Assembly: GCF_017810075.1 (NCBI RefSeq)
Contig: NZ_JADNYK010000003.1
Location: forward strand, 1 to 64,000
Origin: Pseudozobellia sp. WGM2
Lineage (GTDB): Bacteria; Bacteroidota; Bacteroidia; Flavobacteriales; Flavobacteriaceae
DNA: 64,000 nucleotides
Reading direction: 5' to 3'
The notes beneath the pieces were generated by a model. It was given only the letters and a program-made list of their open reading frames with translations. It did not search any database and was not told where the DNA came from. Numbering within the stretch: position 1 is the stretch's first letter; every line of letters starts with the position of its first letter. Made by a program: the position numbers and the translations under genes. This document shows, piece after piece, positions 1-64,000 of the stretch.

Positions 1-50
1 ATAGGACAGTTTAAAATTCAGATTTTCTAACTTTAAATTTTAACTGTCAC

Positions 51-317
51 ATGAAAAAAAGCAAGTTTACCGAGAGCCAGATCATCAAGGCACTGAAAGA
101 GAACGAACAGGGCCGCAAGGTGGGTGATATATCCCGTGAGATGGGCATTGACGCCAGCACTTTTTATTATTGGAGGAAGAAGTACGGGGGGATGGAAGTG
201 GCCCATATGAAGCGCTTGAAGGAACTCGAGGAGGAGAACCGCAAGCTCAAGCAGATGTACGCCGATGCCAGTCTTGACATCCGTATGCTCAAGGACGTAC
301 TGTCAAAAAAGTTCTAG
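51..317 (+). CDS. IS3-family transposase OrfA
   Basis: This 88-residue protein has the Transposase_8 layout: an N-terminal helix-turn-helix (about residues 6-45, with KFTESQIIKAL and STFYYWRKKYGG) that binds the element ends, then a leucine-zipper-like coiled coil (about 54-85, LKELEEENRKLKQMYADASL) used for multimerisation. It ends LSKKF directly after a slippery A-run, where ribosomes can shift into orfB to make the OrfAB transposase. Alone, OrfA of this family usually acts as a regulator of transposition. Its reading frame is intact. Confidence 0.88.
   Translation: MKKSKFTESQIIKALKENEQGRKVGDISREMGIDASTFYYWRKKYGGMEVAHMKRLKELEEENRKLKQMYADASLDIRMLKDVLSKKF
305..311 (+). promoter_or_regulatory. 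Programmed -1 ribosomal frameshift heptamer A AAA AAG
   Basis: In the orfA frame the codons read tcA AAA AAG, the canonical X_XXY_YYZ slippery heptamer known from IS3 elements such as IS911. A -1 slip here enters the frame that continues without a stop (VLGPSDKKQRAKYL) into the integrase core from 311 on. orfB has no ATG until 413, so the frameshift is the natural route to the fused transposase. The shift itself is inferred from the heptamer and the frames, not demonstrated. Confidence 0.8.
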
Positions 318-1188
318 GGCCTTCCGACAAGAAGCAGCGCGCCAAATATCTCCAAGAGGCCTATTCGGTATGTGTATCGCGTTCCTGTGGGGTACTGGAC
401 CTTGCCCGGTCGATGTGGTACTACCATAGTAAAAGGGACGACACCGAGGTGATCGACGCCCTTTCCAGGCTCGCCGAAGAGCTGCCGACAAGGGGATTCG
501 AGGTGTATTACAAGCGTTTGCGTCGCGAAGGCCGCAACTGGAACAGGAAACGGGTGTTGAGGGTCTACAGGGCCATGAACCTAAAACTAAGGAGGAAGCA
601 CAAGAAGAGGCTCCCCGCAAGGGTCAAGAACCCATTGGAGGCACCGACCAATCTCAATGACACATGGAGCATGGATTTTATGGCCGATGTACTGTCCGAT
701 GGAAGGAAGATAAGGGTGTTCAATGTCATGGACGATTGCAACCGGGAGGCACTGGCCATGGACGTGGGACTTAACTATCCGGCGATAAAGGTGGTGGAGA
801 CCTTATCACAATTGGGGGAAGAAATAGGTCTGCCCAAGACCATAGCTGCGACAACGGTCCGGAGTTCATATCCAAGGCCCTATCGCAATGGTGCAAGGGC
901 AAACGGGTGGAGCTGCAGTTCATCCAGCCCGGCAAGCCCATGCAGAACGGATATATGGAACGACTCAACAGGTTCTACAGGGAAGATGTGCTCGATGCCT
1001 ATTGGTTCAACGACCTGCACCAAGTCAGGACGCTGACCCAAAAATGGATGGAGGATTACAATACAAGGCACCCCCATTCATCCATCGGGGATATGCCGCC
1101 CAGGGAATACAAGAACCGTTTCGGGGAAGAATTCTTCCCCGAAACGAACAACATTAATGATAATTTTATGAATTTAGCGATGTCCTAA
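305..1188 (+). pseudogene. IS3-family transposase OrfB, broken by a 1-nt deletion
   Basis: The DDE integrase core is recognisable: first catalytic Asp in TWSMDFM (about 670), second in DNGPEF (about 852), and Glu in MQNGYMERLNRFYRED (about 960). The frame entered by the -1 slip is open from 305 to about 844, then one base is missing (an expected Arg codon before TGCGACAACGG is only two bases long). Reading moves to the next frame, where the rest of the core is intact to the TAA at 1186-1188, which lies inside the right inverted repeat. As it stands the protein loses the second Asp and the Glu, so it should be inactive. A sequencing error is the alternative. Confidence 0.8.
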
Positions 1189-1195
1189 AAAGGGT

Positions 1196-1240
1196 AAGGC
1201 TACATTTTTAGGGAAGGCTACATTTTTAGGGAAGGCTACA
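1196..1240. repeat. 18-nt tandem repeat, 2.5 copies, next to the IS right end
   Basis: The unit AAGGCTACATTTTTAGGG occurs at 1196-1213 and 1214-1231 without change, followed by a half copy AAGGCTACA at 1232-1240. It begins eight bases beyond the IS end. No coding frame or known element explains it. Confidence 0.85.
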
Positions 1241-1352
1241 GGTCAAGGGTATTTTTCGAAGTTCTTTCTTTACTATTTCTAATACTAACTCTACGTATTT
1301 TGAGACAATCTTCTAACAAAGTTAAATCTGACAATTAAAAAACATCACGACT

Positions 1353-1775
1353 ATGAGATTCTTATGCACCTTATTTTGTGCAACTACCTTAAGTTTTGTT
1401 AGCTACGGACAATCAATACTCGGACAATGGCAAACTTTTGATGATAAGACCAACAAAAAAAAGGCAGTTGTAGAAATCTACAAAATAAACAACCTCTATT
1501 TCGCCAAAATTGTTGATAGCTATGTAAGTGAAAAAAACGCTATTTGCGAATCTTGTAATGGAGAAAAAAAGGGTCAACCCATTATTGGTCTCGTAATTAT
1601 TGAGAACCTAAAAAAAGATGATAGCGAATATAATGGTGGTACGATTTTAGACCCTGAAAATGGAAAAACCTATAACTGCTATTTAGAGTTGGTAGGTAAT
1701 AACAAATTAAAAATACGAGGTTACCTTGGCGTTTCTCTTTTCGGCAGAACCCAGTATTGGACTAAAAAGCAATGA
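1353..1775 (+). CDS. DUF2147-family secreted protein
   Basis: A 140-residue protein with a signal peptide (MRFLCTLFCATTLSFVSYGQ, cleavage probably after YGQ) and one DUF2147 domain. The domain marks are visible: ILGQWQTFDD near the start of the mature part, the central CESCNG and GGTILDPENGKTYNCYL, and the closing RGYLGVSLFGRTQYWTK. DUF2147 proteins are small lipocalin-like beta-barrel proteins of the periplasm; no biochemical role is established that I can use here. It stands alone between the IS and the convergent hppA. Start choice is secure because the signal peptide begins at the first Met. Confidence 0.82.
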   Translation: MRFLCTLFCATTLSFVSYGQSILGQWQTFDDKTNKKKAVVEIYKINNLYFAKIVDSYVSEKNAICESCNGEKKGQPIIGLVIIENLKKDDSEYNGGTILDPENGKTYNCYLELVGNNKLKIRGYLGVSLFGRTQYWTKKQ

Positions 1776-2075
1776 AAACGGATTAAAAAACTATGTTCAC
1801 AATCATACCTAAAGAGTGGGTATAGGCCTATGGTTACCCGAAGCATCATTGCATAAAACGTAATCAAAAAGAAACTGAGCATCTATTTCTTTTCAGTAAG
1901 AAGAATTTGGATTAGGCTTTTTTTCATCTCCTGTTCTAATCTATAATGTCAATTCTATCCACTACTCATACGGTTTTCGTTGCTATTTTTTACAGTTTGT
2001 ACCGCTCATATTTCCCAAAAAATATAGGAGCATTTACTCTGTGAACATCCGTAATCTCTTAAATATTCAAGTCAT
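1776..2075. other. Intergenic stretch without recognisable gene
   Basis: About 300 bases of A+T-rich sequence between the DUF2147 gene and the hppA terminator. I see no conserved coding frame, RNA gene or repeat in it. Confidence 0.6.
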
Positions 2076-2105
2076 AAAAAATGCTGCACATTGGCAGCAT
2101 TTTTT
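2076..2105 (-). terminator. Intrinsic terminator downstream of hppA
   Basis: A perfect 12-bp stem (2076-2087 with 2094-2105, core ATGCTGC/GCAGCAT) with a 6-base loop and A/T tracts on both sides, so it could stop transcription from both directions. It sits 20 bases beyond the hppA stop. Confidence 0.85.
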
Positions 2106-2125
2106 GGCATTCAAGTTGAGAATGT

Positions 2126-4501
2126 TCACTTGCGAACATCAATTCTTTCTATGTTGATTTCATCATCTGAACCCTTAGATTCATTCGTTTTATCTTCAAA
2201 CTCTTGAAGTTGCTTTTTCACTTCTTCGGTAGTTCCTTTAAAGGTTTTCTCCTCAACCACTTTTTTACCGTTGATTACGGTGGTATAAGCGATGGTAGCC
2301 TCCGCTAAATCTTCTATATCAGCTGTCATTTCTACCTTGATCTCTTTCTTGACATCGGTATCGGCCATACCGGTAGCATTCATTGCAATACTTGGTGCGA
2401 TGACCAAAGCTACTACCGACATTAACTTCAACAGAATATTCAAAGAAGGTCCAGAAGTATCTTTAAATGGATCGCCAACGGTATCACCTACCACTGCAGC
2501 TTTATGGGCATCGGAACCCTTACGCCCATCAGATTCAATCATTTTTTTGGCATTATCCCAAGCACCACCGGCGTTGGATTGAAAGATGGCCATCAGCACA
2601 CCTGCAGAAGTAACACCGGCAAGCAAGCCACCTAACATTTCAGCACCTCCAATAAACCCTACAGCTACGGGAACGGCTATTGCCAAAAGACCCGGTAAAA
2701 CCATTTCTTTTATCGAGGCCTTTGTTGAAATATCGACGCACTTATCGTATTCGGCATATCCATCCGCAGCATCAAATATCGCACGTTGATCCGCAGTGGC
2801 TTTCGACATATCTGAATCGACCGCCCTCATAACTTCTAGAGCTGCTTTTAATTGCGGAATATCTCTAAACTGTCGTCGTACCTCTTCGATCATTGCCATG
2901 GCCGCACGACCGACCGCGTTCATTGAAAGTGCAGAGAATACGAAGGGTAACATTGCACCAACAAGTAGACCGGCCATTACTGTAGGTTTAGAAACATCGA
3001 TCGATGTTACGTTTGCCACTTTCATAAAGGCCGAGAACAATGCCAAGGCGGTTAGAGCCGCTGAAGCAATCGCAAAACCTTTACCGATAGCGGCAGTCGT
3101 ATTACCTACAGCATCTAATTTATCGGTGCGTTCACGTACTTCAGGGTCTAATTCAGCCATTTCAGCTATACCACCGGCATTATCGGAAATAGGCCCATAA
3201 GCATCAACGGCCAACTGAATTCCCGTATTGGCCAACATACCCACTGCGGCTATGGCGATACCGTAGAGTCCGGCAAAATGGTGCGAAACCAAAATAGCGG
3301 CCGCAATAAATAGAATAGGAATCATAGTAGACATCATACCTACGCCCAAACCTGCAATAATATTTGTAGCAGCGCCTGTTTCTGACTGTTCAACAATAGA
3401 GTTTACAGGTTTGGTGCCTGTTCCCGTATAGTATTCGGTAATCTTACCAACCCCCAAACCGGCAACAAGTCCGGCCAAGGTGGCAAAGAAAATTCCATTT
3501 GCACCGGCAGGTAAGCCTTCAACGCTTTCAGGAATCAAGGCGTGAATAATAAACCAAGAGGCCACTACCATAAGACCGGCAGACCCAAATTCACCAATGT
3601 TCAATGCCGTTTGCGGATTTCCACCATCTTTTACTTTTACAAAAAAGGTTCCGATAATAGACATCAAAATACCGACCGCAGCCAATACCAACGGAAGATA
3701 AACAGCACCAAGACCTGCAAAATCAGGAGTGATTATAAATGCACCCAAAACCATTGTACCGATAATAGAACCTACATATGATTCGAACAAGTCAGCGCCC
3801 ATACCGGCAACATCACCCACATTATCCCCAACATTATCGGCAATAGTGGCAGGGTTCAATGGGTGGTCCTCAGGAATTCCCGCTTCGACCTTACCCACCA
3901 AATCGGCGCCCACATCGGCGGCCTTCGTATAAATACCTCCCCCAACACGGGCGAAAAGTGCAATTGAAGACGCACCTAAAGAAAAGCCGGAAAGAACATT
4001 TAATACCAACCCTAAGTTATCGGCTCCGGGCCATATAGATTGATAAATTATAAAAAGTCCGCTAAGGCCTAAAACACCCAAACCAACAACGCCAAGACCC
4101 ATTACGGCTCCACCAGCAAAGGCAACTTCAAGGGCTCTACCTAACGAAGTTTTTGCTGCTTGGGTGGTTCTTACATTCGCTTTGGTAGCTACCTTCATTC
4201 CGATAAAACCAGCTAAAGCAGAGCAAATGGCACCCACAATAAATGATACCGCCACCATGCCGTTCGAACCTTCTTCACTACTGCCCTTAAAGAATAGCAA
4301 TACGGCTACAGCCACCACAAAAATGGATAAGATTTTATACTCGGCCTTTAGAAAAGACATAGCACCATCAGCAATGTTTTTGGCAATTCGCGCCATTTTA
4401 TCATCACCTACTTCTTGCTTGCCTACCCAAGCATTTTTCCAAGCTACATAGAGCAAGGCCAGAACACCGAATGCCGGCAGAAACTTTACGATAAATTCCA
4501 T
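2126..4501 (-). CDS. hppA: Membrane-bound ion-pumping pyrophosphatase
   Basis: HppA hydrolyses pyrophosphate and uses the energy to pump Na+ and/or H+ out across the cytoplasmic membrane. The 791-residue protein has about 16 membrane segments and the pyrophosphate/Mg site motifs [14 protein letters not shown] (187-200), [20 protein letters not shown] (222-241), [13 protein letters not shown] (436-448) and [12 protein letters not shown] (642-653). GNTTAA at 466-471 carries Ala where K+-independent enzymes have Lys, which points to the K+-dependent class; many of these pump Na+, but the ion is not proved here. After the last membrane segment (about 710) there is an extra hydrophilic tail of about 80 residues that most members lack. 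The soluble pyrophosphatase lies directly upstream on the same strand, separated by a terminator. Confidence 0.95.
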
Positions 4502-4563
4502 TCTAACTGATTTAAGGTTTTTTTAACGGCACCTAATGTAGTAAAATAGAATTAAATAAAAAA

Positions 4564-4589
4564 AGCCCTATTATATCAATAATAAGGCT
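4564..4589 (-). terminator. Intrinsic terminator downstream of ppa
   Basis: Stem 4564-4574 with 4579-4589; on the minus-strand RNA it pairs over 11 bases with one G-U, and is followed by a run of U. It lies between ppa and hppA, so the two pyrophosphatase genes are probably separate transcripts. Confidence 0.8.
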
Positions 4590-4610
4590 ATATTTTAAGT
4601 CGATTGTTGA

Positions 4611-5138
4611 CTATATCGTAAAAGTACGTTTCTTTTTCAGATCACTTTCTTCATACCGCTGAACACATTCATGATAAATTTTTACCGCTTCTTCGGCATT
4701 GCCCCATCCACCGGTATCAACTTTCTTCTCTTCCAAATCTTTGTATACTTGAAAGAAGTGTTCAATTTCTTTTAATCTATGCGGATTCAAATCACTAATA
4801 TCATTGTTATTACTCCATATCGGATCCGACACCGGTACACAGATAATTTTTTCATCAGGACCTTTTTCATCGGTCATATGAAAGACACCAATAGGTTTAA
4901 CCTCCATCACCACCATGGGATAAGTGGGCTCTGTACCCATAACCAAAACATCTAGAGGATCTTTATCAAGTGCCAAAGTTTCTGGAATGAAACCATAATC
5001 ACCAGGGTACATCATTGAAGAAAAAAGCATTCGGTCAAAACGGATTTTGTGCAATGCAAAATCGTACTCGTATTTATTTCGGCTCCCTTTCGGAATTTCT
5101 ATTAGAACATCAAAAGTTAAATTCGTCTTCTTTCCCAT
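4611..5138 (-). CDS. ppa: Inorganic pyrophosphatase, family I
   Basis: This 175-residue cytoplasmic enzyme splits pyrophosphate to two phosphates and pulls biosynthetic reactions forward. Family I marks are present: EIPKGSRNKYEYD (about 14-26) with the substrate-binding Lys/Arg/Tyr, YPGDYGFIPETL (about 44-55), and the metal-binding signature DKDPLDVLV (58-66). Length is normal for the bacterial hexameric type. A TAACTTCG box at 5162-5169 on the minus strand resembles the Bacteroidota -7 element (TAnnTTTG) and is placed to drive it. Having it next to the membrane pyrophosphatase puts two enzymes for the same substrate side by side. Confidence 0.93.
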   Translation of the reverse strand: MGKKTNLTFDVLIEIPKGSRNKYEYDFALHKIRFDRMLFSSMMYPGDYGFIPETLALDKDPLDVLVMGTEPTYPMVVMEVKPIGVFHMTDEKGPDEKIICVPVSDPIWSNNNDISDLNPHRLKEIEHFFQVYKDLEEKKVDTGGWGNAEEAVKIYHECVQRYEESDLKKKRTFTI

Positions 5139-5342
5139 TTTTGTGGTTTTATATAAAGCGGCGAAGTTACGAAAAATGGTAGGTAGGATGTGTGCCCTAT
5201 GTAAAAAAACAAGGCTTTTTACGCAACAAATCCAAGGCTTTTAAAATAAAAAGAGATTTATTAAATATACCTTAGAAATCAGGCGATAATGTCACTAAAA
5301 CTGTAGAAATTCAAACGGAAATATTATGATTTTTATATAAAA

Positions 5343-7844
5343 TCAAAAATCAAAACCAAAAGTACCTGTTATACTGAACGGCCGGGCATCGGGTGCGTCT
5401 AGATAATTACCTCTAAAATTAAAATCGATACGCAGCACCTTAAAGATATTACCGACACCAAACGAATATTCGTAGTAAATCTTATCTGATGGAGCCTGCA
5501 AAGGGGTATTGATCGAAGCAGGGGCACTTAAGGCAATATTTTCATCGGAAAGCTGCCCCCAAACCCCACGGAGACCGACTACCTCTCTTAAATTCAACTT
5601 TCTCAATAGCGGAATTCTCGAAAATAGCCTCCCGTTAAAATTATGCTGCAGATGCAGAGCCATGTAGGTATCGGTAACGAATTCATAAAAGTCGAGATTC
5701 GGAAAAGTACCGTAATTAGAAAAGAAGGTCTGATTACCGGGTATTACGTTCAATAGCCCCAGGGGAACCTCGCCAAAGGTCTTACCTATTTCCAAGGTAC
5801 TGAAAAGCCTACCAAAACCACCTATTTGCCATGGTTGGCTATATGAAAACTGCAACTTGCTATAATCAAAATCACTATCTAATACCCCTTCGGTACCTTT
5901 TGTATAATTCAGCAGCAGGGTACTGTAATTATCATTGATCACCCTTCTTTCAACCCCATAACCGATGGTTCGCTTGCCTGGGGTATAAATCAACAAAGCA
6001 TTAAAATCAAATTGCCGAATGGTCGACGCCAAGCCCGAAGGTTGTTCGAGGTCGATATAGTCTAGGCTAAACTCATCAGGTAATGCAGAACTCAAGGTAC
6101 GAAAGGTCGCCCCTACCCCGACGCGCAGGTTGGTTACCGGCTCCATCTCAAAACCGAGCTTGCTAAGATTGATATTTGTCAGCCGATTGTTCGCACCTAC
6201 TGTAACTAAAGAAGACGAAGCGATACTACGCCCCAAAACATCGTTGGTGGCAGTTAGGCTTACACCCAATTGTTCAATATCGCGCCGGTTACCTCCCGAA
6301 ACGATAAGTCGCGATTTTTGATCGAGCAAAATCTTGCCCGAAGCACCATACTTCATTTTATGATCGGTAAAACCGTAGGCCGTATACCCTTCTAATCGCC
6401 ACAGGTCATTTTCGCCAAAATAGGTACGGGCGCCTAATCGAACACGGGGGCCTTCAGCCTGATTGTACCCAAAGAGGTCATAGACCGAACCAATATCCAT
6501 GTTCCACTTGTCAATTTCTACATAACCCGACCCCAATATACTGACCAGATTGTAATAAGATTTAAACTTGGGTACGGTCTTTAAAGTATCTAAAAGCTGA
6601 TAAATTCCCTTTTCATCTTTATTTAGGTCTTCCAGCCTATTGTTCGTCCAAAAAGCGCTATCGCGATTCTGTACGATGGGATCATAAGGGTTGCTTTCCG
6701 TTTTGTAAAAATCTCTTTGTTTCTTTTCATCAAAGACATAATTGTCATAGACCGTGGTTCGTTTACCGTATACTCCACGAGATTTCTCTTTTTTACTAAA
6801 GCTGAAATCGCTCATCATATAATCGCGCTTTAGTAGAAAAACACTGTCATTGACGACTTCGAAATCTTGTTCAATGTAGATTTCTTTTACCCAGTTGATG
6901 TTCGCGCTTTTTGTGACTTCAAGATTAATATTCTTGATGGCGTAGGTAGTGTCGTTCACCCAAAAGTCTCCCTTAAAAGTCAATTCGTTTTTACGACGTG
7001 GGTAATAAACAATGTTGTAGCACCACTTATTGTCGACATAGGCACTATCGCGCAATGCATAATTGTAGGTATCGACACCGGTTCTAGAAAGCGGACTCGT
7101 AAAACTCTTATCAAAAAACTTCAAATAGTTGTCATAGATATCATAATCTTGATAAAGATCGGCCACAAAACTGATTATTGCCTGATTGTTGTCGAAGCCC
7201 GAATTTTTGTTACCAAGCACATCTTCTTTTTCTTCACCTAAAAGGTTATCACCGTAAATTTTTGAAAAGTTTTCATTTAAGAAAATAGGCAGATAGGTTT
7301 TTCCGGTGATACGTGAGGTGTCCAAATCTTGAAAAACAAATTCGAGACCTTTGAAAATTTTACGTTTCATCAAGGCACTGTCGATGGTATTCAAATCAAA
7401 TTCGACCTTTTCGTATTTGTCGTAGGCGTATTGTTTGAATTTCCGTAGTCCGTTTTCCCTTTTTTTAGCCCAAATCTTCTTTAAAATTTCAACTGCCGGA
7501 TTATTCTTTTTCGATTGTTTTCCGGCGAAGATGATTACTTCATTGAGCTGTTCAGAAGACTCCTTCAACTGCACCTTCATATCGTAATTCACCTTTACGT
7601 CCAAGGGTATTTCTAAATCTTCATATCCTATAAAAGAAATCACCAAGGTGTCGTGGGTCGTTTCTGATTCCATATAAAAACGCCCATTATCATTGGTGAT
7701 GGTGCCTTCGTATGAATTTTTAAAAATAATATTGGCAAAGGCCACCGGATTATCAAATTCATCGGTAACGATACCGCTCACCTTGCTCTGCGCACAGACC
7801 ATGTAAGCAAAAAGAAAAAGGAAGGGAAAGAGAAAGTTCTTCAT
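5343..7844 (-). CDS. DUF5686 / carboxypeptidase-regulatory-like outer-membrane protein
   Basis: An 833-residue secreted protein. After a signal peptide (MKNFLFPFLFLFAYMVCAQ) comes a carboxypeptidase-D regulatory-like beta-sandwich (about 22-100; KVSGIVTDEFDNPVAFANI, DNGRFYM, ISFIGYEDLEIPL), then the long DUF5686 region with many alternating beta strands, ending in GTFGFDF, a typical C-terminal aromatic end of an outer-membrane barrel. It is therefore probably an outer-membrane protein; no substrate or partner is known. I chose the Met at 7844, which starts directly with the signal peptide, over an upstream in-frame ATG at 7871 that would add nine unlikely residues (MHQCENQYL). Confidence 0.82.
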   Translation of the reverse strand: MKNFLFPFLFLFAYMVCAQSKVSGIVTDEFDNPVAFANIIFKNSYEGTITNDNGRFYMESETTHDTLVISFIGYEDLEIPLDVKVNYDMKVQLKESSEQLNEVIIFAGKQSKKNNPAVEILKKIWAKKRENGLRKFKQYAYDKYEKVEFDLNTIDSALMKRKIFKGLEFVFQDLDTSRITGKTYLPIFLNENFSKIYGDNLLGEEKEDVLGNKNSGFDNNQAIISFVADLYQDYDIYDNYLKFFDKSFTSPLSRTGVDTYNYALRDSAYVDNKWCYNIVYYPRRKNELTFKGDFWVNDTTYAIKNINLEVTKSANINWVKEIYIEQDFEVVNDSVFLLKRDYMMSDFSFSKKEKSRGVYGKRTTVYDNYVFDEKKQRDFYKTESNPYDPIVQNRDSAFWTNNRLEDLNKDEKGIYQLLDTLKTVPKFKSYYNLVSILGSGYVEIDKWNMDIGSVYDLFGYNQAEGPRVRLGARTYFGENDLWRLEGYTAYGFTDHKMKYGASGKILLDQKSRLIVSGGNRRDIEQLGVSLTATNDVLGRSIASSSLVTVGANNRLTNINLSKLGFEMEPVTNLRVGVGATFRTLSSALPDEFSLDYIDLEQPSGLASTIRQFDFNALLIYTPGKRTIGYGVERRVINDNYSTLLLNYTKGTEGVLDSDFDYSKLQFSYSQPWQIGGFGRLFSTLEIGKTFGEVPLGLLNVIPGNQTFFSNYGTFPNLDFYEFVTDTYMALHLQHNFNGRLFSRIPLLRKLNLREVVGLRGVWGQLSDENIALSAPASINTPLQAPSDKIYYEYSFGVGNIFKVLRIDFNFRGNYLDAPDARPFSITGTFGFDF

Positions 7845-7888
7845 TAAATATTGGTTCTCGCATTGGTGCAAGCAAATAGTATACCATA

Positions 7889-7921
7889 AAAAAAGCTTCG
7901 CCGACCCATGGTAGACGAAGC
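7889..7921 (-). terminator. Intrinsic terminator downstream of pdhB
   Basis: GCTTCG (7895-7900) pairs with CGAAGC (7916-7921), and the inner bases continue the stem with one mismatch and one wobble; on the minus strand the hairpin is followed by a run of seven T. It separates pdhB from the DUF5686 gene. Confidence 0.82.
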
Positions 7922-7948
7922 AAAAGTACTTTTACAATTCGGTATACC

Positions 7949-8926
7949 TTATTTATATAACACTTTCTTAACAGCGTTTATAACATCTTCGTGATTGGGC
8001 AACCATTCGGCCAACAATACCGGCGAATATGGTGCCGGTGTATCTGCCGTGTTTATTTTTTGAATAGGTGCGTCTAAATAATCGAATGCATTCGCTTGTA
8101 CGTGAAAAGTAATCTCAGTGGCTACGTTACCGAAAGGCCAAGCTTCTTCAAGAATGACCAATCTGTTCGTTTTCTTAACCGATTTGAGTATTGCATCGTA
8201 ATCCATTGGTTTTACGGTGCGTAAATCTATAATCTCGCAGCTAACACCCTCTTTTTCCAATTCATCGGCAGCCTTAACAGCTTCTTTTATAATTTTTCCG
8301 AAGGAGACAATGGTTACATCGCTACCCTCTCTACGAATATCGGCTACCCCCAATGGAATGGTGTATTCACCTTCTGGCACTTCACCCTTATCACCGTACA
8401 TCTGTTCCGACTCCATAAAAATAACCGGGTCGTCATCACGAATTGCAGATTTCAACAGACCTTTGGCATCTGCCGGGTTAGAGGGCACTACGACTTTTAG
8501 CCCCGGGCAATTCGCATACCAGCTTTCAAAAGCTTGGGAGTGCGTCGCGGCCAATTGACCTGCAGATGCGGTCGGCCCACGAAAAACAATAGGGCACGGA
8601 AACTGACCACCGGACATCTGACGGATCTTCGCGGCATTATTAATAATCTGATCGATACCTACCAAAGCAAAGTTGAAGGTCATGAATTCAATGATCGGGC
8701 GGTTACCTGTCATAGTAGAACCCACACCGATACCTGCAAAACCGAGCTCAGCGATCGGAGTATCGATTACACGTTTTGCACCGAATTCATCGAGCATACC
8801 CTTAGAGGCCTTGTAAGCACCATTATATTCAGCCACTTCTTCTCCCATAAGGTAAACGGACTCGTCTCTTCTCATTTCTTCGGTCATGGCCTCAGCAATG
8901 GCTTGCCTAAATTGTAACGTCTTCAT
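7949..8926 (-). CDS. pdhB: Pyruvate dehydrogenase E1 component, beta subunit
   Basis: The 325-residue beta subunit forms, with the alpha subunit, the thiamine-diphosphate-dependent E1 that decarboxylates pyruvate and passes the acetyl group to lipoyl-E2. Family marks: LMGEEVAEYNGAYKASKGM (about 26-44), the thiamine-binding region DTPIAELGFAGIGVGSTMTG (55-74), FMTFNF, and the C-terminal transketolase domain with VTIVSFGKII and ILEEAWPFGNVATEI. The alpha subunit and E2/E3 are not in this window, so the complex is encoded at separate loci. It is divergent from etfBA, and the shared upstream region holds a 26-bp perfect palindrome. A related 2-oxoacid dehydrogenase beta subunit is the only alternative. 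Confidence 0.9.
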   Translation of the reverse strand: MKTLQFRQAIAEAMTEEMRRDESVYLMGEEVAEYNGAYKASKGMLDEFGAKRVIDTPIAELGFAGIGVGSTMTGNRPIIEFMTFNFALVGIDQIINNAAKIRQMSGGQFPCPIVFRGPTASAGQLAATHSQAFESWYANCPGLKVVVPSNPADAKGLLKSAIRDDDPVIFMESEQMYGDKGEVPEGEYTIPLGVADIRREGSDVTIVSFGKIIKEAVKAADELEKEGVSCEIIDLRTVKPMDYDAILKSVKKTNRLVILEEAWPFGNVATEITFHVQANAFDYLDAPIQKINTADTPAPYSPVLLAEWLPNHEDVINAVKKVLYK

Positions 8927-9027
8927 ATGCTATGTGATGTGTCTTTTTATTAATTAGCTAAAATGGCAAGCAAAAATAGGAAAATATATATCAATTCATT
9001 TACCCTAGACCCCAAAAAAGAAACAAA

Positions 9028-9053
9028 AAAATACTATGCATGCATAGTATTTT
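9028..9053. promoter_or_regulatory. 26-bp perfect palindrome, candidate operator between pdhB and etfB
   Basis: The centre ATACTATGCATGCATAGTAT (9031-9050) is self-complementary and is extended by AAA on the left and TTT on the right. It lies about 50 bp before the etfB start and about 100 bp before pdhB, overlapping the expected -33 region of an etfB promoter. A dimeric repressor or activator site is the likely role; the protein is unknown. Confidence 0.6.
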
Positions 9054-9067
9054 AGTAAAAGAATACT

Positions 9068-9075
9068 TATCTTCG
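9068..9075 (+). promoter_or_regulatory. Putative -7 promoter box for etfBA
   Basis: TATCTTCG differs from the Bacteroidota -7 consensus TAnnTTTG at one position and lies 27 bases before the etfB ATG. The -33 element is poor (TTTAG in place of TTTG). Confidence 0.4.
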
Positions 9076-9102
9076 TAAGGTCAATTTAAAAGAGTAGTAT
9101 AG

Positions 9103-9843
9103 ATGAAAATATTAGTTTGTATAAGTAATGTTCCCGATACCACGTCAAAAATCAATTTTACCGACGGGGATACTAAATTTGACACCAATGGTGTGCAGTT
9201 CGTCATCAACCCTAACGATGAGTTCGGTCTTACCCGTGCCATGTGGTTCAAAGAGAAACAAGGTGCTACGGTGCACATTGCCACAGTTGGCGATGCATCG
9301 GTAGAACCTACGATGAGAAAAGCTCTGGCTATTGGCGCAGACGAGGGCATTCGTATCAACGCAGTACCTACCGACGGTTTCTTCGTAGCGGAACAATTGG
9401 CTAGTGTTGTTAAGGATGGTGCGTACGATTTAGTTATTGCCGGAAGAGAATCTATCGATTACAACGGTGGTATGGTGCCCGGTATTTTGGCCACCCTCAC
9501 AGGCATGAACTTTATTAACACTTGTATCAATCTCGAAGTTGAAGGTGATACCGCTACTGCTATGCGTGAAATAGATGGGGGCAAAGAAAAAGTGCAGACC
9601 CAATTGCCATTGGTCATTGGCGGCCAAAAAGGATTGGTTGAAGAAAGCGACCTTAAAATACCGAACATGAGGGGCATCATGATGGCCCGTAAAAAAGCTC
9701 TGAATGTAGTGGAGCCCATTGGTGCGGTTAAAGCTACGGTCGACAATAAGTTCGAAAAACCTGCCCCGAAAGGCACCGTAAAACTTGTCGATTCTGCCGA
9801 CGAATTGATAGCATTGCTTCACAATGAAGCCAAGGTTATCTAG
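9103..9843 (+). CDS. etfB: Electron transfer flavoprotein, beta subunit
   Basis: EtfB (246 residues) pairs with EtfA to carry electrons from acyl-CoA dehydrogenases and other flavoenzymes to the quinone pool. The N-terminus MKILVCISNVPDTTSKI, the AMP-binding stretch AGRESIDYNGGMVPGILA (about 124-141), and the LPLVIGGQKGLVEESDLKIPNMRGIMMARKK region are diagnostic of the beta subunit. Length is normal. It is followed 47 bases later by etfA in the same direction, so the two are almost certainly one transcript. Confidence 0.94.
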   Translation: MKILVCISNVPDTTSKINFTDGDTKFDTNGVQFVINPNDEFGLTRAMWFKEKQGATVHIATVGDASVEPTMRKALAIGADEGIRINAVPTDGFFVAEQLASVVKDGAYDLVIAGRESIDYNGGMVPGILATLTGMNFINTCINLEVEGDTATAMREIDGGKEKVQTQLPLVIGGQKGLVEESDLKIPNMRGIMMARKKALNVVEPIGAVKATVDNKFEKPAPKGTVKLVDSADELIALLHNEAKVI

Positions 9844-9890
9844 AGTGATTTTTCGACTTTAACTCAATTTGAAAATTTAAATAATAAAAA

Positions 9891-10859
9891 ATGTCAGTTC
9901 TCGTATATACAGAATCAGAAAACGGAAAGTTTAAAAAGAACGCTTTCGAAGTGGCCTCATATGCCAAAGCGGTTGCAGAGCAACTGGGCACCTCAGCGGT
10001 TGCCATTTCTTTCAATGCAGATGCCAATAATGATTTGGGCACTTACGGTATTTCAAAAGTATTGAACGTGACCAGCAATCAGTTACAAACTTTTAACGCC
10101 GAGGCGTATGCCAAAGCAATTGCAGAAGCTGCAAATAAAGAAGAAGCAAATGTTGTTATCGTCAGTTCTAGTGCGAACAGCAAATATTTGGCTCCTATCT
10201 TGGCTGGTAAGTTAAAGGCTGGCTATGCCCCTAACGTAGTAGAAGCACCTAGTAATACGACTCCATTTACTGTTAAGCGCACCGCTTTCAGTAATAAAGG
10301 GTTTGCCCATACAGAAATTACTACCGATAATAAAATCGTTGGGGTTTCTAATAATGCCTTCGGAATCGTCGAAAATAACGCAGATGTCGCAGTCGAAGAT
10401 TTTAGTCCATCATTAGATGATACCGATTTTGCGGTAAAATCTGTCGAAGTCGATAAAGTGGCCGGTAAAGTAACCATTGCCGATGCGGAAATCGTAGTTT
10501 CTGGAGGTCGCGGACTTAAAGGACCTGAAAATTGGGGAATGATCGAAGAGCTGGCCGAAGTTTTAGGTGCGGCCACCGCTTGCTCGAAGCCTGTTTCCGA
10601 TATGGGCTGGAGGCCACATGGCGAGCACGTAGGCCAGACAGGTAAGCCGGTAGCGGCCAATTTATACATTGCCGTTGGTATTTCAGGAGCCATTCAACAC
10701 TTGGCAGGTGTTAGTGCCAGTAAAACGAAAGTGGTGATCAATAACGATGCCGAGGCACCGTTTTTCAAAGCGGCCGATTATGGTATTGTAGGAGATGCCT
10801 TTGAAGTAGTACCGCAGCTGGTCGAAAAATTAAAAGAATTTAAAGCCCAAAACGCTTAA
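9891..10859 (+). CDS. etfA: Electron transfer flavoprotein, alpha subunit
   Basis: EtfA (322 residues) binds the FAD of the heterodimer. The C-terminal FAD domain is clear: VVSGGRGLKGPENW (about 203-216), the PVSDMGWRPHGEHVGQTGK stretch, and LYIAVGISGAIQHLAGV with VINNDAEAPFFKAADYGIVGD. The N-terminal domain has the same alpha/beta fold as EtfB. It closes the etfBA operon and is followed by a strong hairpin terminator. Confidence 0.95.
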   Translation: MSVLVYTESENGKFKKNAFEVASYAKAVAEQLGTSAVAISFNADANNDLGTYGISKVLNVTSNQLQTFNAEAYAKAIAEAANKEEANVVIVSSSANSKYLAPILAGKLKAGYAPNVVEAPSNTTPFTVKRTAFSNKGFAHTEITTDNKIVGVSNNAFGIVENNADVAVEDFSPSLDDTDFAVKSVEVDKVAGKVTIADAEIVVSGGRGLKGPENWGMIEELAEVLGAATACSKPVSDMGWRPHGEHVGQTGKPVAANLYIAVGISGAIQHLAGVSASKTKVVINNDAEAPFFKAADYGIVGDAFEVVPQLVEKLKEFKAQNA

Positions 10860-10884
10860 TTTTTGTTAATTTGCGCCCTCTAAA

Positions 10885-10930
10885 GGGCTGTTTAAATTTC
10901 GGGTATGCCCATATTTAAACAGCCTTTTTG
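10885..10930 (+). terminator. Intrinsic terminator after etfA
   Basis: A perfect 12-bp stem GGCTGTTTAAAT (10886-10897) with ATTTAAACAGCC (10913-10924); the loop holds a second small hairpin (GGGTATGCCC). A T-tract follows on the plus strand. The next gene starts only 16 bases after the T-tract, so it may also act as a leader hairpin for that gene; a TTAATTTG box at 10867-10874, one base off the -7 consensus, could provide its promoter. Confidence 0.8.
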
Positions 10931-10945
10931 TATTTTTAAAATTCT

Positions 10946-11575
10946 ATGAGCTTAGTCAGGTTAAAAATAAAGGGAATTTCATACAGTCAAACGCAAAACG
11001 GTGCTTACGCCCTCATTTTGAATGAGGTAGACGGTGATCGCAAGTTGCCTATCGTCATCGGTGCATTCGAGGCACAGTCCATCGCCATTGCTTTGGAAAA
11101 GGAGATTAAACCCCCTCGCCCATTGACCCATGACCTTTTTAAAAATTTTTCCGACCGCTTCGACATCGTCATCAAGCAAGTGATTATTCACAAACTGGTA
11201 GACGGTGTTTTTTATTCCAGTATCATCTGTGAGCGTGACAAGATCGAAGAAATTATCGATGCGCGTACTAGTGATGCCATTGCATTGGCATTGCGTTTTG
11301 ATGCCCCCATCTTCACCTACAAAACCATTTTGGACAAGGCAGGTATCTACCTGAAATTCTCATCTAAAGACACCGACAAAGAAGAAACCGACGAAAGTAT
11401 CGTGGTCGATGAAATTCTTCAAGAAGGCGAAACCGTTGAGATTGAAACCGGTGCCACTGATGGTTATACCGAACTTACCGTAGACGAACTCAACAAAGAA
11501 CTTGATAAGGCTGTAGCCAATGAAGACTATGAGAAGGCGGCCAAACTGCGTGACGAAATTTCGAAACGTAACTAA
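10946..11575 (+). CDS. Bifunctional nuclease family protein (DUF151) with C-terminal UVR motif
   Basis: This 209-residue protein carries a BFN/DUF151 domain (about 1-130; LVRLKIKGISYSQTQNGAYA, LPIVIGAFEAQSIAIALE, RTSDAIALALRFDAPIF) and a C-terminal UvrB/UvrC-type helical hairpin (about 178-208; LNKELDKAVANEDYEKAAKL). BFN proteins were described as nucleases in plants; in bacteria the role is not firm. The UVR motif is a protein-protein contact module found in UvrB, UvrC and Clp regulators. The acidic linker (about 138-170) is low in complexity. The gene starts just after the etfA terminator and is followed 33 bases later by the nucleoside transporter. Confidence 0.82.
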   Translation: MSLVRLKIKGISYSQTQNGAYALILNEVDGDRKLPIVIGAFEAQSIAIALEKEIKPPRPLTHDLFKNFSDRFDIVIKQVIIHKLVDGVFYSSIICERDKIEEIIDARTSDAIALALRFDAPIFTYKTILDKAGIYLKFSSKDTDKEETDESIVVDEILQEGETVEIETGATDGYTELTVDELNKELDKAVANEDYEKAAKLRDEISKRN

Positions 11576-11608
11576 TCAATACGAACCACTAAATACGCAG
11601 GCGACTAT

Positions 11609-13054
11609 ATGAATACCAAACTTTGGATCCTTCTGCTTGCCTTGTGTACCTTTTTCCCTTCTCTGGCCCAAGATTCTTTAGCTGTAGACATTGTAGACTC
11701 CGTTACGTATAACGATGTTCGAGAAAATACGGCAGATATAGTGCCCAATGGCGGATTTAGCATCAATAGTTTTTGGCGGGGCATGCTGGGCATGGCCGTG
11801 CTCATTCTTATTGCATTTCTATTCAGTTCAAATCGCAAGGCCATCAACTGGAAAACCGTAGGCATCGGGCTTTCATTACAACTATTGATTGCTGTCGGCG
11901 TATTAAAAGTTACATGGGTACAAATGGCATTCGAAGCTATTGGTGCCGTTTTCATCAGTATTTTAGGCTTTACCCGGGCGGGTAGTAAATTTCTCTTTGA
12001 AGGGCTTGTGGTCGACACCAATACCTTTGGTTATATTTTTGCCTTTCAGGTATTGCCGACCATTATTTTCTTCTCGGCACTGACCTCCCTTCTATTCTAT
12101 TTGGGAGTGATTCAAAAGGTCGTTCGCGGATTGGCCTGGTTGCTTTCAAAGAGTTTGGGTATTTCGGGTCCGGAGAGTCTTTCGGTAGCCGGAAATATTT
12201 TCTTGGGTCAGACCGAAGCCCCATTGTTGATCAAGGCTTATTTGGAAAAAATGAACCGATCAGAAATTTTATTGGTGATGATTGGGGGGATGGCCACCGT
12301 TGCCGGTGCCGTACTTGCCGCATATATCGGATTTTTAGGGGGGGAGGATGAAGCTCTACAGCTCGTTTTTGCGAAACATTTATTGGCAGCTTCGGTTATG
12401 GCAGCACCCGGTGCCATTGTTATTTCAAAAATTCTGCATCCACAGACGGAAGTCGTAAACACCGACATCGAGGTTTCTACCGAAAAAATAGGTTCGAATA
12501 TGCTCGACGCCATCGCCAACGGAACGACCGAGGGTCTTAAATTGGCCGTTAATGTAGGTGCAATGTTATTGGTATTTGTAGCACTTATTGCCATGATCAA
12601 TGGTATTCTAGGCTATGCAGGAGATTTGACCAACTTCAACCAATGGATGGCCGAAAATACGGCCTATAGCGAATTCTCGCTCGAAGCTATTTTAGGTACT
12701 GTTTTTGCACCCCTAATGTGGTTGATCGGGGTTGCGAATGAAGACGTGATGTTGATGGGCCAATTGCTCGGAATAAAACTGGCCGCCAGTGAATTTGTCG
12801 GCTATATTCAATTGGCCGAGTTAAAAGATTTGACCCAAGGTGCCAATCTCTCTTACAATAAATCGGTAATCATGGCGACCTATATGTTGTGTGGTTTTGC
12901 CAACTTTGCTTCCATTGGCATTCAAATCGGTGGCATTGGCTCTTTGGCTCCCGGCCAACGCAAAACCCTTTCCGAATTCGGAATGAAAGCCGTATTGGGC
13001 GGTTCTATCGCTTCCCTTCTTTCCGCTACCATTGCCGGAATGATTTTGGGGTAA
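11609..13054 (+). CDS. Concentrative nucleoside transporter (CNT/NupC family)
   Basis: A 481-residue cytoplasmic-membrane symporter that takes up nucleosides with H+ or Na+. The CNT core starts near residue 50 and includes LLAWLLSKSLGISGPESLSV-type sequence with GNIFLGQTEAPLLIKAY (about 195-211), the conserved substrate-binding hairpin, and IANGTTEGLKLAVNVGAMLL. The last third has FAPLMWLIGVANEDV and the closing GMKAVLGGSIASLLSATIAG. Unusually, an N-terminal signal-peptide-like segment plus a 20-residue linker (MNTKLWILLLALCTFFPSLAQ) precedes the core, a feature common in Bacteroidota members. It may be cotranscribed with the nuclease-family gene; nuclease plus nucleoside uptake would be a coherent pair, but this is inference. 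Confidence 0.88.
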   Translation: MNTKLWILLLALCTFFPSLAQDSLAVDIVDSVTYNDVRENTADIVPNGGFSINSFWRGMLGMAVLILIAFLFSSNRKAINWKTVGIGLSLQLLIAVGVLKVTWVQMAFEAIGAVFISILGFTRAGSKFLFEGLVVDTNTFGYIFAFQVLPTIIFFSALTSLLFYLGVIQKVVRGLAWLLSKSLGISGPESLSVAGNIFLGQTEAPLLIKAYLEKMNRSEILLVMIGGMATVAGAVLAAYIGFLGGEDEALQLVFAKHLLAASVMAAPGAIVISKILHPQTEVVNTDIEVSTEKIGSNMLDAIANGTTEGLKLAVNVGAMLLVFVALIAMINGILGYAGDLTNFNQWMAENTAYSEFSLEAILGTVFAPLMWLIGVANEDVMLMGQLLGIKLAASEFVGYIQLAELKDLTQGANLSYNKSVIMATYMLCGFANFASIGIQIGGIGSLAPGQRKTLSEFGMKAVLGGSIASLLSATIAGMILG

Positions 13055-13314
13055 TTAATTGAAAATCGGTAAATCTCAACTTTACGGTTTTAATATTGTA
13101 GCCCTTCTTTCCCTAAACCTTATTATTTCAGTACTGCATTCGTTCTTCATACATTACCTATAATTCTTAACAAGTACCTCCCTCCCTCTTAACCCAAAAA
13201 ATACTTTTCTTTCAACAAAAAATCTTATTTTTAAAAGCTCCTCACTTCGGTCCGTTCCCCAAACGCCGATGAAGATTTAATTTAGAACTTGACGTAAACT
13301 TTAATTAAAAGACT

Positions 13315-13938
13315 ATGGTAGACCCGTGGCAAAAGAGATGGGATGATAGATACAGTGCCCCAGAATATGCTTTCGGCCTTGAGCCCAATGTGTATTTCAA
13401 AGAACAATTAGAAAAACTCGAACCGGGCAAAATACTCTTTGCCGCAGAAGGCGAAGGGCGTAATGCGGTATTTGCCGCAAATTTGGGTTGGCAGGTATCT
13501 GCCTTTGACATTAGCGCCGAAGGAAGAAAAAAAGCGCTAAAACTTGCCGAGGAAAATGATGTAACCATTGAGTACCAAGTGGGCCAACTACCCCATTTAA
13601 AATACAGTGAAAATCAATTCGACGCCATTGCCTTGGTCTATGCCCATTTTCCGTCGGAAATCAAGTCGCAATACCATAAAATGTTAAGTAGCTATTTACG
13701 CAGTGGCGGAATCGTCATCTTCGAGGCGTTTGGCAAAAACCATTTAGCCTACAAAACCAAAAACCCAAGCGTTGGCGGACCAGGTAATCTTGAGAGTTTA
13801 TTTTCTTTGGGAGAATTACGAACAGATTTTGCCGACTACGAGATTATCGAAGCCGAAGAAAAAGTGGTTGAACTTCAAGAAGGCTTGTACCATAATGGGG
13901 AAGGCTCAGTGATTCGTTTCGTGGCCCAGAAGAAGTAA
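13315..13938 (+). CDS. Class I SAM-dependent methyltransferase
   Basis: A 207-residue protein of the TehB/thiopurine-methyltransferase-like group. It begins [22 protein letters not shown]; motif I for S-adenosylmethionine is [20 protein letters not shown] (about 41-60), followed by the acidic loop [17 protein letters not shown] and [15 protein letters not shown] are the usual later strands. The methyl acceptor cannot be told from the sequence; small thiols, metalloids or metabolites are typical for this group. Its stop (13936-13938) lies inside the open frame that leads into the RluA gene downstream, so the two genes are translationally very close or overlapping. Confidence 0.82.
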
Positions 13939-14174
13939 AATATACTATCGAGACCACCGAAACCCATACCGTACCTGATATTGTCGAACCGATTCGGTTA
14001 CAAGAATATGGTGTAGGTATTTTTAATGGCGCCATAACCAAGTCGGCCCTAAAAAAAGTACTGAAGAAAAAATACATCACGGTCAACGACGCTATCGCAA
14101 CGACTGCAACCCTGATAAAGGGTGGTGAACGTATACAGTTATGCATACCGGAAAAGGTACGGTCTTCTAAAAAA
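13896..14174 (+). other. S4-like N-terminal extension of the RluA gene, open frame without standard start
   Basis: The RluA reading frame is open from the TAA at 13893-13895 to 14816. Its translation from about 13938 looks genuine: YTIETTETHTVPDIVEPIR, then an S4-like RNA-binding module (LKKVLKKKYITVNDAIATTA, LIKGGERIQL). No ATG, GTG or TTG occurs in frame before the TTG at 14175. Either a rare start (ATT, ATC, ATA, CTG) is used, or the start codon has been lost or misread. It overlaps the end of the methyltransferase gene by up to 43 bases. Confidence 0.6.
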
Positions 14175-14816
14175 TTGGTATTCCCATTACAGGTATTATT
14201 CGAAGATGAACATTTGACAGCAATCCATAAGCCGGCGGGAATTTTGGTCAGTGGCAATAGTTTTAAAACCATCGCCCATGCCCTGCCTCAAAACCTACAG
14301 CCCAGTAATTTGCCCGATGCCACCATACCACAACCTGTACATCGGTTAGATTACGCCACCACAGGTATCTTGTTAATCGGAAAAACAAGTAGTAGTATTC
14401 GTGCCCTGAACCGCTTGTTCGAAGCAAAAGCGATTGAAAAGACCTATTTTGCGGTTACTATTGGAGAAATGCAGCATAATGGCCAAGTCACTTCCGATAT
14501 TGACGGTAAACCATCGCATTCGAATTACACTGTTGTCGATTCTGTACCCTCCGAACGATTCGACCGACTTAACTTGGTGAAGTTAGACCCTAGAACAGGT
14601 AGAAGACATCAGCTGCGCAAACACCTTTCAACTATTGGCAACCCTATATTGGGCGATAAAACATACGGACAAGAAGATTTAATTTTAATGGGCAAAGGCC
14701 TATATCTTCATGCTTTTTCTATAAAGTTCACCCACCCTTTTACTCATAAAGAAGTGTATTTAAAAGATAAATTGCCAGAACGTTTTCAGAAGTTATTTGC
14801 CACCTCTAAGCTCTAA
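14175..14816 (+). CDS. RluA-family pseudouridine synthase
   Basis: The enzyme converts uridine to pseudouridine in rRNA or tRNA. The catalytic domain is complete: FEDEHLTAIHKPAGILVSG, the active-site motif PVHRLDYATTGILL with the catalytic Asp, AIEKTYFAVTIGE, LDPRTGRRHQLRKHLSTIGN, and the C-terminal DKTYG with LHAFSIKFTHP. From the first standard start (TTG 14175) the protein has 213 residues, shorter than the usual RluA of 280-320; the missing N-terminal S4 domain is encoded just upstream in the same frame but lacks a start codon. The true product is therefore probably about 290 residues. The exact RNA target cannot be assigned. Confidence 0.8.
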   Translation: MVFPLQVLFEDEHLTAIHKPAGILVSGNSFKTIAHALPQNLQPSNLPDATIPQPVHRLDYATTGILLIGKTSSSIRALNRLFEAKAIEKTYFAVTIGEMQHNGQVTSDIDGKPSHSNYTVVDSVPSERFDRLNLVKLDPRTGRRHQLRKHLSTIGNPILGDKTYGQEDLILMGKGLYLHAFSIKFTHPFTHKEVYLKDKLPERFQKLFATSKL

Positions 14817-14869
14817 AAACATTGATCATACTATTGTCTTTCGCAGTCATACCGATAAATTATGCAATA

Positions 14870-15547
14870 TCAACGAAACACATATAAGAGTGTCACAATC
14901 CTCCCTTTTCCTTTCTCTAAATCCACAGATAACAATTCCTTTTTTTCTTTTATTCGCAAATTAAATGGAGGTGCCAAGAGGTCTAGTCCGCTCTGCTTTT
15001 TAAGGCGTATTCCTTGTCCCGAAATAATATCTTTGTTAGGTAGAAAATCTCCAACCGGTAGATGTTCGGTAAGAATCAAATATTTATAATTGGGGAGTTT
15101 ATCGACCACAAGCTGCACCTCTGCATTCGATAAATGTTGCAGTACTTGCCGAAGTAGCACACAATCGGCAATGGGCAATTCATCTGCAGCGATATCCAAG
15201 CATTGAAATTCTAAATTATCGGCCTTGAATTTTTCTTGGTTATATGCTATAAGTTCCGGTACAATATCCATGGCTACATAGCTTTGTGCATGCGTTACCA
15301 AATCTTTTCCCACATTAAAATCACCACAACCCAAATCACAAACTGAAATCCGTTCCTGAAAAGAATTTAAAAAAGTGGTTACCGCATCAATATAGGGTTG
15401 CACGAGTTCAGGTCGGTGTGAGCCCTCCCCAGAATAATAGGTATCAGGCTTTCCGCCCCAAAGATTTTTTTTATACACTTGCTCCATAGCCGCTTTGGTA
15501 GGCCATGGCTTCTTTATTCTTTTATTGGCCTTTTCATTCTCTTTCAT
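14870..15547 (-). CDS. Class I SAM-dependent methyltransferase
   Basis: A 225-residue protein. The SAM-binding motif ISVCDLGCGDFNVGKDLV (about 67-84) is followed by the acidic YVAMDIVPELI, then LEFQCLDIAADELP and ADCVLLRQVLQHLSN. The N-terminus is basic (KENEKANKRIKKPWPTK) and contains WGGKPDTYYSGEGSH, a signature of a group of bacterial methyltransferases of unknown acceptor. It starts three bases after the stop of the Fur-family gene on the same strand, so it is probably the second gene of a Fur-led operon. Confidence 0.8.
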   Translation of the reverse strand: MKENEKANKRIKKPWPTKAAMEQVYKKNLWGGKPDTYYSGEGSHRPELVQPYIDAVTTFLNSFQERISVCDLGCGDFNVGKDLVTHAQSYVAMDIVPELIAYNQEKFKADNLEFQCLDIAADELPIADCVLLRQVLQHLSNAEVQLVVDKLPNYKYLILTEHLPVGDFLPNKDIISGQGIRLKKQSGLDLLAPPFNLRIKEKKELLSVDLEKGKGRIVTLLYVFR

Positions 15548-15550
15548 AAG

Positions 15551-15928
15551 CTAAACCGTACAATCGCTACAGGTACCCGTCACCATACAATTAAGGCCAC
15601 TGACCTGATAGCCTTCAGGGGGCGAAAAATCAACAGGTACCGGCAAACATTCGATGGTCTCACAACTCAAACAACGAAAATGAAAATGATGACCGGCCAA
15701 TACCTTATCTTCACAATTGGTACAAATGGCAAAGTACTGCTTTCCGTTATCGGCAACTACCTTATGCAACACCCCATCTTCACAAAACCGGTTCAACACA
15801 CGATATACCGTAGCCCGATTAATACCTGTCGTGATTTTCTTTTCAATGGCCTCTCTGCTCAGAGCCTTACCCGATTGGGACAAGACTTCTAATACCGCCT
15901 CCTTAGTCTGTGTGTTTCTACGCTCCAT
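15551..15928 (-). CDS. Fur-family transcriptional regulator
   Basis: A 125-residue metal- or peroxide-responsive repressor of the Fur superfamily. The winged helix-turn-helix occupies about 8-60 (EAVLEVLSQSGKALSREAIE, INRATVYRVLNRFCEDGVL). The dimer domain is rich in metal ligands: C69-C72 (CTNC), His80/81/83, C86-C89 (CLSC), C114 and C120-C123 (CSDC). This exceeds the two CxxC pairs of ordinary Fur/Zur and leaves the sensed signal open (Zn, Fe or peroxide). It is divergent from a flavoprotein operon; a 23-bp inverted repeat in between is the natural operator. It leads an operon with the methyltransferase downstream. Confidence 0.87.
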   Translation of the reverse strand: MERRNTQTKEAVLEVLSQSGKALSREAIEKKITTGINRATVYRVLNRFCEDGVLHKVVADNGKQYFAICTNCEDKVLAGHHFHFRCLSCETIECLPVPVDFSPPEGYQVSGLNCMVTGTCSDCTV

Positions 15929-15951
15929 ATTAATGCGATAGTTTCGCTATT

Positions 15952-15974
15952 TTATTGCGACTAGTTTGCAATAA
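15952..15974. promoter_or_regulatory. 23-bp inverted repeat, candidate Fur-family operator
   Basis: TTATTGC (15952-15958), nine bases, GCAATAA (15968-15974): a perfect 7-9-7 inverted repeat, the size expected for a Fur-superfamily dimer site. It lies 24 bp from the Fur-family start and about 50 bp before the flavoprotein ATG, where binding could repress both. A second, shorter repeat GCGA-N5-TCGC is at 15935-15947. Confidence 0.6.
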
Positions 15975-16023
15975 TAATATTTTTAATACATTTGTGCAAG
16001 TTCAACCTTCTAAGCCCAATCGT

Positions 16024-16947
16024 ATGACAACACCCTATTGTTTTGATGTAATCATTGTCGGAGGAAGTTATTCCGGTCTTTCCGCTGCCATGGCCCTTGG
16101 CCGTTCTTTGCGCAAGGTACTGATAATCGACAGTGGACAGCCCTGTAATCGGCAGACGCCATATTCACATAACTTTATCACCCAAGATGGAGTACCACCT
16201 GCAGAAATAGCCGAAAAGGCCAAAGCACAAGTCTTGCAGTACGATAGCATACAATTTACCGAAGATCGGGTCGTAAGCGGTCACAATGTAGAAGATAATT
16301 TCTTCATTACCACCTCATCAGGTAAGGAGTACCAAGCTAAAAAGTTGATTTTTGCAACGGGAGTCAAGGACCTGATGCCGAATATCAAGGGCTTCGCTGA
16401 ATGCTGGGGAATTTCGGTCATTCATTGCCCCTATTGCCACGGCTATGAATTCAAGCATAAAAAAACTGCTATTATGGCACCTAGTGAACATGGTTATCAC
16501 TTGGCATCTTTAGTGCATAACCTAACAGACCACCTTACCCTGCTCACATCGGGAAAAAATGATTATAGTATCGAACAAGTGGAAGCTCTTGCACATAATA
16601 GCATACAAATTATCGAGATACCGGTCGATGAGATCCAACATAAAGATGGCCATATAGAACGAGTGATTTTTATAGATGGTAGTTCCATCAAACTTGATGC
16701 CCTGTATGCGGGTATACCCTTCAAGCAACATTGCGATGTGCCCATAACCCTCGGTTGTGAACTTGATGAAATGGGCTACTTGAACGTTGACCAATTTCAA
16801 AAAACAACGGTCAAAGGAATTTATGCCTGCGGAGATAGCACCACCAGGCTACGCTCTGTAGCTACCGCTGTGAATAGCGGACTCGTAGCCGGAGCCATGG
16901 TCAATAAAGAACTAGCAGAAGAACAATTTCCAATATCAGTTATATGA
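16024..16947 (+). CDS. Thioredoxin-reductase-like FAD oxidoreductase
   Basis: A 307-residue flavoprotein from the ATG at 16024 (an upstream TTG at 15955 would add 23 unlikely residues and overlap the operator). The FAD site VIIVGGSYSGLSAAMALGR (about 9-27), the redox-active pair HCPYCHGYE (about 134-142) and the C-terminal GIYACGDSTTRLRSVATAVNSG match thioredoxin reductase. The second Rossmann motif, where NADPH would bind (GGGDSA in TrxB), is replaced by MAPSEHGYH, so the electron donor may not be NADPH. It heads an operon with an 82-residue protein (4-base ATGA overlap) and a methyltransferase. A role in thiol redox or metal/oxidant stress is inferred from the Fur-family neighbour. Confidence 0.82.
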   Translation: MTTPYCFDVIIVGGSYSGLSAAMALGRSLRKVLIIDSGQPCNRQTPYSHNFITQDGVPPAEIAEKAKAQVLQYDSIQFTEDRVVSGHNVEDNFFITTSSGKEYQAKKLIFATGVKDLMPNIKGFAECWGISVIHCPYCHGYEFKHKKTAIMAPSEHGYHLASLVHNLTDHLTLLTSGKNDYSIEQVEALAHNSIQIIEIPVDEIQHKDGHIERVIFIDGSSIKLDALYAGIPFKQHCDVPITLGCELDEMGYLNVDQFQKTTVKGIYACGDSTTRLRSVATAVNSGLVAGAMVNKELAEEQFPISVI

Positions 16948-17192
16948 TTGAGGTATTTATCACCGATATTAAAGATGAATGTGAAATCAAAAGCGTTTTG
17001 AAGTCACTTGGTATTCACTTTCCGAATTTGAAGGTAAGTTATGATTTGAACGAAACCAACATGCCCTTCCCTTGTGGTCACACCATTCTAAGAGTTAAAT
17101 CGGCAACCATTTACCCTGAGAAAATCATTTCCTTAGTCCAAAAGAGTGGGTTTCAATGTGAGGTTTTAGAAGACAAAATTTGTATTAAATGA
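16944..17192 (+). CDS. Small protein of unknown function
   Basis: An 82-residue protein that I do not recognise. Its ATG overlaps the flavoprotein stop (ATGA), so it is translationally coupled and real. The pattern IEVFITDIKDECEIKSVLKS, ILRVKSATIYPEKIISLVQK, CEVLEDKICI suggests a small beta-alpha-beta-beta-alpha-beta fold of the size of a heavy-metal-associated domain, but the CxxC metal motif is absent. Scattered cysteines (FPCGH, FQCEV, KICIK) may be redox-active or metal-binding. Its place in the operon suggests a partner of the CxxC flavoprotein. Confidence 0.7.
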   Translation: MIEVFITDIKDECEIKSVLKSLGIHFPNLKVSYDLNETNMPFPCGHTILRVKSATIYPEKIISLVQKSGFQCEVLEDKICIK

Positions 17193-17200
17193 ATTAAGTC

Positions 17201-17800
17201 ATGGCCGAATTCTGGGAAGACAATTTTAAAGAGAAACAAGAAATGTGGGGTATGAAGCCCGCAAATTCTGCAATCCTAACAAAAGACCTGTTTCTAGCAA
17301 AAGGAATAAAAAACATACTGGTACCCGGTTTCGGGTATGGGAGAAATGCTCAAGTTTTTCAAGATAACGGTATCGAAGTTACGGGAATTGAAATCTCTCG
17401 AACGGCTATTGAGCTTTACCATAAGCATTTCGGAGATGCAATGACGGTACACCACGGTTCGGTCACCAACATGCCTGTTGAAACCGACAAATATGACGGC
17501 ATTTATTGTTTTGCACTGATTCATTTGCTAAATCAAAAAGAACGGAAGAAACTGATTCGAGATTGTTATAATCAGTTGAAGAGCGGTGGCATTATGGTAT
17601 TTACAGCAATTACCAAAGAAGCTAAGACTTATGGGAAAGGTTCGCCTCTTGGCAAAGATCGTTTTGAAATTTTTGATGGCCTACAGTTATTTTTTTATGA
17701 CCAAGAATCCGTTAATGCCGAGTTTGACCAAGTCGGTCTTTACGAAGTGTTAGAAATTGAAGAAGACCAACCTATGTATTTAATAAAATGCCATAAGTAG
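17201..17800 (+). CDS. Class I SAM-dependent methyltransferase (TehB-like)
   Basis: A 199-residue protein, eight bases after the small protein and thus third gene of the flavoprotein operon. It begins AEFWEDNFKEKQEMWGMKPAN, as in the TehB/thiopurine methyltransferase group; the SAM site is ILVPGFGYGRNAQVFQDNGI (about 38-57) followed by VTGIEIS. YDGIYCFALIHLLNQ and LKSGGIMVFTAITKE are the later core strands. Substrate unknown; related enzymes methylate thiols or metalloid oxyanions. Together with the Fur-family regulator and the CPYC flavoprotein this suggests a stress-related module. Confidence 0.82.
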   Translation: MAEFWEDNFKEKQEMWGMKPANSAILTKDLFLAKGIKNILVPGFGYGRNAQVFQDNGIEVTGIEISRTAIELYHKHFGDAMTVHHGSVTNMPVETDKYDGIYCFALIHLLNQKERKKLIRDCYNQLKSGGIMVFTAITKEAKTYGKGSPLGKDRFEIFDGLQLFFYDQESVNAEFDQVGLYEVLEIEEDQPMYLIKCHK

Positions 17801-17802
17801 TT

Positions 17803-18240
17803 ATGCAAACGTAACAATTCTATAAAGAATTCGATATTGATACTGAACGCAATTGGCATATGATATTTGTACTTCTTGAAAAAGAAGAGAAACTATCTAC
17901 TACAGAAATAGCCGATTCACTACAGATTAGCCACCCTGGGGTTATCAAACTGGTAAAGAAAATGAAGAAAAATGGGTACTTGCAATCTGAGCAAGACCCG
18001 AATGACGGTAGAAAACATCTTTTATGGTTATCTCAGAAAGCGATAGATAACTTACCCCAGCTTCACTACTATTGGAATATTGCCACCACAGCTTTAGAAG
18101 CAATGATGAACCATTAAACAGCGCTTTTAGAAGAACTTCGAGTGGTAGAACAACACTTGATAGATTCAGACTTTAAAAAAAGAATCGTACTAAAGTTGAA
18201 CGAGAAAAAAGAGTGGGACTATGATGCTAAAAATATTATT
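17803..18240 (+). pseudogene. MarR-family regulator remnant with two in-frame stops
   Basis: One frame carries a MarR-type winged helix: FYKEFDIDTERNWHMIFVLL, then KLSTTEIADSLQISHPGVIK, LVKKMKKNGYL, DGRKHLLWLS. It is interrupted by TAA at 17812-17814 and TAA at 18115-18117, yet the same frame resumes with plausible sequence on both sides (MQT before; TALLEELRVVEQHLIDSDFK after). The normal N-terminal dimerisation helices (about 30 residues) are also missing. The longest stop-free piece with a start codon is 17860-18117 (85 residues), which keeps the DNA-binding wing but not the dimer helices. I read it as a decayed gene. Confidence 0.7.
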
Positions 18241-18496
18241 GGATATCTCAGGATGGGCGGTATCGATAATGGTACTGGCCTCCTACTCCCTTACCTCATT
18301 TAAAACAAATGACTTTTCAAAAATTTTCAGCCACCTCAACCTAATAGGCAGCATGCTCATCGTTTTAAATTGTCTATATTACAATGCCATACCTTCATTT
18401 TTTACAAACATAGTTTTAACGTGTATTGCCCTTTTCTTTATTTACTGTAGAAGAAAGCACTTGGTAAAATCGTCTTTTGGCCTGGAAAAAAAATAA
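18221..18496 (+). CDS. Small membrane protein, CBU_0592-like
   Basis: A 91-residue protein with three hydrophobic segments (about 7-25, 39-55 and 60-78). GWAVSIMVLASYSLTS, HLNLIGSMLIVLNCLYYNAIPSFFTNI resembles a widespread family of three-helix inner-membrane proteins (CBU_0592-like) without known function. The start overlaps the tail of the MarR remnant. Nothing in the neighbours defines its role. Confidence 0.65.
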   Translation: MMLKILLDISGWAVSIMVLASYSLTSFKTNDFSKIFSHLNLIGSMLIVLNCLYYNAIPSFFTNIVLTCIALFFIYCRRKHLVKSSFGLEKK

Positions 18497-18708
18497 ATAC
18501 ACCCCCCCAAATAAAAACGAAATTACATTATTTTCTTTCATCACCATTTTGAATTTCTACATCAATAAATGCAATGGAATGTCATAATATTCACCTTGCT
18601 TATGCTCACAATTCACTAATTTTGAGCCATTCATTTATTATAAACAAAAGTTGTAATACCGAGAGAAACACTGAAATACTGCTAATAGTTATTTAAAATT
18701 AACCAGAT

Positions 18709-19500
18709 ATGGAAGGAATACCATTAATTGAGAATGAGATTAAAAGCCTAAGGCAACAACTTACCGACCACCGTGTATATGGCCTCTTAAGTGAAATGGA
18801 CGATGTTCGTCTGTTCATGCAAAAGCATGTCTACCCTGTTTGGGATTTTATGTCGCTTTTGAAAGCGCTTCAAAACCATTTGACCTGTACCAGTGTACCT
18901 TGGAAACCGGCAAATAATGCAAAAACAGCTCGCTTTATCAACGAAATCGTACATGGTGAAGAAACCGATGTGAATGAAAATGGTGTTCCGAAAAGTCATT
19001 TTGAAATGTATTTGGATGCTATGGAAGAGGTAAACGCCGACACTTCAAAGGTGTTGAACTTTGTTGATTCTCTTGGCGGTCTTGAAGATATCGAGGAAAA
19101 AATAAACACCTCTGACTTAAAGAAAGCGGAAAAAGATTTTCTGCTGTTCACATTTGAGACTATCAAAGAAAATAAAGTTCACAAAATAGCTTCCGCATTT
19201 ACCTTTGGAAGGGAGGACCTGATTCCTGATATGTTCTTGGAAATTATTCAACAATCTTCTAAAGAACACAAAGAGAGCTTTCCGAAGCTTACCTATTACC
19301 TAGAGCGTCATATTGAATTGGATGGCGACGAACACGGCCCGTTATCATTAGAAATGATTAAAGAGCTATGTGGCACCAGTGAATTAAATTGGTTCGAAGC
19401 TTTGGATGCCGCTAAAAATGCGCTTAAGTTTAGAATTAGGCTCTGGGACGAAATCGCTACCGAAATCGAAGACAAAAAGAAAGAAGTACAAATGGCATAG
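18709..19500 (+). CDS. DUF3050-family protein
   Basis: A 263-residue soluble protein of the DUF3050 family, whose fold is related to the all-helical haem-oxygenase/TenA group. Typical stretches are HRVYGLLSEMDDVRLFMQKH (about 21-40), VYPVWDFMSLLKALQNHLTC, VPWKPANNAKTARFINEIV and YYLERHIELDGDEHGPLS (about 204-221) with the conserved HIELDGDEHG motif. The motifs carry several His/Glu residues that could bind a metal. The reaction is unknown. The phosphotriesterase-family gene begins three bases after its stop, so the two are one operon. Confidence 0.82.
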   Translation: MEGIPLIENEIKSLRQQLTDHRVYGLLSEMDDVRLFMQKHVYPVWDFMSLLKALQNHLTCTSVPWKPANNAKTARFINEIVHGEETDVNENGVPKSHFEMYLDAMEEVNADTSKVLNFVDSLGGLEDIEEKINTSDLKKAEKDFLLFTFETIKENKVHKIASAFTFGREDLIPDMFLEIIQQSSKEHKESFPKLTYYLERHIELDGDEHGPLSLEMIKELCGTSELNWFEALDAAKNALKFRIRLWDEIATEIEDKKKEVQMA

Positions 19501-19503
19501 ACC

Positions 19504-20511
19504 ATGAATAATAGCAATCTTTTCTGGGTATTTATTCTCGCGCTCTGGCCTTGGGCCTCGTGTTTTTCGCAACAAGAAACTATTGAGACCGTTAGAGGCC
19601 CAATAGAAGTTTCTGCACTCGGCTTTTCGTTGACCCACGAGCACGTGATGTCTAACTTTGGCAAACCTCAAGGTTCAACTTCAGTTTATGATGAAGAGTC
19701 ACTGTTCAAACAGGTTCTACCCTATTTAAAGCGATTGAAGTCTTTAGGTGTCGATGCCATTTTTGATTGCACTACCGCTTATTTTGGTCGTCGAATTGAC
19801 CTTCTTAAGAAAATTTCCGAACAAACCGATATCAATATTATAACCAATACCGGTTTTTACGGAGGTGCAAATGATAAATATATACCTCAACTGGCCTACA
19901 GGAAACAGGCTGCAGAAATTGCCGAGATATGGATCAATGAGTTTGAAAACGGAATCGAAGGCACATCTGTCAGGCCTGGCTTTATTAAGTTAGCTTTTGA
20001 TAGTGGCACTCCTTCAGAAATCGACTTAAAGTTGTTTGAGGCGGGAGTACTTACACACCTAAAAACAGGACTTACCCTAGCCGTACATACCGGTGAAAAT
20101 ATCGAAGCCGCTAAGTCGGAAATGCATTTGTTAGAAAAAAATAATGTACACCCTAGTGCTTGGGTATGGGTACACGCCAATAAAGTCACAGAAGACAAAC
20201 CGTTATTAGATGCCGCTAAAAAAGGAGTTTGGATATCTCTGGATGGTGTTAATGAAACCAATTATAAGAATTACGCCCAACGTATTCAAAATTTCAAGAA
20301 AAAACAGCTACTTAATCAACTGTTGCTTTCTCACGATGGTAACGGATTTCCTGCAGGTGGTACCATTCGAAGTTTTGATGCCATCGTAAAATTTCTGATT
20401 CCTGAACTTATAGCTCTTGGTTTCACTCCAAAAGAGATCGATTTGCTTACCAAAGAAAATCCGCAAAAGGCATTTCTCCCCTCCATTAAATTGATTCGAG
20501 ATAAGAATTAG
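19504..20511 (+). CDS. Phosphotriesterase-family amidohydrolase, secreted
   Basis: A 335-residue metal-dependent hydrolase with an N-terminal signal peptide (FWVFILALWPWASCFSQ). The binuclear metal ligands of the phosphotriesterase family are present: HEH at 45-47, the bridging Lys in RPGFIKLAFDSG, His in AVHTGENIEAAK, His in WVHANKV, and Asp in LSHDGNG. Family members hydrolyse lactones, esters or organophosphates, and the Cys between signal and mature part (SCFSQ) could make it a lipoprotein. Physiological substrate unknown; lactonase activity is the usual guess. Cotranscribed with the DUF3050 gene. Confidence 0.85.
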   Translation: MNNSNLFWVFILALWPWASCFSQQETIETVRGPIEVSALGFSLTHEHVMSNFGKPQGSTSVYDEESLFKQVLPYLKRLKSLGVDAIFDCTTAYFGRRIDLLKKISEQTDINIITNTGFYGGANDKYIPQLAYRKQAAEIAEIWINEFENGIEGTSVRPGFIKLAFDSGTPSEIDLKLFEAGVLTHLKTGLTLAVHTGENIEAAKSEMHLLEKNNVHPSAWVWVHANKVTEDKPLLDAAKKGVWISLDGVNETNYKNYAQRIQNFKKKQLLNQLLLSHDGNGFPAGGTIRSFDAIVKFLIPELIALGFTPKEIDLLTKENPQKAFLPSIKLIRDKN

Positions 20512-20583
20512 AACAACTCACGTTTAGTATTCACTAGTACTTGAAAATCATCGGTATGTCTTGGATTTCTAAAGCAATTTTGC

Positions 20584-22749
20584 CTAAACACTACCCAATT
20601 GAAGGGGCATTTCTCTTAGCCGCCTACCTGTTAACCTAAACACGGCGTTTGCTATCGCGGCACCTATCGGCCCCATAGGTGGCTCTCCCACTGCACCAGG
20701 TGCATCGGCACCCTCCAATAATATCACGTCTATTTCCTTTGGGGCATGTTTCATCAAGGCCATTTGGTAAGGGCCATAAATGGTTGGGGTAAGCTCCCCG
20801 TTTTCAACTTCCATTTTCTCAAATAAAGTTGCACTCATTCCCATAATAATAGCTCCCTCACATTGTGCTCGAACCTGATCGGGGTTGACCACTAAACCGG
20901 GATCCATAGCGCAGGTCACTTTGTGCAACCTGATGTTCTTTTTATCTATGGATACTTCCACCACATGTGCACAAGGTGTATTGGCATCTGTCGAAGCCGC
21001 AACACCCATAGCCCTACCTTCTACAATCTCATCGGAGTATTTCGCTTTATCCGCTGCCGTTCGAATAACAGAGGCCAAGCGCTTACCCCTTTCATCATCC
21101 TGTAGGTGCGCCAAGCGAAATTCCACAGGATTCTTTTTAGCCTTCACAGCTAATTCATCAATAAAACTTTCAATAGCGAAGGTATTCGCCAACAAACCTA
21201 GACTACGCCACCAACTGGTAGCAAACGGTAATTTTACCCGCCACGAAACAGCCCGAAAATTTGGTATTGCGCCGTATTGAACCATACCCCCGCGCCACGC
21301 GCCCAAATCAGCACCCAAAATAGGCTCAGCAATGCCCGGCACCATTGGCGAACCAAAAGCTACATCGCCACTTGACACATTATGCTCAATGGCTTCGATA
21401 AGTCCCTCTTTATTCAGTTTGGCTTTAAGCACATGATGAGTTGGCGGCCTAAACGTATCATTTTGAAATTCTTCCTTTCGGGTAAAAAAACATTTTACAG
21501 GTTTGCCAACAGCTTTTGAAAGTAGTGCTGCCTGAATTCCGTTAGGGGTATGTAATCGCCTACCAAAACCTCCCCCTAAAAAAGTAGGGATTATATTCAC
21601 TTGATCCGCATCTAAGTCCAATCGTTCAGCAATCTCATCACGCGAAATCTTGACCACTTGGGTAGACATTATAATAGTAGCACTTTCCTCTTCAACATGG
21701 GCCAAGGCCCCATTCGGTTCAAGTTGTGCATGCGCCCCGATCGGGCTCCAATATACTGATACTATCTTAGTATCATCATTTTCAATCATAGACTTCGGAT
21801 TACCTTCTTTTTGAATAACAAAAGGTTCTCCCTTACCTACTTCAATCATTGATTTGATATCAGAGGTCTGCCAATTTTTATCCGTTTGCCAATCGACTTC
21901 AATAGCGGCTTTCGCATTCTCGGCCTCAATGAATGAGCGAGCGACAACACCGACAAAATCTTTCTCTTTCACGACTTTGACCACTCCCGGCATTTTTTCG
22001 GCCTTTGAAATATCTGCATCTTTATATTTAGCCCCAATTTTTGAAGGCCGAACCACTGACCCGTAGAGCATTTCAGGCATTGACGCATCCATACCAAAAA
22101 TAGGAGCACCGAATACCTTATCTTGCAAATCTACTCGGGCCACAGGCTTACCGATAAGCTTAAAATCTTTTATCGGCTTTAGCTCCGGCACATCAGGAAT
22201 TTCCCATTCGGTCTCTCCTTCGGCCACTTCGGCATAGGTCATCGAATTACCACCGCCGGTAACAAACCCATCGGAAACCTCGAGACCATCAGTGTTGACC
22301 CCCCATTTCTCAGCGGCCTTTATTTTCAGCATTTCACGCATAGTCGCAGCCAACTCTCGTATAGGCACCCAAAGCGCCGATAAAGAAGTACTTCCTCCGG
22401 TTGCAAAGCCATCCATATTCCCGGAAACCGACTGCGCATGAACCACGCTAATCTGTTCCATAGATATTTCCAACTCTTCCGCCACCAGTTGTGCCAGCCC
22501 TGTAAACGTTCCCTGCCCCATTTCAACCTTTGGGCTGTGCAGTACGATCGTATTATTTTCTAAAATCTCAAACCACATAATCGGAGAAGAGGTGTCTCCC
22601 ATGTATGGAGTGTCAGCCGTATTGATGGCACCGGCTATACCACGTCTGATAACGCCTCTAAACAAGTAAGTGCCCACCGCTAAGACTCCAACCGTGCCCA
22701 AACCTCCTCTGACCAAAAACTTACGCCTCGATATTTTCTTCTCTGCCAT
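20584..22749 (-). CDS. Molybdopterin-binding subunit of an exported xanthine-dehydrogenase-family hydroxylase (IorB-like)
   Basis: A 721-residue catalytic subunit that binds molybdopterin cytosine dinucleotide and hydroxylates N-heterocycles or aldehydes. A twin-arginine signal (KKISRRKFLVRGGLGTVGVL) marks Tat export to the periplasm. Visible motifs: VVRPSKIGAKY, SPIGAHAQLEPNGALAHVE, FLGGGFGRRLH, LGAWRGGMVQYGAIPNFR, and the C-terminal VGEPPMGPIGAAIANAVFRL with the catalytic Glu. I use the ATG at 22749, which follows the upstream stop by one base (TAAGATG); an ATG at 22770 in the same frame would overlap the 2Fe-2S gene. It works with the 2Fe-2S subunit and the cytochrome encoded directly upstream. 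Substrate unknown. Confidence 0.85.
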   Translation of the reverse strand: MAEKKISRRKFLVRGGLGTVGVLAVGTYLFRGVIRRGIAGAINTADTPYMGDTSSPIMWFEILENNTIVLHSPKVEMGQGTFTGLAQLVAEELEISMEQISVVHAQSVSGNMDGFATGGSTSLSALWVPIRELAATMREMLKIKAAEKWGVNTDGLEVSDGFVTGGGNSMTYAEVAEGETEWEIPDVPELKPIKDFKLIGKPVARVDLQDKVFGAPIFGMDASMPEMLYGSVVRPSKIGAKYKDADISKAEKMPGVVKVVKEKDFVGVVARSFIEAENAKAAIEVDWQTDKNWQTSDIKSMIEVGKGEPFVIQKEGNPKSMIENDDTKIVSVYWSPIGAHAQLEPNGALAHVEEESATIIMSTQVVKISRDEIAERLDLDADQVNIIPTFLGGGFGRRLHTPNGIQAALLSKAVGKPVKCFFTRKEEFQNDTFRPPTHHVLKAKLNKEGLIEAIEHNVSSGDVAFGSPMVPGIAEPILGADLGAWRGGMVQYGAIPNFRAVSWRVKLPFATSWWRSLGLLANTFAIESFIDELAVKAKKNPVEFRLAHLQDDERGKRLASVIRTAADKAKYSDEIVEGRAMGVAASTDANTPCAHVVEVSIDKKNIRLHKVTCAMDPGLVVNPDQVRAQCEGAIIMGMSATLFEKMEVENGELTPTIYGPYQMALMKHAPKEIDVILLEGADAPGAVGEPPMGPIGAAIANAVFRLTGRRLREMPLQLGSV

Positions 22750-22750
22750 C

Positions 22751-23242
22751 TTAGCTACTTGTAGTTTCATTCGTTAAATTCTCACGAGTAAGTTCACCGG
22801 CCCGATGTATAGCCTTTCGCATGCGGTAGTAAGTAGCACAACGGCATACATTAATAATATTCTTATCAATCTCTTCATCTGAAGGATTTGGATTTTTAGA
22901 CAATAAAGCGGCAGTAGCCATCATAAAACCGGGCTGACAATAGCCACATTGGGGCACCACATGTTCGACCCAAGCTTTTTGCACCGGATGCGGATTTTGC
23001 TCATTACCCAAACCTTCAATTGTCGTGATTTTCTTGTTCATTGCGAACTTAACCGCATACGAACAGGAGCGCACTGCCTCACCATCTACATGTAGGGTGC
23101 ATGCACCGCAGGCCGCCTTACCACAGCCAAATTTTGTACCTTTTAAATTCAATATATCTCGAACCACCCACAGCAAGGGCATGTTCTCGTCAGCAATCTC
23201 AAGGGCGTGGTCAACACCATTTACTTGTAATAAAATTGTCAT
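22751..23242 (-). CDS. 2Fe-2S subunit of the exported molybdenum hydroxylase (IorA-like)
   Basis: A 163-residue protein with two 2Fe-2S centres: the plant-ferredoxin type (GTKFGCGKAACGACTLHVDG) with a fourth Cys in VRSCSYAV, and the helical type in QCGYCQPGFMM and VCRCATYYRM. It passes electrons from the molybdenum site to the cytochrome. No own signal peptide is seen, so it probably crosses the membrane with the Tat-signal catalytic subunit. Six bases follow the cytochrome stop and one base precedes the catalytic gene: a tight three-gene operon. Confidence 0.9.
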   Translation of the reverse strand: MTILLQVNGVDHALEIADENMPLLWVVRDILNLKGTKFGCGKAACGACTLHVDGEAVRSCSYAVKFAMNKKITTIEGLGNEQNPHPVQKAWVEHVVPQCGYCQPGFMMATAALLSKNPNPSDEEIDKNIINVCRCATYYRMRKAIHRAGELTRENLTNETTSS

Positions 23243-23248
23243 AGCTTT

Positions 23249-23857
23249 TTATTTCGATGGAATTACCGCGCCGTTTTCAAACCATATTTCAACAGCCTTT
23301 TTAAATTCTTCTTCAGAAACGGGTGGAAGTTCTCTAAGATTCCCATCAACACCTATACCAGGTTCCCAGGCCCACAGCACGAGCTCATCTTCGGTCATAT
23401 GCTTCACCAACTCTTCGTTAGATTTACCTCCATTAGTTTCTGGATCCAATACTATTCTGGCAATTTCGGTGCGTGATAGCCCCTGCCAACCCATAGATTT
23501 CGGTGCTAAGGACCAATGTGGAGCCCCTGGGGCACCAGAGTAGTCGTTATTTTCTTCTTGATGGCAGGTTGCGCATTTCGTAGCTTGAAAACCCTTATCA
23601 GCTTTACCTCTAGCCATATCAAAATAATGGGGATGCCTGTCTTCCCCTTGCTTCGGCACATTATCATTAGGGTGACAGTTCATGCACCGTTGATGAGTGA
23701 GAACATCCATCATTTTATCGAAAGCCTCTTCAGTTTCAGTTTGTTGAACATTTGCATCGAGTACACTATATTCATCGACTTCGGGGGCACCAGAGATTAA
23801 AATAAGTATCACACCAATAACAAGAACGTGAATGAAAATTAATGCATAAGATTTCAT
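23249..23857 (-). CDS. Dihaem c-type cytochrome of the molybdenum hydroxylase operon
   Basis: A 202-residue exported protein with an N-terminal membrane anchor or signal (SYALIFIHVLVIGVILILIS) and two haem-c sites, CMNCH (about 58) and CATCH (about 93). The sequence also carries the conserved WSLAPKSMGWQGLS and VLWAWEPGIG stretches known from cytochromes next to isoquinoline-oxidoreductase-like enzymes. It is first in the operon and should take electrons from the 2Fe-2S subunit and hand them to the respiratory chain. It probably remains anchored at the periplasmic side of the membrane. Confidence 0.85.
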   Translation of the reverse strand: MKSYALIFIHVLVIGVILILISGAPEVDEYSVLDANVQQTETEEAFDKMMDVLTHQRCMNCHPNDNVPKQGEDRHPHYFDMARGKADKGFQATKCATCHQEENNDYSGAPGAPHWSLAPKSMGWQGLSRTEIARIVLDPETNGGKSNEELVKHMTEDELVLWAWEPGIGVDGNLRELPPVSEEEFKKAVEIWFENGAVIPSK

Positions 23858-23869
23858 AGGGGTAGCCTT

Positions 23870-23921
23870 AAAAAATTAGGTGGACCTTCTTAAGTTAAAA
23901 CTTTTAGAAGAACCCACCTAA
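23870..23921 (-). terminator. Intrinsic terminator downstream of metE
   Basis: TTAGGTGG (23876-23883) pairs with CCACCTAA (23914-23921), with an inner TTCT/AGAA pairing; on the minus strand the hairpin is followed by six T. It separates metE from the cytochrome-led operon. Confidence 0.75.
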
Positions 23922-23979
23922 TAAAATGTTCGAGCAATTGCCTACCAGAAAATATAGCTTACTATAACCGATTCTGAAT

Positions 23980-26286
23980 TTATGAAAACTGCAAAATTCT
24001 TTCTCTCATTTTTTTGGCCGAACCGACCAGATTGACCAAAGCGGCCTTCGTTTCTGGCCAATCTCTTGTCTTAAGTCCGCAATCAGGATTCACCCAAAGA
24101 TTTTCAACTGGAATCAACTCTGAGGCCCTTAACAACAATTTTTCCATTTCACTTTCAGAAGGCACTCGTGGCGAATGAATATCGTACACCCCGGGGCCAA
24201 TTTCATTTGGGTATTTGAAATCAACAAAAGCTTGTAATAATTCCATTTTAGAACGTGAAGTTTCGATAGTGATTACATCGGCATCCATTTCTGCTATTTT
24301 CTGTAGTATATCATTAAATTCGGAATAGCACATGTGTGTATGAATCTGAGTATCATCAGCTACCGAGCTCGCTGAAATTCTGAAAGCACGTATGGCCCAA
24401 TCCAGATATACTTCCCAATCCATTCTTCTTAAGGGTAAACCTTCCCTAATAGCGGGCTCATCGATTTGGATTACTTTTATGCCCGCTTCTTCCAGGTCGT
24501 TCACTTCATCTCTTATTGCCAAAGCTATCTGGTTACAAGTTACTGAACGGGGCTGGTCATTACGTACAAATGACCATTGCAGAATAGTCACTGGGCCGGT
24601 CAGCATACCTTTAACAGGTTTATCGGTCAGCGATTGCGCAATGGCCGACCATTTGACAGTCATGGGTTCGGGCCTGGCAACATCTCCAAATATTATTGGA
24701 GGTTTAACACAACGGGTTCCATAACTCTGTACCCATCCGAATTGGGTAAAAGCGAAACCGTTGAGGCGTTCACCGAAATACTCTACCATATCGTTTCTCT
24801 CAAACTCGCCGTGGACCAAAACATCAAGACCTACATCTTCTTGAAACTTGATAGCCTCTTTGGTCTCATTCAATAAAAATGCATCGTACTCTTCTTGAGA
24901 TATCTCGTTATTTTTAAATTTTCTTCGAAAGATGCGTACTTCTTTAGTTTGCGGAAAAGATCCAATTGTAGTTGTGGGTAATATTGGAAGATTCAACGTC
25001 TTCCGATGTTCTTTTTGGCGTTTTATGAAAGGTGATTTTCTTTGACTATCGTTATCTGTCAAAGCACGAACACGTTGTTTTACATTTTGGTCATGTATGA
25101 GCTCAGAGTCTTGCTTGTTTTGCAGATCTCTTTTGTTTTGCTCAAGTATACTGTACAACCTATCATCAAAACTACCACTTGCCAAATCTCGTAATTGCAC
25201 CACCTCCTGCAATTTTTGTACTGCAAAAGCAAGCCATCTCTCAATTTGCGGATTTAAACGATCACTTCCTATTTCCGACTCTAAATTAATAGGGCTATGA
25301 AGCAAAGAACACGATGTACCCACCCAAATTCTATCTTTAGAAAGTTTTTTCTTAGCCTTTTCAATTAGTCTTAAAGACCTTTTGAAATCATTCTTCCAAA
25401 CATTTCTTCCATCAACAACACCCAAAGAGAGAATCTTGTTGCCATTGAACAACGGATGTGACAAAATATCATCTAACTGTAACTGACAACGTATTAGATC
25501 GAGATGCAAAACTTCGACCGGCAATTCAAGCGCAAGACTTAAATTCTCACCAAAACAATCAAAATAATTGGCTAAAATGATTTTCAGCCGAGATTTATTC
25601 TCGGCAAAATATCCATAAGTTTTTTTAACGGCTGCCTGCTGTTCTGAGGTTAGGTCAGTAGCCAAAATCGGCTCATCAATTTGTACGTACTCAACACCCT
25701 CCTCAGCAATAAGGTTAAATAATTCTTGGTAAATGGGCAATAAGAATGGCAGCAATTCTAACCTATTAAACCCATCGCCTTTTTTTTTGCCTAACAGTAA
25801 AAAGGTAATCGGCCCAATAAGTACGGGTTTGGCTTCAACACCTACGCTTTTGGCCTCTCTTATTTCTTGTAAGATTTTTTCCGCATTAAGATTAAATGAT
25901 TGGTCTTTGATAAATTCTGGAACGATATAGTGATAATTGGTATCGAACCATTTGGTCATTTCCATTGCGGTGGCGTCTATATTTTCGTTTTGCAGTCCTC
26001 TGGCCATGGCAAAATATTGATCAAGCCCTTCGATACCGCTAAACCTTTCCGGAATGCAACCTAAGGTTATGCACATGTCAAGCATTTGATCATACAAAGA
26101 AAAATCGTTCGACGATATCAAATCAATTCCATAATCGGACTGTAACATCCAATTTTTCATTCGCAACTGCTTTGCTGTTTCAAGTAATTCTTCTGAAGAA
26201 ATGCTTTTTTTCCAATAGTTCTCAATAGCCCTTTTCAACTCTCTTTTTTCCCCAATTCGAGGATAGCCCAATACAATAGATTTCAT
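23980..26286 (-). CDS. metE: Cobalamin-independent methionine synthase
   Basis: MetE (768 residues) transfers the methyl group of 5-methyltetrahydropteroyl-polyglutamate to homocysteine to make methionine. The N-terminal half starts VLGYPRIGEKRELKRAIE; the catalytic C-terminal half has the LPTTTIGSFPQTKEVR start (about 436), EAGIKVIQIDEPAIREGLP, the zinc ligands His and Cys in HTHMCYSEF, Glu in ETSRSKMEL, and Cys in NPDCGLKTR. Full length. A TACATTTG -7 box is 24 bases upstream. A divergent Lrp/AsnC-type gene shares the promoter region and is a candidate regulator. Confidence 0.96.
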   Translation of the reverse strand: MKSIVLGYPRIGEKRELKRAIENYWKKSISSEELLETAKQLRMKNWMLQSDYGIDLISSNDFSLYDQMLDMCITLGCIPERFSGIEGLDQYFAMARGLQNENIDATAMEMTKWFDTNYHYIVPEFIKDQSFNLNAEKILQEIREAKSVGVEAKPVLIGPITFLLLGKKKGDGFNRLELLPFLLPIYQELFNLIAEEGVEYVQIDEPILATDLTSEQQAAVKKTYGYFAENKSRLKIILANYFDCFGENLSLALELPVEVLHLDLIRCQLQLDDILSHPLFNGNKILSLGVVDGRNVWKNDFKRSLRLIEKAKKKLSKDRIWVGTSCSLLHSPINLESEIGSDRLNPQIERWLAFAVQKLQEVVQLRDLASGSFDDRLYSILEQNKRDLQNKQDSELIHDQNVKQRVRALTDNDSQRKSPFIKRQKEHRKTLNLPILPTTTIGSFPQTKEVRIFRRKFKNNEISQEEYDAFLLNETKEAIKFQEDVGLDVLVHGEFERNDMVEYFGERLNGFAFTQFGWVQSYGTRCVKPPIIFGDVARPEPMTVKWSAIAQSLTDKPVKGMLTGPVTILQWSFVRNDQPRSVTCNQIALAIRDEVNDLEEAGIKVIQIDEPAIREGLPLRRMDWEVYLDWAIRAFRISASSVADDTQIHTHMCYSEFNDILQKIAEMDADVITIETSRSKMELLQAFVDFKYPNEIGPGVYDIHSPRVPSESEMEKLLLRASELIPVENLWVNPDCGLKTRDWPETKAALVNLVGSAKKMRERILQFS

Positions 26287-26309
26287 AATTTTTATTTTAA
26301 AAACTCTAC

Positions 26310-26317
26310 CAAATGTA
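26310..26317 (-). promoter_or_regulatory. -7 promoter box of metE
   Basis: On the minus strand TACATTTG matches the Bacteroidota -7 consensus TAnnTTTG exactly, 24 bases before the metE ATG. The -33 element is weak. Confidence 0.55.
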
Positions 26318-26331
26318 TAAATAGCAGTTAT

Positions 26332-26394
26332 TTAAACTATCATTGAAAAATAATAAAGAATATAAAACCATATTAGTATATTTAAATAGTTTAA
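26332..26394. promoter_or_regulatory. Spaced inverted repeat between metE and the Lrp-type gene
   Basis: TTAAACTAT at 26332-26340 and its exact complement ATAGTTTAA at 26386-26394, centres 54 bp apart, close to five DNA turns. Lrp-family octamers often bind such spaced A+T-rich sites, so this may be the regulator's binding region. Confidence 0.4.
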
Positions 26395-26442
26395 TTAACT
26401 ACACAACAACATCTCACGCCTACTACAATAGATATATTTTCT

Positions 26443-26904
26443 ATGATAGCACTTGACGAAATCGATCTTAAACTTTTAGATATACTTCAAAACAATGGTA
26501 AGCTTACCACCAAAGAGATAGCCGAACAGGTTCATTTATCTTCGACACCGGTCTATGAACGAATAAAACGGATGGAGAGAGAGGGGATTATCGATAAATA
26601 TGTTGCTATATTGGAGGCTGAAAAAGTCGGTAAGTCTTTTATCGTATTCTGCCACGTCACCTTAAAACAACATACCAAAAAAATTGGAAACCAGTTCGTT
26701 CAAGATATTATTTCTTTAAGAGAAGTGACCGAATGCTATAATGTCTCCGGTGATTATGATTTTCTATTAAAAATAGTGGTAAGAGACATGAAACACTACC
26801 AGTCATTCGTCATCAATGATTTAGGGTCAATCAAAAATATCGGCAGTGTTCACAGTACTTTTGTAATGGGCGTCATCAAACATTCGTACGCAATACCTTT
26901 ATAA
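26443..26904 (+). CDS. Lrp/AsnC-family transcriptional regulator
   Basis: A 153-residue regulator: N-terminal helix-turn-helix (about 3-60; DEIDLKLLDILQNNGKLTTK, STPVYERIKRMEREGIIDKY) and a C-terminal RAM effector domain (about 65-150; FVIDL-type strands with EVTECYNVSGDYDFLLKIVV). Such proteins sense amino acids and often control neighbouring genes. It is divergent from metE, so methionine-responsive control of metE is the simplest idea. Length and domain order are normal. Confidence 0.9.
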   Translation: MIALDEIDLKLLDILQNNGKLTTKEIAEQVHLSSTPVYERIKRMEREGIIDKYVAILEAEKVGKSFIVFCHVTLKQHTKKIGNQFVQDIISLREVTECYNVSGDYDFLLKIVVRDMKHYQSFVINDLGSIKNIGSVHSTFVMGVIKHSYAIPL

Positions 26905-26917
26905 CAAAAAGTCTTAT

Positions 26918-27844
26918 CTATTTTGGCAAGAATACCTCGGCCATCATGCATCGGGCACTTCCCCCACCGCAGGTTTCTATGGTTTCAAGATTACTATGTA
27001 AAATTTTACAGTCTTGTTCAATTTTATCGATTTGGTCTTTTGTCAAACTCCCATAAGCCGCCGAACTCATTATCAAAAAGCGTTTTTCGTTGGCACCTAT
27101 CACCTGAAGCATATTACCCGCAAAATGATGCATTTGTTTTTCACTGATGGCAATAACCGCTTTACCATCTTGCTTCAGATGATTAAGTACATTTTTCTTC
27201 TCTTTTTTATCGTCGATCGCATCAAGACAAATAACCGCAAATGTTTCTGCGAGACACATCATAACATTGGTATGATAGATTGGTTTTCTTTTACCATCTA
27301 CAGGTTGATTTGCCGAAAAAACTATAGGAGTAAATTCAAAATCTTCACAAAATTCAATAAACAATTCTTCGCTAGCGCGCTCGGATAAAGCACAATATGC
27401 CTTCTCACTAACGCGGTCTAAAATCATACTGCCCGTAGATTCAAGAAAAACTTCTTCTTCTTCCGCCGAAGTATAGTCTACAATATTTTCAATCTGAAAT
27501 CCTTTTTCTTCAAGAATATCAAGAATATCTCCGCGTCGTTCGTTTCGCCTATTTTCAGCGAACATCGGGTACAAGGCTACCGTGCCATCCGCATGAAAGG
27601 AAATCCAGTTATTGGGGAATATAGAGTCGGGCGTATTCGGTTCTGGAGTATCATCTACCACGATAACATTTACACCATTATCTCGAAGTACTTTTACAAA
27701 TGCATCGAACTCTTGTTGAGCCTTTTGGTTTATTGTTGCATTTTTTAAATCTAGGTCTTCTTGAAAATAGTTATTCACTGCCGTTTGCTCATTCATTCGA
27801 AAATTAACGGGGCGAATCATTAAAATAGTATCGGTAATCTGCAT
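26918..27844 (-). CDS. ctlX: Citrulline/arginine-type guanidino hydrolase, CtlX family
   Basis: A 308-residue enzyme of the amidinotransferase/arginine-deiminase superfamily. It opens ITDTILMIRPVNFRMNEQTA, then shows the active-site acid region TPDSIFPNNWISFH (about 90-103), ESTGSMILD, the catalytic His in PIYHTNVMM, and the nucleophilic Cys299 in GGGSARCMMAEV. The CtlX group has been linked to citrulline utilisation; the exact reaction here is inferred from family membership. A CAAAATTA element (minus-strand TAATTTTG) at 27867-27874 is a perfect -7 match. It faces a divergent ACT-domain gene and a second enzyme of the same superfamily beyond it. Confidence 0.85.
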   Translation of the reverse strand: MQITDTILMIRPVNFRMNEQTAVNNYFQEDLDLKNATINQKAQQEFDAFVKVLRDNGVNVIVVDDTPEPNTPDSIFPNNWISFHADGTVALYPMFAENRRNERRGDILDILEEKGFQIENIVDYTSAEEEEVFLESTGSMILDRVSEKAYCALSERASEELFIEFCEDFEFTPIVFSANQPVDGKRKPIYHTNVMMCLAETFAVICLDAIDDKKEKKNVLNHLKQDGKAVIAISEKQMHHFAGNMLQVIGANEKRFLIMSSAAYGSLTKDQIDKIEQDCKILHSNLETIETCGGGSARCMMAEVFLPK

Positions 27845-27866
27845 TAGTCTCTCAAAATTTAGATTG

Positions 27867-27874
27867 CAAAATTA
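27867..27874 (-). promoter_or_regulatory. -7 promoter box of ctlX
   Basis: Minus-strand TAATTTTG fits TAnnTTTG, 23 bases before the ctlX ATG. No matching -33 element at the expected distance. Confidence 0.4.
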
Positions 27875-27946
27875 GTGCTTTTCATATCGTAAAACCTTCT
27901 GGCGACAAAACTTATTCGTAGTTTAACCTAGCCAAATTAAAAATCT

Positions 27947-28354
27947 ATGACAGGAGAAACCGACTTAACAAAACTAGTTCGCTCACTACATCCGCAACTT
28001 AACGAGGGCGAGTACATTTTCACTAAAATCGACGCCAATAAGCAAATACCAACTCAAGATATTATCGGTTTTTTTAGGGAACAGGAAGGTGTAACCCTCA
28101 TATTAGAAAAAGAAAAAGCAGACGCGATGCATATAACTTACGGCTTTATCGCTTCATGGATAAGTTTACAAGTACATTCTTCTCTCGAAGCAGTAGGTCT
28201 TACAGCTGTTTTCGCTACAGAACTGGCCAAGCACGCTATCAGCTGCAACGTTGTGGCCGGTTTTCATCACGACCATATATTTGTCAGTCACAATTTAGGT
28301 GAAAAGGCCATAAAAATTTTAACCGAATTATCTGAAAATTATACAGGTGACTAA
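27947..28354 (+). CDS. ACT-domain protein
   Basis: A 135-residue protein built of two ACT-like halves: an N-terminal part (LVRSLHPQLNEGEYIFTKID, IIGFFREQEGVTLILE) and a C-terminal part with SSLEAVGLTAVFATELAKHA, VVAGFHHDHIFV. ACT modules bind amino acids and regulate metabolic enzymes. Proteins with this layout (DUF2241-type) are common stand-alone ACT proteins of unknown partner. It lies between two guanidino-modifying enzymes and its 3' end overlaps the second by four bases, so a link with arginine or citrulline level is possible. Confidence 0.8.
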   Translation: MTGETDLTKLVRSLHPQLNEGEYIFTKIDANKQIPTQDIIGFFREQEGVTLILEKEKADAMHITYGFIASWISLQVHSSLEAVGLTAVFATELAKHAISCNVVAGFHHDHIFVSHNLGEKAIKILTELSENYTGD

Positions 28355-29262
28355 TCTCTTACCAACGGTAAAGTACTACAGCGCAACAAGCCCTCTTGCT
28401 TAGCAATTTCGGAGTAGGGTATCTCTTCGACCGTAAACCCACATTCTCTTAACCAGGTATTCAATCGGCCGAAACCCTGTTCGGAAACAACGACTTCCGG
28501 TGAAATGGAAAATACATTGCTGAACATACGATACATTTCATCAGAAGTTATCTCAAAAATATTTTCCTGCCCAAAGAAATCAACCAACCAGTGGTACTCC
28601 TCCTCTACCAGAAAACCGTTTTTATGAAGTATAGCCTTTCCTTTACCGAGAGGTTGAAAACAACAATCGAGATGTAAGGCATTTTCAATGGCATTCGTCG
28701 ATTTTCGTAATTCAAAAGATTTTACTTTTTTATCAGGAAATTGCTGAGAAATATATTCAACCGCAGCTTTATTTGTGCGAGCCGTAATTTGATTCGGGTA
28801 ATCTTCGGCGGTATAAGTTCCCACAAAAATATAATCGTTCCAAGGCATTACGTCTCCACCCTCAACATGCACTTCAAAAGGCGGACGGAGAATATTATTT
28901 TCATCAATTTCTTCCAATACATGAAGTATGGCTTCCACCTCTTTCTCCCTATCCGGTAAAATGTTAGCTAATATCAACTTGTCTTTAATTACAAATGCAA
29001 TATCGCGTGAAAAAATCTGGTTGCAGTTTTCAATCACTTCCGGCCGATAGACCTTAACGCCATATTTTTCAAAAATCTTGGCAAAGGCATCCATTTCTTT
29101 CACCATATCCTCTTCTTTTGGATAGGTGCCTGCCAAAATATGCTCTAAAGATTTAGGATCATAGGCTTCATCGGGTTTTGGAACCGGCCCATTGCTTTCG
29201 GCAGTACCTAGCACAACAGATTGTAAACGAGAAATTTCATCATTGACATTCAATCGAAGCAT
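28351..29262 (-). CDS. Dimethylargininase / arginine-deiminase-like hydrolase
   Basis: A 303-residue member of the guanidino-group modifying superfamily. The catalytic set is visible: FEVHVEGGDVMPW (acidic residues), ENALHLDCCFQPLG (His) and GLLRCSTLPLVRD with the nucleophilic Cys near the C-terminus. Members hydrolyse methylated arginines, arginine or related guanidines; the sequence alone does not decide. I start at the ATG at 29262: a perfect -7 box (minus-strand TACCTTTG, 29282-29289) and the gltA terminator lie inside the longer frame that begins at 29319, so the longer start cannot be right. Placed between ctlX/ACT and gltA. Confidence 0.83.
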   Translation of the reverse strand: MLRLNVNDEISRLQSVVLGTAESNGPVPKPDEAYDPKSLEHILAGTYPKEEDMVKEMDAFAKIFEKYGVKVYRPEVIENCNQIFSRDIAFVIKDKLILANILPDREKEVEAILHVLEEIDENNILRPPFEVHVEGGDVMPWNDYIFVGTYTAEDYPNQITARTNKAAVEYISQQFPDKKVKSFELRKSTNAIENALHLDCCFQPLGKGKAILHKNGFLVEEEYHWLVDFFGQENIFEITSDEMYRMFSNVFSISPEVVVSEQGFGRLNTWLRECGFTVEEIPYSEIAKQEGLLRCSTLPLVRD

Positions 29263-29281
29263 ACTCTTAGGTTTTAAAGAA

Positions 29282-29289
29282 CAAAGGTA
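29282..29289 (-). promoter_or_regulatory. -7 promoter box of the dimethylargininase-like gene
   Basis: Minus-strand TACCTTTG matches TAnnTTTG exactly, 20 bases before the chosen ATG at 29262. Confidence 0.5.
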
Positions 29290-29300
29290 GTATTTGGCGG

Positions 29301-29335
29301 AAAAAAAAGGTCCTTTCAAAAAATGAAAGGACCAT
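29301..29335 (-). terminator. Intrinsic terminator downstream of gltA
   Basis: GGTCCTTTC (29309-29317) pairs perfectly with GAAAGGACC (29325-29333) across a 7-base loop; on the minus strand eight T follow. It ends the gltA transcript 23 bases after its stop. Confidence 0.88.
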
Positions 29336-29355
29336 TAAAATTTTGTTTGTGAAAC

Positions 29356-30642
29356 TTATCGTTTATCAACCTCAACGAAAGATCTTTCCGGTTCACCGAT
29401 ATAAACCTGTCTCGGTCTACCTATCGGCTCACCTCTAAGTCTCATTTCCCTCCATTGCGCAATCCAACCCGGTAAGCGACCTAATGCGAACATTACGGTA
29501 AACATTTCCGTTGGTATGCCTAAGGCACGATAAATTATACCTGAATAAAAATCTACGTTCGGATAGAGTTTTCTGTCAACGAAATATTGATCTTCAAGAG
29601 CTTCTTTCTCAAGTCCTTTAGCGATATCTAAAATAGGGTCATCTATACCCAAATCTCCTAACACCTCATCTGCGGCCTTTTTAATTATCTTGGCACGTGG
29701 ATCAAAGTTTTTATAAACTCTGTGACCAAAGCCCATGAGTCTAAACGGGTCTTGTTTATCTTTAGCCTTGGCCATATATTTTTTAGTGTCGCCTCCATCG
29801 GCCTCAATTGCTTCAAGCATTTCTAGCACCGCCTGATTGGCACCACCGTGCAAAGGCCCCCAAAGTGCCGATATACCAGCAGAAAGCGACGCAAAAAGAC
29901 CGGCATGTGAAGAACCAACGATGCGAACGGTCGATGTTGAACAGTTTTGCTCGTGATCCCCATGAAGAATTAAAAGCTTATCTAAGGCATTGATTACAAC
30001 ATCATTTTTCTGATACGTTTGGTTCGGTTTCTTAAACATCATTTTATGTATGTTCTCAACATAACCAAGGCTATCATCACCATAATCTAGAGGAAGTCCC
30101 TTTTTCTTGCGAAGCGTCCAAGCTACAAGTACCGGGAATTTTGCTAAAATTCGAACAATGGCCTCGTACATATCTTTCTCTGAAGATACGTCTACGGTCG
30201 ACGAATTAAAAGCGATCAAAGCACTTGTCAGCGAAGACAAAACCCCCATTGGATGAGCAGATTTCGGAAAACTATCCAAAATTTTCTTCATTTCTTCATC
30301 TACATGAGACTCCTCCTTAATATCCTTATGAAACTTTTCAAGTTCTTCTTTGTTCGGTAACTCTCCAAAAATCAAAAGATACGCCACTTCAAGAAAATCG
30401 GCCTTTTCCGCTAATTCTTCAATGGAGTAGCCTCGGTACCGTAAAATGCCCTTCTCACCATCTAAAAAAGTTATTGCACTCTCACATGAACCGGTGTTTT
30501 TATAACCAGGATCAATAGTTATCATTCCTCCGGTAACAGCACGTAAAGATTTGATATCTATAGCATGTTCGTTTTCAGAACCTGTTATTACAGGAAATTC
30601 ATATTTCTGGCCGTTGTACTCTAAAGTAGCTTTATCTGACAT
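29356..30642 (-). CDS. gltA: Citrate synthase (type II)
   Basis: GltA (428 residues) condenses acetyl-CoA and oxaloacetate to citrate, the entry step of the TCA cycle. Recognisable parts: the N-terminal beta domain typical of the hexameric type (ATLEYNGQKYEFPVITGSE), DPGYKNTGSCESAITFLDG, ILHGDHEQNCSTSTVR with the active-site His, LWGPLHGGANQAVLEML, and the signature MGFGHRVYKNFDPRAKI with the second active-site His. The end LGRLPGWIAQWREMRL is conserved. It has its own terminator; the promoter region (30643-30762) shows no clear box. Confidence 0.96.
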   Translation of the reverse strand: MSDKATLEYNGQKYEFPVITGSENEHAIDIKSLRAVTGGMITIDPGYKNTGSCESAITFLDGEKGILRYRGYSIEELAEKADFLEVAYLLIFGELPNKEELEKFHKDIKEESHVDEEMKKILDSFPKSAHPMGVLSSLTSALIAFNSSTVDVSSEKDMYEAIVRILAKFPVLVAWTLRKKKGLPLDYGDDSLGYVENIHKMMFKKPNQTYQKNDVVINALDKLLILHGDHEQNCSTSTVRIVGSSHAGLFASLSAGISALWGPLHGGANQAVLEMLEAIEADGGDTKKYMAKAKDKQDPFRLMGFGHRVYKNFDPRAKIIKKAADEVLGDLGIDDPILDIAKGLEKEALEDQYFVDRKLYPNVDFYSGIIYRALGIPTEMFTVMFALGRLPGWIAQWREMRLRGEPIGRPRQVYIGEPERSFVEVDKR

Positions 30643-30762
30643 TTGTAGTATTTACTTGATTTTAAGTGGGCGATAAAATTAAGAAAAAAGGGTAACCATT
30701 ACAATTATAGATAGACCTTTCACCCTTTATTAACAACACTTTTTAGGTGTAAATTGTAAATA

Positions 30763-32298
30763 TTACAACAAGTAGAGTTTTTTATAATATTCATCTAACG
30801 ATTTTTCCCAAGTGAATCGCATTTTTTTAGCGTTGGACTTTATTTTTTTCCATTTCGCCTGGTCATGTTCCCACACGTTAAGAGCCTCATCGAATTTGTT
30901 GACCATATCATCTAATTTCGCATTAAATGTACTGCCATCAAAAGCAAAACCGGTTTTCATATGCTCGACCGTATCTTTTAAGCCACCCGTATGGTGTACT
31001 AGGCAAGGGTTGCCGTTTCTCATAGCCAACATCTGGCTTATACCGCAAGGTTCGAAAAGACTGGGCATAAAATAAAGGTCCGTTTCAAGATACATACTGT
31101 CTATCAAGTCTTCGGATTGACCGTTGGTAAAAATAAAGTTTTTATGCTTGTAACTCATCTCACGAAAGAGTTGCTCGTAATCAGGGTCTCCTGTACCCAA
31201 TAGCATAAAAATTCCGTTTACTTCTTGAAGCCTATACAAGATTTTCTCAAAGGATTCAGGAGATCTCATGAAAAAATAGAATTTTTGCTCCGTTAGGCGA
31301 GCGACACTTGACACTATAAATCTTGGTCTATTATTGACAAACTCCATAATTTTCTCGCCTGTATGCGCCAAGAAATCAGCTTTGTATTTTTTCGATTCGT
31401 CTTGCAACCATCTGAACAAAGCTTTAACCGTGTTTCGATATAACAGCCCCTTCTCAGCCTGACGTACGTTCGTATAGTTGGAAGCATTGAGAATACCGAA
31501 CAACCTTCCCTCATTTTCAGCATTACGAAGATCGTTTTCAAGACTTTCACCACCAACGAATTCAGGTCGTGCACTAGGCAACAACACATCTTCTTTGTAA
31601 GCCTGGGAAACCGTATGAACAGCATCTGCCAAACGAATACCCACCGCCATTAAATTTATACAGTCTTGATATCTCGGATCCTTTAAAGTTTCATGATCCA
31701 GCTGAATTTCAGGAAAATAATTGTGTACCGAGGCGTAGTTATCATAAAACGGTCGTATACCCTGAATTGCCAAATTGTGAATACTATACACATATCGCAT
31801 TTTTTTCAATATAGTATACTCAGGATGATACGTTTTCAAAAACAACATAGCACTAGAATGCCAATCGTGCATATGAACAATATCTAAATCACCAAAAGCG
31901 CCCATTTTGACCGCCTCTGCAACCGCCGTATTGAATATGATAAATTTTATAAAATCATTAAAAAAGGGCTCGGTAGGATCGTCGTGATATATATGTGCAA
32001 TACCCCCCTCTTTAATCTCAGGGTGATGAATTACATAATGAATGATATTTTCGAATTCTTTTTTTGGAGCTACGGCATAAAGTTCTGCAGTATAGTCAAT
32101 ACCACGCATTCTAAAATGCAAGTTGGTACGAAAGGTACCGTTCAGATGTAATCGGGAATAAGCTGGAACCACTACATGCACCTTATCGCCTCGCTTAGCA
32201 ATTTCGCGGGGTACATCACGAACCACATCACCCATTCCCCCTGCCTTGCAATCGGCTATGGCATCATTTTCAGCAGCAACAAAAAGAAAATTATTCAT
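30763..32298 (-). CDS. glgA: Glycogen/starch synthase-like glycosyltransferase (GT5)
   Basis: A 511-residue glycosyltransferase with the glycogen synthase layout: FVAAENDAIADCKAGGMGDV (about 5-24, the KxGG nucleotide-sugar site), VHMHDWHSSAMLFL, YSIHNLAIQGI, SVARLTEQKF (start of the C-terminal Rossmann domain) and MPSLFEPCGISQMLAMRNGN with the retaining-GT Glu pair, then HHTGGLKDTVEH. It should add glucose from ADP- or UDP-glucose to alpha-glucan. No branching enzyme or pyrophosphorylase gene is nearby. The central region (about 225-330) diverges from E. coli GlgA, so a specialised role is possible. Confidence 0.84.
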   Translation of the reverse strand: MNNFLFVAAENDAIADCKAGGMGDVVRDVPREIAKRGDKVHVVVPAYSRLHLNGTFRTNLHFRMRGIDYTAELYAVAPKKEFENIIHYVIHHPEIKEGGIAHIYHDDPTEPFFNDFIKFIIFNTAVAEAVKMGAFGDLDIVHMHDWHSSAMLFLKTYHPEYTILKKMRYVYSIHNLAIQGIRPFYDNYASVHNYFPEIQLDHETLKDPRYQDCINLMAVGIRLADAVHTVSQAYKEDVLLPSARPEFVGGESLENDLRNAENEGRLFGILNASNYTNVRQAEKGLLYRNTVKALFRWLQDESKKYKADFLAHTGEKIMEFVNNRPRFIVSSVARLTEQKFYFFMRSPESFEKILYRLQEVNGIFMLLGTGDPDYEQLFREMSYKHKNFIFTNGQSEDLIDSMYLETDLYFMPSLFEPCGISQMLAMRNGNPCLVHHTGGLKDTVEHMKTGFAFDGSTFNAKLDDMVNKFDEALNVWEHDQAKWKKIKSNAKKMRFTWEKSLDEYYKKLYLL

Positions 32299-32355
32299 CC
32301 AAATATTATGTTAACGATTACCCGAAAAAGGTAAGTAAACTTTATGATTAGACCA

Positions 32356-32402
32356 AAAAAAAGCCTTTCTCATCACCGAAATTTGAAGAGAAAGGCATTT
32401 TT
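32356..32402 (-). terminator. Intrinsic terminator downstream of eno
   Basis: GCCTTTCTC (32363-32371) pairs with GAGAAAGGC (32388-32396); A/T tracts on both sides allow termination in both directions. It lies 21 bases after the eno stop. Confidence 0.87.
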
Positions 32403-32422
32403 TTTAGTAAAACAGCAAAAAT

Positions 32423-33748
<1,326 letters not shown>

Positions 33749-33758
33749 TCAAGGTTAA

Positions 33759-33766
33759 CAAATATA
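33759..33766 (-). promoter_or_regulatory. -7 promoter box of eno
   Basis: Minus-strand TATATTTG fits TAnnTTTG. A TTTG lies 16 bases further upstream (33783-33786), a little closer than the usual 19-21. Confidence 0.5.
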
Positions 33767-33833
33767 CAAAACCATACCCGCACAAAGCCTAGTGCTGGCT
33801 GTAATTTTGCTCGAAAATAACAATCACTTAACC

Positions 33834-34955
33834 TTATACCGTTTGTGCTGATTTATTTTTAATAAGGTCAAAAAATTGATCAAAAAGGTAATCGGCATCA
33901 TGTGGCCCAGGGCTAGCCTCTGGGTGATATTGAACAGAAAACACATCTTTATCGATCATACGAATACCGGCAACCGTTTTATCATTCAAATGCACATGAG
34001 TTATTTCAACATTTTTATTAGCCTCGGTCTCTTCTCGATTAATCGCAAAACCGTGATTCTGTGAAGTAATCTCACCTTTACCACTAATTAGGTTTAAAAT
34101 TGGGTGATTAATTCCCCGATGACCATTATGCATTTTATAAGTTGAAATGCCGTTTGCCAACGCTATTATCTGATGACCAAGGCAAATACCGAAAACCGGT
34201 TTACCACTTGCAATCATACTCTTAGCAGCTTTAATTGCATCAACCAATGGCTCGGGATCTCCAGGACCGTTAGATATAAAATAAGCATCAGCACCCCAAG
34301 ATTCCATTTCATCAAAAGTGGCGTTATATGGGAAGACCTTGACATAAGCACCCCTTTTTACCAAATTTCTAAGAATGTTCTTTTTAATTCCGATGTCTAA
34401 AGCAGCAATCTTGAAATTGGAAGTTTCACCACCAACAAAATAAGGTTTTTTAGTAGATACCTTTGATGAAAGCTCTAGACCCTCCATACTCGGAACTTCG
34501 GCCAACCGTCTTTTTAAATCTTCAATGTTATTAACATCAGTAGAAATCACAGCATTCATCGCCCCATTGTCGCGTATATAACTAACCAGAGCCCGAGTAT
34601 CAACATCTGACACAGCGAACAATTGGTTATCATCTAGAAACTGTTGTAAACTTTTATCGGCAAGTTCTCTGGAATACTCATAACTGAAATTTCTACAGAT
34701 CAATCCGGAAATTTTTACAGAATCCGATTCAACCTCTTCTTCATTGGTACCGTAATTTCCAATATGGGCATTGGTAGTCACCATTAATTGACCAAAGTAT
34801 GATGGATCGGTAAAAATTTCTTGGTAACCGGTCATTCCCGTATTAAAACAGACCTCACCAAAAGCAGTACCTTCTTTATCACCTACAGCTTTACCGTAGA
34901 AAATGGTACCATCCGCTAATAATACTAGTGCCTTTCTTTTAGATCGATATTTCAT
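33834..34955 (-). CDS. carA: Carbamoyl-phosphate synthase, small (glutaminase) subunit
   Basis: CarA (373 residues) hydrolyses glutamine and feeds ammonia to CarB to make carbamoyl phosphate for pyrimidine and arginine synthesis. The N-terminal domain has KALVLLADGTIFYGKAVGD and FNTGMTGYQEIFTDPSYFGQ; the class I glutaminase has YFISNGPGDPEPL, the nucleophile Cys in GKPVFGICLGHQIIALA, and the His/Glu pair in QYHPEASPGPHD. carB is not nearby. Linkage of carA to eno and rplQ is the usual flavobacterial order. A minus-strand TAATTTTG box is at 34979-34986. Confidence 0.96.
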   Translation of the reverse strand: MKYRSKRKALVLLADGTIFYGKAVGDKEGTAFGEVCFNTGMTGYQEIFTDPSYFGQLMVTTNAHIGNYGTNEEEVESDSVKISGLICRNFSYEYSRELADKSLQQFLDDNQLFAVSDVDTRALVSYIRDNGAMNAVISTDVNNIEDLKRRLAEVPSMEGLELSSKVSTKKPYFVGGETSNFKIAALDIGIKKNILRNLVKRGAYVKVFPYNATFDEMESWGADAYFISNGPGDPEPLVDAIKAAKSMIASGKPVFGICLGHQIIALANGISTYKMHNGHRGINHPILNLISGKGEITSQNHGFAINREETEANKNVEITHVHLNDKTVAGIRMIDKDVFSVQYHPEASPGPHDADYLFDQFFDLIKNKSAQTV

Positions 34956-34993
34956 ATGTGTTCCTATTTCTTAATTTTCAAAATTAAACATAA

Positions 34994-35022
34994 AAAAAGG
35001 ACAAACTATAAGGCTTATCCTT
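34994..35022 (-). terminator. Weak terminator after the unknown secreted protein gene
   Basis: AAGGACAA (34997-35004) pairs with TTATCCTT (35015-35022), one G-U on the minus-strand RNA, followed by seven T there. It is nearly identical in sequence to the rplQ terminator hairpin at 35789-35818. Confidence 0.6.
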
Positions 35023-35058
35023 GGAAGAGTTCATTCTTTGGTTTTTATGGGAAAAAAT

Positions 35059-35772
35059 TTAAATAGACTCATAGTAATTAAAAATTTTACTTAAATCTTT
35101 ATCATCTTTTACCGACAAATGATTTTCTTTGATGTATTCGCTTACCCTGGTTGCCTTTTCGTCAAATAACTTAAGTATTCTCTTTCTTTTTAGCTTAAGC
35201 TCGTTAACCTTGCCTTCATCTAAAACAAAATACTTTTCTTGCAGTATATAACTATCTCGAGTTTGCTTCTTTTGGGTCATAGGGTTTACCATACCCTCTT
35301 TAATGACTTTGGTAAATCTTTTTAATAATTTAGTATTCTCAGCAGCTGCAATTACCTCGTAATAACTATTTCTCTCCAATTCTGGATCCAAATAACGTTC
35401 AAAAACCCTGTTATTGATTAGTACTTGCTCAATACCTGCAGGATTAAAATAGAAAATCGAATCGTTAGAAATTTTAGCTACTATTTGATCAAGCTTGGCA
35501 TCGTAATTGACTTTCGAAAGTTTAAATTTCTTATTGTTCTTAGCAACAAGAATACTTTTTGTTTTCCAATCCTCAAAAAGAAATGGTGAGCCCATTACTT
35601 GGTAGACCGCATCACTATTACTAGTTTGAGACCAAATACCTGAGGTATAGGAAGAAATTTCAGTGAAATTGTTCACTCCATTGCCTGATGCTACTATTTG
35701 ACCAGCTTGCGCGTAAGCAACTGCATTAAGCACAATTGAAAAATATAAAAATAATAAGAGTTTTGAGTTCAT
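35059..35772 (-). CDS. Secreted protein of unknown function
   Basis: A 237-residue protein that I do not recognise. It starts with a clear signal peptide (MNSKLLLFLYFSIVLNAVAYAQ); the chosen ATG at 35772 begins it directly, whereas the upstream ATG at 35787 adds MNIEI. The mature part has a strand-rich first half (YQVMGSPFLFEDWKTKSILV, FYFNPAGIEQVLINNRVFER) and a basic, helical C-terminal half (LKLKRKRILKLFDEKATRVS). No enzyme motif or Cys pair is seen. It stands between rplQ and carA and is flanked by two near-identical hairpins. Confidence 0.72.
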   Translation of the reverse strand: MNSKLLLFLYFSIVLNAVAYAQAGQIVASGNGVNNFTEISSYTSGIWSQTSNSDAVYQVMGSPFLFEDWKTKSILVAKNNKKFKLSKVNYDAKLDQIVAKISNDSIFYFNPAGIEQVLINNRVFERYLDPELERNSYYEVIAAAENTKLLKRFTKVIKEGMVNPMTQKKQTRDSYILQEKYFVLDEGKVNELKLKRKRILKLFDEKATRVSEYIKENHLSVKDDKDLSKIFNYYESI

Positions 35773-35785
35773 AATTTCAATATTC

Positions 35786-35820
35786 AAAAAAAGGATAAAC
35801 TATACAGCTTATCCTTTTTA
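35786..35820 (-). terminator. Intrinsic terminator downstream of rplQ, end of the ribosomal supercluster
   Basis: AAAAGGATAA (35789-35798) pairs with TTATCCTTTT (35809-35818) over ten bases with a 10-base loop, and a T-run follows on the minus strand. It closes the alpha operon 22 bases after the rplQ stop. Confidence 0.85.
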
Positions 35821-35842
35821 TATTATAATGAGTTAAAACATA

Positions 35843-36385
35843 TTATTCTTCAGAATCGTCTGTTACATTTTCAACATCAGCTTGAGCTTCCGCTGTTTCA
35901 GCTGGTGCTACTGGAGGGGTTTCGGTCTTAGCCTCATCCTCTTTTTTACCACCTCTTCTACTTCTTCGAGTAGATTTCTTCTTAGGCTTACCTGCGTTGT
36001 AGAGTTCATTAAAATCAACCAACTCAATCATAGCCATATCGGCATTATCACCCAATCGGTTACCTAACTTAATTATTCTAGTATAACCGCCAGGCCTATC
36101 AGCAACTTTCTCAGCTACTGCGCTGAATAATTCAGTTACAGCATATTTGTCACGTAAGTTTTTGAATACGATACGACGATTGTGCGTACCTTTTTCAGCA
36201 GTAACATTGTTCTCTGCTTTTGCCTTAGTAATCAACGGTTCTACAAATTGCTTAAGCGCTTTTGCCTTAGCTACAGTAGTATTGATTCTTTTGTGTTCAA
36301 TCAAGGAGCAGGCCATGTTGGCCAACATAGCTTTTCTATGTGCTGTTTTTCTTCCTAAATGATTGACCTTTTTACCGTGTCTCAT
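35843..36385 (-). CDS. rplQ: 50S ribosomal protein L17
   Basis: L17 binds 23S rRNA near the peptide exit tunnel. The core is [20 protein letters not shown] with [20 protein letters not shown], and [20 protein letters not shown]. At 180 residues it is about 55 longer than E. coli L17; the extra C-terminus is first basic ([14 protein letters not shown]) and then acidic and Ala/Pro-rich, a form common in Flavobacteriia. Last gene of the alpha operon, 61 bases after rpoA. Confidence 0.96.
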
Positions 36386-36446
36386 TTTTTATTTCTATTG
36401 TATTTCTCCAACTGAGGGCGTTTCCCTAACCTGTAAGAAATAGCGA

Positions 36447-37439
36447 TTAATCTTTATCTAATTTGTATTTTGAAAGGTCCATTCCAAAACTAAGACCTTT
36501 ATTGATGACCAACTCTTCCAATTCAGTCAATGATTTTTTACCGAAGTTTCTGAACTTCATCAAATCGTTCTTGTTGAAAGAAACCAAATCACCTAACGTA
36601 TCTACCTCAGCGGCTTTCAAACAATTCAAAGCACGAACGGAAAGATCCATATCGACCAACTTTGTTTTCAAAAGCTGACGCATGTGCAAAGACTCTTCGT
36701 CATAAGTTTCTGTCTGAGCGATTTCATCTGCCTCTAGCGTTATACGCTCATCAGAGAACAACATGAAGTGATGTATCAAAACCTTAGCACCTTCGGTCAA
36801 AGCATCTTTAGGATGAATAGATCCGTCAGTCTCAATTTCGAAAACTAACTTTTCGTAATCGGTCTTTTGCTCAACACGAAAGTTTTCAATGCTGTACTTT
36901 ACATTCTTAATAGGTGTAAAAATAGAATCGATAGCTATGCTGCCTAAAGCCGCATTAGATTTTTTATTCTCTTCAGCAGGAACATAGCCACGACCTTTAT
37001 CGATAACTATTTCCATATTAATGCTAACCTTGGGATCCATGTTACAGATAACCAAATCAGGATTCAGTACTTGATATCCGGAAATAAATTTCTGAAAATC
37101 GCCAGCTGTCAATTGTTCTTTCCCACTGACTGAAATAGAAACCACTTCAGCCTCAGAATCATCAATTTGTTTTTTAAAGCGTACTTGCTTTAAGTTTAAT
37201 ATTATTTCGGTAACATCTTCAACAACACCCGAAATAACTGAAAACTCGTGCTCAACACCGTCAATTCTGACCGAAGTAATAGCGTGGCCCTCCAAAGAAG
37301 ATAGCAATACTCTTCTTAGTGCGTTCCCAACAGTTAATCCATAACCGGGTTCCAAAGGACGGAATTCGAACTTTCCTTCGAAATCCGAAGAATCGATCAT
37401 TATTACTTTATCGGGTTTCTGAAAATTAAATAATGCCAT
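36447..37439 (-). CDS. rpoA: RNA polymerase alpha subunit
   Basis: The 330-residue alpha subunit assembles RNA polymerase through its N-terminal domain ([40 protein letters not shown]) and contacts DNA and activators through the C-terminal domain (about 250-325; [33 protein letters not shown]). Length is normal. Encoded between rpsD (18 bases upstream) and rplQ, as in the standard alpha operon. Confidence 0.97.
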
Positions 37440-37457
37440 ATGAATTAGTGTTCTATG

Positions 37458-38063
37458 TTATTTAGAGTAAAGCTCAACAATTAATTGTTCTTTGATATTC
37501 TCCGGAATCTGTAATCTTTCAGGCACGGAAACAAAAGTTCCTTCTTTCTTTTCAGAGTTCCAAGTCATCCACTCATAAACATTACTATTGGCATCAAGAG
37601 AATCTTTTACCACTTGAAGTGATTTAGATTTCTCACGAACACCTACAACGTCTCCTGCTTTCAAAGTGTATGAAGGTATGTTAACCAACTCGCCGTTAAC
37701 AGTAATGTGTCTGTGCGAAACCAATTGTCTTGCACCTCGTCTAGAAGGAGCGATTCCCATGCGGTAAACTACATTGTCGAGTCGACATTCGCACAATTGT
37801 AACAATATTTCACCGGTAACACCTTCTTTTCTCTTGGCGTTGGCGAATATGTTTCTAAATTGCTTTTCTAAAATACCGTAGGTATATTTCGCTTTTTGTT
37901 TTTCCATCAACTGAACAGCATACTCCGATTTTTTTCCTCGGCGTCTGTTGTTACCATGTTGTCCTGGAGGGTAATTCTTTTTTTCGAAAGACTTATCGTC
38001 TCCGAAGATAGCTTCGCCAAACTTACGGGCGATTTTACTTTTTGGTCCTGTATATCTTGCCAT
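37458..38063 (-). CDS. rpsD: 30S ribosomal protein S4
   Basis: S4 (201 residues) nucleates 30S assembly on the 16S 5' domain and is often the translational repressor of the alpha operon. Typical sequence: [40 protein letters not shown], and the S4 RNA-binding domain [20 protein letters not shown] with [19 protein letters not shown]. The N-terminal zinc cysteines of some S4 proteins are absent. The 91-base gap to rpsK is the largest in this part of the cluster and could hold a regulatory leader. Confidence 0.96.
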
Positions 38064-38154
38064 TTTCTAATTATTTGGAAATGTGATTATGAATTAAGGC
38101 TTATCCTTCGATAATCGTAAACTACATTTCCTATGAAATATATAGTGAATAAAA

Positions 38155-38559
38155 TTATACTCTTCTTCTTTTCGGAGGCCTACAACCGTTATGCGGCATT
38201 GGGGTAACATCAATAATTTCAGTTACCTCGATTCCAGAATTGTGAACGGCTCTTATAGCAGATTCTCTACCATTACCTGGCCCTTTTACATAGACCTTTA
38301 CCTTTCTAAGACCTGCCTCATGTGCAGTTTTAGCACATTCTTCAGCTGCTACCTGTGCAGCATAGGGTGTGTTCTTTTTAGAACCTCTAAAACCCATTTT
38401 GCCTGCAGAAGACCAAGAGATGACATCTCCTTTTTTGTTCGTAAGGGAAATAATGATATTGTTGAAAGATGCAGTAACGTGAGCCTCACCCACTGAGTCA
38501 ACGATAACTTTACGTTTCTTCGCCGCTTTTGCACCTGCCTTTGAAGTTGACTTTGCCAT
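38155..38559 (-). CDS. rpsK: 30S ribosomal protein S11
   Basis: S11 (134 residues) lies on the 30S platform next to the mRNA exit. The N-terminus is Lys/Ala-rich ([20 protein letters not shown]); the core shows [40 protein letters not shown] and the closing [18 protein letters not shown]. Twelve bases after rpsM. Confidence 0.97.
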
Positions 38560-38571
38560 AATAACCTACTA

Positions 38572-38946
38572 TTATTTAGTTGCCTTTTTCTTGTTGGCGA
38601 CCGTTTTTCTTTTTCCTTTTCTAGTCCTAGAATTGTTCTTTGTACGTTGACCACGTAATGGAAGACCTGATCTATGACGAATTCCTCGGTAGCATCCAAT
38701 ATCCATCAAACGCTTGATGTTCAATTGGGTTTCTGATCGAAGCTCACCTTCAATAGTATAAGAAGATACCGCTTCCCTGATGCGACCAATTTCATCATCG
38801 TTCCAATCAGACACTTTAGTATCTTCACTAACATTGGCCTTCTCCAAAATCTCTTGGGACCTACTTCTCCCGATTCCGAAAATGTAGGTTAAGGCAATAA
38901 CACCTCTCTTTTGTTTTGGTATATCTATACCTGCAATTCTTGCCAT
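38572..38946 (-). CDS. rpsM: 30S ribosomal protein S13
   Basis: S13 (124 residues) sits in the 30S head and forms intersubunit bridges with 23S rRNA and L5. Typical parts: [38 protein letters not shown], and [20 protein letters not shown] followed by a basic tail ([15 protein letters not shown]) that reaches tRNA in the P site. Two bases after rpmJ. Confidence 0.97.
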
Positions 38947-38948
38947 AA

Positions 38949-39065
38949 TTATCCTTGTCTTTGTTTAAATCTAGGATTCTTTTTGTTGATTACGTACAAC
39001 CTGCCCTTTCTGCGCACAATCTTGCAGTCGGCACTTCTTTTTTTAACTGATGCTCTTACTTTCAT
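38949..39065 (-). CDS. rpmJ: 50S ribosomal protein L36, zinc-free type
   Basis: A 38-residue protein translated from the ATG at 39063-39065: [20 protein letters not shown], then [18 protein letters not shown]. It fits exactly between infA and rpsM, the standard place of rpmJ. The zinc ligands of the usual L36 (C-x2-C, C, H) are reduced to a single Cys14, with Asn and Phe at the later Cys and His positions, so this is the C-minus form that needs no zinc. L36 stabilises the 23S rRNA near the L11 stalk and peptidyl-transferase regions. Confidence 0.93.
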
Positions 39066-39085
39066 CTCGCTATCTTTCTCTACTA

Positions 39086-39301
39086 TTAATATCTATAAGT
39101 AATTCTAGCTTTGGTAAGGTCGTAGGGACTCATTTCCAATTTAACCTTATCACCTGGAAGCAATTTGATGTAATGCATACGCATTTTACCTGAAATGTGC
39201 GCGGTAACTACGTGCCCATTCTCAAGTTCTACGCGGAACATTGCATTCGACAATGCTTCGATTATAGATCCATCTTGTTCTATTGCTGCTTGCTTAGCCA
39301 T
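39086..39301 (-). CDS. infA: Translation initiation factor IF-1
   Basis: IF-1 (71 residues) occupies the ribosomal A site during initiation. It is a single S1/OB-fold domain: [60 protein letters not shown] and the end ARITYRY. Two bases after secY and 20 before rpmJ. Confidence 0.97.
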
Positions 39302-39303
39302 AC

Positions 39304-40647
39304 TTATGCTACTTTTCTATTTTTACCGGTTTTCATCAAACCGTCATAATGTCTATTCAACAGATAAGCGTTTACCTGCTGTACCGTATCGATAGCCACA
39401 CCTACCATAATCAATAGCGATGTACCACCATAAAACAAGGCCCAACCTGCTTGAATATCCATCAACTTTACAACGATTGCCGGCAATACCGCTAAAACGG
39501 CCAAAAATACAGAACCTGGCAATGTTATCAAAGACATTACCTTATCTAAAAAATCACCGGTTTCCTTTCCTGGTCGAATACCTGGTATAAAACCTCCACT
39601 TCTTTTTAAATCATCGGCCATTTTATTCGTCGGAACGGTAATCGCCGTGTAGAAATATGTGAATATAATAATCAATACTGCGAACAATATATTATAGGCC
39701 AATCCGAAGATATCTTGAAACTGAACTTCCATCCACTGCCCGGCTGCCGTATCATTAAATGTCTTACCGATCAAACTCGGAGCGAACATAATTGCCTGAG
39801 CAAAGATAATAGGCATAACACCAGATGCATTTAGTTTCAATGGAATATACTGACGTGACCCCATTACATTTTTCTCATATCCACCAGATGCCGTTCTTCT
39901 TGCATATTGTACCGGTATTTGACGCGTTGCCATAACTAGTAAAACACTTGCAAGAATTACCAAGAACCAAAGGATGACTTCGATCAACATAAACATTAAA
40001 CCACCCGTGTTATTCGTCGTTCTTGAAATGAACTCTTGAACGAAAGACTGAGGCATCGTAGCGATAATTCCGATCATTATCAAAAGTGAGATACCATTAC
40101 CAATACCCTTATCGGTAATTTTCTCTCCGAGCCACATGGCAAAAACACAGCCGGTAACCAAGATAACCACAGCTGGAATCATGAAATCAAGACCTTTACC
40201 TAATAAAAAGGCACTATCTTGAACACCGAAGGCTTCAAGCCCGTATAAATAGGCCGGCGCTTGAACTACACAAATTCCTATAGTCAACCAACGTGTAATC
40301 TGATTTTTTGTCTTTCTTCCACTCTCACCCTCTTTGTCTAGTTTTTGTAAATAAGGTATAGCAATACTCATCAATTGCACCACAATTGATGCAGATATGT
40401 ACGGCATGATACCTAACGCAAAAACCGAAGCGTTAGCAAAAGCACCACCAGTAAAAGCATTTAAAAGACCGAAGATACCTTGATCGGTACCCGAAGCCAA
40501 TGCTGCTAATTGTGTTGAATCGATACCCGGAAGAACGATTTGGCAACCAAAACGGTAAACCAACAATAACCCTAGAGTCACCAATATGCGGTTTCTCAGT
40601 TCTTCTATCTTCCAAATGTTGGATATGGTCTCGAAAAATTTCTTCAT
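39304..40647 (-). CDS. secY: Preprotein translocase subunit SecY
   Basis: SecY (447 residues) forms the protein-conducting channel of the cytoplasmic membrane, with ten membrane segments. Marks: [40 protein letters not shown] in the second helix, [20 protein letters not shown] in a cytoplasmic loop, and [20 protein letters not shown]. The C-terminus is basic ([16 protein letters not shown]). Placed after rplO as in the spc operon. Confidence 0.97.
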
Positions 40648-40659
40648 AGTAGGGTATGC

Positions 40660-41112
40660 TTATAAATTTATTGCTTCTCCACCAGCAGCTTCAATTGCCG
40701 CTTTGGCACTAGCCGTAAATTTATGCACGGATACTTTAAGGGAAGCCTTAAGTTCCCCACCGCCCAATATTTTAATTAAATCTTTTCTTTTAGCCAACCC
40801 GTTATCAACAAGTGTTTCAACCGTAATTGTGTCTTTAACAATTTTGTTGTCGACCAACTCTTGTAATTTATTCAAGTTCACTCCCTTGTACGCAACACGG
40901 TTTATGTTCGTAAAACCGAATTTGGGCACTCTACGCTGAAGTGGCATCTGACCACCTTCGAAACCAATTTTCTTAGAATATCCAGATCTAGACTTAGCTC
41001 CTTTGTGACCTCGAGTCGCTGTTCCGCCTTTTCCGGAACCTTGACCTCTACCCACTCTTTTTCCTGCTCTGTTTACTGAACCTTCTGCCGGTTTAAGATT
41101 GCTTAAATTCAT
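40660..41112 (-). CDS. rplO: 50S ribosomal protein L15
   Basis: L15 (150 residues) is an early 50S assembly protein. The glycine-rich basic N-terminal extension KRVGRGQGSGKGGTATRGHK penetrates the rRNA; GFEGGQMPLQRRVPKFGF and the C-terminal ASLKVSVHKFTASAKAAIEA are typical. Fourteen bases after rpmD. Confidence 0.96.
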   Translation of the reverse strand: MNLSNLKPAEGSVNRAGKRVGRGQGSGKGGTATRGHKGAKSRSGYSKKIGFEGGQMPLQRRVPKFGFTNINRVAYKGVNLNKLQELVDNKIVKDTITVETLVDNGLAKRKDLIKILGGGELKASLKVSVHKFTASAKAAIEAAGGEAINL

Positions 41113-41126
41113 TAGTATCTTGTATA

Positions 41127-41309
41127 TTAAGCTTCCTGTGTGGAAACCAAATGTTTAACTTTATCTATCATACCAAGTATGTTGGCAGTGGCTTCATGCT
41201 TTACCACCTGACCGATTCTCTTTAAACCTAAAGCCTCTAAAGTTCGCTTTTGGTTCTTTGGTTTCTTGATACTGCTCTTTAGTTGTTTAACCTGTATTTT
41301 CTTAGCCAT
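41127..41309 (-). CDS. rpmD: 50S ribosomal protein L30
   Basis: L30 (60 residues) is a small 23S rRNA-binding protein: KIQVKQLKSSIKKPKNQKRT, LEALGLKRIGQVVKHEATAN. Standard short bacterial form between rpsE and rplO. Confidence 0.95.
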   Translation of the reverse strand: MAKKIQVKQLKSSIKKPKNQKRTLEALGLKRIGQVVKHEATANILGMIDKVKHLVSTQEA

Positions 41310-41321
41310 AATTTAACTCGC

Positions 41322-41846
41322 TTATCCTTTAAACACCTTTTCTAAAGAAACTCCTCTTTGTTTTGCTACAGTACCTGCATCCCTAAGTTGTAATAAAGCA
41401 TCAAAAGTAGCTTTTACAACATTATGAGGGTTAGATGAACCTTGTGATTTAGAAAGTACATCTTGAACCCCTACAGATTCCAATACCGCACGAACGGCAC
41501 CACCGGCAATTACCCCGGTACCATGAGATGCCGGTTGAATGTAAACCCTGGCACCACCATATTTACCTTTTTGTTCATGAGGCACAGTGCCCTTGTTCAA
41601 AGGAATACGGATAAGGTTTTTCTTAGCGTCTTCTATAGCCTTTGCAATTGCGGTTGCAACCTCTTTAGATTTACCTAAACCGCTACCCACGACACCATTC
41701 TCATCACCTACGACCACTATGGCAGAAAAGCCAAAAGCTCTACCACCTTTGGTCACTTTGGTAACTCGCTGTATACCTACCAATCTATCTTTTAAATCTA
41801 AACCTCCAGGTTTAACAGTTTCTACGTTCTTGTATTTCTGGTACAT
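41322..41846 (-). CDS. rpsE: 30S ribosomal protein S5
   Basis: S5 (174 residues) contributes to decoding accuracy and to the mRNA entry helicase. The double-stranded-RNA-binding N-terminal domain has [20 protein letters not shown] and the loop [20 protein letters not shown]; the C-terminal domain has [20 protein letters not shown]. Eight bases after rplR. Confidence 0.96.
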
Positions 41847-41854
41847 AGTATTAT

Positions 41855-42211
41855 TTAAAAATTAAGTCCTGCTTCACGTGCGCCTTCGGCCAATGCCTTT
41901 ACTCTACCGTGATAAAGATTACCTCCTCGATCGAAAGCAACCTTTTCAATACCGGCTTCTTTACATTTTTCGGCAACAGCTTTACCAACCGCAGTTGCTA
42001 TTTCTGACTTAGTGCCTTCTTGCTTAGCAAAATTCTCGTCTCTAGACGATACCGACAAAAGTGTTTTTCCTTCAGTATCATCAATTACTTGTGCATAAAT
42101 CGCACTATTACTTCTAAACACAGACAATCTTGGTCTCTCTGTTGTACCTGAAGAAACCTTTCTGATTCTTCTGCGTATTCTTTGTTTTCTTTCGCTCTTT
42201 GATAATGCCAT
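41855..42211 (-). CDS. rplR: 50S ribosomal protein L18
   Basis: L18 (118 residues) brings 5S rRNA into the 50S subunit. The basic N-terminus ([20 protein letters not shown]) and the core [20 protein letters not shown], ending [15 protein letters not shown], are typical. Nine bases after rplF. Confidence 0.96.
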
Positions 42212-42220
42212 GATATACTA

Positions 42221-42763
42221 TTAAGCTGATTTACCTGCTTTTCTTCGCAATTGTTCACCCACAAACTTGATCCCTTTTCCTTTGTAAGGCTCAGGCTTAC
42301 GGAAAGAACGTATTTTGGCAGCTATCTGACCTACCAATTGCTTGTCATAGGATGTTAACTTCACAATAGGGTTTTTACCTTTTTCAGAAGTAGTCTCAAC
42401 CTTAACTTCAGGAGCAAGATCCAAAACTATATTATGTGAAAAACCTAAAGCCAAATCTAATTTCTGACCTTGATTGCTGGCACGATAACCTACACCTACC
42501 AACTCAAGTTCTTTTGTCCAACCTTTAGAAACACCTTCTATCATGTTTTCTACAAGGGAACGGTACAAACCATGCTTCGCTTTGTGCTCTTTTAAGTTAG
42601 AAGGTCTCGTAACCCAAACTTGGCCATCTTCTACCTTAACTTCGACAGCGGAATACTCCTGGGTCAACTCACCCAACTTGCCTTTAACGACAATATTGTT
42701 ATCCTTTATCTCTACGGTCACTCCCTCGGGGATCGCTACCGGATTATTACCTATTCTTGACAT
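42221..42763 (-). CDS. rplF: 50S ribosomal protein L6
   Basis: L6 (180 residues) is built of two repeated domains and lies at the base of the L7/L12 stalk. Typical: SRIGNNPVAIPEGVTVEIKD, LYRSLVENMIEGVSKGWTKE, and the C-terminal signature IRSFRKPEPYKGKGIKFVGE. Follows rpsH by 21 bases. Confidence 0.96.
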   Translation of the reverse strand: MSRIGNNPVAIPEGVTVEIKDNNIVVKGKLGELTQEYSAVEVKVEDGQVWVTRPSNLKEHKAKHGLYRSLVENMIEGVSKGWTKELELVGVGYRASNQGQKLDLALGFSHNIVLDLAPEVKVETTSEKGKNPIVKLTSYDKQLVGQIAAKIRSFRKPEPYKGKGIKFVGEQLRRKAGKSA

Positions 42764-42784
42764 TTCTTAATCCTTTATTCCTTA

Positions 42785-43183
42785 TTAATATACGTAGCAA
42801 AGAACTTCACCACCTACATTTTCGTTCTTGGCCTGCTTACTTGTCATTACCCCATGAGAGGTAGATACAATAGCAATTCCTAAACCGTTCAAAACTCTTG
42901 GTAAGCTCTCAGAACCGGCGTACTTACGAAGACCAGGCTTACTTACTCTTTGAATTTTTCTAATAACCGGCTCTTTTGTAGCCCTATCATATTTCAAAGC
43001 GATTTTAATCATACCTTGAAATTTATCCTCTTCAAATTTATAACTCAAAATATATCCCTGATCGAACAATATTTTTGTTATCTCTCTTTTCACTTTAGAG
43101 GAGGGTATCTCTACCACTCTGTGTCCAGCTCTGCTGGCGTTTCTAACTCTCGTTAGATAATCTGCAATAGTATCTGTAACCAT
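42785..43183 (-). CDS. rpsH: 30S ribosomal protein S8
   Basis: S8 (132 residues) binds the central domain of 16S rRNA and in many bacteria represses the spc operon by binding its mRNA. Typical: TDTIADYLTRVRNASRAGHR at the start and GLGIAIVSTSHGVMTSKQAK near the end. The gap of 62 bases to rpsN is larger than usual here. Confidence 0.96.
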   Translation of the reverse strand: MVTDTIADYLTRVRNASRAGHRVVEIPSSKVKREITKILFDQGYILSYKFEEDKFQGMIKIALKYDRATKEPVIRKIQRVSKPGLRKYAGSESLPRVLNGLGIAIVSTSHGVMTSKQAKNENVGGEVLCYVY

Positions 43184-43245
43184 TCTTATATAATTTGGTA
43201 ACGGTTTTCGTTATTCACGAACCTGAAACCAGTTAAACTCTTATA

Positions 43246-43515
43246 TTACCAACTTGCCTTTTTAACCCCAGGAATCAAACCTTTATTGGCCATTTCTCGG
43301 AACATAACCCTTGAAATACCGAAAGTTCTCATGTAACCCTTAGGTCTACCTGTAAGTTTACAACGATTGTGCATACGAACAGGAGAGGCATTTCTTGGCA
43401 ATTTCTGCAAAGCCTCGTAATCACCAGCTTCTTTCAAAGCTTTTCTTTTCTCGGCATATTTCTCTACTGTCTTTGCCCTTTTGCGCTCTCGGGCTTTCAT
43501 TGATTCTTTAGCCAT
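43246..43515 (-). CDS. rpsN: 30S ribosomal protein S14, zinc-free type
   Basis: S14 (89 residues) belongs to the 30S head. It is the long, zinc-independent form: the two CxxC pairs of the short form are missing and only one Cys remains ([15 protein letters not shown]). The basic N-terminus ([20 protein letters not shown]) and the end [12 protein letters not shown] are normal for this form. One base after rplE. Confidence 0.95.
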
Positions 43516-43516
43516 T

Positions 43517-44068
43517 CTAGTTCTTTTTAAATGGTAATCCTAATTCAGTTAAAAGCGACTTAGCTTCCTTATCGGTTTGTGCCGTGGTCACGAAGGTAAT
43601 ATCCATACCATTAATCCTGTTGATTTTATCGATATTGATTTCAGGAAAAATAATTTGCTCGGTTACCCCTAAGCTATAATTTCCTCTTCCATCAAAACCA
43701 GTAGCACGAATTCCTTGAAAATCACGTACACGTGGTAACGCCGATGTAATCAAGCGATCTAAGAATTCATACATTCTCTCACCACGCAATGTTACTTTGG
43801 CACCGATTGGCATACCTTTTCTCAATTTGAAGGCCGCGACATCTTTCTTAGACATTGTCGGCACAGCTCTTTGACCAGTAATATTCGAAAGCTCTTCTAC
43901 AGCATGATCAATCAACTTCTTATCCGCCACAGCAGCTCCAATGCCTCTACTCACTACAATCTTTTGCAGTTTTGGCACCTCCATGATGTTCTTATAACCG
44001 AACTCATCTTTAAGAGCACTGATAACACGCTCTCTATATTCTTTCTTTAACCTTGAAACGTAAGCCAT
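43517..44068 (-). CDS. rplE: 50S ribosomal protein L5
   Basis: L5 (183 residues) binds 5S rRNA and contacts the P-site tRNA and S13. Typical: [60 protein letters not shown] and [20 protein letters not shown]. Two bases after rplX. Confidence 0.96.
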
Positions 44069-44070
44069 AA

Positions 44071-44385
44071 CTATATTACTTCATTGGATTTCTTAGAAAA
44101 CCGGACTTTCTTTCCGTCTCTCATTTCATAACCAACTCTAGTTACTTCATTCGACTTTGGGTCGATAAGCGCTAGATTTGAAATATGAAGAGGAGCTTCT
44201 TTCTTTACGATGCCACCTTGAGGGTTCTGCGCACTTGGCTTCTCATGTTTCGATACCATGTTAGCACCTTCAACGATCGCTTTGTTCTTTTCTCGATCTA
44301 CAGTCATCACCTTACCCTCGGTACCTTTATGGTCACCAGCGATAATTCGAACCGTATCTCCTGTTTTTATCTTTAACTTATTCAT
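44071..44385 (-). CDS. rplX: 50S ribosomal protein L24
   Basis: L24 (104 residues) starts 50S assembly and lies near the tunnel exit. The KOW motif is in [20 protein letters not shown]; the centre is [20 protein letters not shown] and [17 protein letters not shown]. Eleven bases after rplN. Confidence 0.96.
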
Positions 44386-44396
44386 GATCTACTATA

Positions 44397-44765
44397 TTAA
44401 AGTACCTCAGGGGCTAATGAAACGATTTTCATAAACTGCTTGTCACGAAGCTCACGAGCAACAGGACCGAATACACGAGTACCTCTCATTTCACCGGTAG
44501 GGTTCAACAACACACATGCATTGTCATCGAAACGGATATAAGAACCATCTGGCCTTCTTACCTCTTTCTTAGTTCTTACCACTACTGCCGTTGATACAGC
44601 ACCTTTTTTAATACCACCATTTGGTGTAGCCTCTTTAACGGTAACAACGATCTTATCGCCAATCGATGCATATCTACGCTTTGTACCACCTAAAACTCTA
44701 ATGGTCAAAACCTCTTTAGCACCAGTATTGTCAGCTACCTTTAATCTTGATTCTTGCTGTAACAT
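44397..44765 (-). CDS. rplN: 50S ribosomal protein L14
   Basis: L14 (122 residues) lies at the subunit interface. Typical: [40 protein letters not shown], and the C-terminal [20 protein letters not shown]. Two bases after rpsQ. Confidence 0.97.
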
Positions 44766-44767
44766 AA

Positions 44768-45028
44768 TTATTTAGCTCTTTCTAAGATTTCTACTAATCT
44801 CCAACATTTGGTCTTGCTCAAAGGACGCGTCTCCATAATCTTCACGGTATCTCCTTCTTTACAATCGTTCTTCTCGTCGTGAGCAACGTATTTTTTCGTT
44901 TTTAAAACGAATTTTCCGTACATAGGGTGTTTTACTCTTTTAACCTCTGCAACAACGATAGACTTCTCCATCTTGTTACTGGTTACAACCCCTACTCTCT
45001 CTTTTCTTAAGTTTCTTTTTTCTTCCAT
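44768..45028 (-). CDS. rpsQ: 30S ribosomal protein S17
   Basis: S17 (86 residues) is an OB-fold protein binding the 5' domain of 16S rRNA. Typical: [40 protein letters not shown] and [19 protein letters not shown]. Thirteen bases after rpmC. Confidence 0.96.
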
Positions 45029-45041
45029 AAAGCAGAACCAA

Positions 45042-45233
45042 TTATTGGTTTTCCCTATTAGTTAATTCCGTTGCCAATCTAGCCACCGTTCTTCTAGCCG
45101 TTCTTATCTGAAGAGGATTTTCTAACGGTGTAACAAAATGTGCCATTTTAAGGTCTGCATGTTGTTTCTTATACTCGGCAAGCCTTTGCTTAAGCTCTTC
45201 GACAGATAATTCTTTAATTTCTTTATTCTTCAT
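45042..45233 (-). CDS. rpmC: 50S ribosomal protein L29
   Basis: L29 (63 residues) is a helical hairpin at the tunnel exit, a docking site for trigger factor and SRP. Typical: [20 protein letters not shown] and [18 protein letters not shown]. Eight bases after rplP. Confidence 0.95.
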
Positions 45234-45241
45234 GATACACC

Positions 45242-45670
45242 TTAAATTGTTTCTTCAACATAATCACGGGCGACGATAAACTTAGTACGCACCGGTAATT
45301 TTTGAGCTGCAAGACGCAAGGCCTCTTTAGCAACATCCATAGGCACACCTGCGACTTCAAAGAGAACTCTACCAGGCTTAACAACGGCCACAAAATACTC
45401 GGGAGCACCTTTACCTTTACCCATACGAACCTCAAGAGGTTTCTTGGTGATAGGCTTATCCGGAAAAATCTTAATCCAAAGTTGCCCTTGTCTTTTCATA
45501 TAACGGGTAGCTGCAATACGCGCTGCCTCTATCTGACGTGACGTTATAAATTTAGAATCCAAAGTCTTGATTCCGAACATACCGTTCGATAATTGAAAAC
45601 CTCTGCCCGCAATACCTTTCATGCGGCCTTTCTGCATCTTTCGAAACTTGGTTCTTTTTGGCTGTAACAT
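45242..45670 (-). CDS. rplP: 50S ribosomal protein L16
   Basis: L16 (142 residues) lies near the peptidyl-transferase centre and A-site tRNA. Typical: [60 protein letters not shown]. Seventeen bases after rpsC. Confidence 0.97.
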
Positions 45671-45687
45671 TGCTTACTCTTTTAAAA

Positions 45688-46410
45688 TTACTTTCTACGA
45701 CGTGGTCTTTTACCACCATCTCGTTTATCTCCTCCTTTACCAGACTGCCCTTTGGTCATACCAACCAACGGTGAAAGATCTCGTTTCCCATAAACTTCAC
45801 CCTTCATAATCCATACTTTGATACCCAACTTGCCATAAGTCGTCTGCGCTTCTTGTAAAGCATAATCGATATCTGCACGGAACGTAGAAAGAGGAATTCT
45901 ACCATCTTTATATGATTCTGAACGCGCCATTTCAGCACCGTTCAATCGTCCGGAAATCTGAACTTTAATACCTTCAGCATTCATTCTCATCGCCGCAGCG
46001 ATAGCCATTTTAATAGCTCTTCTAAAAGAAATTCTACTTTCTATCTGACGAGCGATACTCGCAGCTACCAAATTTGCATCAAGCTCAGGTCTTTTAATTT
46101 CGTAAATATTGATCTGAACTTCCTTATTAGTGATTTTCTTAAGCTCCTCTTTAAGTTTATCGACCTCTTGACCGCCTTTACCGATAATAATACCAGGTCT
46201 TGCAGTAGTCACCGTAATGGTAATCAACTTTAAAGTACGTTCGATAATAACTCTTGACACACTCGCTTTTGCCAGACGTGCATGAATGTATTTACGAATT
46301 TTGTTATCTTCAGCTAGCTTATCACCATAATCGTTTCCACCATACCAGTTAGACTCCCAACCTCTGATGATTCCTAGACGATTTCCTATCGGATTTGTTT
46401 TCTGTCCCAT
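45688..46410 (-). CDS. rpsC: 30S ribosomal protein S3
   Basis: S3 (240 residues) sits at the mRNA entry channel. The start [20 protein letters not shown], the KH domain with [20 protein letters not shown], and the C-terminal domain ([20 protein letters not shown]) are typical. The tail is basic ([13 protein letters not shown]). Two bases after rplV. Confidence 0.97.
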
Positions 46411-46412
46411 TT

Positions 46413-46820
46413 CTAGCTTTGTGTATTATTGTTAGATCCCAAAACCAATGTCACATGGTTTGAACGCTTTCTAATTCTATGAGCTCTTCCCTGCGGAGCT
46501 GGTCGTAATCTCTTCAACATAGTACCACCATCAACTCGAATTTCACTAACGAAAAGAGAAGCCTCTTCAACACTTGCATCTTCATTCTTTGCCTGCCAGT
46601 TCGCTAGAGCTGAAAGCAATAACTTTTCCAACTTACGAGACGCCTCTTTCGGATTGAACCTAAGAATAGCCAAAGCCTTCTCAACCTCTACACCTCTAAT
46701 CAAATCAGCAACCAATCTCATTTTTCTCGGTGAGGTTGGACAGTTGTTCAATTTGGCAAATGCCAACTGCTTCTTTTCAGCCTTAATTCTTTCGGCCATT
46801 TGTTTTTTTCGAACTCCCAT
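46413..46820 (-). CDS. rplV: 50S ribosomal protein L22
   Basis: L22 (135 residues) lines the peptide exit tunnel through its long beta hairpin. Typical: [40 protein letters not shown] and the hairpin region [20 protein letters not shown]. The N-terminus carries about 15 extra basic residues. Three bases after rpsS. Confidence 0.96.
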
Positions 46821-46823
46821 AGC

Positions 46824-47102
46824 TTACTTCTTTCCTTTATTCTTAGCTCCCGCATGACCCCTAAAAGATCTCGTCGGAGAAAATTCGCCTAATTTGTGAC
46901 CTACCATGTTTTCAGTGATAAAAACAGGAACAAATTGCCTCCCGTTATGAACTGCAATGGTAAGACCTACAAAATCAGGTGTAATCATTGATGCTCTCGA
47001 CCACGTCTTAATCACACTCTTCTTGCCTGAAGATACATTTTGTTGGATTTTCTTCTCCAAACTATAGTGAACGTAAGGTCCTTTTTTTAATGAACGTGCC
47101 AT
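46824..47102 (-). CDS. rpsS: 30S ribosomal protein S19
   Basis: S19 (92 residues) is in the 30S head with S13. Typical: [57 protein letters not shown]-type end ([20 protein letters not shown]). Thirteen bases after rplB. Confidence 0.97.
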
Positions 47103-47115
47103 TTGTTTCTACTTT

Positions 47116-47940
47116 TTATTTCTTTCTACGTTCTAAAATATATCTATTCGTCTTCTTGGTTCTAACACGGGTTCTGTAACCTTTTGCAGGTATACCGTTT
47201 CTAGATCTTGGGTGACCACCAGAAGCTCTACCTTCACCACCACCCATTGGGTGATCGACAGGGTTCATCGCTACCGGTCTTGTTCTAGGTCTTCTACCCA
47301 ACCAACGACTTCTACCAGCCTTACCGGACACCAATAACTGGTGATCTGAATTTGAAACAGCTCCGATAGTCGCCATACATGTAGACAATATCAACCTTGT
47401 TTCACCAGAAGGCATTTTAACGGTCACAAACTTACCGTCTTTCGCCATTAACTGAGCAAAAGTACCTGCACTACGAGCCATAATAGCACCTTGACCAGGC
47501 CTCAACTCGATACAAGATATTATAGTACCTAAAGGAATATTGCTCAAAGGCAATGCATTTCCTATTTCAGGAGCAACAGAAGCACCAGCAGTAATTTCTT
47601 GACCTACTTGCAATCCGTTTTGCGCAATAACATATCTCTTTTCACCATCAGCATACTCAACCAATGCGATAAAGGCAGTTCTATTTGGATCGTACTGAAT
47701 CGATTTTACGGTTGCAGCAACATCTTGCTTATCCCTTTTAAAATCGATAACACGATACCTTCTTTTATGACCTCCACCTCTATGGCGCATGGTCATTTTT
47801 CCTTGACTGTTTCTACCTCCTGACTTTTTTAACGGAGCGAGTAAACTCTTCTCCGGCTTATCAGTAGTAATCGCGTCAAATCCGTTTACTACTCTAAAAC
47901 GCTGTCCTGGAGTGATAGGTTTTAATTTTCTAACTGACAT
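47116..47940 (-). CDS. rplB: 50S ribosomal protein L2
   Basis: L2 (274 residues) is needed for subunit joining and peptidyl transfer. Typical: [20 protein letters not shown], the OB/SH3-like middle ([20 protein letters not shown]), and the highly conserved C-terminal [20 protein letters not shown] with the functional His. Nine bases after rplW. Confidence 0.97.
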
Positions 47941-47949
47941 TTCGTGTCT

Positions 47950-48240
47950 TTATAGATTACTGTAAAAATCGATGATGTCACCTTCAACGACATCGACAAT
48001 CGCTTTCTTGACCGAATTGGTCTTACCATGCTGAATACCAGTTTTGGTATATCGCGTTTTCCTAGTCGGACCATAATTCATAGTCCTAACCTTTTTGACC
48101 CCAACTCCGTAAGTAGCTTCAACGGCATCCTTAATTTGAATCTTGTTCGCCTTAGGATCCACTATGAAACCATACCGGTTGTACAACTCGCTTTCAGCGG
48201 TCATTTTTTCGGTTATAATTGGTTTTATCAACACGCTCAT
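47950..48240 (-). CDS. rplW: 50S ribosomal protein L23
   Basis: L23 (96 residues) forms the main chaperone and SRP docking site at the tunnel exit. Typical: LIKPIITEKMTAESELYNRY, FIVDPKANKIQIKDAVEATY and GVGVKKVRTMNYG. Three bases after rplD. Confidence 0.96.
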   Translation of the reverse strand: MSVLIKPIITEKMTAESELYNRYGFIVDPKANKIQIKDAVEATYGVGVKKVRTMNYGPTRKTRYTKTGIQHGKTNSVKKAIVDVVEGDIIDFYSNL

Positions 48241-48243
48241 GGC

Positions 48244-48876
48244 TTAATTTTTATTTAGATTCGACTCCAACCCTTCCAAAGCACCTTCCAACAACACAAT
48301 ACTATTTGCGTTCATTATTTTATAAGTGCTTATTTCTGAGGAAGTTACGACTTCTGAGCCCTTCAAATTTCGCGAAGACAAATATACGCTATTATTTGAA
48401 TCACCCAAGACAATCAGAGACTTTTTATTTTCAATGCCTAAGGACTTCAAAATATCCTTAAATTCTTTAGTTTTCGGAGTATCAAAACTGAAGTCTTCAA
48501 CTACGACAATGGCATTCTCTTTAGACTTTATACTTAAAGCAGATTTACGAGCCAATCGTTTCACATTTTTGTTCAGCTTCTGGCCATAATCTTTAGGTCT
48601 AGGACCAAAAATTCTACCACCACCTCTAAAAATAGGAGACTTAATGCTACCAGCACGTGCCGTACCAGTACCTTTTTGCTTCTTGATCTTACGTGTACTA
48701 CCAGCAATCTCTGCACGCTCTTTTGCTTTGTGTGTACCTTGTCTCTGATGAGCCAAGTATTGCTTAACATCTAAATATACAGCATGCTCATTTGGCTCTA
48801 CTGCGAAAACTGAATCAGAAAGGTCTGCCTTTCTACCCGTTTCTTTTCCTTTGATATCTAAAACTGCTACCTTCAT
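48244..48876 (-). CDS. rplD: 50S ribosomal protein L4
   Basis: L4 (210 residues) reaches into the exit tunnel and in many bacteria also represses the S10 operon. Typical: VAVLDIKGKETGRKADLSDS, HKAKERAEIAGSTRKIKKQK, GTGTARAGSIKSPIFRGGGR and FGPRPKDYGQKLNKNVKRLA. I start at the ATG at 48876, which overlaps the rplC stop by one base (TAATG); an upstream Met at 48885 would overlap further. Confidence 0.95.
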   Translation of the reverse strand: MKVAVLDIKGKETGRKADLSDSVFAVEPNEHAVYLDVKQYLAHQRQGTHKAKERAEIAGSTRKIKKQKGTGTARAGSIKSPIFRGGGRIFGPRPKDYGQKLNKNVKRLARKSALSIKSKENAIVVVEDFSFDTPKTKEFKDILKSLGIENKKSLIVLGDSNNSVYLSSRNLKGSEVVTSSEISTYKIMNANSIVLLEGALEGLESNLNKN

Positions 48877-49499
48877 TACTCCCACCTTTGTATAGTTACG
48901 TAAGAATTTTTATGACCTGGTACCGCACCTTTTACAACTAAAAGGTTTTGCTCCGGAACCACCTTAAGCACTCGAAGGTTTTGAACAGTAACACGTTCAC
49001 CACCCATTCTACCTGCCATTTTCATACCCTTGAATACTCTTGCAGGGTAAGAAGCCGCACCAATAGAACCTGGAGCCCTTAATCTGTTGTGCTGACCGTG
49101 AGTCGCTTGACCCACACCACCAAAACCGTGACGTTTAACAACACCTTGAAAGCCTTTTCCTTTCGACGTTCCAACAACATCAACAAACTCTCCTTCGGTA
49201 AACATGTCTACACCGACCGTATCACCTAATTTGAACTCTCCCTCAAAACCTTTGAACTCAACGACTTTTTTCTTCGGAGAGGTACCTGCTTTCTTAAAAT
49301 GACCTGTTTCAGCCTTGTTAGCACGTTTCTCTGCCTTGTCATCGAAACCAAGTTGAAGACCTGTATAACCATCAACTTCATCGGTTCTGACTTGGGTAAC
49401 CACACATGGCCCCGCTTCGATAACGGTACACGGAACATTCTTTCCGTTCTCGTCAAAGATGCTGGTCATGCCTACTTTTTTTCCTATTAACCCAGACAT
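48876..49499 (-). CDS. rplC: 50S ribosomal protein L3
   Basis: L3 (207 residues) starts 50S assembly and reaches the peptidyl-transferase centre. Typical: [60 protein letters not shown]. First gene after the terminator that follows rpsJ, so it should have its own promoter in 49500-49590. It is coupled to rplD by a 1-base overlap. Confidence 0.97.
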
Positions 49500-49587
49500 A
49501 ATTGATTTAAAATTTTGGAATTGAGATTATGATTTTCATAACCCACCATCCGTTTATATTAATTTAATTTACACTCTTAACTTTCAG

Positions 49588-49625
49588 ACAAAAAAACAGG
49601 GTCAAAAATTATTCGACCCCGAATT
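49588..49625 (-). terminator. Intrinsic terminator between rpsJ and rplC
   Basis: GGGTC (49599-49603) pairs with GACCC (49615-49619) with an A/T-rich loop; on the minus strand a run of T follows after CTG. It sits in a 202-base gap that is unusually long for this cluster. Confidence 0.65.
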
Positions 49626-49701
49626 AATTTTTTCTCCGTTTTTCCCTCGCACGCAGCTCAGGACATGTCAATTACCCTATCGGATAATTTATAATCAGTA
49701 A

Positions 49702-50007
49702 TTAAACCTTGATCTCAACCTCAACACCACTCGGAAGCTCAAGCTTCATAAGCGCATCGATAGTTTTCGATGAAGAGCTATAAATATCCAGAAGTCTCTT
49801 ATAAGAACTTAACTGAAATTGCTCTCTAGATTTTTTATTTACGTGCGGAGAGCGCAATACCGTAAATATCTTTTTATGGGTTGGTAAAGGAATAGGCCCA
49901 GTAACCACTGCTCCTGTCGTCTTCACCGTTTTTACGATTTTTTCAGCAGATTTATCTACCAAGTTATGATCGTAAGATTTTAGTTTTATCCTAATTTTTT
50001 GGCTCAT
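49702..50007 (-). CDS. rpsJ: 30S ribosomal protein S10
   Basis: S10 (101 residues) is a 30S head protein, and with NusB also part of antitermination complexes. Typical: [60 protein letters not shown]. Here it is the last gene of the rpsL-rpsG-fusA-rpsJ block instead of the first gene of the S10 operon. Confidence 0.97.
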
Positions 50008-50018
50008 TTTTCTAACAA

Positions 50019-52148
50019 TTAAGCGGTTACACCTTTAGCTGCCTTAATAACTTCTTCTGCAATATTGGATGGAGTCTCAGCATAATGAGAGAATTCCATT
50101 GTTGACGTTGCCCTACCAGACGATAGAGTTCTCAATGAAGTAACATATCCAAACATTTCAGATAATGGCACAGTACCTTTTACAACCTTCGACCCAGCTC
50201 TATCACTCATATTAGAGATAGTACCTCTTCTTCGGTTCAAATCGCCTACGATATCACCCATATTTTCTTCAGGGGTAAGAACCTCGATCTTCATAATCGG
50301 CTCCATAAGTACCGCACCTGCAGCTTTAGCCGCAGCTTTGTAACCCAATTTCGCTGCCAATTCGAAAGATAATGAATCGGAATCCACCGCGTGAAAACTA
50401 CCGTCCTTAAGAACGACCTTCATACTATCCATCTCGAAACCAGCCAAAGGACCATTCTTCATAGCATCTTTAAACCCTTTCTCAACAGCAGGAATAAACT
50501 CTTTAGGAACATTACCACCCTTGATTTGGTTTACAAACTCAAGACCTTCAGCTTCCTCATCTTCAACAGGACCCATAGTAAATACGATATCCGCAAATTT
50601 ACCACGACCACCTGATTGTTTCTTATAAGTCTCTCTGTGATCAGCATCCCTAGTAAGAGATTCTTTATATTCAACCTGAGGCTGACCTTGGTTAACCTCA
50701 ACTTTGAATTCACGTCTTAAACGGTCTACAATAATATCTAAGTGAAGTTCGCCCATACCAGAAATAATGGTCTGGCCAGAAGCCTCATCTGTTTTCACCT
50801 GAAAAGTAGGATCTTCTTCAGCCAACTTAGCCAAAGCCATACCTAACTTATCTACATCAGCCTTAGTTTTAGGCTCAACTGCAATACCGATTACAGGATC
50901 AGGAAAATCCATACTCTCCAAAATAATAGGAGCCTTCTCAGAAGACATGGTATCACCAGTCTTAATATCTTTAAAACCTACAGCTGCACCAATATCACCA
51001 GCTTCGATAAAATCGATAGCATTTTGTTTATTGGAGTGCATCTGGTAGATTCGAGAAATTCGTTCTTTTTTACCCGAACGGTTGTTCAATATGTAAGAAC
51101 CAGCATCTAAACGGCCAGAATATGTTCTAAAGAAAGCCAATCGACCTACGAAAGGGTCAGTAGCAATTTTGAACGCCAATGCCGAAAATGGCTCCTTAAC
51201 GTTAGGACTCCTAGTAATAGATTCACCAGTCTCAGGATCAGTACCTACTATATCATCTTTATCGATTGGCGAAGGCAAATACCTACAAACACAATCCAAT
51301 AAAAACTGTACCCCTTTATTTTTAAAGGACGAACCACAAACCATAGGAATGATAGCCCTATCCATAACCGCAGCTCTTAAAGCCGCATGAACTTCTTCTT
51401 CGGTGATAGAATCTTCATCTTCGAAGAATTTCTCCATCAACTCCTCATCATATTCAGCAACAGCTTCAATTAAAGCAGCTCTATATTCTTTAACTTCAGC
51501 TTTCATTTCTTCAGGAATATCGACAACATCAAATGTTGAACCGAAATTCTCATCATGCCAAACAATAGCTCTGTTCTTAGCCAAATCAATGATGCCTCTA
51601 AAGTCAGCCTCATCACCAATAGGCAATACGATTGGAACTGCATTTGAACCCAACATTTCTTTAACCTGCTTACACACATTCAAGAAGTTGGCCCCTTGGC
51701 GGTCCATTTTGTTCACAAAACCAATACGTGGCACTTTATAATTATCAGCCAATCGCCAGTTCGTTTCCGACTGTGGCTCAACACCATCAACGGCACTAAA
51801 CAAAAACACCAAACCATCTAACACACGTAAAGAACGGTTAACTTCTACCGTAAAATCAACGTGACCAGGGGTGTCAATAATATTAAAGTGATAATCTTTC
51901 GTATCAGGTAATGCCTGTGCATTTTCCATAGGAAACTTCCATGTACATGTAGTAGCCGCAGAAGTAATGGTTATACCACGTTCTTGCTCTTGCTCCATCC
52001 AGTCCATAGTCGCCGCACCGTCATGCACCTCCCCTATCTTATGGCTCACACCAGTATAAAAAAGGATTCTTTCGGTAGTCGTCGTCTTACCGGCATCAAT
52101 ATGCGCAGCAATACCTATATTTCTTGTATATTTTAAATCTCTTGCCAT
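50019..52148 (-). CDS. fusA: Elongation factor G
   Basis: EF-G (709 residues) drives translocation with GTP. The G domain has [20 protein letters not shown] (P-loop), [11 protein letters not shown] (switch I), [11 protein letters not shown] and [10 protein letters not shown]; later domains show [20 protein letters not shown] and the C-terminal domain IV-V ([20 protein letters not shown]). Length is normal for canonical EF-G. Six bases after rpsG, eleven before rpsJ. Confidence 0.97.
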
Positions 52149-52154
52149 TTCTGA

Positions 52155-52631
52155 TTAAAATCTAAAGTGGGAAAATGCTTTGTTCGCCTCTGCCATTTTA
52201 TGAGTATCAACCCTCTTCTTAACCGCAGCACCCTCTTCTTTCGAAGCAGCCAAAACCTCGGCAGCTAATTTTTGAGCCATACCTTTTTCATTACGCTTTC
52301 TCGCAAAACTGATCAACCACTTCATAGCCGTTGAAATCTTGCGATCCGGACGAATTTGCATAGGAATTTGAAATGTAGCACCACCAACCCTTCTACTTCT
52401 TACCTCAACATGGGGCATTACATTGGAAAGAGCATCTTTCCATAATTCTAAAGCTGATTTCTCATCATCAGTCTTTTTTTCTTCTACGATATCCATTGCA
52501 TCGTAAAAAACACTAAAGGCCACGGATTTTTTACCATCCCACATCATCATGTTCACAAAACGCGTTACCAATTGATCACCGAATCTAGGATCCGGCAAGA
52601 GCGGTCTCTTTTTTGCCTGTCTTTTTCTCAT
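52155..52631 (-). CDS. rpsG: 30S ribosomal protein S7
   Basis: S7 (158 residues) organises the 3' domain of 16S rRNA and contacts E-site tRNA; in many bacteria it also represses the str operon. Typical: [60 protein letters not shown]. Encoded 63 bases after rpsL. Confidence 0.97.
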
Positions 52632-52694
52632 TTTGTTAATTTTCGGATGTCAATATCAGCTCAAAGAAGCCAATCGACCCTCCTTTTAAATCAT

Positions 52695-53069
52695 TTACTT
52701 CTTAGGTCGTTTTGCACCGTATTTTGATCTTCGCTGAGTTCGACCCGCAACACCTGCGGTATCAAGAGCCCCTCTCACGATATGATATCTAACACCAGGC
52801 AAATCCTTAACCCTTCCGCCCCTTACTAATACTATCGAGTGCTCTTGGAGGTTGTGACCTTCTCCGGGTATATAAGCGTTAACCTCTTTACCGTTCGTCA
52901 ATCTAACCCTAGCTACTTTTCGCATAGCTGAGTTAGGCTTCTTAGGCGTAGTGGTGTAAACACGCGTACAAACCCCTCTTCTCTGAGGACACGAATCCAA
53001 AGCCGCCGATTTACTCTTCTTAGTAATCGTGGACCTTCCTTTTCGTACTAACTGTGAAATTGTTGGCAT
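52695..53069 (-). CDS. rpsL: 30S ribosomal protein S12
   Basis: S12 (124 residues) shapes the decoding site; changes in it give streptomycin resistance. Typical: [40 protein letters not shown], and the conserved loop VRVLV-type region [20 protein letters not shown]. The Lys42-equivalent region TTTPKKPNS shows the ordinary sensitive sequence. First gene of the str block, behind a full-consensus promoter. Confidence 0.97.
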
Positions 53070-53094
53070 ACTATATTATATATGTAAAAATAAC

Positions 53095-53143
53095 CCCTTG
53101 TTTAAGGGTCGGCAAATGTAAGACTATTTCGTAAAAATTCAAA
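53095..53143 (-). promoter_or_regulatory. rpsL (str operon) promoter with leader hairpin
   Basis: On the minus strand TTTG (53143-53140), 19 bases, TACATTTG (53120-53113): an exact match to the Bacteroidota -33/-7 consensus. Just downstream, in the first bases of the likely transcript, CCCTT and AAGGG (53095-53099, 53104-53108) form a small hairpin, about 25 bases before the ATG. Confidence 0.75.
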
Positions 53144-53678
53144 TTCTTAAACATTAATTTTCAAAGATTTATTTCAATAGCCAAAAAGAACAGCCGCCAC
53201 ACCGCTTTCATAACCCTATCTACACAACTCAATATCTACGAAACATAATTGATTATTGATTGCAAAAAACCAACCAACCAACGTAGAACCTTAAAAACTA
53301 AATGAATGAATCAATGAGACAAACGAGTATACTATATGACCTAGAAGACAACCTAACGAAACCAAAATATCAACAAATGCATTTTTATACACAAAACCAC
53401 CAATATATAAGATAATACATTTAACTAAATCAAATATAACTTTGGTATATGTAGTATAAATCTTGTTAATTAATGGAGATAATGTTCATTACCTAATAAT
53501 TGAAGATTCCAAAATAATTTAACACAATCGACTATTGATTTCTATAAAAAAGCTCATTTACTCCATGCTTTCGTAACAGTATAGCAATATTCTGTGTAAT
53601 TATCACAAAAAAAGCAGCAAAAAGCTAGTATTCTAACATCCATATTGCTATGCACGCATAATTTATAGTTAAAAATAA
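53144..53678. other. Long A+T-rich intergenic region between rpsL and the susC operon
   Basis: About 535 bases with no convincing coding frame, RNA gene or repeat. It separates divergent rpsL and susC and probably holds upstream control elements of one or both. Nothing more specific can be supported. Confidence 0.6.
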
Positions 53679-53709
53679 TTGCATTATTAACGTTAAATTA
53701 AGACTTTTG
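53679..53709 (+). promoter_or_regulatory. Candidate promoter of the susC operon
   Basis: TTG (53679-53681), 20 bases, GACTTTTG (53702-53709): spacing fits the Bacteroidota consensus and the -7 box has one mismatch. The expected transcript start is about 20 bases before the susC ATG. Confidence 0.5.
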
Positions 53710-53736
53710 CCAACAGCTAATTCAAATAATTATAAA

Positions 53737-56700
53737 ATGAGAGCAAAACACAAAGGATTGTTGACGCTGTTCTTGGCGTTATTCGTGCAGATTTCTTTTG
53801 CACAAAACAAAACCATTTCGGGTACGGTCTCTGATCAAGACGGTTTACCTTTACCCGGGGTAAACATAGTCGTTCAGGGAACTACCAATGGTACTCAAAC
53901 CGATTTTGATGGAAATTATTCTATTCAAGCGGAACAGGGTGATGTATTACTTTTCACCTATATCGGTCAAAAAGAACAAAGACAAACAGTAGGTTCAAGT
54001 AATACTGTAAACGTTCAAATGACCGAAGACGCTGAAGCCCTTGAAGAAGTAGTAGTTACGGCTTTAGGCATTAAAAGGGAAGAAAAGTCGGTCGGTTATG
54101 CCGTTCAAAATGTGAAAGGCGACGATATAGCGCAAGCCAGAGAGTCTAACTTGGTCAATGCCTTGAGCGGAAAAGTCTCAGGTGTGCAAATCACCAATAG
54201 TAGTGGTGCGGCCGGTTCGTCTGCTAGAATCGTTTTACGTGGTGCCACTTCGATTACAGGTAACAATCAACCTTTATTTGTTGTTGATGGAATACCTATT
54301 GATAACAGTAATCAGGGAAACGCCGATGCTTTCGGTGGAATTGACCTACCGAATGGCGCGGCAGATATTAACCCTGACGACATAGCTTCGGTCTCTGTTC
54401 TTAAAGGACCTAACGCCGCGGCATTATATGGATTACGTGCTGCTAATGGTGTTATAGTAATCACAACTAAAAGAGGTTCTAAGAATTCCACTCTTGGAGT
54501 GAGCATAAGTAGCTCAGTTAGTTTTGAAAACCCATTATTACTTCCTTCTTTTCAAAACTCTTATGGCCAAGGTAATGTCTCAAACTTTTTTGAGTGGGTA
54601 GACGGTACATCAGGCAATGGTGGAGTTGATGAAAGCTGGGGTCCACCAACGGATGTAGGCCTAGAATTTGTTCAATGGAATTCTTATCAAGTAGGTGGCA
54701 GACCATTACCATGGGTTTCTCAGCCAGATAATATTAAAGATTTTTACAATACAGGTATAACCACTAATAATAACGTTTCACTTAGTGGTGGTGGTGAAAA
54801 ATCATCGGTAAGATTATCTTTCGCTAATTTTGATCAAAAAGGTATGGTCCCCTTCACTGGGTTTGAGAGATACACTGTGAGTGGTAACGCTGACCACCAG
54901 TTTTCAGATTTCTTGAGTGCCGGTATAAATGCAAGATATATCAAATCTTATAGTGACAATGTAGTTCAACAAGGTTACACCAACGATAACCCTACTCAGC
55001 AAATCAATGGATTTTCAGGAAGAAACGTTGATTTTCAAGCGTTACGTGATTGGAGAAATTTACCACTATCCCCCGCAGGAACTGCTGCCGAAGGAACTCC
55101 TTTAAACTGGAATACAGTTTATCAAAACAACCCATATTGGCAATTGGAAACCAACACTAATGCGTTCAATAAAGATCGTATTATTGGAGGTGCCAATGTA
55201 ACTTTGAACCTAACCCCCGAACTTTCTCTTACCGGTAAGACGGGTATTGATTCATGGTCTGCCGTAACCAACAGAAGAAGGGCTAAAGGTTCGAACAGTG
55301 CCCCAGAAGGTTCATTTAGCCTTGAAACGGAAAGAAGGTTTGAAATCAATACCGAAGCCCTGCTATCATATACTACTTCATTGAGCGAAGATTTTGACTT
55401 TTCATTGAATCTTGGTGCCAATACGTTGCAAAGAACTTATGATAGAATCTATCAAGAAGCAGAACAATTAGAGTTACCAGAAGTTTACAATATTTCAAAT
55501 GTAAAATCGGGTACAACAGCAATCAATACTAACTACGAAAGCGAACAAAGAATTAATAGTGTTTTTGGTTTCGGCCAAATTGCTTTTAGAAACTACCTCT
55601 TTCTTGATTTTACCGCTAGAAATGATTGGGCAAGTATTCTTCCTGTAGAAAACAATTCATTTTTCTACCCATCAGCCACTTTAAGTGCAGCCCTTAGTGA
55701 TATCTTTTCAATGAACAGAGATATCGTTTCTCTATTCAAATTAAGGGGTGGTTGGTCAAAAGTTGGTAGCACAGGTACATTAGACCCTTATCAATTGCAA
55801 CCGGTTTATCAGTTTAGTGATACTCCGTTCGGCAGTACCTCATTAGCGTTTTTCCCTAACTTACTGAATAACCCTAACATAGGCCCTGAAACCACAACAG
55901 GTTATGAATTTGGTGTCGATTTACGTTTATTCAAAAATAGATTGAGATTTGATGCTACTTATTATGATTCTACTAGTGAAGACCTAATTGTACAGGTTGA
56001 TGTGTCATCTGCCAGTGGTATTGGTCAAACACTTCAAAACATTGGTGAAATGAGAAACAAGGGGGTTGAAATACAATTGGGCGGTACTTTAGTAAGAACC
56101 GAAGACCTAACTGTAGATTTAGACCTTAATTTTGCTGCTAATGAAAACGAAGTTGTTTCCCTGGGTGACAACCTAGAAACTTTAAGATTGGGAGGACAAT
56201 GGAATGTTGACACTGAAGCCCGTGTCGGCCAGCCATATGGTGTAATTTTCGGACCTGGTTTCGAAAGAAGCCCAAGCGGCGAGGTCGTTTATAGAAATGG
56301 TTTGCCTCAGATCGATCCTAATAGTAAAGTACTAGGTGATATTGCTCCTGATTGGACAGGTGGTGCAAATCTTTCCGTAAGCTATAAAAACTGGAACTTC
56401 AGTGGTCTCGTAGATGCTAAAATCGGTGGAGACATTTACTCAATCACAAATACTTGGGGTCGATACGGTGGTATACTTGAAGAAACCCTAGTTGGGCGTG
56501 AAACCGGTATAGTCGGAGATGGTGTTAAATTAGCAGACGACGGAACCTATGTTCCTAATGACGTAGTCGTCCCGGCCAAGCAGTTTAATCAAACCGCATT
56601 TAGTAATGCCATTGCAGAAAGCTCTGTTTTTGATGCTTCTTACGTAAAACTAAGACAACTTTCACTTGGCTACAGTATCCCAAGAAATCTATTTAAGAAC

Positions 56701-56880
56701 ACACCATTACAATCGTTCGTGATTTCGGTTGTTGGACGTAACTTGGCAATATTGCACAAGAATGCTCCGCATATCGATCCAGAAAGTGCATTTAGTGATT
56801 CAAACGGGAATCAGGGTCTAGAATCAGGCCAGATACCTTCAGCTAGAAGTGTAGGAGTCAACATTAACGTAAAATTCTAA
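53737..56880 (+). CDS. SusC/RagA-family TonB-dependent outer-membrane transporter
   Basis: A 1047-residue outer-membrane importer. After the signal peptide (LLTLFLALFVQISFAQ) it has a carboxypeptidase-regulatory-like domain (about 25-105; KTISGTVSDQDGLPLPGVNI, TDFDGNYSI), a TonB-contact stretch EEVVVTALGIKREEKSVGYA, a plug domain (NLVNALSGKVSGVQITNSSG, PLFVVDGIPIDN), and a large beta barrel ending in an aromatic residue (VGVNINVKF). It takes up a bulky nutrient together with the SusD-like lipoprotein encoded six bases downstream. The start is the ATG at 53737, directly before the signal peptide; a TTG at 53707 in frame lies in the promoter. No substrate can be named because no enzyme accompanies it. 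Confidence 0.93.
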   Translation: MRAKHKGLLTLFLALFVQISFAQNKTISGTVSDQDGLPLPGVNIVVQGTTNGTQTDFDGNYSIQAEQGDVLLFTYIGQKEQRQTVGSSNTVNVQMTEDAEALEEVVVTALGIKREEKSVGYAVQNVKGDDIAQARESNLVNALSGKVSGVQITNSSGAAGSSARIVLRGATSITGNNQPLFVVDGIPIDNSNQGNADAFGGIDLPNGAADINPDDIASVSVLKGPNAAALYGLRAANGVIVITTKRGSKNSTLGVSISSSVSFENPLLLPSFQNSYGQGNVSNFFEWVDGTSGNGGVDESWGPPTDVGLEFVQWNSYQVGGRPLPWVSQPDNIKDFYNTGITTNNNVSLSGGGEKSSVRLSFANFDQKGMVPFTGFERYTVSGNADHQFSDFLSAGINARYIKSYSDNVVQQGYTNDNPTQQINGFSGRNVDFQALRDWRNLPLSPAGTAAEGTPLNWNTVYQNNPYWQLETNTNAFNKDRIIGGANVTLNLTPELSLTGKTGIDSWSAVTNRRRAKGSNSAPEGSFSLETERRFEINTEALLSYTTSLSEDFDFSLNLGANTLQRTYDRIYQEAEQLELPEVYNISNVKSGTTAINTNYESEQRINSVFGFGQIAFRNYLFLDFTARNDWASILPVENNSFFYPSATLSAALSDIFSMNRDIVSLFKLRGGWSKVGSTGTLDPYQLQPVYQFSDTPFGSTSLAFFPNLLNNPNIGPETTTGYEFGVDLRLFKNRLRFDATYYDSTSEDLIVQVDVSSASGIGQTLQNIGEMRNKGVEIQLGGTLVRTEDLTVDLDLNFAANENEVVSLGDNLETLRLGGQWNVDTEARVGQPYGVIFGPGFERSPSGEVVYRNGLPQIDPNSKVLGDIAPDWTGGANLSVSYKNWNFSGLVDAKIGGDIYSITNTWGRYGGILEETLVGRETGIVGDGVKLADDGTYVPNDVVVPAKQFNQTAFSNAIAESSVFDASYVKLRQLSLGYSIPRNLFKNTPLQSFVISVVGRNLAILHKNAPHIDPESAFSDSNGNQGLESGQIPSARSVGVNINVKF

Positions 56881-56886
56881 GGACAG

Positions 56887-58335
56887 ATGAAACAGAAAAT
56901 TTATAAAAATTCCATTTTTATCGCGCTTGCGGCCTTTTTCGTGATAGGTTGCGACAATGATTTTGAGGAATTAAACCAAAACCCTAACGACCCAACTGCG
57001 GTTCCAGCTGAATTGCTTCTGGGAAGTACATTGTTCAACACTGCAAATACCGTATATAACGTGTTTGGCTCTTTAGATCAAGGAGCCGGGTGGGCACAAC
57101 ATATGGCTAAGGTTCAGTATAACGATGAAATGAGATATATTCCAAGAGAAGGTACAATTTCGGCTATCTGGGATAATTTCTATCGCATAACCACATCCGA
57201 TTCACAAAAGATGTATGAATTGGGTGCAGATCAAGAAAACACCGCCATTCAAGGTGTTGCCAGAATTTTGCAAGCCTACGGTTTTCTTATGCTAACCGAT
57301 ATTTATGGTGATGTACCTTTCTCTGAAGCGCTTCAGGCCGAAGCAGGTAATACAACTCCGGTCTATGATACGCAAGAAGATGTATATACCGGTTCCATTG
57401 CCTATTTAGACGAAGCTATATCATTAATATCAGCTGGCGGATCGATTGATGCCAGTCAAGACCTATTATATGCCGGAGACGCGAATAAATGGATAAAATT
57501 TGCAACCTCTTTAAAGTTTAGAGCTTTAATGCGTATTTCTGGTAGCACAAACGTTGCTTCACAGCTTCAGGCAACAGTTAATAGCGGTAATCTATTTTCT
57601 TCCACTGATGAGGAAGCCAAATTTTCCTATTTAGAATCCGATCCAAATGCCAATCCAATTTTTGAAACAGTAGTTTTTGGCACAAGAGGGGAATACAAAA
57701 TCAATGAAACATTAGTTGAATATATGGACGGGACCAACGGCATGGATGACCCTAGGTTACCCGTTTATGCTCAGGAAAATGAAGATGGTATCATAAGAGG
57801 TAAGCCTTCAGGTTTTAGAGACCTTCCAAGCCCAGACTACAACTACACTAATGTATCTGCCCTTGGAGAGAGATTCTTATCGCCTACTTTACCTGGTTAT
57901 TTTCTTTCTTATACCGAGCTACAATTTTTATTGGCTGAAGCCGCTAGTAAAGGTTTTATATCAGGTGGGGATAGCGCCGCAGAGGCCTTTTATTTAGAAG
58001 GTATAAGTTCATCTATGACCGAAAACGGAGTAGCCGACTCTTTCGATGCTTATGTAGGTCAGTCCGCTGTCGCATATGATGCAGCGGGTGCTCTTAACAA
58101 AATTGCATTACAAAAGTGGATTGCCCTATACAGTCAAGGTATGGAAACTTGGATTGAATGGAGGAGAACAGATTTCCCTGTGCTGACTCCAGCAGCTGAA
58201 AATGATTTGGGATCAATTCCAATCAGATTTACCTATCCTAGAGATGAGCAGTCATTGAACAGAGTCAATTATGAAGCTGCGGTGTCTGGTCAGGGAGAAG
58301 ATAGACTGACCACACCAGTAAGTTGGGATAACTAA
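56887..58335 (+). CDS. SusD/RagB-family nutrient-binding lipoprotein
   Basis: A 482-residue surface lipoprotein: signal with lipobox FFVIGCDNDF (Cys about 22), then the SusD-like helical (TPR) scaffold with NPNDPTAVPAELLLGSTLFN, GWAQHMAKVQYNDEMRYIPR, LMLTDIYGDVPFSEALQAE, LSYTELQFLLAEAASKG and WIALYSQGMETWIEWRRTDF. This is the shorter SusD-like type, often paired with SusC proteins for peptides or other non-starch substrates. It forms the lid of the SusC channel. Six bases separate it from susC. Confidence 0.92.
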   Translation: MKQKIYKNSIFIALAAFFVIGCDNDFEELNQNPNDPTAVPAELLLGSTLFNTANTVYNVFGSLDQGAGWAQHMAKVQYNDEMRYIPREGTISAIWDNFYRITTSDSQKMYELGADQENTAIQGVARILQAYGFLMLTDIYGDVPFSEALQAEAGNTTPVYDTQEDVYTGSIAYLDEAISLISAGGSIDASQDLLYAGDANKWIKFATSLKFRALMRISGSTNVASQLQATVNSGNLFSSTDEEAKFSYLESDPNANPIFETVVFGTRGEYKINETLVEYMDGTNGMDDPRLPVYAQENEDGIIRGKPSGFRDLPSPDYNYTNVSALGERFLSPTLPGYFLSYTELQFLLAEAASKGFISGGDSAAEAFYLEGISSSMTENGVADSFDAYVGQSAVAYDAAGALNKIALQKWIALYSQGMETWIEWRRTDFPVLTPAAENDLGSIPIRFTYPRDEQSLNRVNYEAAVSGQGEDRLTTPVSWDN

Positions 58336-58352
58336 TCTTAAAAAAAATTACA

Positions 58353-59276
58353 ATGAAAAGAATATATTATTTTACAATAGCTTTATCGGCTTTATTCATT
58401 TTGCAGTCATGCGATCAAGATTTGCCGGAAAACGAAGCGATAACTATAGCCTCTGAGGGAGGTGCTCTTTCTGTTGGGTCAAGTTTGGGTTACGTAGTAG
58501 GTAGCGAAGGCCCGACTACTTCTAGGGCAAGTTTTATTCAAGGAGATGTAAAAACTACCAAAGTAGAAGTTTATAAATCTTTTGAGTCTCCTACGGATAC
58601 GACAAAAAGTGATGAAATTTTGTTCAGAACTTTTGATATTAGCGAACAGGGCGAAGGAGCTCAAGTCGTGATTGATCTACCTTTTGATTACCAAGATTTA
58701 GCAGAAGGCCTAACTTTAGATAAAGGTAGTTTACCTGATGAAGATAGTGGTTTAAATATTGGTGACTTCTGGACACTGCGCTATGTATCCACGACATCGA
58801 ATGGGACAATAGTTGAAAATTCGGTAAGTACGAAAGTTTCTGTCAGCACTAGATTTGCAGGTAAATACGCTGTAAACACAGGTGTTTATTATCGTATCGG
58901 TGTTTTGAGAGATGATGTTGCCTTTCCTGATGAGATGACCATAGAATCAGTTGATGCTACTACGTATAGAATAGTTGATTATTTTGGTGCTTTCGAAGGA
59001 AATGAACTTTTTTTCCAAATCGATGCAGACGGTATAATTACCTATCCTGAAAACAAGCCGAACGGTGATGCTCAAGTAGGTAATGGAGAACCATTGATTA
59101 CGTGTACTTCAAGTCCGAATAACATGACCAATGTACCTTGTGGCGCAAGTGAATCTAACTTTGTACAACAAGACGATGTTAACGGTGAAGACGTTTTATT
59201 TATGACTTTTGGTTACTTAACTGCTGGTTCAGGACCTAGGGAGTTTTATCAAGTACTCGAAAAGATTGTCGATTAA
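58353..59276 (+). CDS. Sus-operon lipoprotein of unknown function, SusE/F position
   Basis: A 307-residue lipoprotein (lipobox LFILQSCDQD). The N-terminal half is Ig-like and strand-rich (TTKVEVYKSFESPTDTTKSD, WTLRYVSTTSNGTIVENSVS); the C-terminal half begins FAGKYAVNTGVYYRIG and contains MTIESVDATTYRIVDYFGAF, a pattern also found in the next gene. It occupies the place of SusE/SusF-like surface glycan- or ligand-binding proteins, 18 bases after susD. No enzyme motif. A C-terminal Cys pair (about 240 and 253) may form a disulphide. Confidence 0.78.
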   Translation: MKRIYYFTIALSALFILQSCDQDLPENEAITIASEGGALSVGSSLGYVVGSEGPTTSRASFIQGDVKTTKVEVYKSFESPTDTTKSDEILFRTFDISEQGEGAQVVIDLPFDYQDLAEGLTLDKGSLPDEDSGLNIGDFWTLRYVSTTSNGTIVENSVSTKVSVSTRFAGKYAVNTGVYYRIGVLRDDVAFPDEMTIESVDATTYRIVDYFGAFEGNELFFQIDADGIITYPENKPNGDAQVGNGEPLITCTSSPNNMTNVPCGASESNFVQQDDVNGEDVLFMTFGYLTAGSGPREFYQVLEKIVD

Positions 59277-59299
59277 CCATATATCCAAAATAAAAAAAG

Positions 59300-60538
59300 A
59301 TGAAAAATAATTTAATAATACCTATGAGTTTTCTCTTCGGCCTTTTTTTGTTGGTCGGTTGTGAAAATCAAGATGACAACGTAGGGGCAAGTACATTAGT
59401 ACCCTCTGCAGGTGCTAGTCTTTCAGTAGACATTCCTTTCGGCACCAATAACACTCTTGTCGAGCAGAATGCCAGTTACGATTTCACGGTAACTATCAGC
59501 GAACCACAAATTGTCGATGTTAAAATTTCAATAGCACAAACTGCAGGTAATGCAACTTCTGGTGATGACTTCACCATTCCTTCATCCATCATTATACCAG
59601 CTTTTGCGACCTCTGCAACAGGCAGCTTTGCAATTCTTGAAGATGAAATAGCTGAAGGTCCGGAAAGCGTTACTATAACTGTGGGTAATGAAAGAACCGC
59701 CAATGCAAACCTTAGCCCTGCTTCCTTTACATTTAATATTGGAAACCTGACCGCTGGAGAACTTGAAGTTGGGCTTTCTTGGGCTGCATCAGAAACGGTA
59801 ACCGACAATGGTGGTACTGAAATTAGTGCAACAGATTTAGCTGATTTGGTTTTACAGATTCAAGATGCCTCCGGTGCGGTAATCCACGAGGCTGATGGAG
59901 CAGCTTTTGAAGCTTCTACTATTACCGCTGAGGATCCTGACGGAGAATATTTTATAGTAGCAAAATTCTTTGATGCAATGGACATACCTGCAGATTTAAA
60001 TCTCTCTACTTCATTTGATCAAGTTGGTGTTCTTAACGCCGATTCTTATGATTTTGAAGCCGCGCTTAATACTCAGTTCGTTTGTGACAACAACTTTTAC
60101 ACTTTAAATAAAGTGACTAAAAGTGGAGACAGCTTTACTATTGAAAGTGTTGGCGAAGCGAGTAGTTACCCACAAGACATTACTGGTACTTATGAGGTGA
60201 TAAGTAATGGTGAATCTACTGATGACGGACCTGAGAACAATCCATTGGTGGCATTTATGTCAACTGTTGAAATCACCGATAACGGTGATGGTACCTATAC
60301 AACATCTGACGGTTGGGCTGGAGTTTATATTGAATGGTATTCTATTTATGGAAATACAGAACCAGAACCTCAAGTATTGGCCCTAGATATCTGTGAAGGC
60401 ACGCTTTCTAGTTCTTGGACGGATATATTTGGCGGAACCCATGAACTTACAGGTACAGTCAATGCAGATGGTACGATTGCTGTAAGAATTGACAATTCTT
60501 TCGGAGATTTTGTAGATGCAATTTATACACCACAGTAA
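59300..60538 (+). CDS. Sus-operon lipoprotein with Calx-beta-like domain
   Basis: A 412-residue lipoprotein (LLVGCENQDD) and last gene of the operon. A Calx-beta-like domain is at about 35-145 (YDFTVTISEPQIVDVKISIA, GDDFTIPSSIIIPAFATSAT, EDEIAEGPESVTITVG). A second strand-rich domain follows (about 150-260), then a C-terminal module with ITGTYEVISNGESTDDGPEN and VEITDNGDGTYTTSDGWAGV, resembling the C-terminal part of the preceding lipoprotein. Probably a surface-exposed ligand-binding accessory protein. Confidence 0.78.
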   Translation: MKNNLIIPMSFLFGLFLLVGCENQDDNVGASTLVPSAGASLSVDIPFGTNNTLVEQNASYDFTVTISEPQIVDVKISIAQTAGNATSGDDFTIPSSIIIPAFATSATGSFAILEDEIAEGPESVTITVGNERTANANLSPASFTFNIGNLTAGELEVGLSWAASETVTDNGGTEISATDLADLVLQIQDASGAVIHEADGAAFEASTITAEDPDGEYFIVAKFFDAMDIPADLNLSTSFDQVGVLNADSYDFEAALNTQFVCDNNFYTLNKVTKSGDSFTIESVGEASSYPQDITGTYEVISNGESTDDGPENNPLVAFMSTVEITDNGDGTYTTSDGWAGVYIEWYSIYGNTEPEPQVLALDICEGTLSSSWTDIFGGTHELTGTVNADGTIAVRIDNSFGDFVDAIYTPQ

Positions 60539-60570
60539 AGTAAAATAATACATATACTTGAAATAAAGAA

Positions 60571-60596
60571 ACCACCCTTATAAGGGTGGTTTTTTA
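60571..60596 (+). terminator. Intrinsic terminator of the sus operon
   Basis: ACCACCCTTATAAGGGTGGT (60571-60590) is a perfect palindrome that folds into a stem, followed by six T. It ends the four-gene operon 32 bases after the last stop. Confidence 0.9.
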
Positions 60597-60598
60597 GT

Positions 60599-60606
60599 TA
60601 TATTTA
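60599..60606 (+). promoter_or_regulatory. Possible -7 box of rlmB, four bases before its ATG
   Basis: TATATTTA is one base off TAnnTTTG and ends four bases before the rlmB ATG, which would give a transcript with almost no leader. No good -33 element, because the terminator of the upstream operon lies there. Confidence 0.3.
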
Positions 60607-60610
60607 CCCC

Positions 60611-61345
60611 ATGCAAAAAACTACACAGGTATATGGCATTCGTGCCGTTATTGAGGCTATTAGCTCTAATGAACCCATTGACAAGGTCTTTATTCAAAAA
60701 GGGCTTAAAGGCGACCTGTCCAGGGAATTAGAAGGTTTACTTAGAAAGAATGGGATAAAAGCTTCGTATGTGCCAATTGAAAAACTAAATCATTTAACCA
60801 AAAATAACCATCAAGGTGTAGTTGCAAATATCTCCCCTATTACATTCTTCAACTTAGAAGAATTGGTCGAAACGGTTACTCAAAAGAAAGAAAGCCCATT
60901 ATTTCTGTTACTCGACCAACTTTCCGATGTACGCAACTTTGGTGCTATTATACGAACTGCCGAATGCACTGGTGTTGATGGAATTATCATTCAAAAAAAG
61001 GGAGCAGCCCCTGTAACGGCTGACACGATTAAGACTTCGGCCGGTGCCGTTTTCAAAATACCTATTGCGAAGGTAGACCACATAAAAGATGCTGTATACT
61101 ATTTACAAGCTAGTAATATTTCTGTGGTTGCCGCAACCGAAAAAACAGATGATTTCATTTATAATATTGATTTCAAAGTACCAACTGCCATTGTCATGGG
61201 TTCTGAAGATCGAGGTATATCACCTTCAACATTAAAAGCAGTCGACCATTTAGCCAAAATACCCTTGCTGGGTAAAATAGGCTCTTTAAATGTTTCCGTG
61301 GCCTGTGCGGTTTTTCTATACGAGGCGGTTAGACAGAGAACTTAA
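60611..61345 (+). CDS. rlmB: 23S rRNA 2'-O-ribose methyltransferase, RlmB (SpoU family)
   Basis: A 244-residue SpoU/TrmH-type enzyme, probably methylating G2251 in the P loop of 23S rRNA. The N-terminal substrate-binding domain has YGIRAVIEAISSNEPIDKVF and LTKNNHQGVVANISPI; the knotted SAM domain has LLLDQLSDVRNFGAIIRTAE (motif 1), IVMGSEDRGISPSTL (motif 2) and IGSLNVSVACAVFLYEAVRQ (motif 3). Complete, cytoplasmic. TrmH-like tRNA methylation is the main alternative, but the N-terminal domain favours RlmB. Confidence 0.92.
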   Translation: MQKTTQVYGIRAVIEAISSNEPIDKVFIQKGLKGDLSRELEGLLRKNGIKASYVPIEKLNHLTKNNHQGVVANISPITFFNLEELVETVTQKKESPLFLLLDQLSDVRNFGAIIRTAECTGVDGIIIQKKGAAPVTADTIKTSAGAVFKIPIAKVDHIKDAVYYLQASNISVVAATEKTDDFIYNIDFKVPTAIVMGSEDRGISPSTLKAVDHLAKIPLLGKIGSLNVSVACAVFLYEAVRQRT

Positions 61346-61369
61346 TTGTGGCTTTACCTTTATAACGGA

Positions 61370-62107
61370 TTAAAATTTTTCATCTTTTTCTTTATCTTTC
61401 CATTGATAAACGATTTTAATTTTTTCTCCTGTCACTTCTTCCTTTTGGTCTCCAATAAAATTGCCATCTTCATCAAACTGTCGTAAAAACTCATCGGCTT
61501 CCTCATTGTAATCTTCATGTTCCCAATCGTACTTTTTAACTGGCGGTACGGGACTTTTTATGGTGAACGCCAATAGCAATCCGGAAAGAAAGCCTCCCAA
61601 GTGCCCTTCCCAAGATATACCCTCTTCAATCGGAAAAATATACCATAACATGCTTCCGTAAATAAATACTATAATAAGTGATAGGGCCACTAGTCTGTAG
61701 TGCTTGGTTTTTATCCCTTTAAAAAAAATAAAACTGGCCAAGAGATAAATCACTCCACTAGCTCCTATATGAAAAGACGGGCGGCCCACCGCCCAAATGA
61801 AAAATCCGGATATTAAAACTCCCAGAATCAATACTCTCCAAGCAATCTTGCGATAAAAGTAAAACAGTGATGCCGTTAGAACTGCCAACGGAATGGTGTT
61901 ATTATACAAATGTTCGACCGAACCATGAATAAACGGGCTGAAAACCACACCTCTTAATCCTGAAAGCTTTTGGGGATAGATTCCATATTCATTTAAGTTC
62001 ATTTTGAATTGCAATTCCATCCAAAATACCGTCCATATCGCTAATATGGCCATTAAGGGAGCTACAACGACAGAATTCGTAAACTTAAAATAGTGGTTAT
62101 CGACCAT
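61370..62107 (-). CDS. Rhomboid-family intramembrane serine protease
   Basis: A 245-residue protein with six membrane segments. The catalytic Ser is in HIGASGVIYLL (GxSG motif) and the catalytic His in WEGHLGGFLSGLLLAF. GVVFSPFIHGSVEHLYNNTI corresponds to the loop with the conserved Asn/His stabilising the oxyanion. A hydrophilic C-terminal tail of about 60 residues (EHEDYNEEADEFLRQFDEDG) is cytoplasmic. Rhomboids cleave membrane proteins in or near the bilayer; the substrate is unknown. Converges with rlmB, 24 bases apart. Confidence 0.88.
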   Translation of the reverse strand: MVDNHYFKFTNSVVVAPLMAILAIWTVFWMELQFKMNLNEYGIYPQKLSGLRGVVFSPFIHGSVEHLYNNTIPLAVLTASLFYFYRKIAWRVLILGVLISGFFIWAVGRPSFHIGASGVIYLLASFIFFKGIKTKHYRLVALSLIIVFIYGSMLWYIFPIEEGISWEGHLGGFLSGLLLAFTIKSPVPPVKKYDWEHEDYNEEADEFLRQFDEDGNFIGDQKEEVTGEKIKIVYQWKDKEKDEKF

Positions 62108-62219
62108 ACTGTGAATCTAGCAATAAGTCAGCCATTCATCAAATTACTGAAAGATTGTCATTTCACCACTTAACGGCTTACTCTGCTATTGTAAAGAAGA
62201 CCAACATTCTTATATATTC

Positions 62220-62250
62220 TTGAATTCTGAATTAACTTATTATACTTTTG
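62220..62250 (+). promoter_or_regulatory. rarA promoter, apparently leaderless transcript
   Basis: TTG (62220-62222), 20 bases, TACTTTTG (62243-62250): full Bacteroidota consensus with correct spacing. The -7 box ends only four bases before the ATG, so transcription should start at or next to the start codon. Confidence 0.65.
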
Positions 62251-62254
62251 CAAG

Positions 62255-63532
62255 ATGAACGAACCTTTAGCAGAACGGATCAGGCCAAAAAGTCTCGATG
62301 AATACATAAGCCAAAATCATTTGGTCGGCGAGAAAGGTTCTTTGACTCAACAAATAAAAAAAGGCGTAATTCCTTCGTTGATATTTTGGGGACCACCTGG
62401 CACAGGAAAGACAACTTTGGCAAATATAATAGCCCGTGAAAGTGAAAGACCCTTCTATACTTTAAGTGCCATAAACAGTGGTGTGAAAGATATTAGGGAA
62501 GTAATCGACAAGGCGAAACAAAGTGGTGGACTGTTTACCGCTAAAAACCCCATTTTATTTATTGATGAAATACACCGTTTTAGTAAATCACAACAAGATT
62601 CATTGCTTGCGGCCGTAGAAAAAGGTTGGGTCACCTTGATCGGTGCTACTACGGAGAACCCAAGTTTTGAAGTTATTCCCGCTTTACTATCGCGATGTCA
62701 AGTCTATGTTTTGAATGCCTTCGGAAAAGAAGATCTCGAAAATCTTATCAAAAGAGCAATGAAGGAAGATTCAATTCTGAAAACCAAGAGTATAACCCTC
62801 AAAGAAACAGAGGCCTTACTTCGTTTATCAGGGGGCGATGGTAGAAAGTTATTGAATATTTTCGAATTGATTATCAATTCGGTCGAAGGCGATAAAATTA
62901 TAATTACCGATGAACTGGTAATGGGTAGGGTTCAAAAAAACACCGTACTCTATGATAAAACCGGCGAGCAACATTACGACATCATTTCGGCCTTTATAAA
63001 ATCGATACGCGGTAGCGACCCTAACGGGGCGGTATACTGGCTAGCACGAATGATAGAAGGTGGGGAAGATGTGAAGTTCATCGCCCGCAGATTACTTATT
63101 TCCGCTTCAGAAGATATTGGCCTTGCCAACCCTACTGCTTTGGTCATTGCCAACAATGCCTTTCAGGCAGTTACTACGATTGGTTATCCCGAAGCGAGAA
63201 TTATTCTCAGCCAGTGTGCTATATATTTAGCAACTTCACCTAAGAGCAATGCCAGCTATTCAGCTATCAAAAAGGCGCAGCAAAAAGTTAGGGAGACGGG
63301 AGACCTTTCGGTACCGTTACCACTAAGAAATGCCCCTACCAAACTGATGAAAGACTTAGGCTATGGTAGTGAATACCAATACGCCCATGATTATGATAAC
63401 AACTTTGTTGATATGGAGTTCCTTCCCGAAGAAATTTCCGGAACTTCATTCTATTCTCCGGGCAATAACTCTCGAGAGAATAGTATAAAAGAGTTTCTTA
63501 AAAATAGATGGAAAGGTAAATACGAGGCTTAG
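62255..63532 (+). CDS. rarA: Replication-associated recombination protein A (RarA/MgsA)
   Basis: RarA (425 residues) is an AAA+ ATPase related to the clamp loader, acting at stalled replication forks. It starts [20 protein letters not shown]; Walker A is [15 protein letters not shown] (about 46-60), Walker [20 protein letters not shown] (about 101-119), sensor 1 [12 protein letters not shown], and an arginine finger follows in [10 protein letters not shown]. The C-terminal oligomerisation and DNA-binding region ([42 protein letters not shown]) is typical. Complete; its 3' end overlaps the convergent gene by four bases. Confidence 0.95.
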
Positions 63533-64000
63533 AATTTAATATCAAGTTCTTCGGTTACCAATTCCCCCTCTAAATAATATTCGAAATACCATTTTCCTTC
63601 GTTCATGAATACCGTGCCTGACCTATCATCACCTTGTGCCAAATAATAATCAGGCACAGAGGTTTTCTTTAATTTAAGCACTATTTGAGGAGTACTATCT
63701 ACCAACTGATAACCATTCTCCAGCTCTTGGGCATATAACACGCCACTACTTGGTTTGGCATTAGAAATCTTAAGCTGATTTTTAGAAGAACTTTTAATAT
63801 CTGAAGGCTTAGGGGTTTTATCTACATAGCTTTGCTGTTCACGAGTAGCCATCTGCTCAACCATTTCCCGTTTTTCTTCGCCCTTAGTAAAATCAGAATC
63901 TTTTGGGGAATGGTCTTTGAAACTTTGATTCTCGACAGTAGCCTGCTGTTCAACCATGCTTTTTGCATTTTTAGGCTTTTTCGCATCCTTAACATCATTG
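63529..64000 (-). CDS. C-terminal part of a repeat-containing protein, cut by the window edge
   Basis: The frame has no stop up to base 64000, so the protein continues beyond the window; an internal Met at 63957 gives the last 142 residues. The visible part starts KDAKKPKNAKS and carries two tandem 31-residue repeats starting MVEQQATVENQS and MVEQMATREQQS, each with a central D-x2-PK-x-SD motif, rich in charged residues and probably unfolded. A compact C-terminal domain of about 75 residues follows (LYAQELENGYQLVDSTPQIV, GTVFMNEGKWYFEYYLEGEL). I do not recognise the family. Confidence 0.65.
   Translation of the reverse strand, partial: NDVKDAKKPKNAKSMVEQQATVENQSFKDHSPKDSDFTKGEEKREMVEQMATREQQSYVDKTPKPSDIKSSSKNQLKISNAKPSSGVLYAQELENGYQLVDSTPQIVLKLKKTSVPDYYLAQGDDRSGTVFMNEGKWYFEYYLEGELVTEELDIKF

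Follow-up and report, generated by a model that had tools for sequence, protein, structure and literature searches.

Among described systems, those closest to the locus reported here include: (i) DnoP (PA4170) of P. aeruginosa, a dithiol oxidase of the DepH group that detoxifies gliotoxin and related toxins, those of the holomycin type included, and is induced under zinc starvation through a signalling cascade that 'has yet to be elucidated' in the words of the available part of PMC11317636, and (ii) the GliT and GtmA enzymes of Aspergillus, which oxidise and bis-thiomethylate, respectively, the same zinc-chelating dithiol, and whose double mutant has a sensitivity that is reversed by zinc (available part of PMC10500201). 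The survey of COG0523 proteins and Zur used training sets from Firmicutes and proteobacteria, according to the accessible portion of PMC2770081. No Zur box described for Bacteroidota turned up in the open-licence literature, and no dedicated regulator-operator-oxidase unit of this phylum was found there among the matches listed. The term 'dithiol oxidase' did not occur among the literature matches listed for Bacteroidota, where an earlier paper is possible, or in the available part of PMC12288471. One listed paper, on gliotoxin and the depletion of metals (PMC10533825), contains the words 'Zur' and 'Chryseobacterium'.

The locus described here is from Pseudozobellia sp. WGM2 and lies in a 64-kb stretch of DNA (64,000 nucleotides, termed the window), in which a Fur-family regulator gene and a flavoprotein operon (c1-c2-c3) diverge from a conserved inverted repeat (Table 1). 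Each component is of a known kind. Zur-like control of c1-c2-c3 through the repeat is very likely. The whole account, in which a Zur-like repressor lets the operon open at low zinc and the oxidase disarms dithiol zinc chelators, is given a probability of roughly 0.55.

Table 1. Features of the regulator-flavoprotein locus (positions are those of the window)
Feature	Position	Strand	Basis
Fur-family, Zur-like regulator, 125 aa	15551..15928	-	PF01475; Cys4 and H55/C69/H81/H83 conserved; model fold
Second, weaker operator	15930..15952	.	13.7 bits; second-best in window
Main operator, 10-3-10 enclosing 7-9-7	15952..15974	.	exact match; 28.1 bits; counterpart in 73/76 related loci
TTTG, probable -33 element of flavoprotein promoter	15965..15968	+	inside main operator; 18 bases before TAnnTTTG box
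TACATTTG, probable -7 element of flavoprotein promoter	15987..15994	+	12 bases past operator, as in relatives
c1, FAD flavoprotein of GliT/HlmI/DepH dithiol-oxidase type, 307 aa	16024..16947	+	PF07992; PDB matches; CPYCHGYE
c2, 82-aa ORF	16944..17192	+	beta-alpha-beta-beta-alpha-beta model, HMA-like shape, no CxxC
c3, class I SAM-dependent methyltransferase, candidate thiol S-methyltransferase	17201..17800	+	PF08241 2.6e-15; TPMT PF05724 7.7e-8

The operator and its conservation

The 95-bp gap between the regulator gene (minus strand) and the ATG of c1 (plus strand) contains TTATTGC-GACTAGTTT-GCAATAA, a perfect 7-9-7 inverted repeat at 15952-15974, in the divergent promoter region where an initial annotation of the sequence had placed it. 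The genome search for this form that the annotation had suggested yields no other exact copy, the repeat being single both across the window and across the whole 4.70-Mb genome. Looser matches number 6 in the window with three mismatches allowed (6.4 expected) and 47 in the genome at two or fewer mismatches (26 in the backward control); such matches carry little meaning, those of the window being at chance level and the genome list largely chance. Relatives reveal the motif to be a longer site, TTAWTGCRAC-N3-GTYGCAWTAA (10-3-10), which is often duplicated nearby. By a scoring matrix built from the relatives, window excluded, the repeat is the top site of the window (28.1 bits) and is followed by 15930-15952 (13.7 bits), a site absent from the initial annotation, and by an unrelated place of 1.1 bits. 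The second operator has one base in common with the main operator and ends one base before the regulator start codon. Second sites of at least 5 bits are present in 51 of 73 relatives, the spacing being 22-24 bp (24 relatives), 51-54 bp (18), 76-77 bp (8) or 38 bp (1); the pairing suggests cooperating dimers.

Relatives of the locus were collected by scanning genome contigs with the regulator, which gave 77 loci, nearly all of Bacteroidota, and sites were counted within 200 bp upstream of the regulator gene at three or fewer mismatches to the 10-3-10 consensus. A site is found in 73 of the 76 loci scanned (L074, with its upstream missing, was left out) compared to 0 of 3800 dinucleotide shuffles, the lowest of which has 4 mismatches; the figure of 73/76 is partly circular, as the consensus was drawn from the same loci, and the loci are related rather than independent. 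The 7-9-7 form is likewise retained in 73/76 loci at three or fewer mismatches. The misses are L071, L075 and L076, the last two being partial matches. Loss of the repeat from relatives that keep the gene pair, the outcome that the initial annotation had named as contrary to its proposal, is not seen: all 56 relatives with a flavoprotein gene that satisfies the adjacency rule of the script keep the 10-3-10 site at three or fewer mismatches. Two more loci (L001 and L010) have the site and an adjacent flavoprotein gene, and fall outside the rule only through far-upstream ORF start calls.

In L071 (Zobellia russellii), an integrase-like ORF continues in frame into the regulator, which is a fragment, and L071 and L031 (Tenacibaculum adriaticum) have a related downstream ORF that resembles, by eye, a conjugation coupling protein. 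Thus, a mobile element may carry the regulator region or have entered it.

A second survey covered 118 genomes of the order of the source organism, with a c1 relative (E<=1e-40) in 33 and a regulator match (E<=1e-20) in 22. From these, 37 loci were taken (36 of the 38 listed c1 places and one regulator locus, the window itself and one partial match being excluded), on contigs some of which are identical to those of the 77-locus scan. The 37 loci (255,327 bases) have 41 sites of at least 15 bits compared to 1 in the reversed sequences. Six of the 37 are without a site (L108, L111, L131, L133, L134 and L135), the last four being second copies of c1 in their own genomes. In 19 c1 loci the fetched stretch shows no Fur-family match; a site precedes c1 by 59-126 bp in 13 of them and is lacking in 6; thus, the site tracks the flavoprotein gene, beyond what pure autoregulation would account for.

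The promoter consensus of Bacteroidota is TTTG/TAnnTTTG. Within 45 bp of the site, a TAnnTTTG box is found on the side of the divergent gene in 57 of 73 loci (at 12-14 bp in 44 of these) and on the regulator side in 15 of 73, compared to 2.6% of shuffled segments. Of the 13 regulator-free c1 loci with a site, 10 have the box, 11-13 bp away. A repressor on the main operator of the window would mask the -33 element of the flavoprotein promoter. Given how the box is distributed between the two sides, control of the flavoprotein through the site is better supported than the autoregulation that the initial annotation had also proposed.

The regulator and other genes behind its motif

The regulator is a member of the Fur superfamily (PF01475, 44.5 bits; cut-off 23.1) and, with its conserved site, bears out the reading of a Fur-superfamily protein whose operator serves the flavoprotein operon. 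It has the three CxxC pairs (C69/C72, C86/C89 and C120/C123) and the histidine cluster (HHFH at 80-83) that had been reported. C86, C89, C120 and C123 are conserved in 75 of 75 regulator sequences, as in the structural Cys4 of Zur, and H55, C69, H81 and H83 (75, 73, 75 and 75 of 75) correspond to the regulatory M-site of Zur; C69 is aligned with the hinge cysteine of FurB. The first set probably forms the usual structural zinc site and the second a Zur-type regulatory site. The D-site histidine pair, which is not universal in Zur, is incomplete, with F82 in 75/75 and H80 in 40/75. A67 (75/75) occupies the position of the acidic hinge ligand of Fur and PerR (Fur E81/PerR D85). For ScZur, the ligands C79 and H87 are noted in the available part of PMC11077047. 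The surplus of possible ligands, from which the initial annotation had suggested an unusual signal, comes down to C49, C72, C94 and C114, which are unusual, most of the possible ligands being ordinary; an unusual signal is possible and zinc is likelier.

Neither sequence scores alone nor Foldseek separates Zur from Fur for this protein. In NCBIfam it matches Fur and Irr models, with scores well under the cut-off in every case, and the Zur model NF008646, an enterobacterial-type equivalog, is not among the matches at E<=0.001. The PDB sequence search has a Fur at the top (2w57, 5.8e-6) and FurB/Zur in fourth place (2.9e-4), and the structure model (pLDDT 84.5) has Zur and Fur as its nearest solved folds. 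The genome encodes four Fur-family genes: that of the window, one on contig C22, one on the side of a purA-like ORF and one beside a P-type ATPase and RND efflux cluster. An iron-Fur identity of the window regulator is judged unlikely, another Fur-family gene of the genome having 90.5 bits and a purA-like ORF nearby (by eye). In L096, a 1478-aa ORF (8643-13079) that resembles, by eye, an RND pump fused with an outer-membrane efflux protein adjoins a Fur-family gene and a P-type ATPase.

Other genes share the motif. A search of this genome for the 10-3-10 form at three or fewer mismatches finds 6 sites compared to 2 in the control, and the three best are the window site and two that precede the Fur-family gene on C22. 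That gene diverges from genes for MerC, a TonB receptor and three DUF4625 proteins. ZnuD is the sole PDB match of the receptor at 1e-10 and is first among its NCBIfam models, yet at 133.8 bits compared to a cut-off of 950. The three DUF4625 proteins (L095, 12293-14590) come after this receptor and are candidates for surface zinc-binding partners. At one or no mismatch, the 118 genomes have 33 sites, in 24 genomes, compared to 6 in the backward control, and ten sites distant from c1 were fetched for gene context. COG0523 GTPases are 90-150 bp downstream of the site in three (L165, L167 and L169), and the one scanned of these, in L165, matches the zinc metallochaperone ZigA at 546.5 bits, just below the cut-off of 600. 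The site of L162 is in a cluster of TonB receptor, lipoprotein and Fur-family gene (by eye), those of L166 and L168 are next to an unassigned receptor-like gene, and four (L160, L161, L163 and L164) have no visible zinc link. From the company of the motif (ZnuD-like and ZigA-like genes) and the Zur-type ligands retained in the regulator, we infer that zinc is the likeliest signal.

The flavoprotein operon

The c1 flavoprotein belongs to the dithiol-oxidase family of GliT, HlmI and DepH. Its PDB matches are led by 3fbs (190 bits), DepH (184), 4fk1 (153), 4ntd (133.5) and GliT (120), whereas ordinary TrxR chains reach 81 bits or less; c1 is thus nearer to the dithiol-oxidase group than to TrxB. 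The 4ntd entry, deposited as a thioredoxin reductase, is HlmI. The catalytic CPYCHG[YF]E is present in 62 of 62 c1 sequences above 230 aa (CPYCHGYE in 61 and CPYCHGFE in 1), a count that includes the window and drops two shorter ORFs, of which one (L053) is without the motif. The GxGxxA motif for NADPH is absent from the c1 variants shown. The flavoprotein, initially annotated as TrxR-like, is therefore better described as of the dithiol-oxidase type, and it is a candidate for an O2-dependent oxidiser of a dithiol natural product.

Two other identities were tried for c1 and rejected: (i) TrxB, with 103.8 bits to TIGR01292 (cut-off 343.45) and no GxGxxA, a true TrxB being encoded elsewhere in the genome (378.7 bits, GAGDTA motif), and (ii) MerA, with 50 bits to TIGR02053 (cut-off 454.45). 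In Zobellia uliginosa (L053/L136), the c1 ORF is just 175 aa and has no CPYC, while the site, c2 and c3 are still there; this copy looks decayed.

The c1 and c2 genes overlap by 4 bases and c3 begins 8 bases after c2, so the three look like one operon. The c2 protein has no Pfam or NCBIfam match; its structure model (pLDDT 86.1) finds nothing at E<=0.001 by Foldseek, with HAH1, CCC2a and GolB among the weak matches, and 'HMA-like' is a reading of the model shape. The best matches of c3 are generic methyltransferase models, and a thiol specificity, for which the TPMT match is weak, is a guess. With the window subtracted, the 77 regulator loci include c1 in 62, c2 in 17 and c3 in 14. Directly past the operon, a MarR-like gene (17803-18276) has two in-frame stops and looks broken. 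In Euzebyella marina (L001), counterparts of a methyltransferase gene (14870-15547) and a transporter-like gene (11609-13054) of the window lie next to the regulator. Among the neighbouring genes that were inspected, no biosynthetic cluster could be recognised.

Proposed function and known systems

We propose that a zinc-loaded, Zur-like repressor would bind between the divergent genes, at one 23-bp operator or at two, where it would cover the -33 element and keep c1-c2-c3 off. A drop in cell zinc, or a dithiol chelator that takes the zinc, would derepress the operon; c1 may then re-oxidise the chelating dithiol to the disulfide, and c3 may serve as a back-up that caps thiols by methylation, in the manner of GliT and GtmA with gliotoxin. 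Counting against this account are the Fur that leads the PDB matches of the regulator and its Fur and Irr models with no Zur model, the phenylalanine that replaces one D-site histidine in 75/75, the six siteless loci of 37 (four being second copies), the presence of c3 in 14/77 loci only and a receptor in L110 that matches siderophore and B12 receptors rather than ZnuD. A further proposal is tentative and falls well short of an even chance. In one form, a self-contained chelator-sensing cassette, a dedicated Zur paralogue would detect the stripping of zinc by microbial dithiols and act through tandem operators on an oxidase and on a thiol methyltransferase; in the reverse form, cells would take up zinc on foreign dithiol metallophores and free the metal by oxidation of the ligand.

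Zinc acquisition by itself is the main rival and is doubtful. Here, a receptor and a MerC-like protein would import zinc on a foreign dithiol metallophore and c1 would oxidise the ligand to free the zinc. In six of the fetched loci (L110, L112, L113, L114, L116 and L118), c1 lies between a Fur-family gene and a TonB receptor, and L110, the one opened of the six, has the order MerC-c1-TonB receptor behind the site, an operon of Flavobacterium type. The receptor of L110 matches siderophore and B12 receptors; with this gene order, the match suggests that an imported dithiol complex may be the source from which c1 releases zinc. MerC and a small secreted ORF also follow c1, in the same direction, in L007, L011, L014, L047 and L077; the MerC of L007 is confirmed by Pfam, and a partial receptor of this locus has ZnuD as its best match (7.5e-16), followed by B12 and siderophore receptors. 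Loci without c1 (e.g., L036, L039, L056 and L059) have a divergent MerC-like protein, a small secreted ORF and sometimes a TonB receptor. By contrast, no importer is linked in the window, and the 13 regulator-free loci with c1 and the site have no MerC or TonB match to proteins of this genome in the fetched stretch; thus, c1 often works without a linked importer.

A general redox defence, in which a PerR- or Fur-like sensor governs a thioredoxin-reductase-like enzyme against peroxide or thiol stress, is less likely again. The lead of Fur over Zur models for the regulator and its extra CxxC (C69/C72), possibly redox-active, would suit such a sensor, as would a flavoprotein that resembles Old Yellow Enzyme by eye and adjoins the regulator in L002, L003 and L005, with c1 behind it in L003 and L005. 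Against it are the invariant A67 in place of the acidic hinge ligand, the score of c1 far under the TrxB cut-off in a genome with a true TrxB, and the motif common to ZnuD-like and ZigA-like genes. Least likely of the three is resistance to soft metals (mercury, copper or gold) by a mer-like operon of flavoprotein, HMA-like carrier and MerC, which the MerC domains of linked or co-regulated loci and the shape and weak Foldseek matches of c2 favour, and which the low MerA score of c1, the lack of a CxxC in c2 and the sharing of the operator with ZnuD-like and ZigA-like genes oppose.

In one bacterium, zinc starvation has been shown to be coupled to dithiol defence, with no known regulator in the available part of PMC11317636; under the preferred account, dithiol defence at low zinc, the locus provides a regulator and a DNA site for such a coupling. 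The arrangement would couple zinc starvation to chemical defence in many Bacteroidota, would suggest that many of these bacteria face dithiol zinc chelators often enough to retain the defence, and offers a candidate zinc operator for the phylum. A thiol methyltransferase for holomycin is called undiscovered in the available part of PMC10500201 (2023), and c3 is a candidate, from bacteria, for an enzyme of that kind. If the cassette or the metallophore-uptake reading were true, zinc-targeting dithiols would be widespread in the ecology of Bacteroidota.

The regulator and its motif are like Zur in the Fur fold, the Cys4 structural site, the Cys/His regulatory site and the ZnuD-like and COG0523 genes under the motif. 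They differ in the missing D-site histidine and in the operator, TGCRAC-N3-GTYGCA, the usual Zur operator being AT-rich and of the 7-1-7 type. HlmI and DepH of antibiotic producers are of the same oxidase family as c1; these enzymes and GliT/GtmA serve the producers' own toxin or its biosynthesis, a difference from the present locus as far as its inspected neighbours show. GliT/GtmA of Aspergillus fumigatus, as partly described, are alike in oxidase family and in meeting a zinc chelator with both dithiol oxidation and thiol methylation, and c3 beside c1 would fit such a pair if the guess of thiol specificity, from the weak TPMT match, holds. DnoP is likened here by its described group, as a flavoprotein of the DepH-group dithiol-oxidase type, and induction by zinc starvation is a trait of DnoP. 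In contrast to DnoP, as far as its published description is available, the flavoprotein gene of Pseudozobellia and its relatives comes with a dedicated Fur-family gene that diverges from it and with a conserved operator, to which some loci add a methyltransferase.
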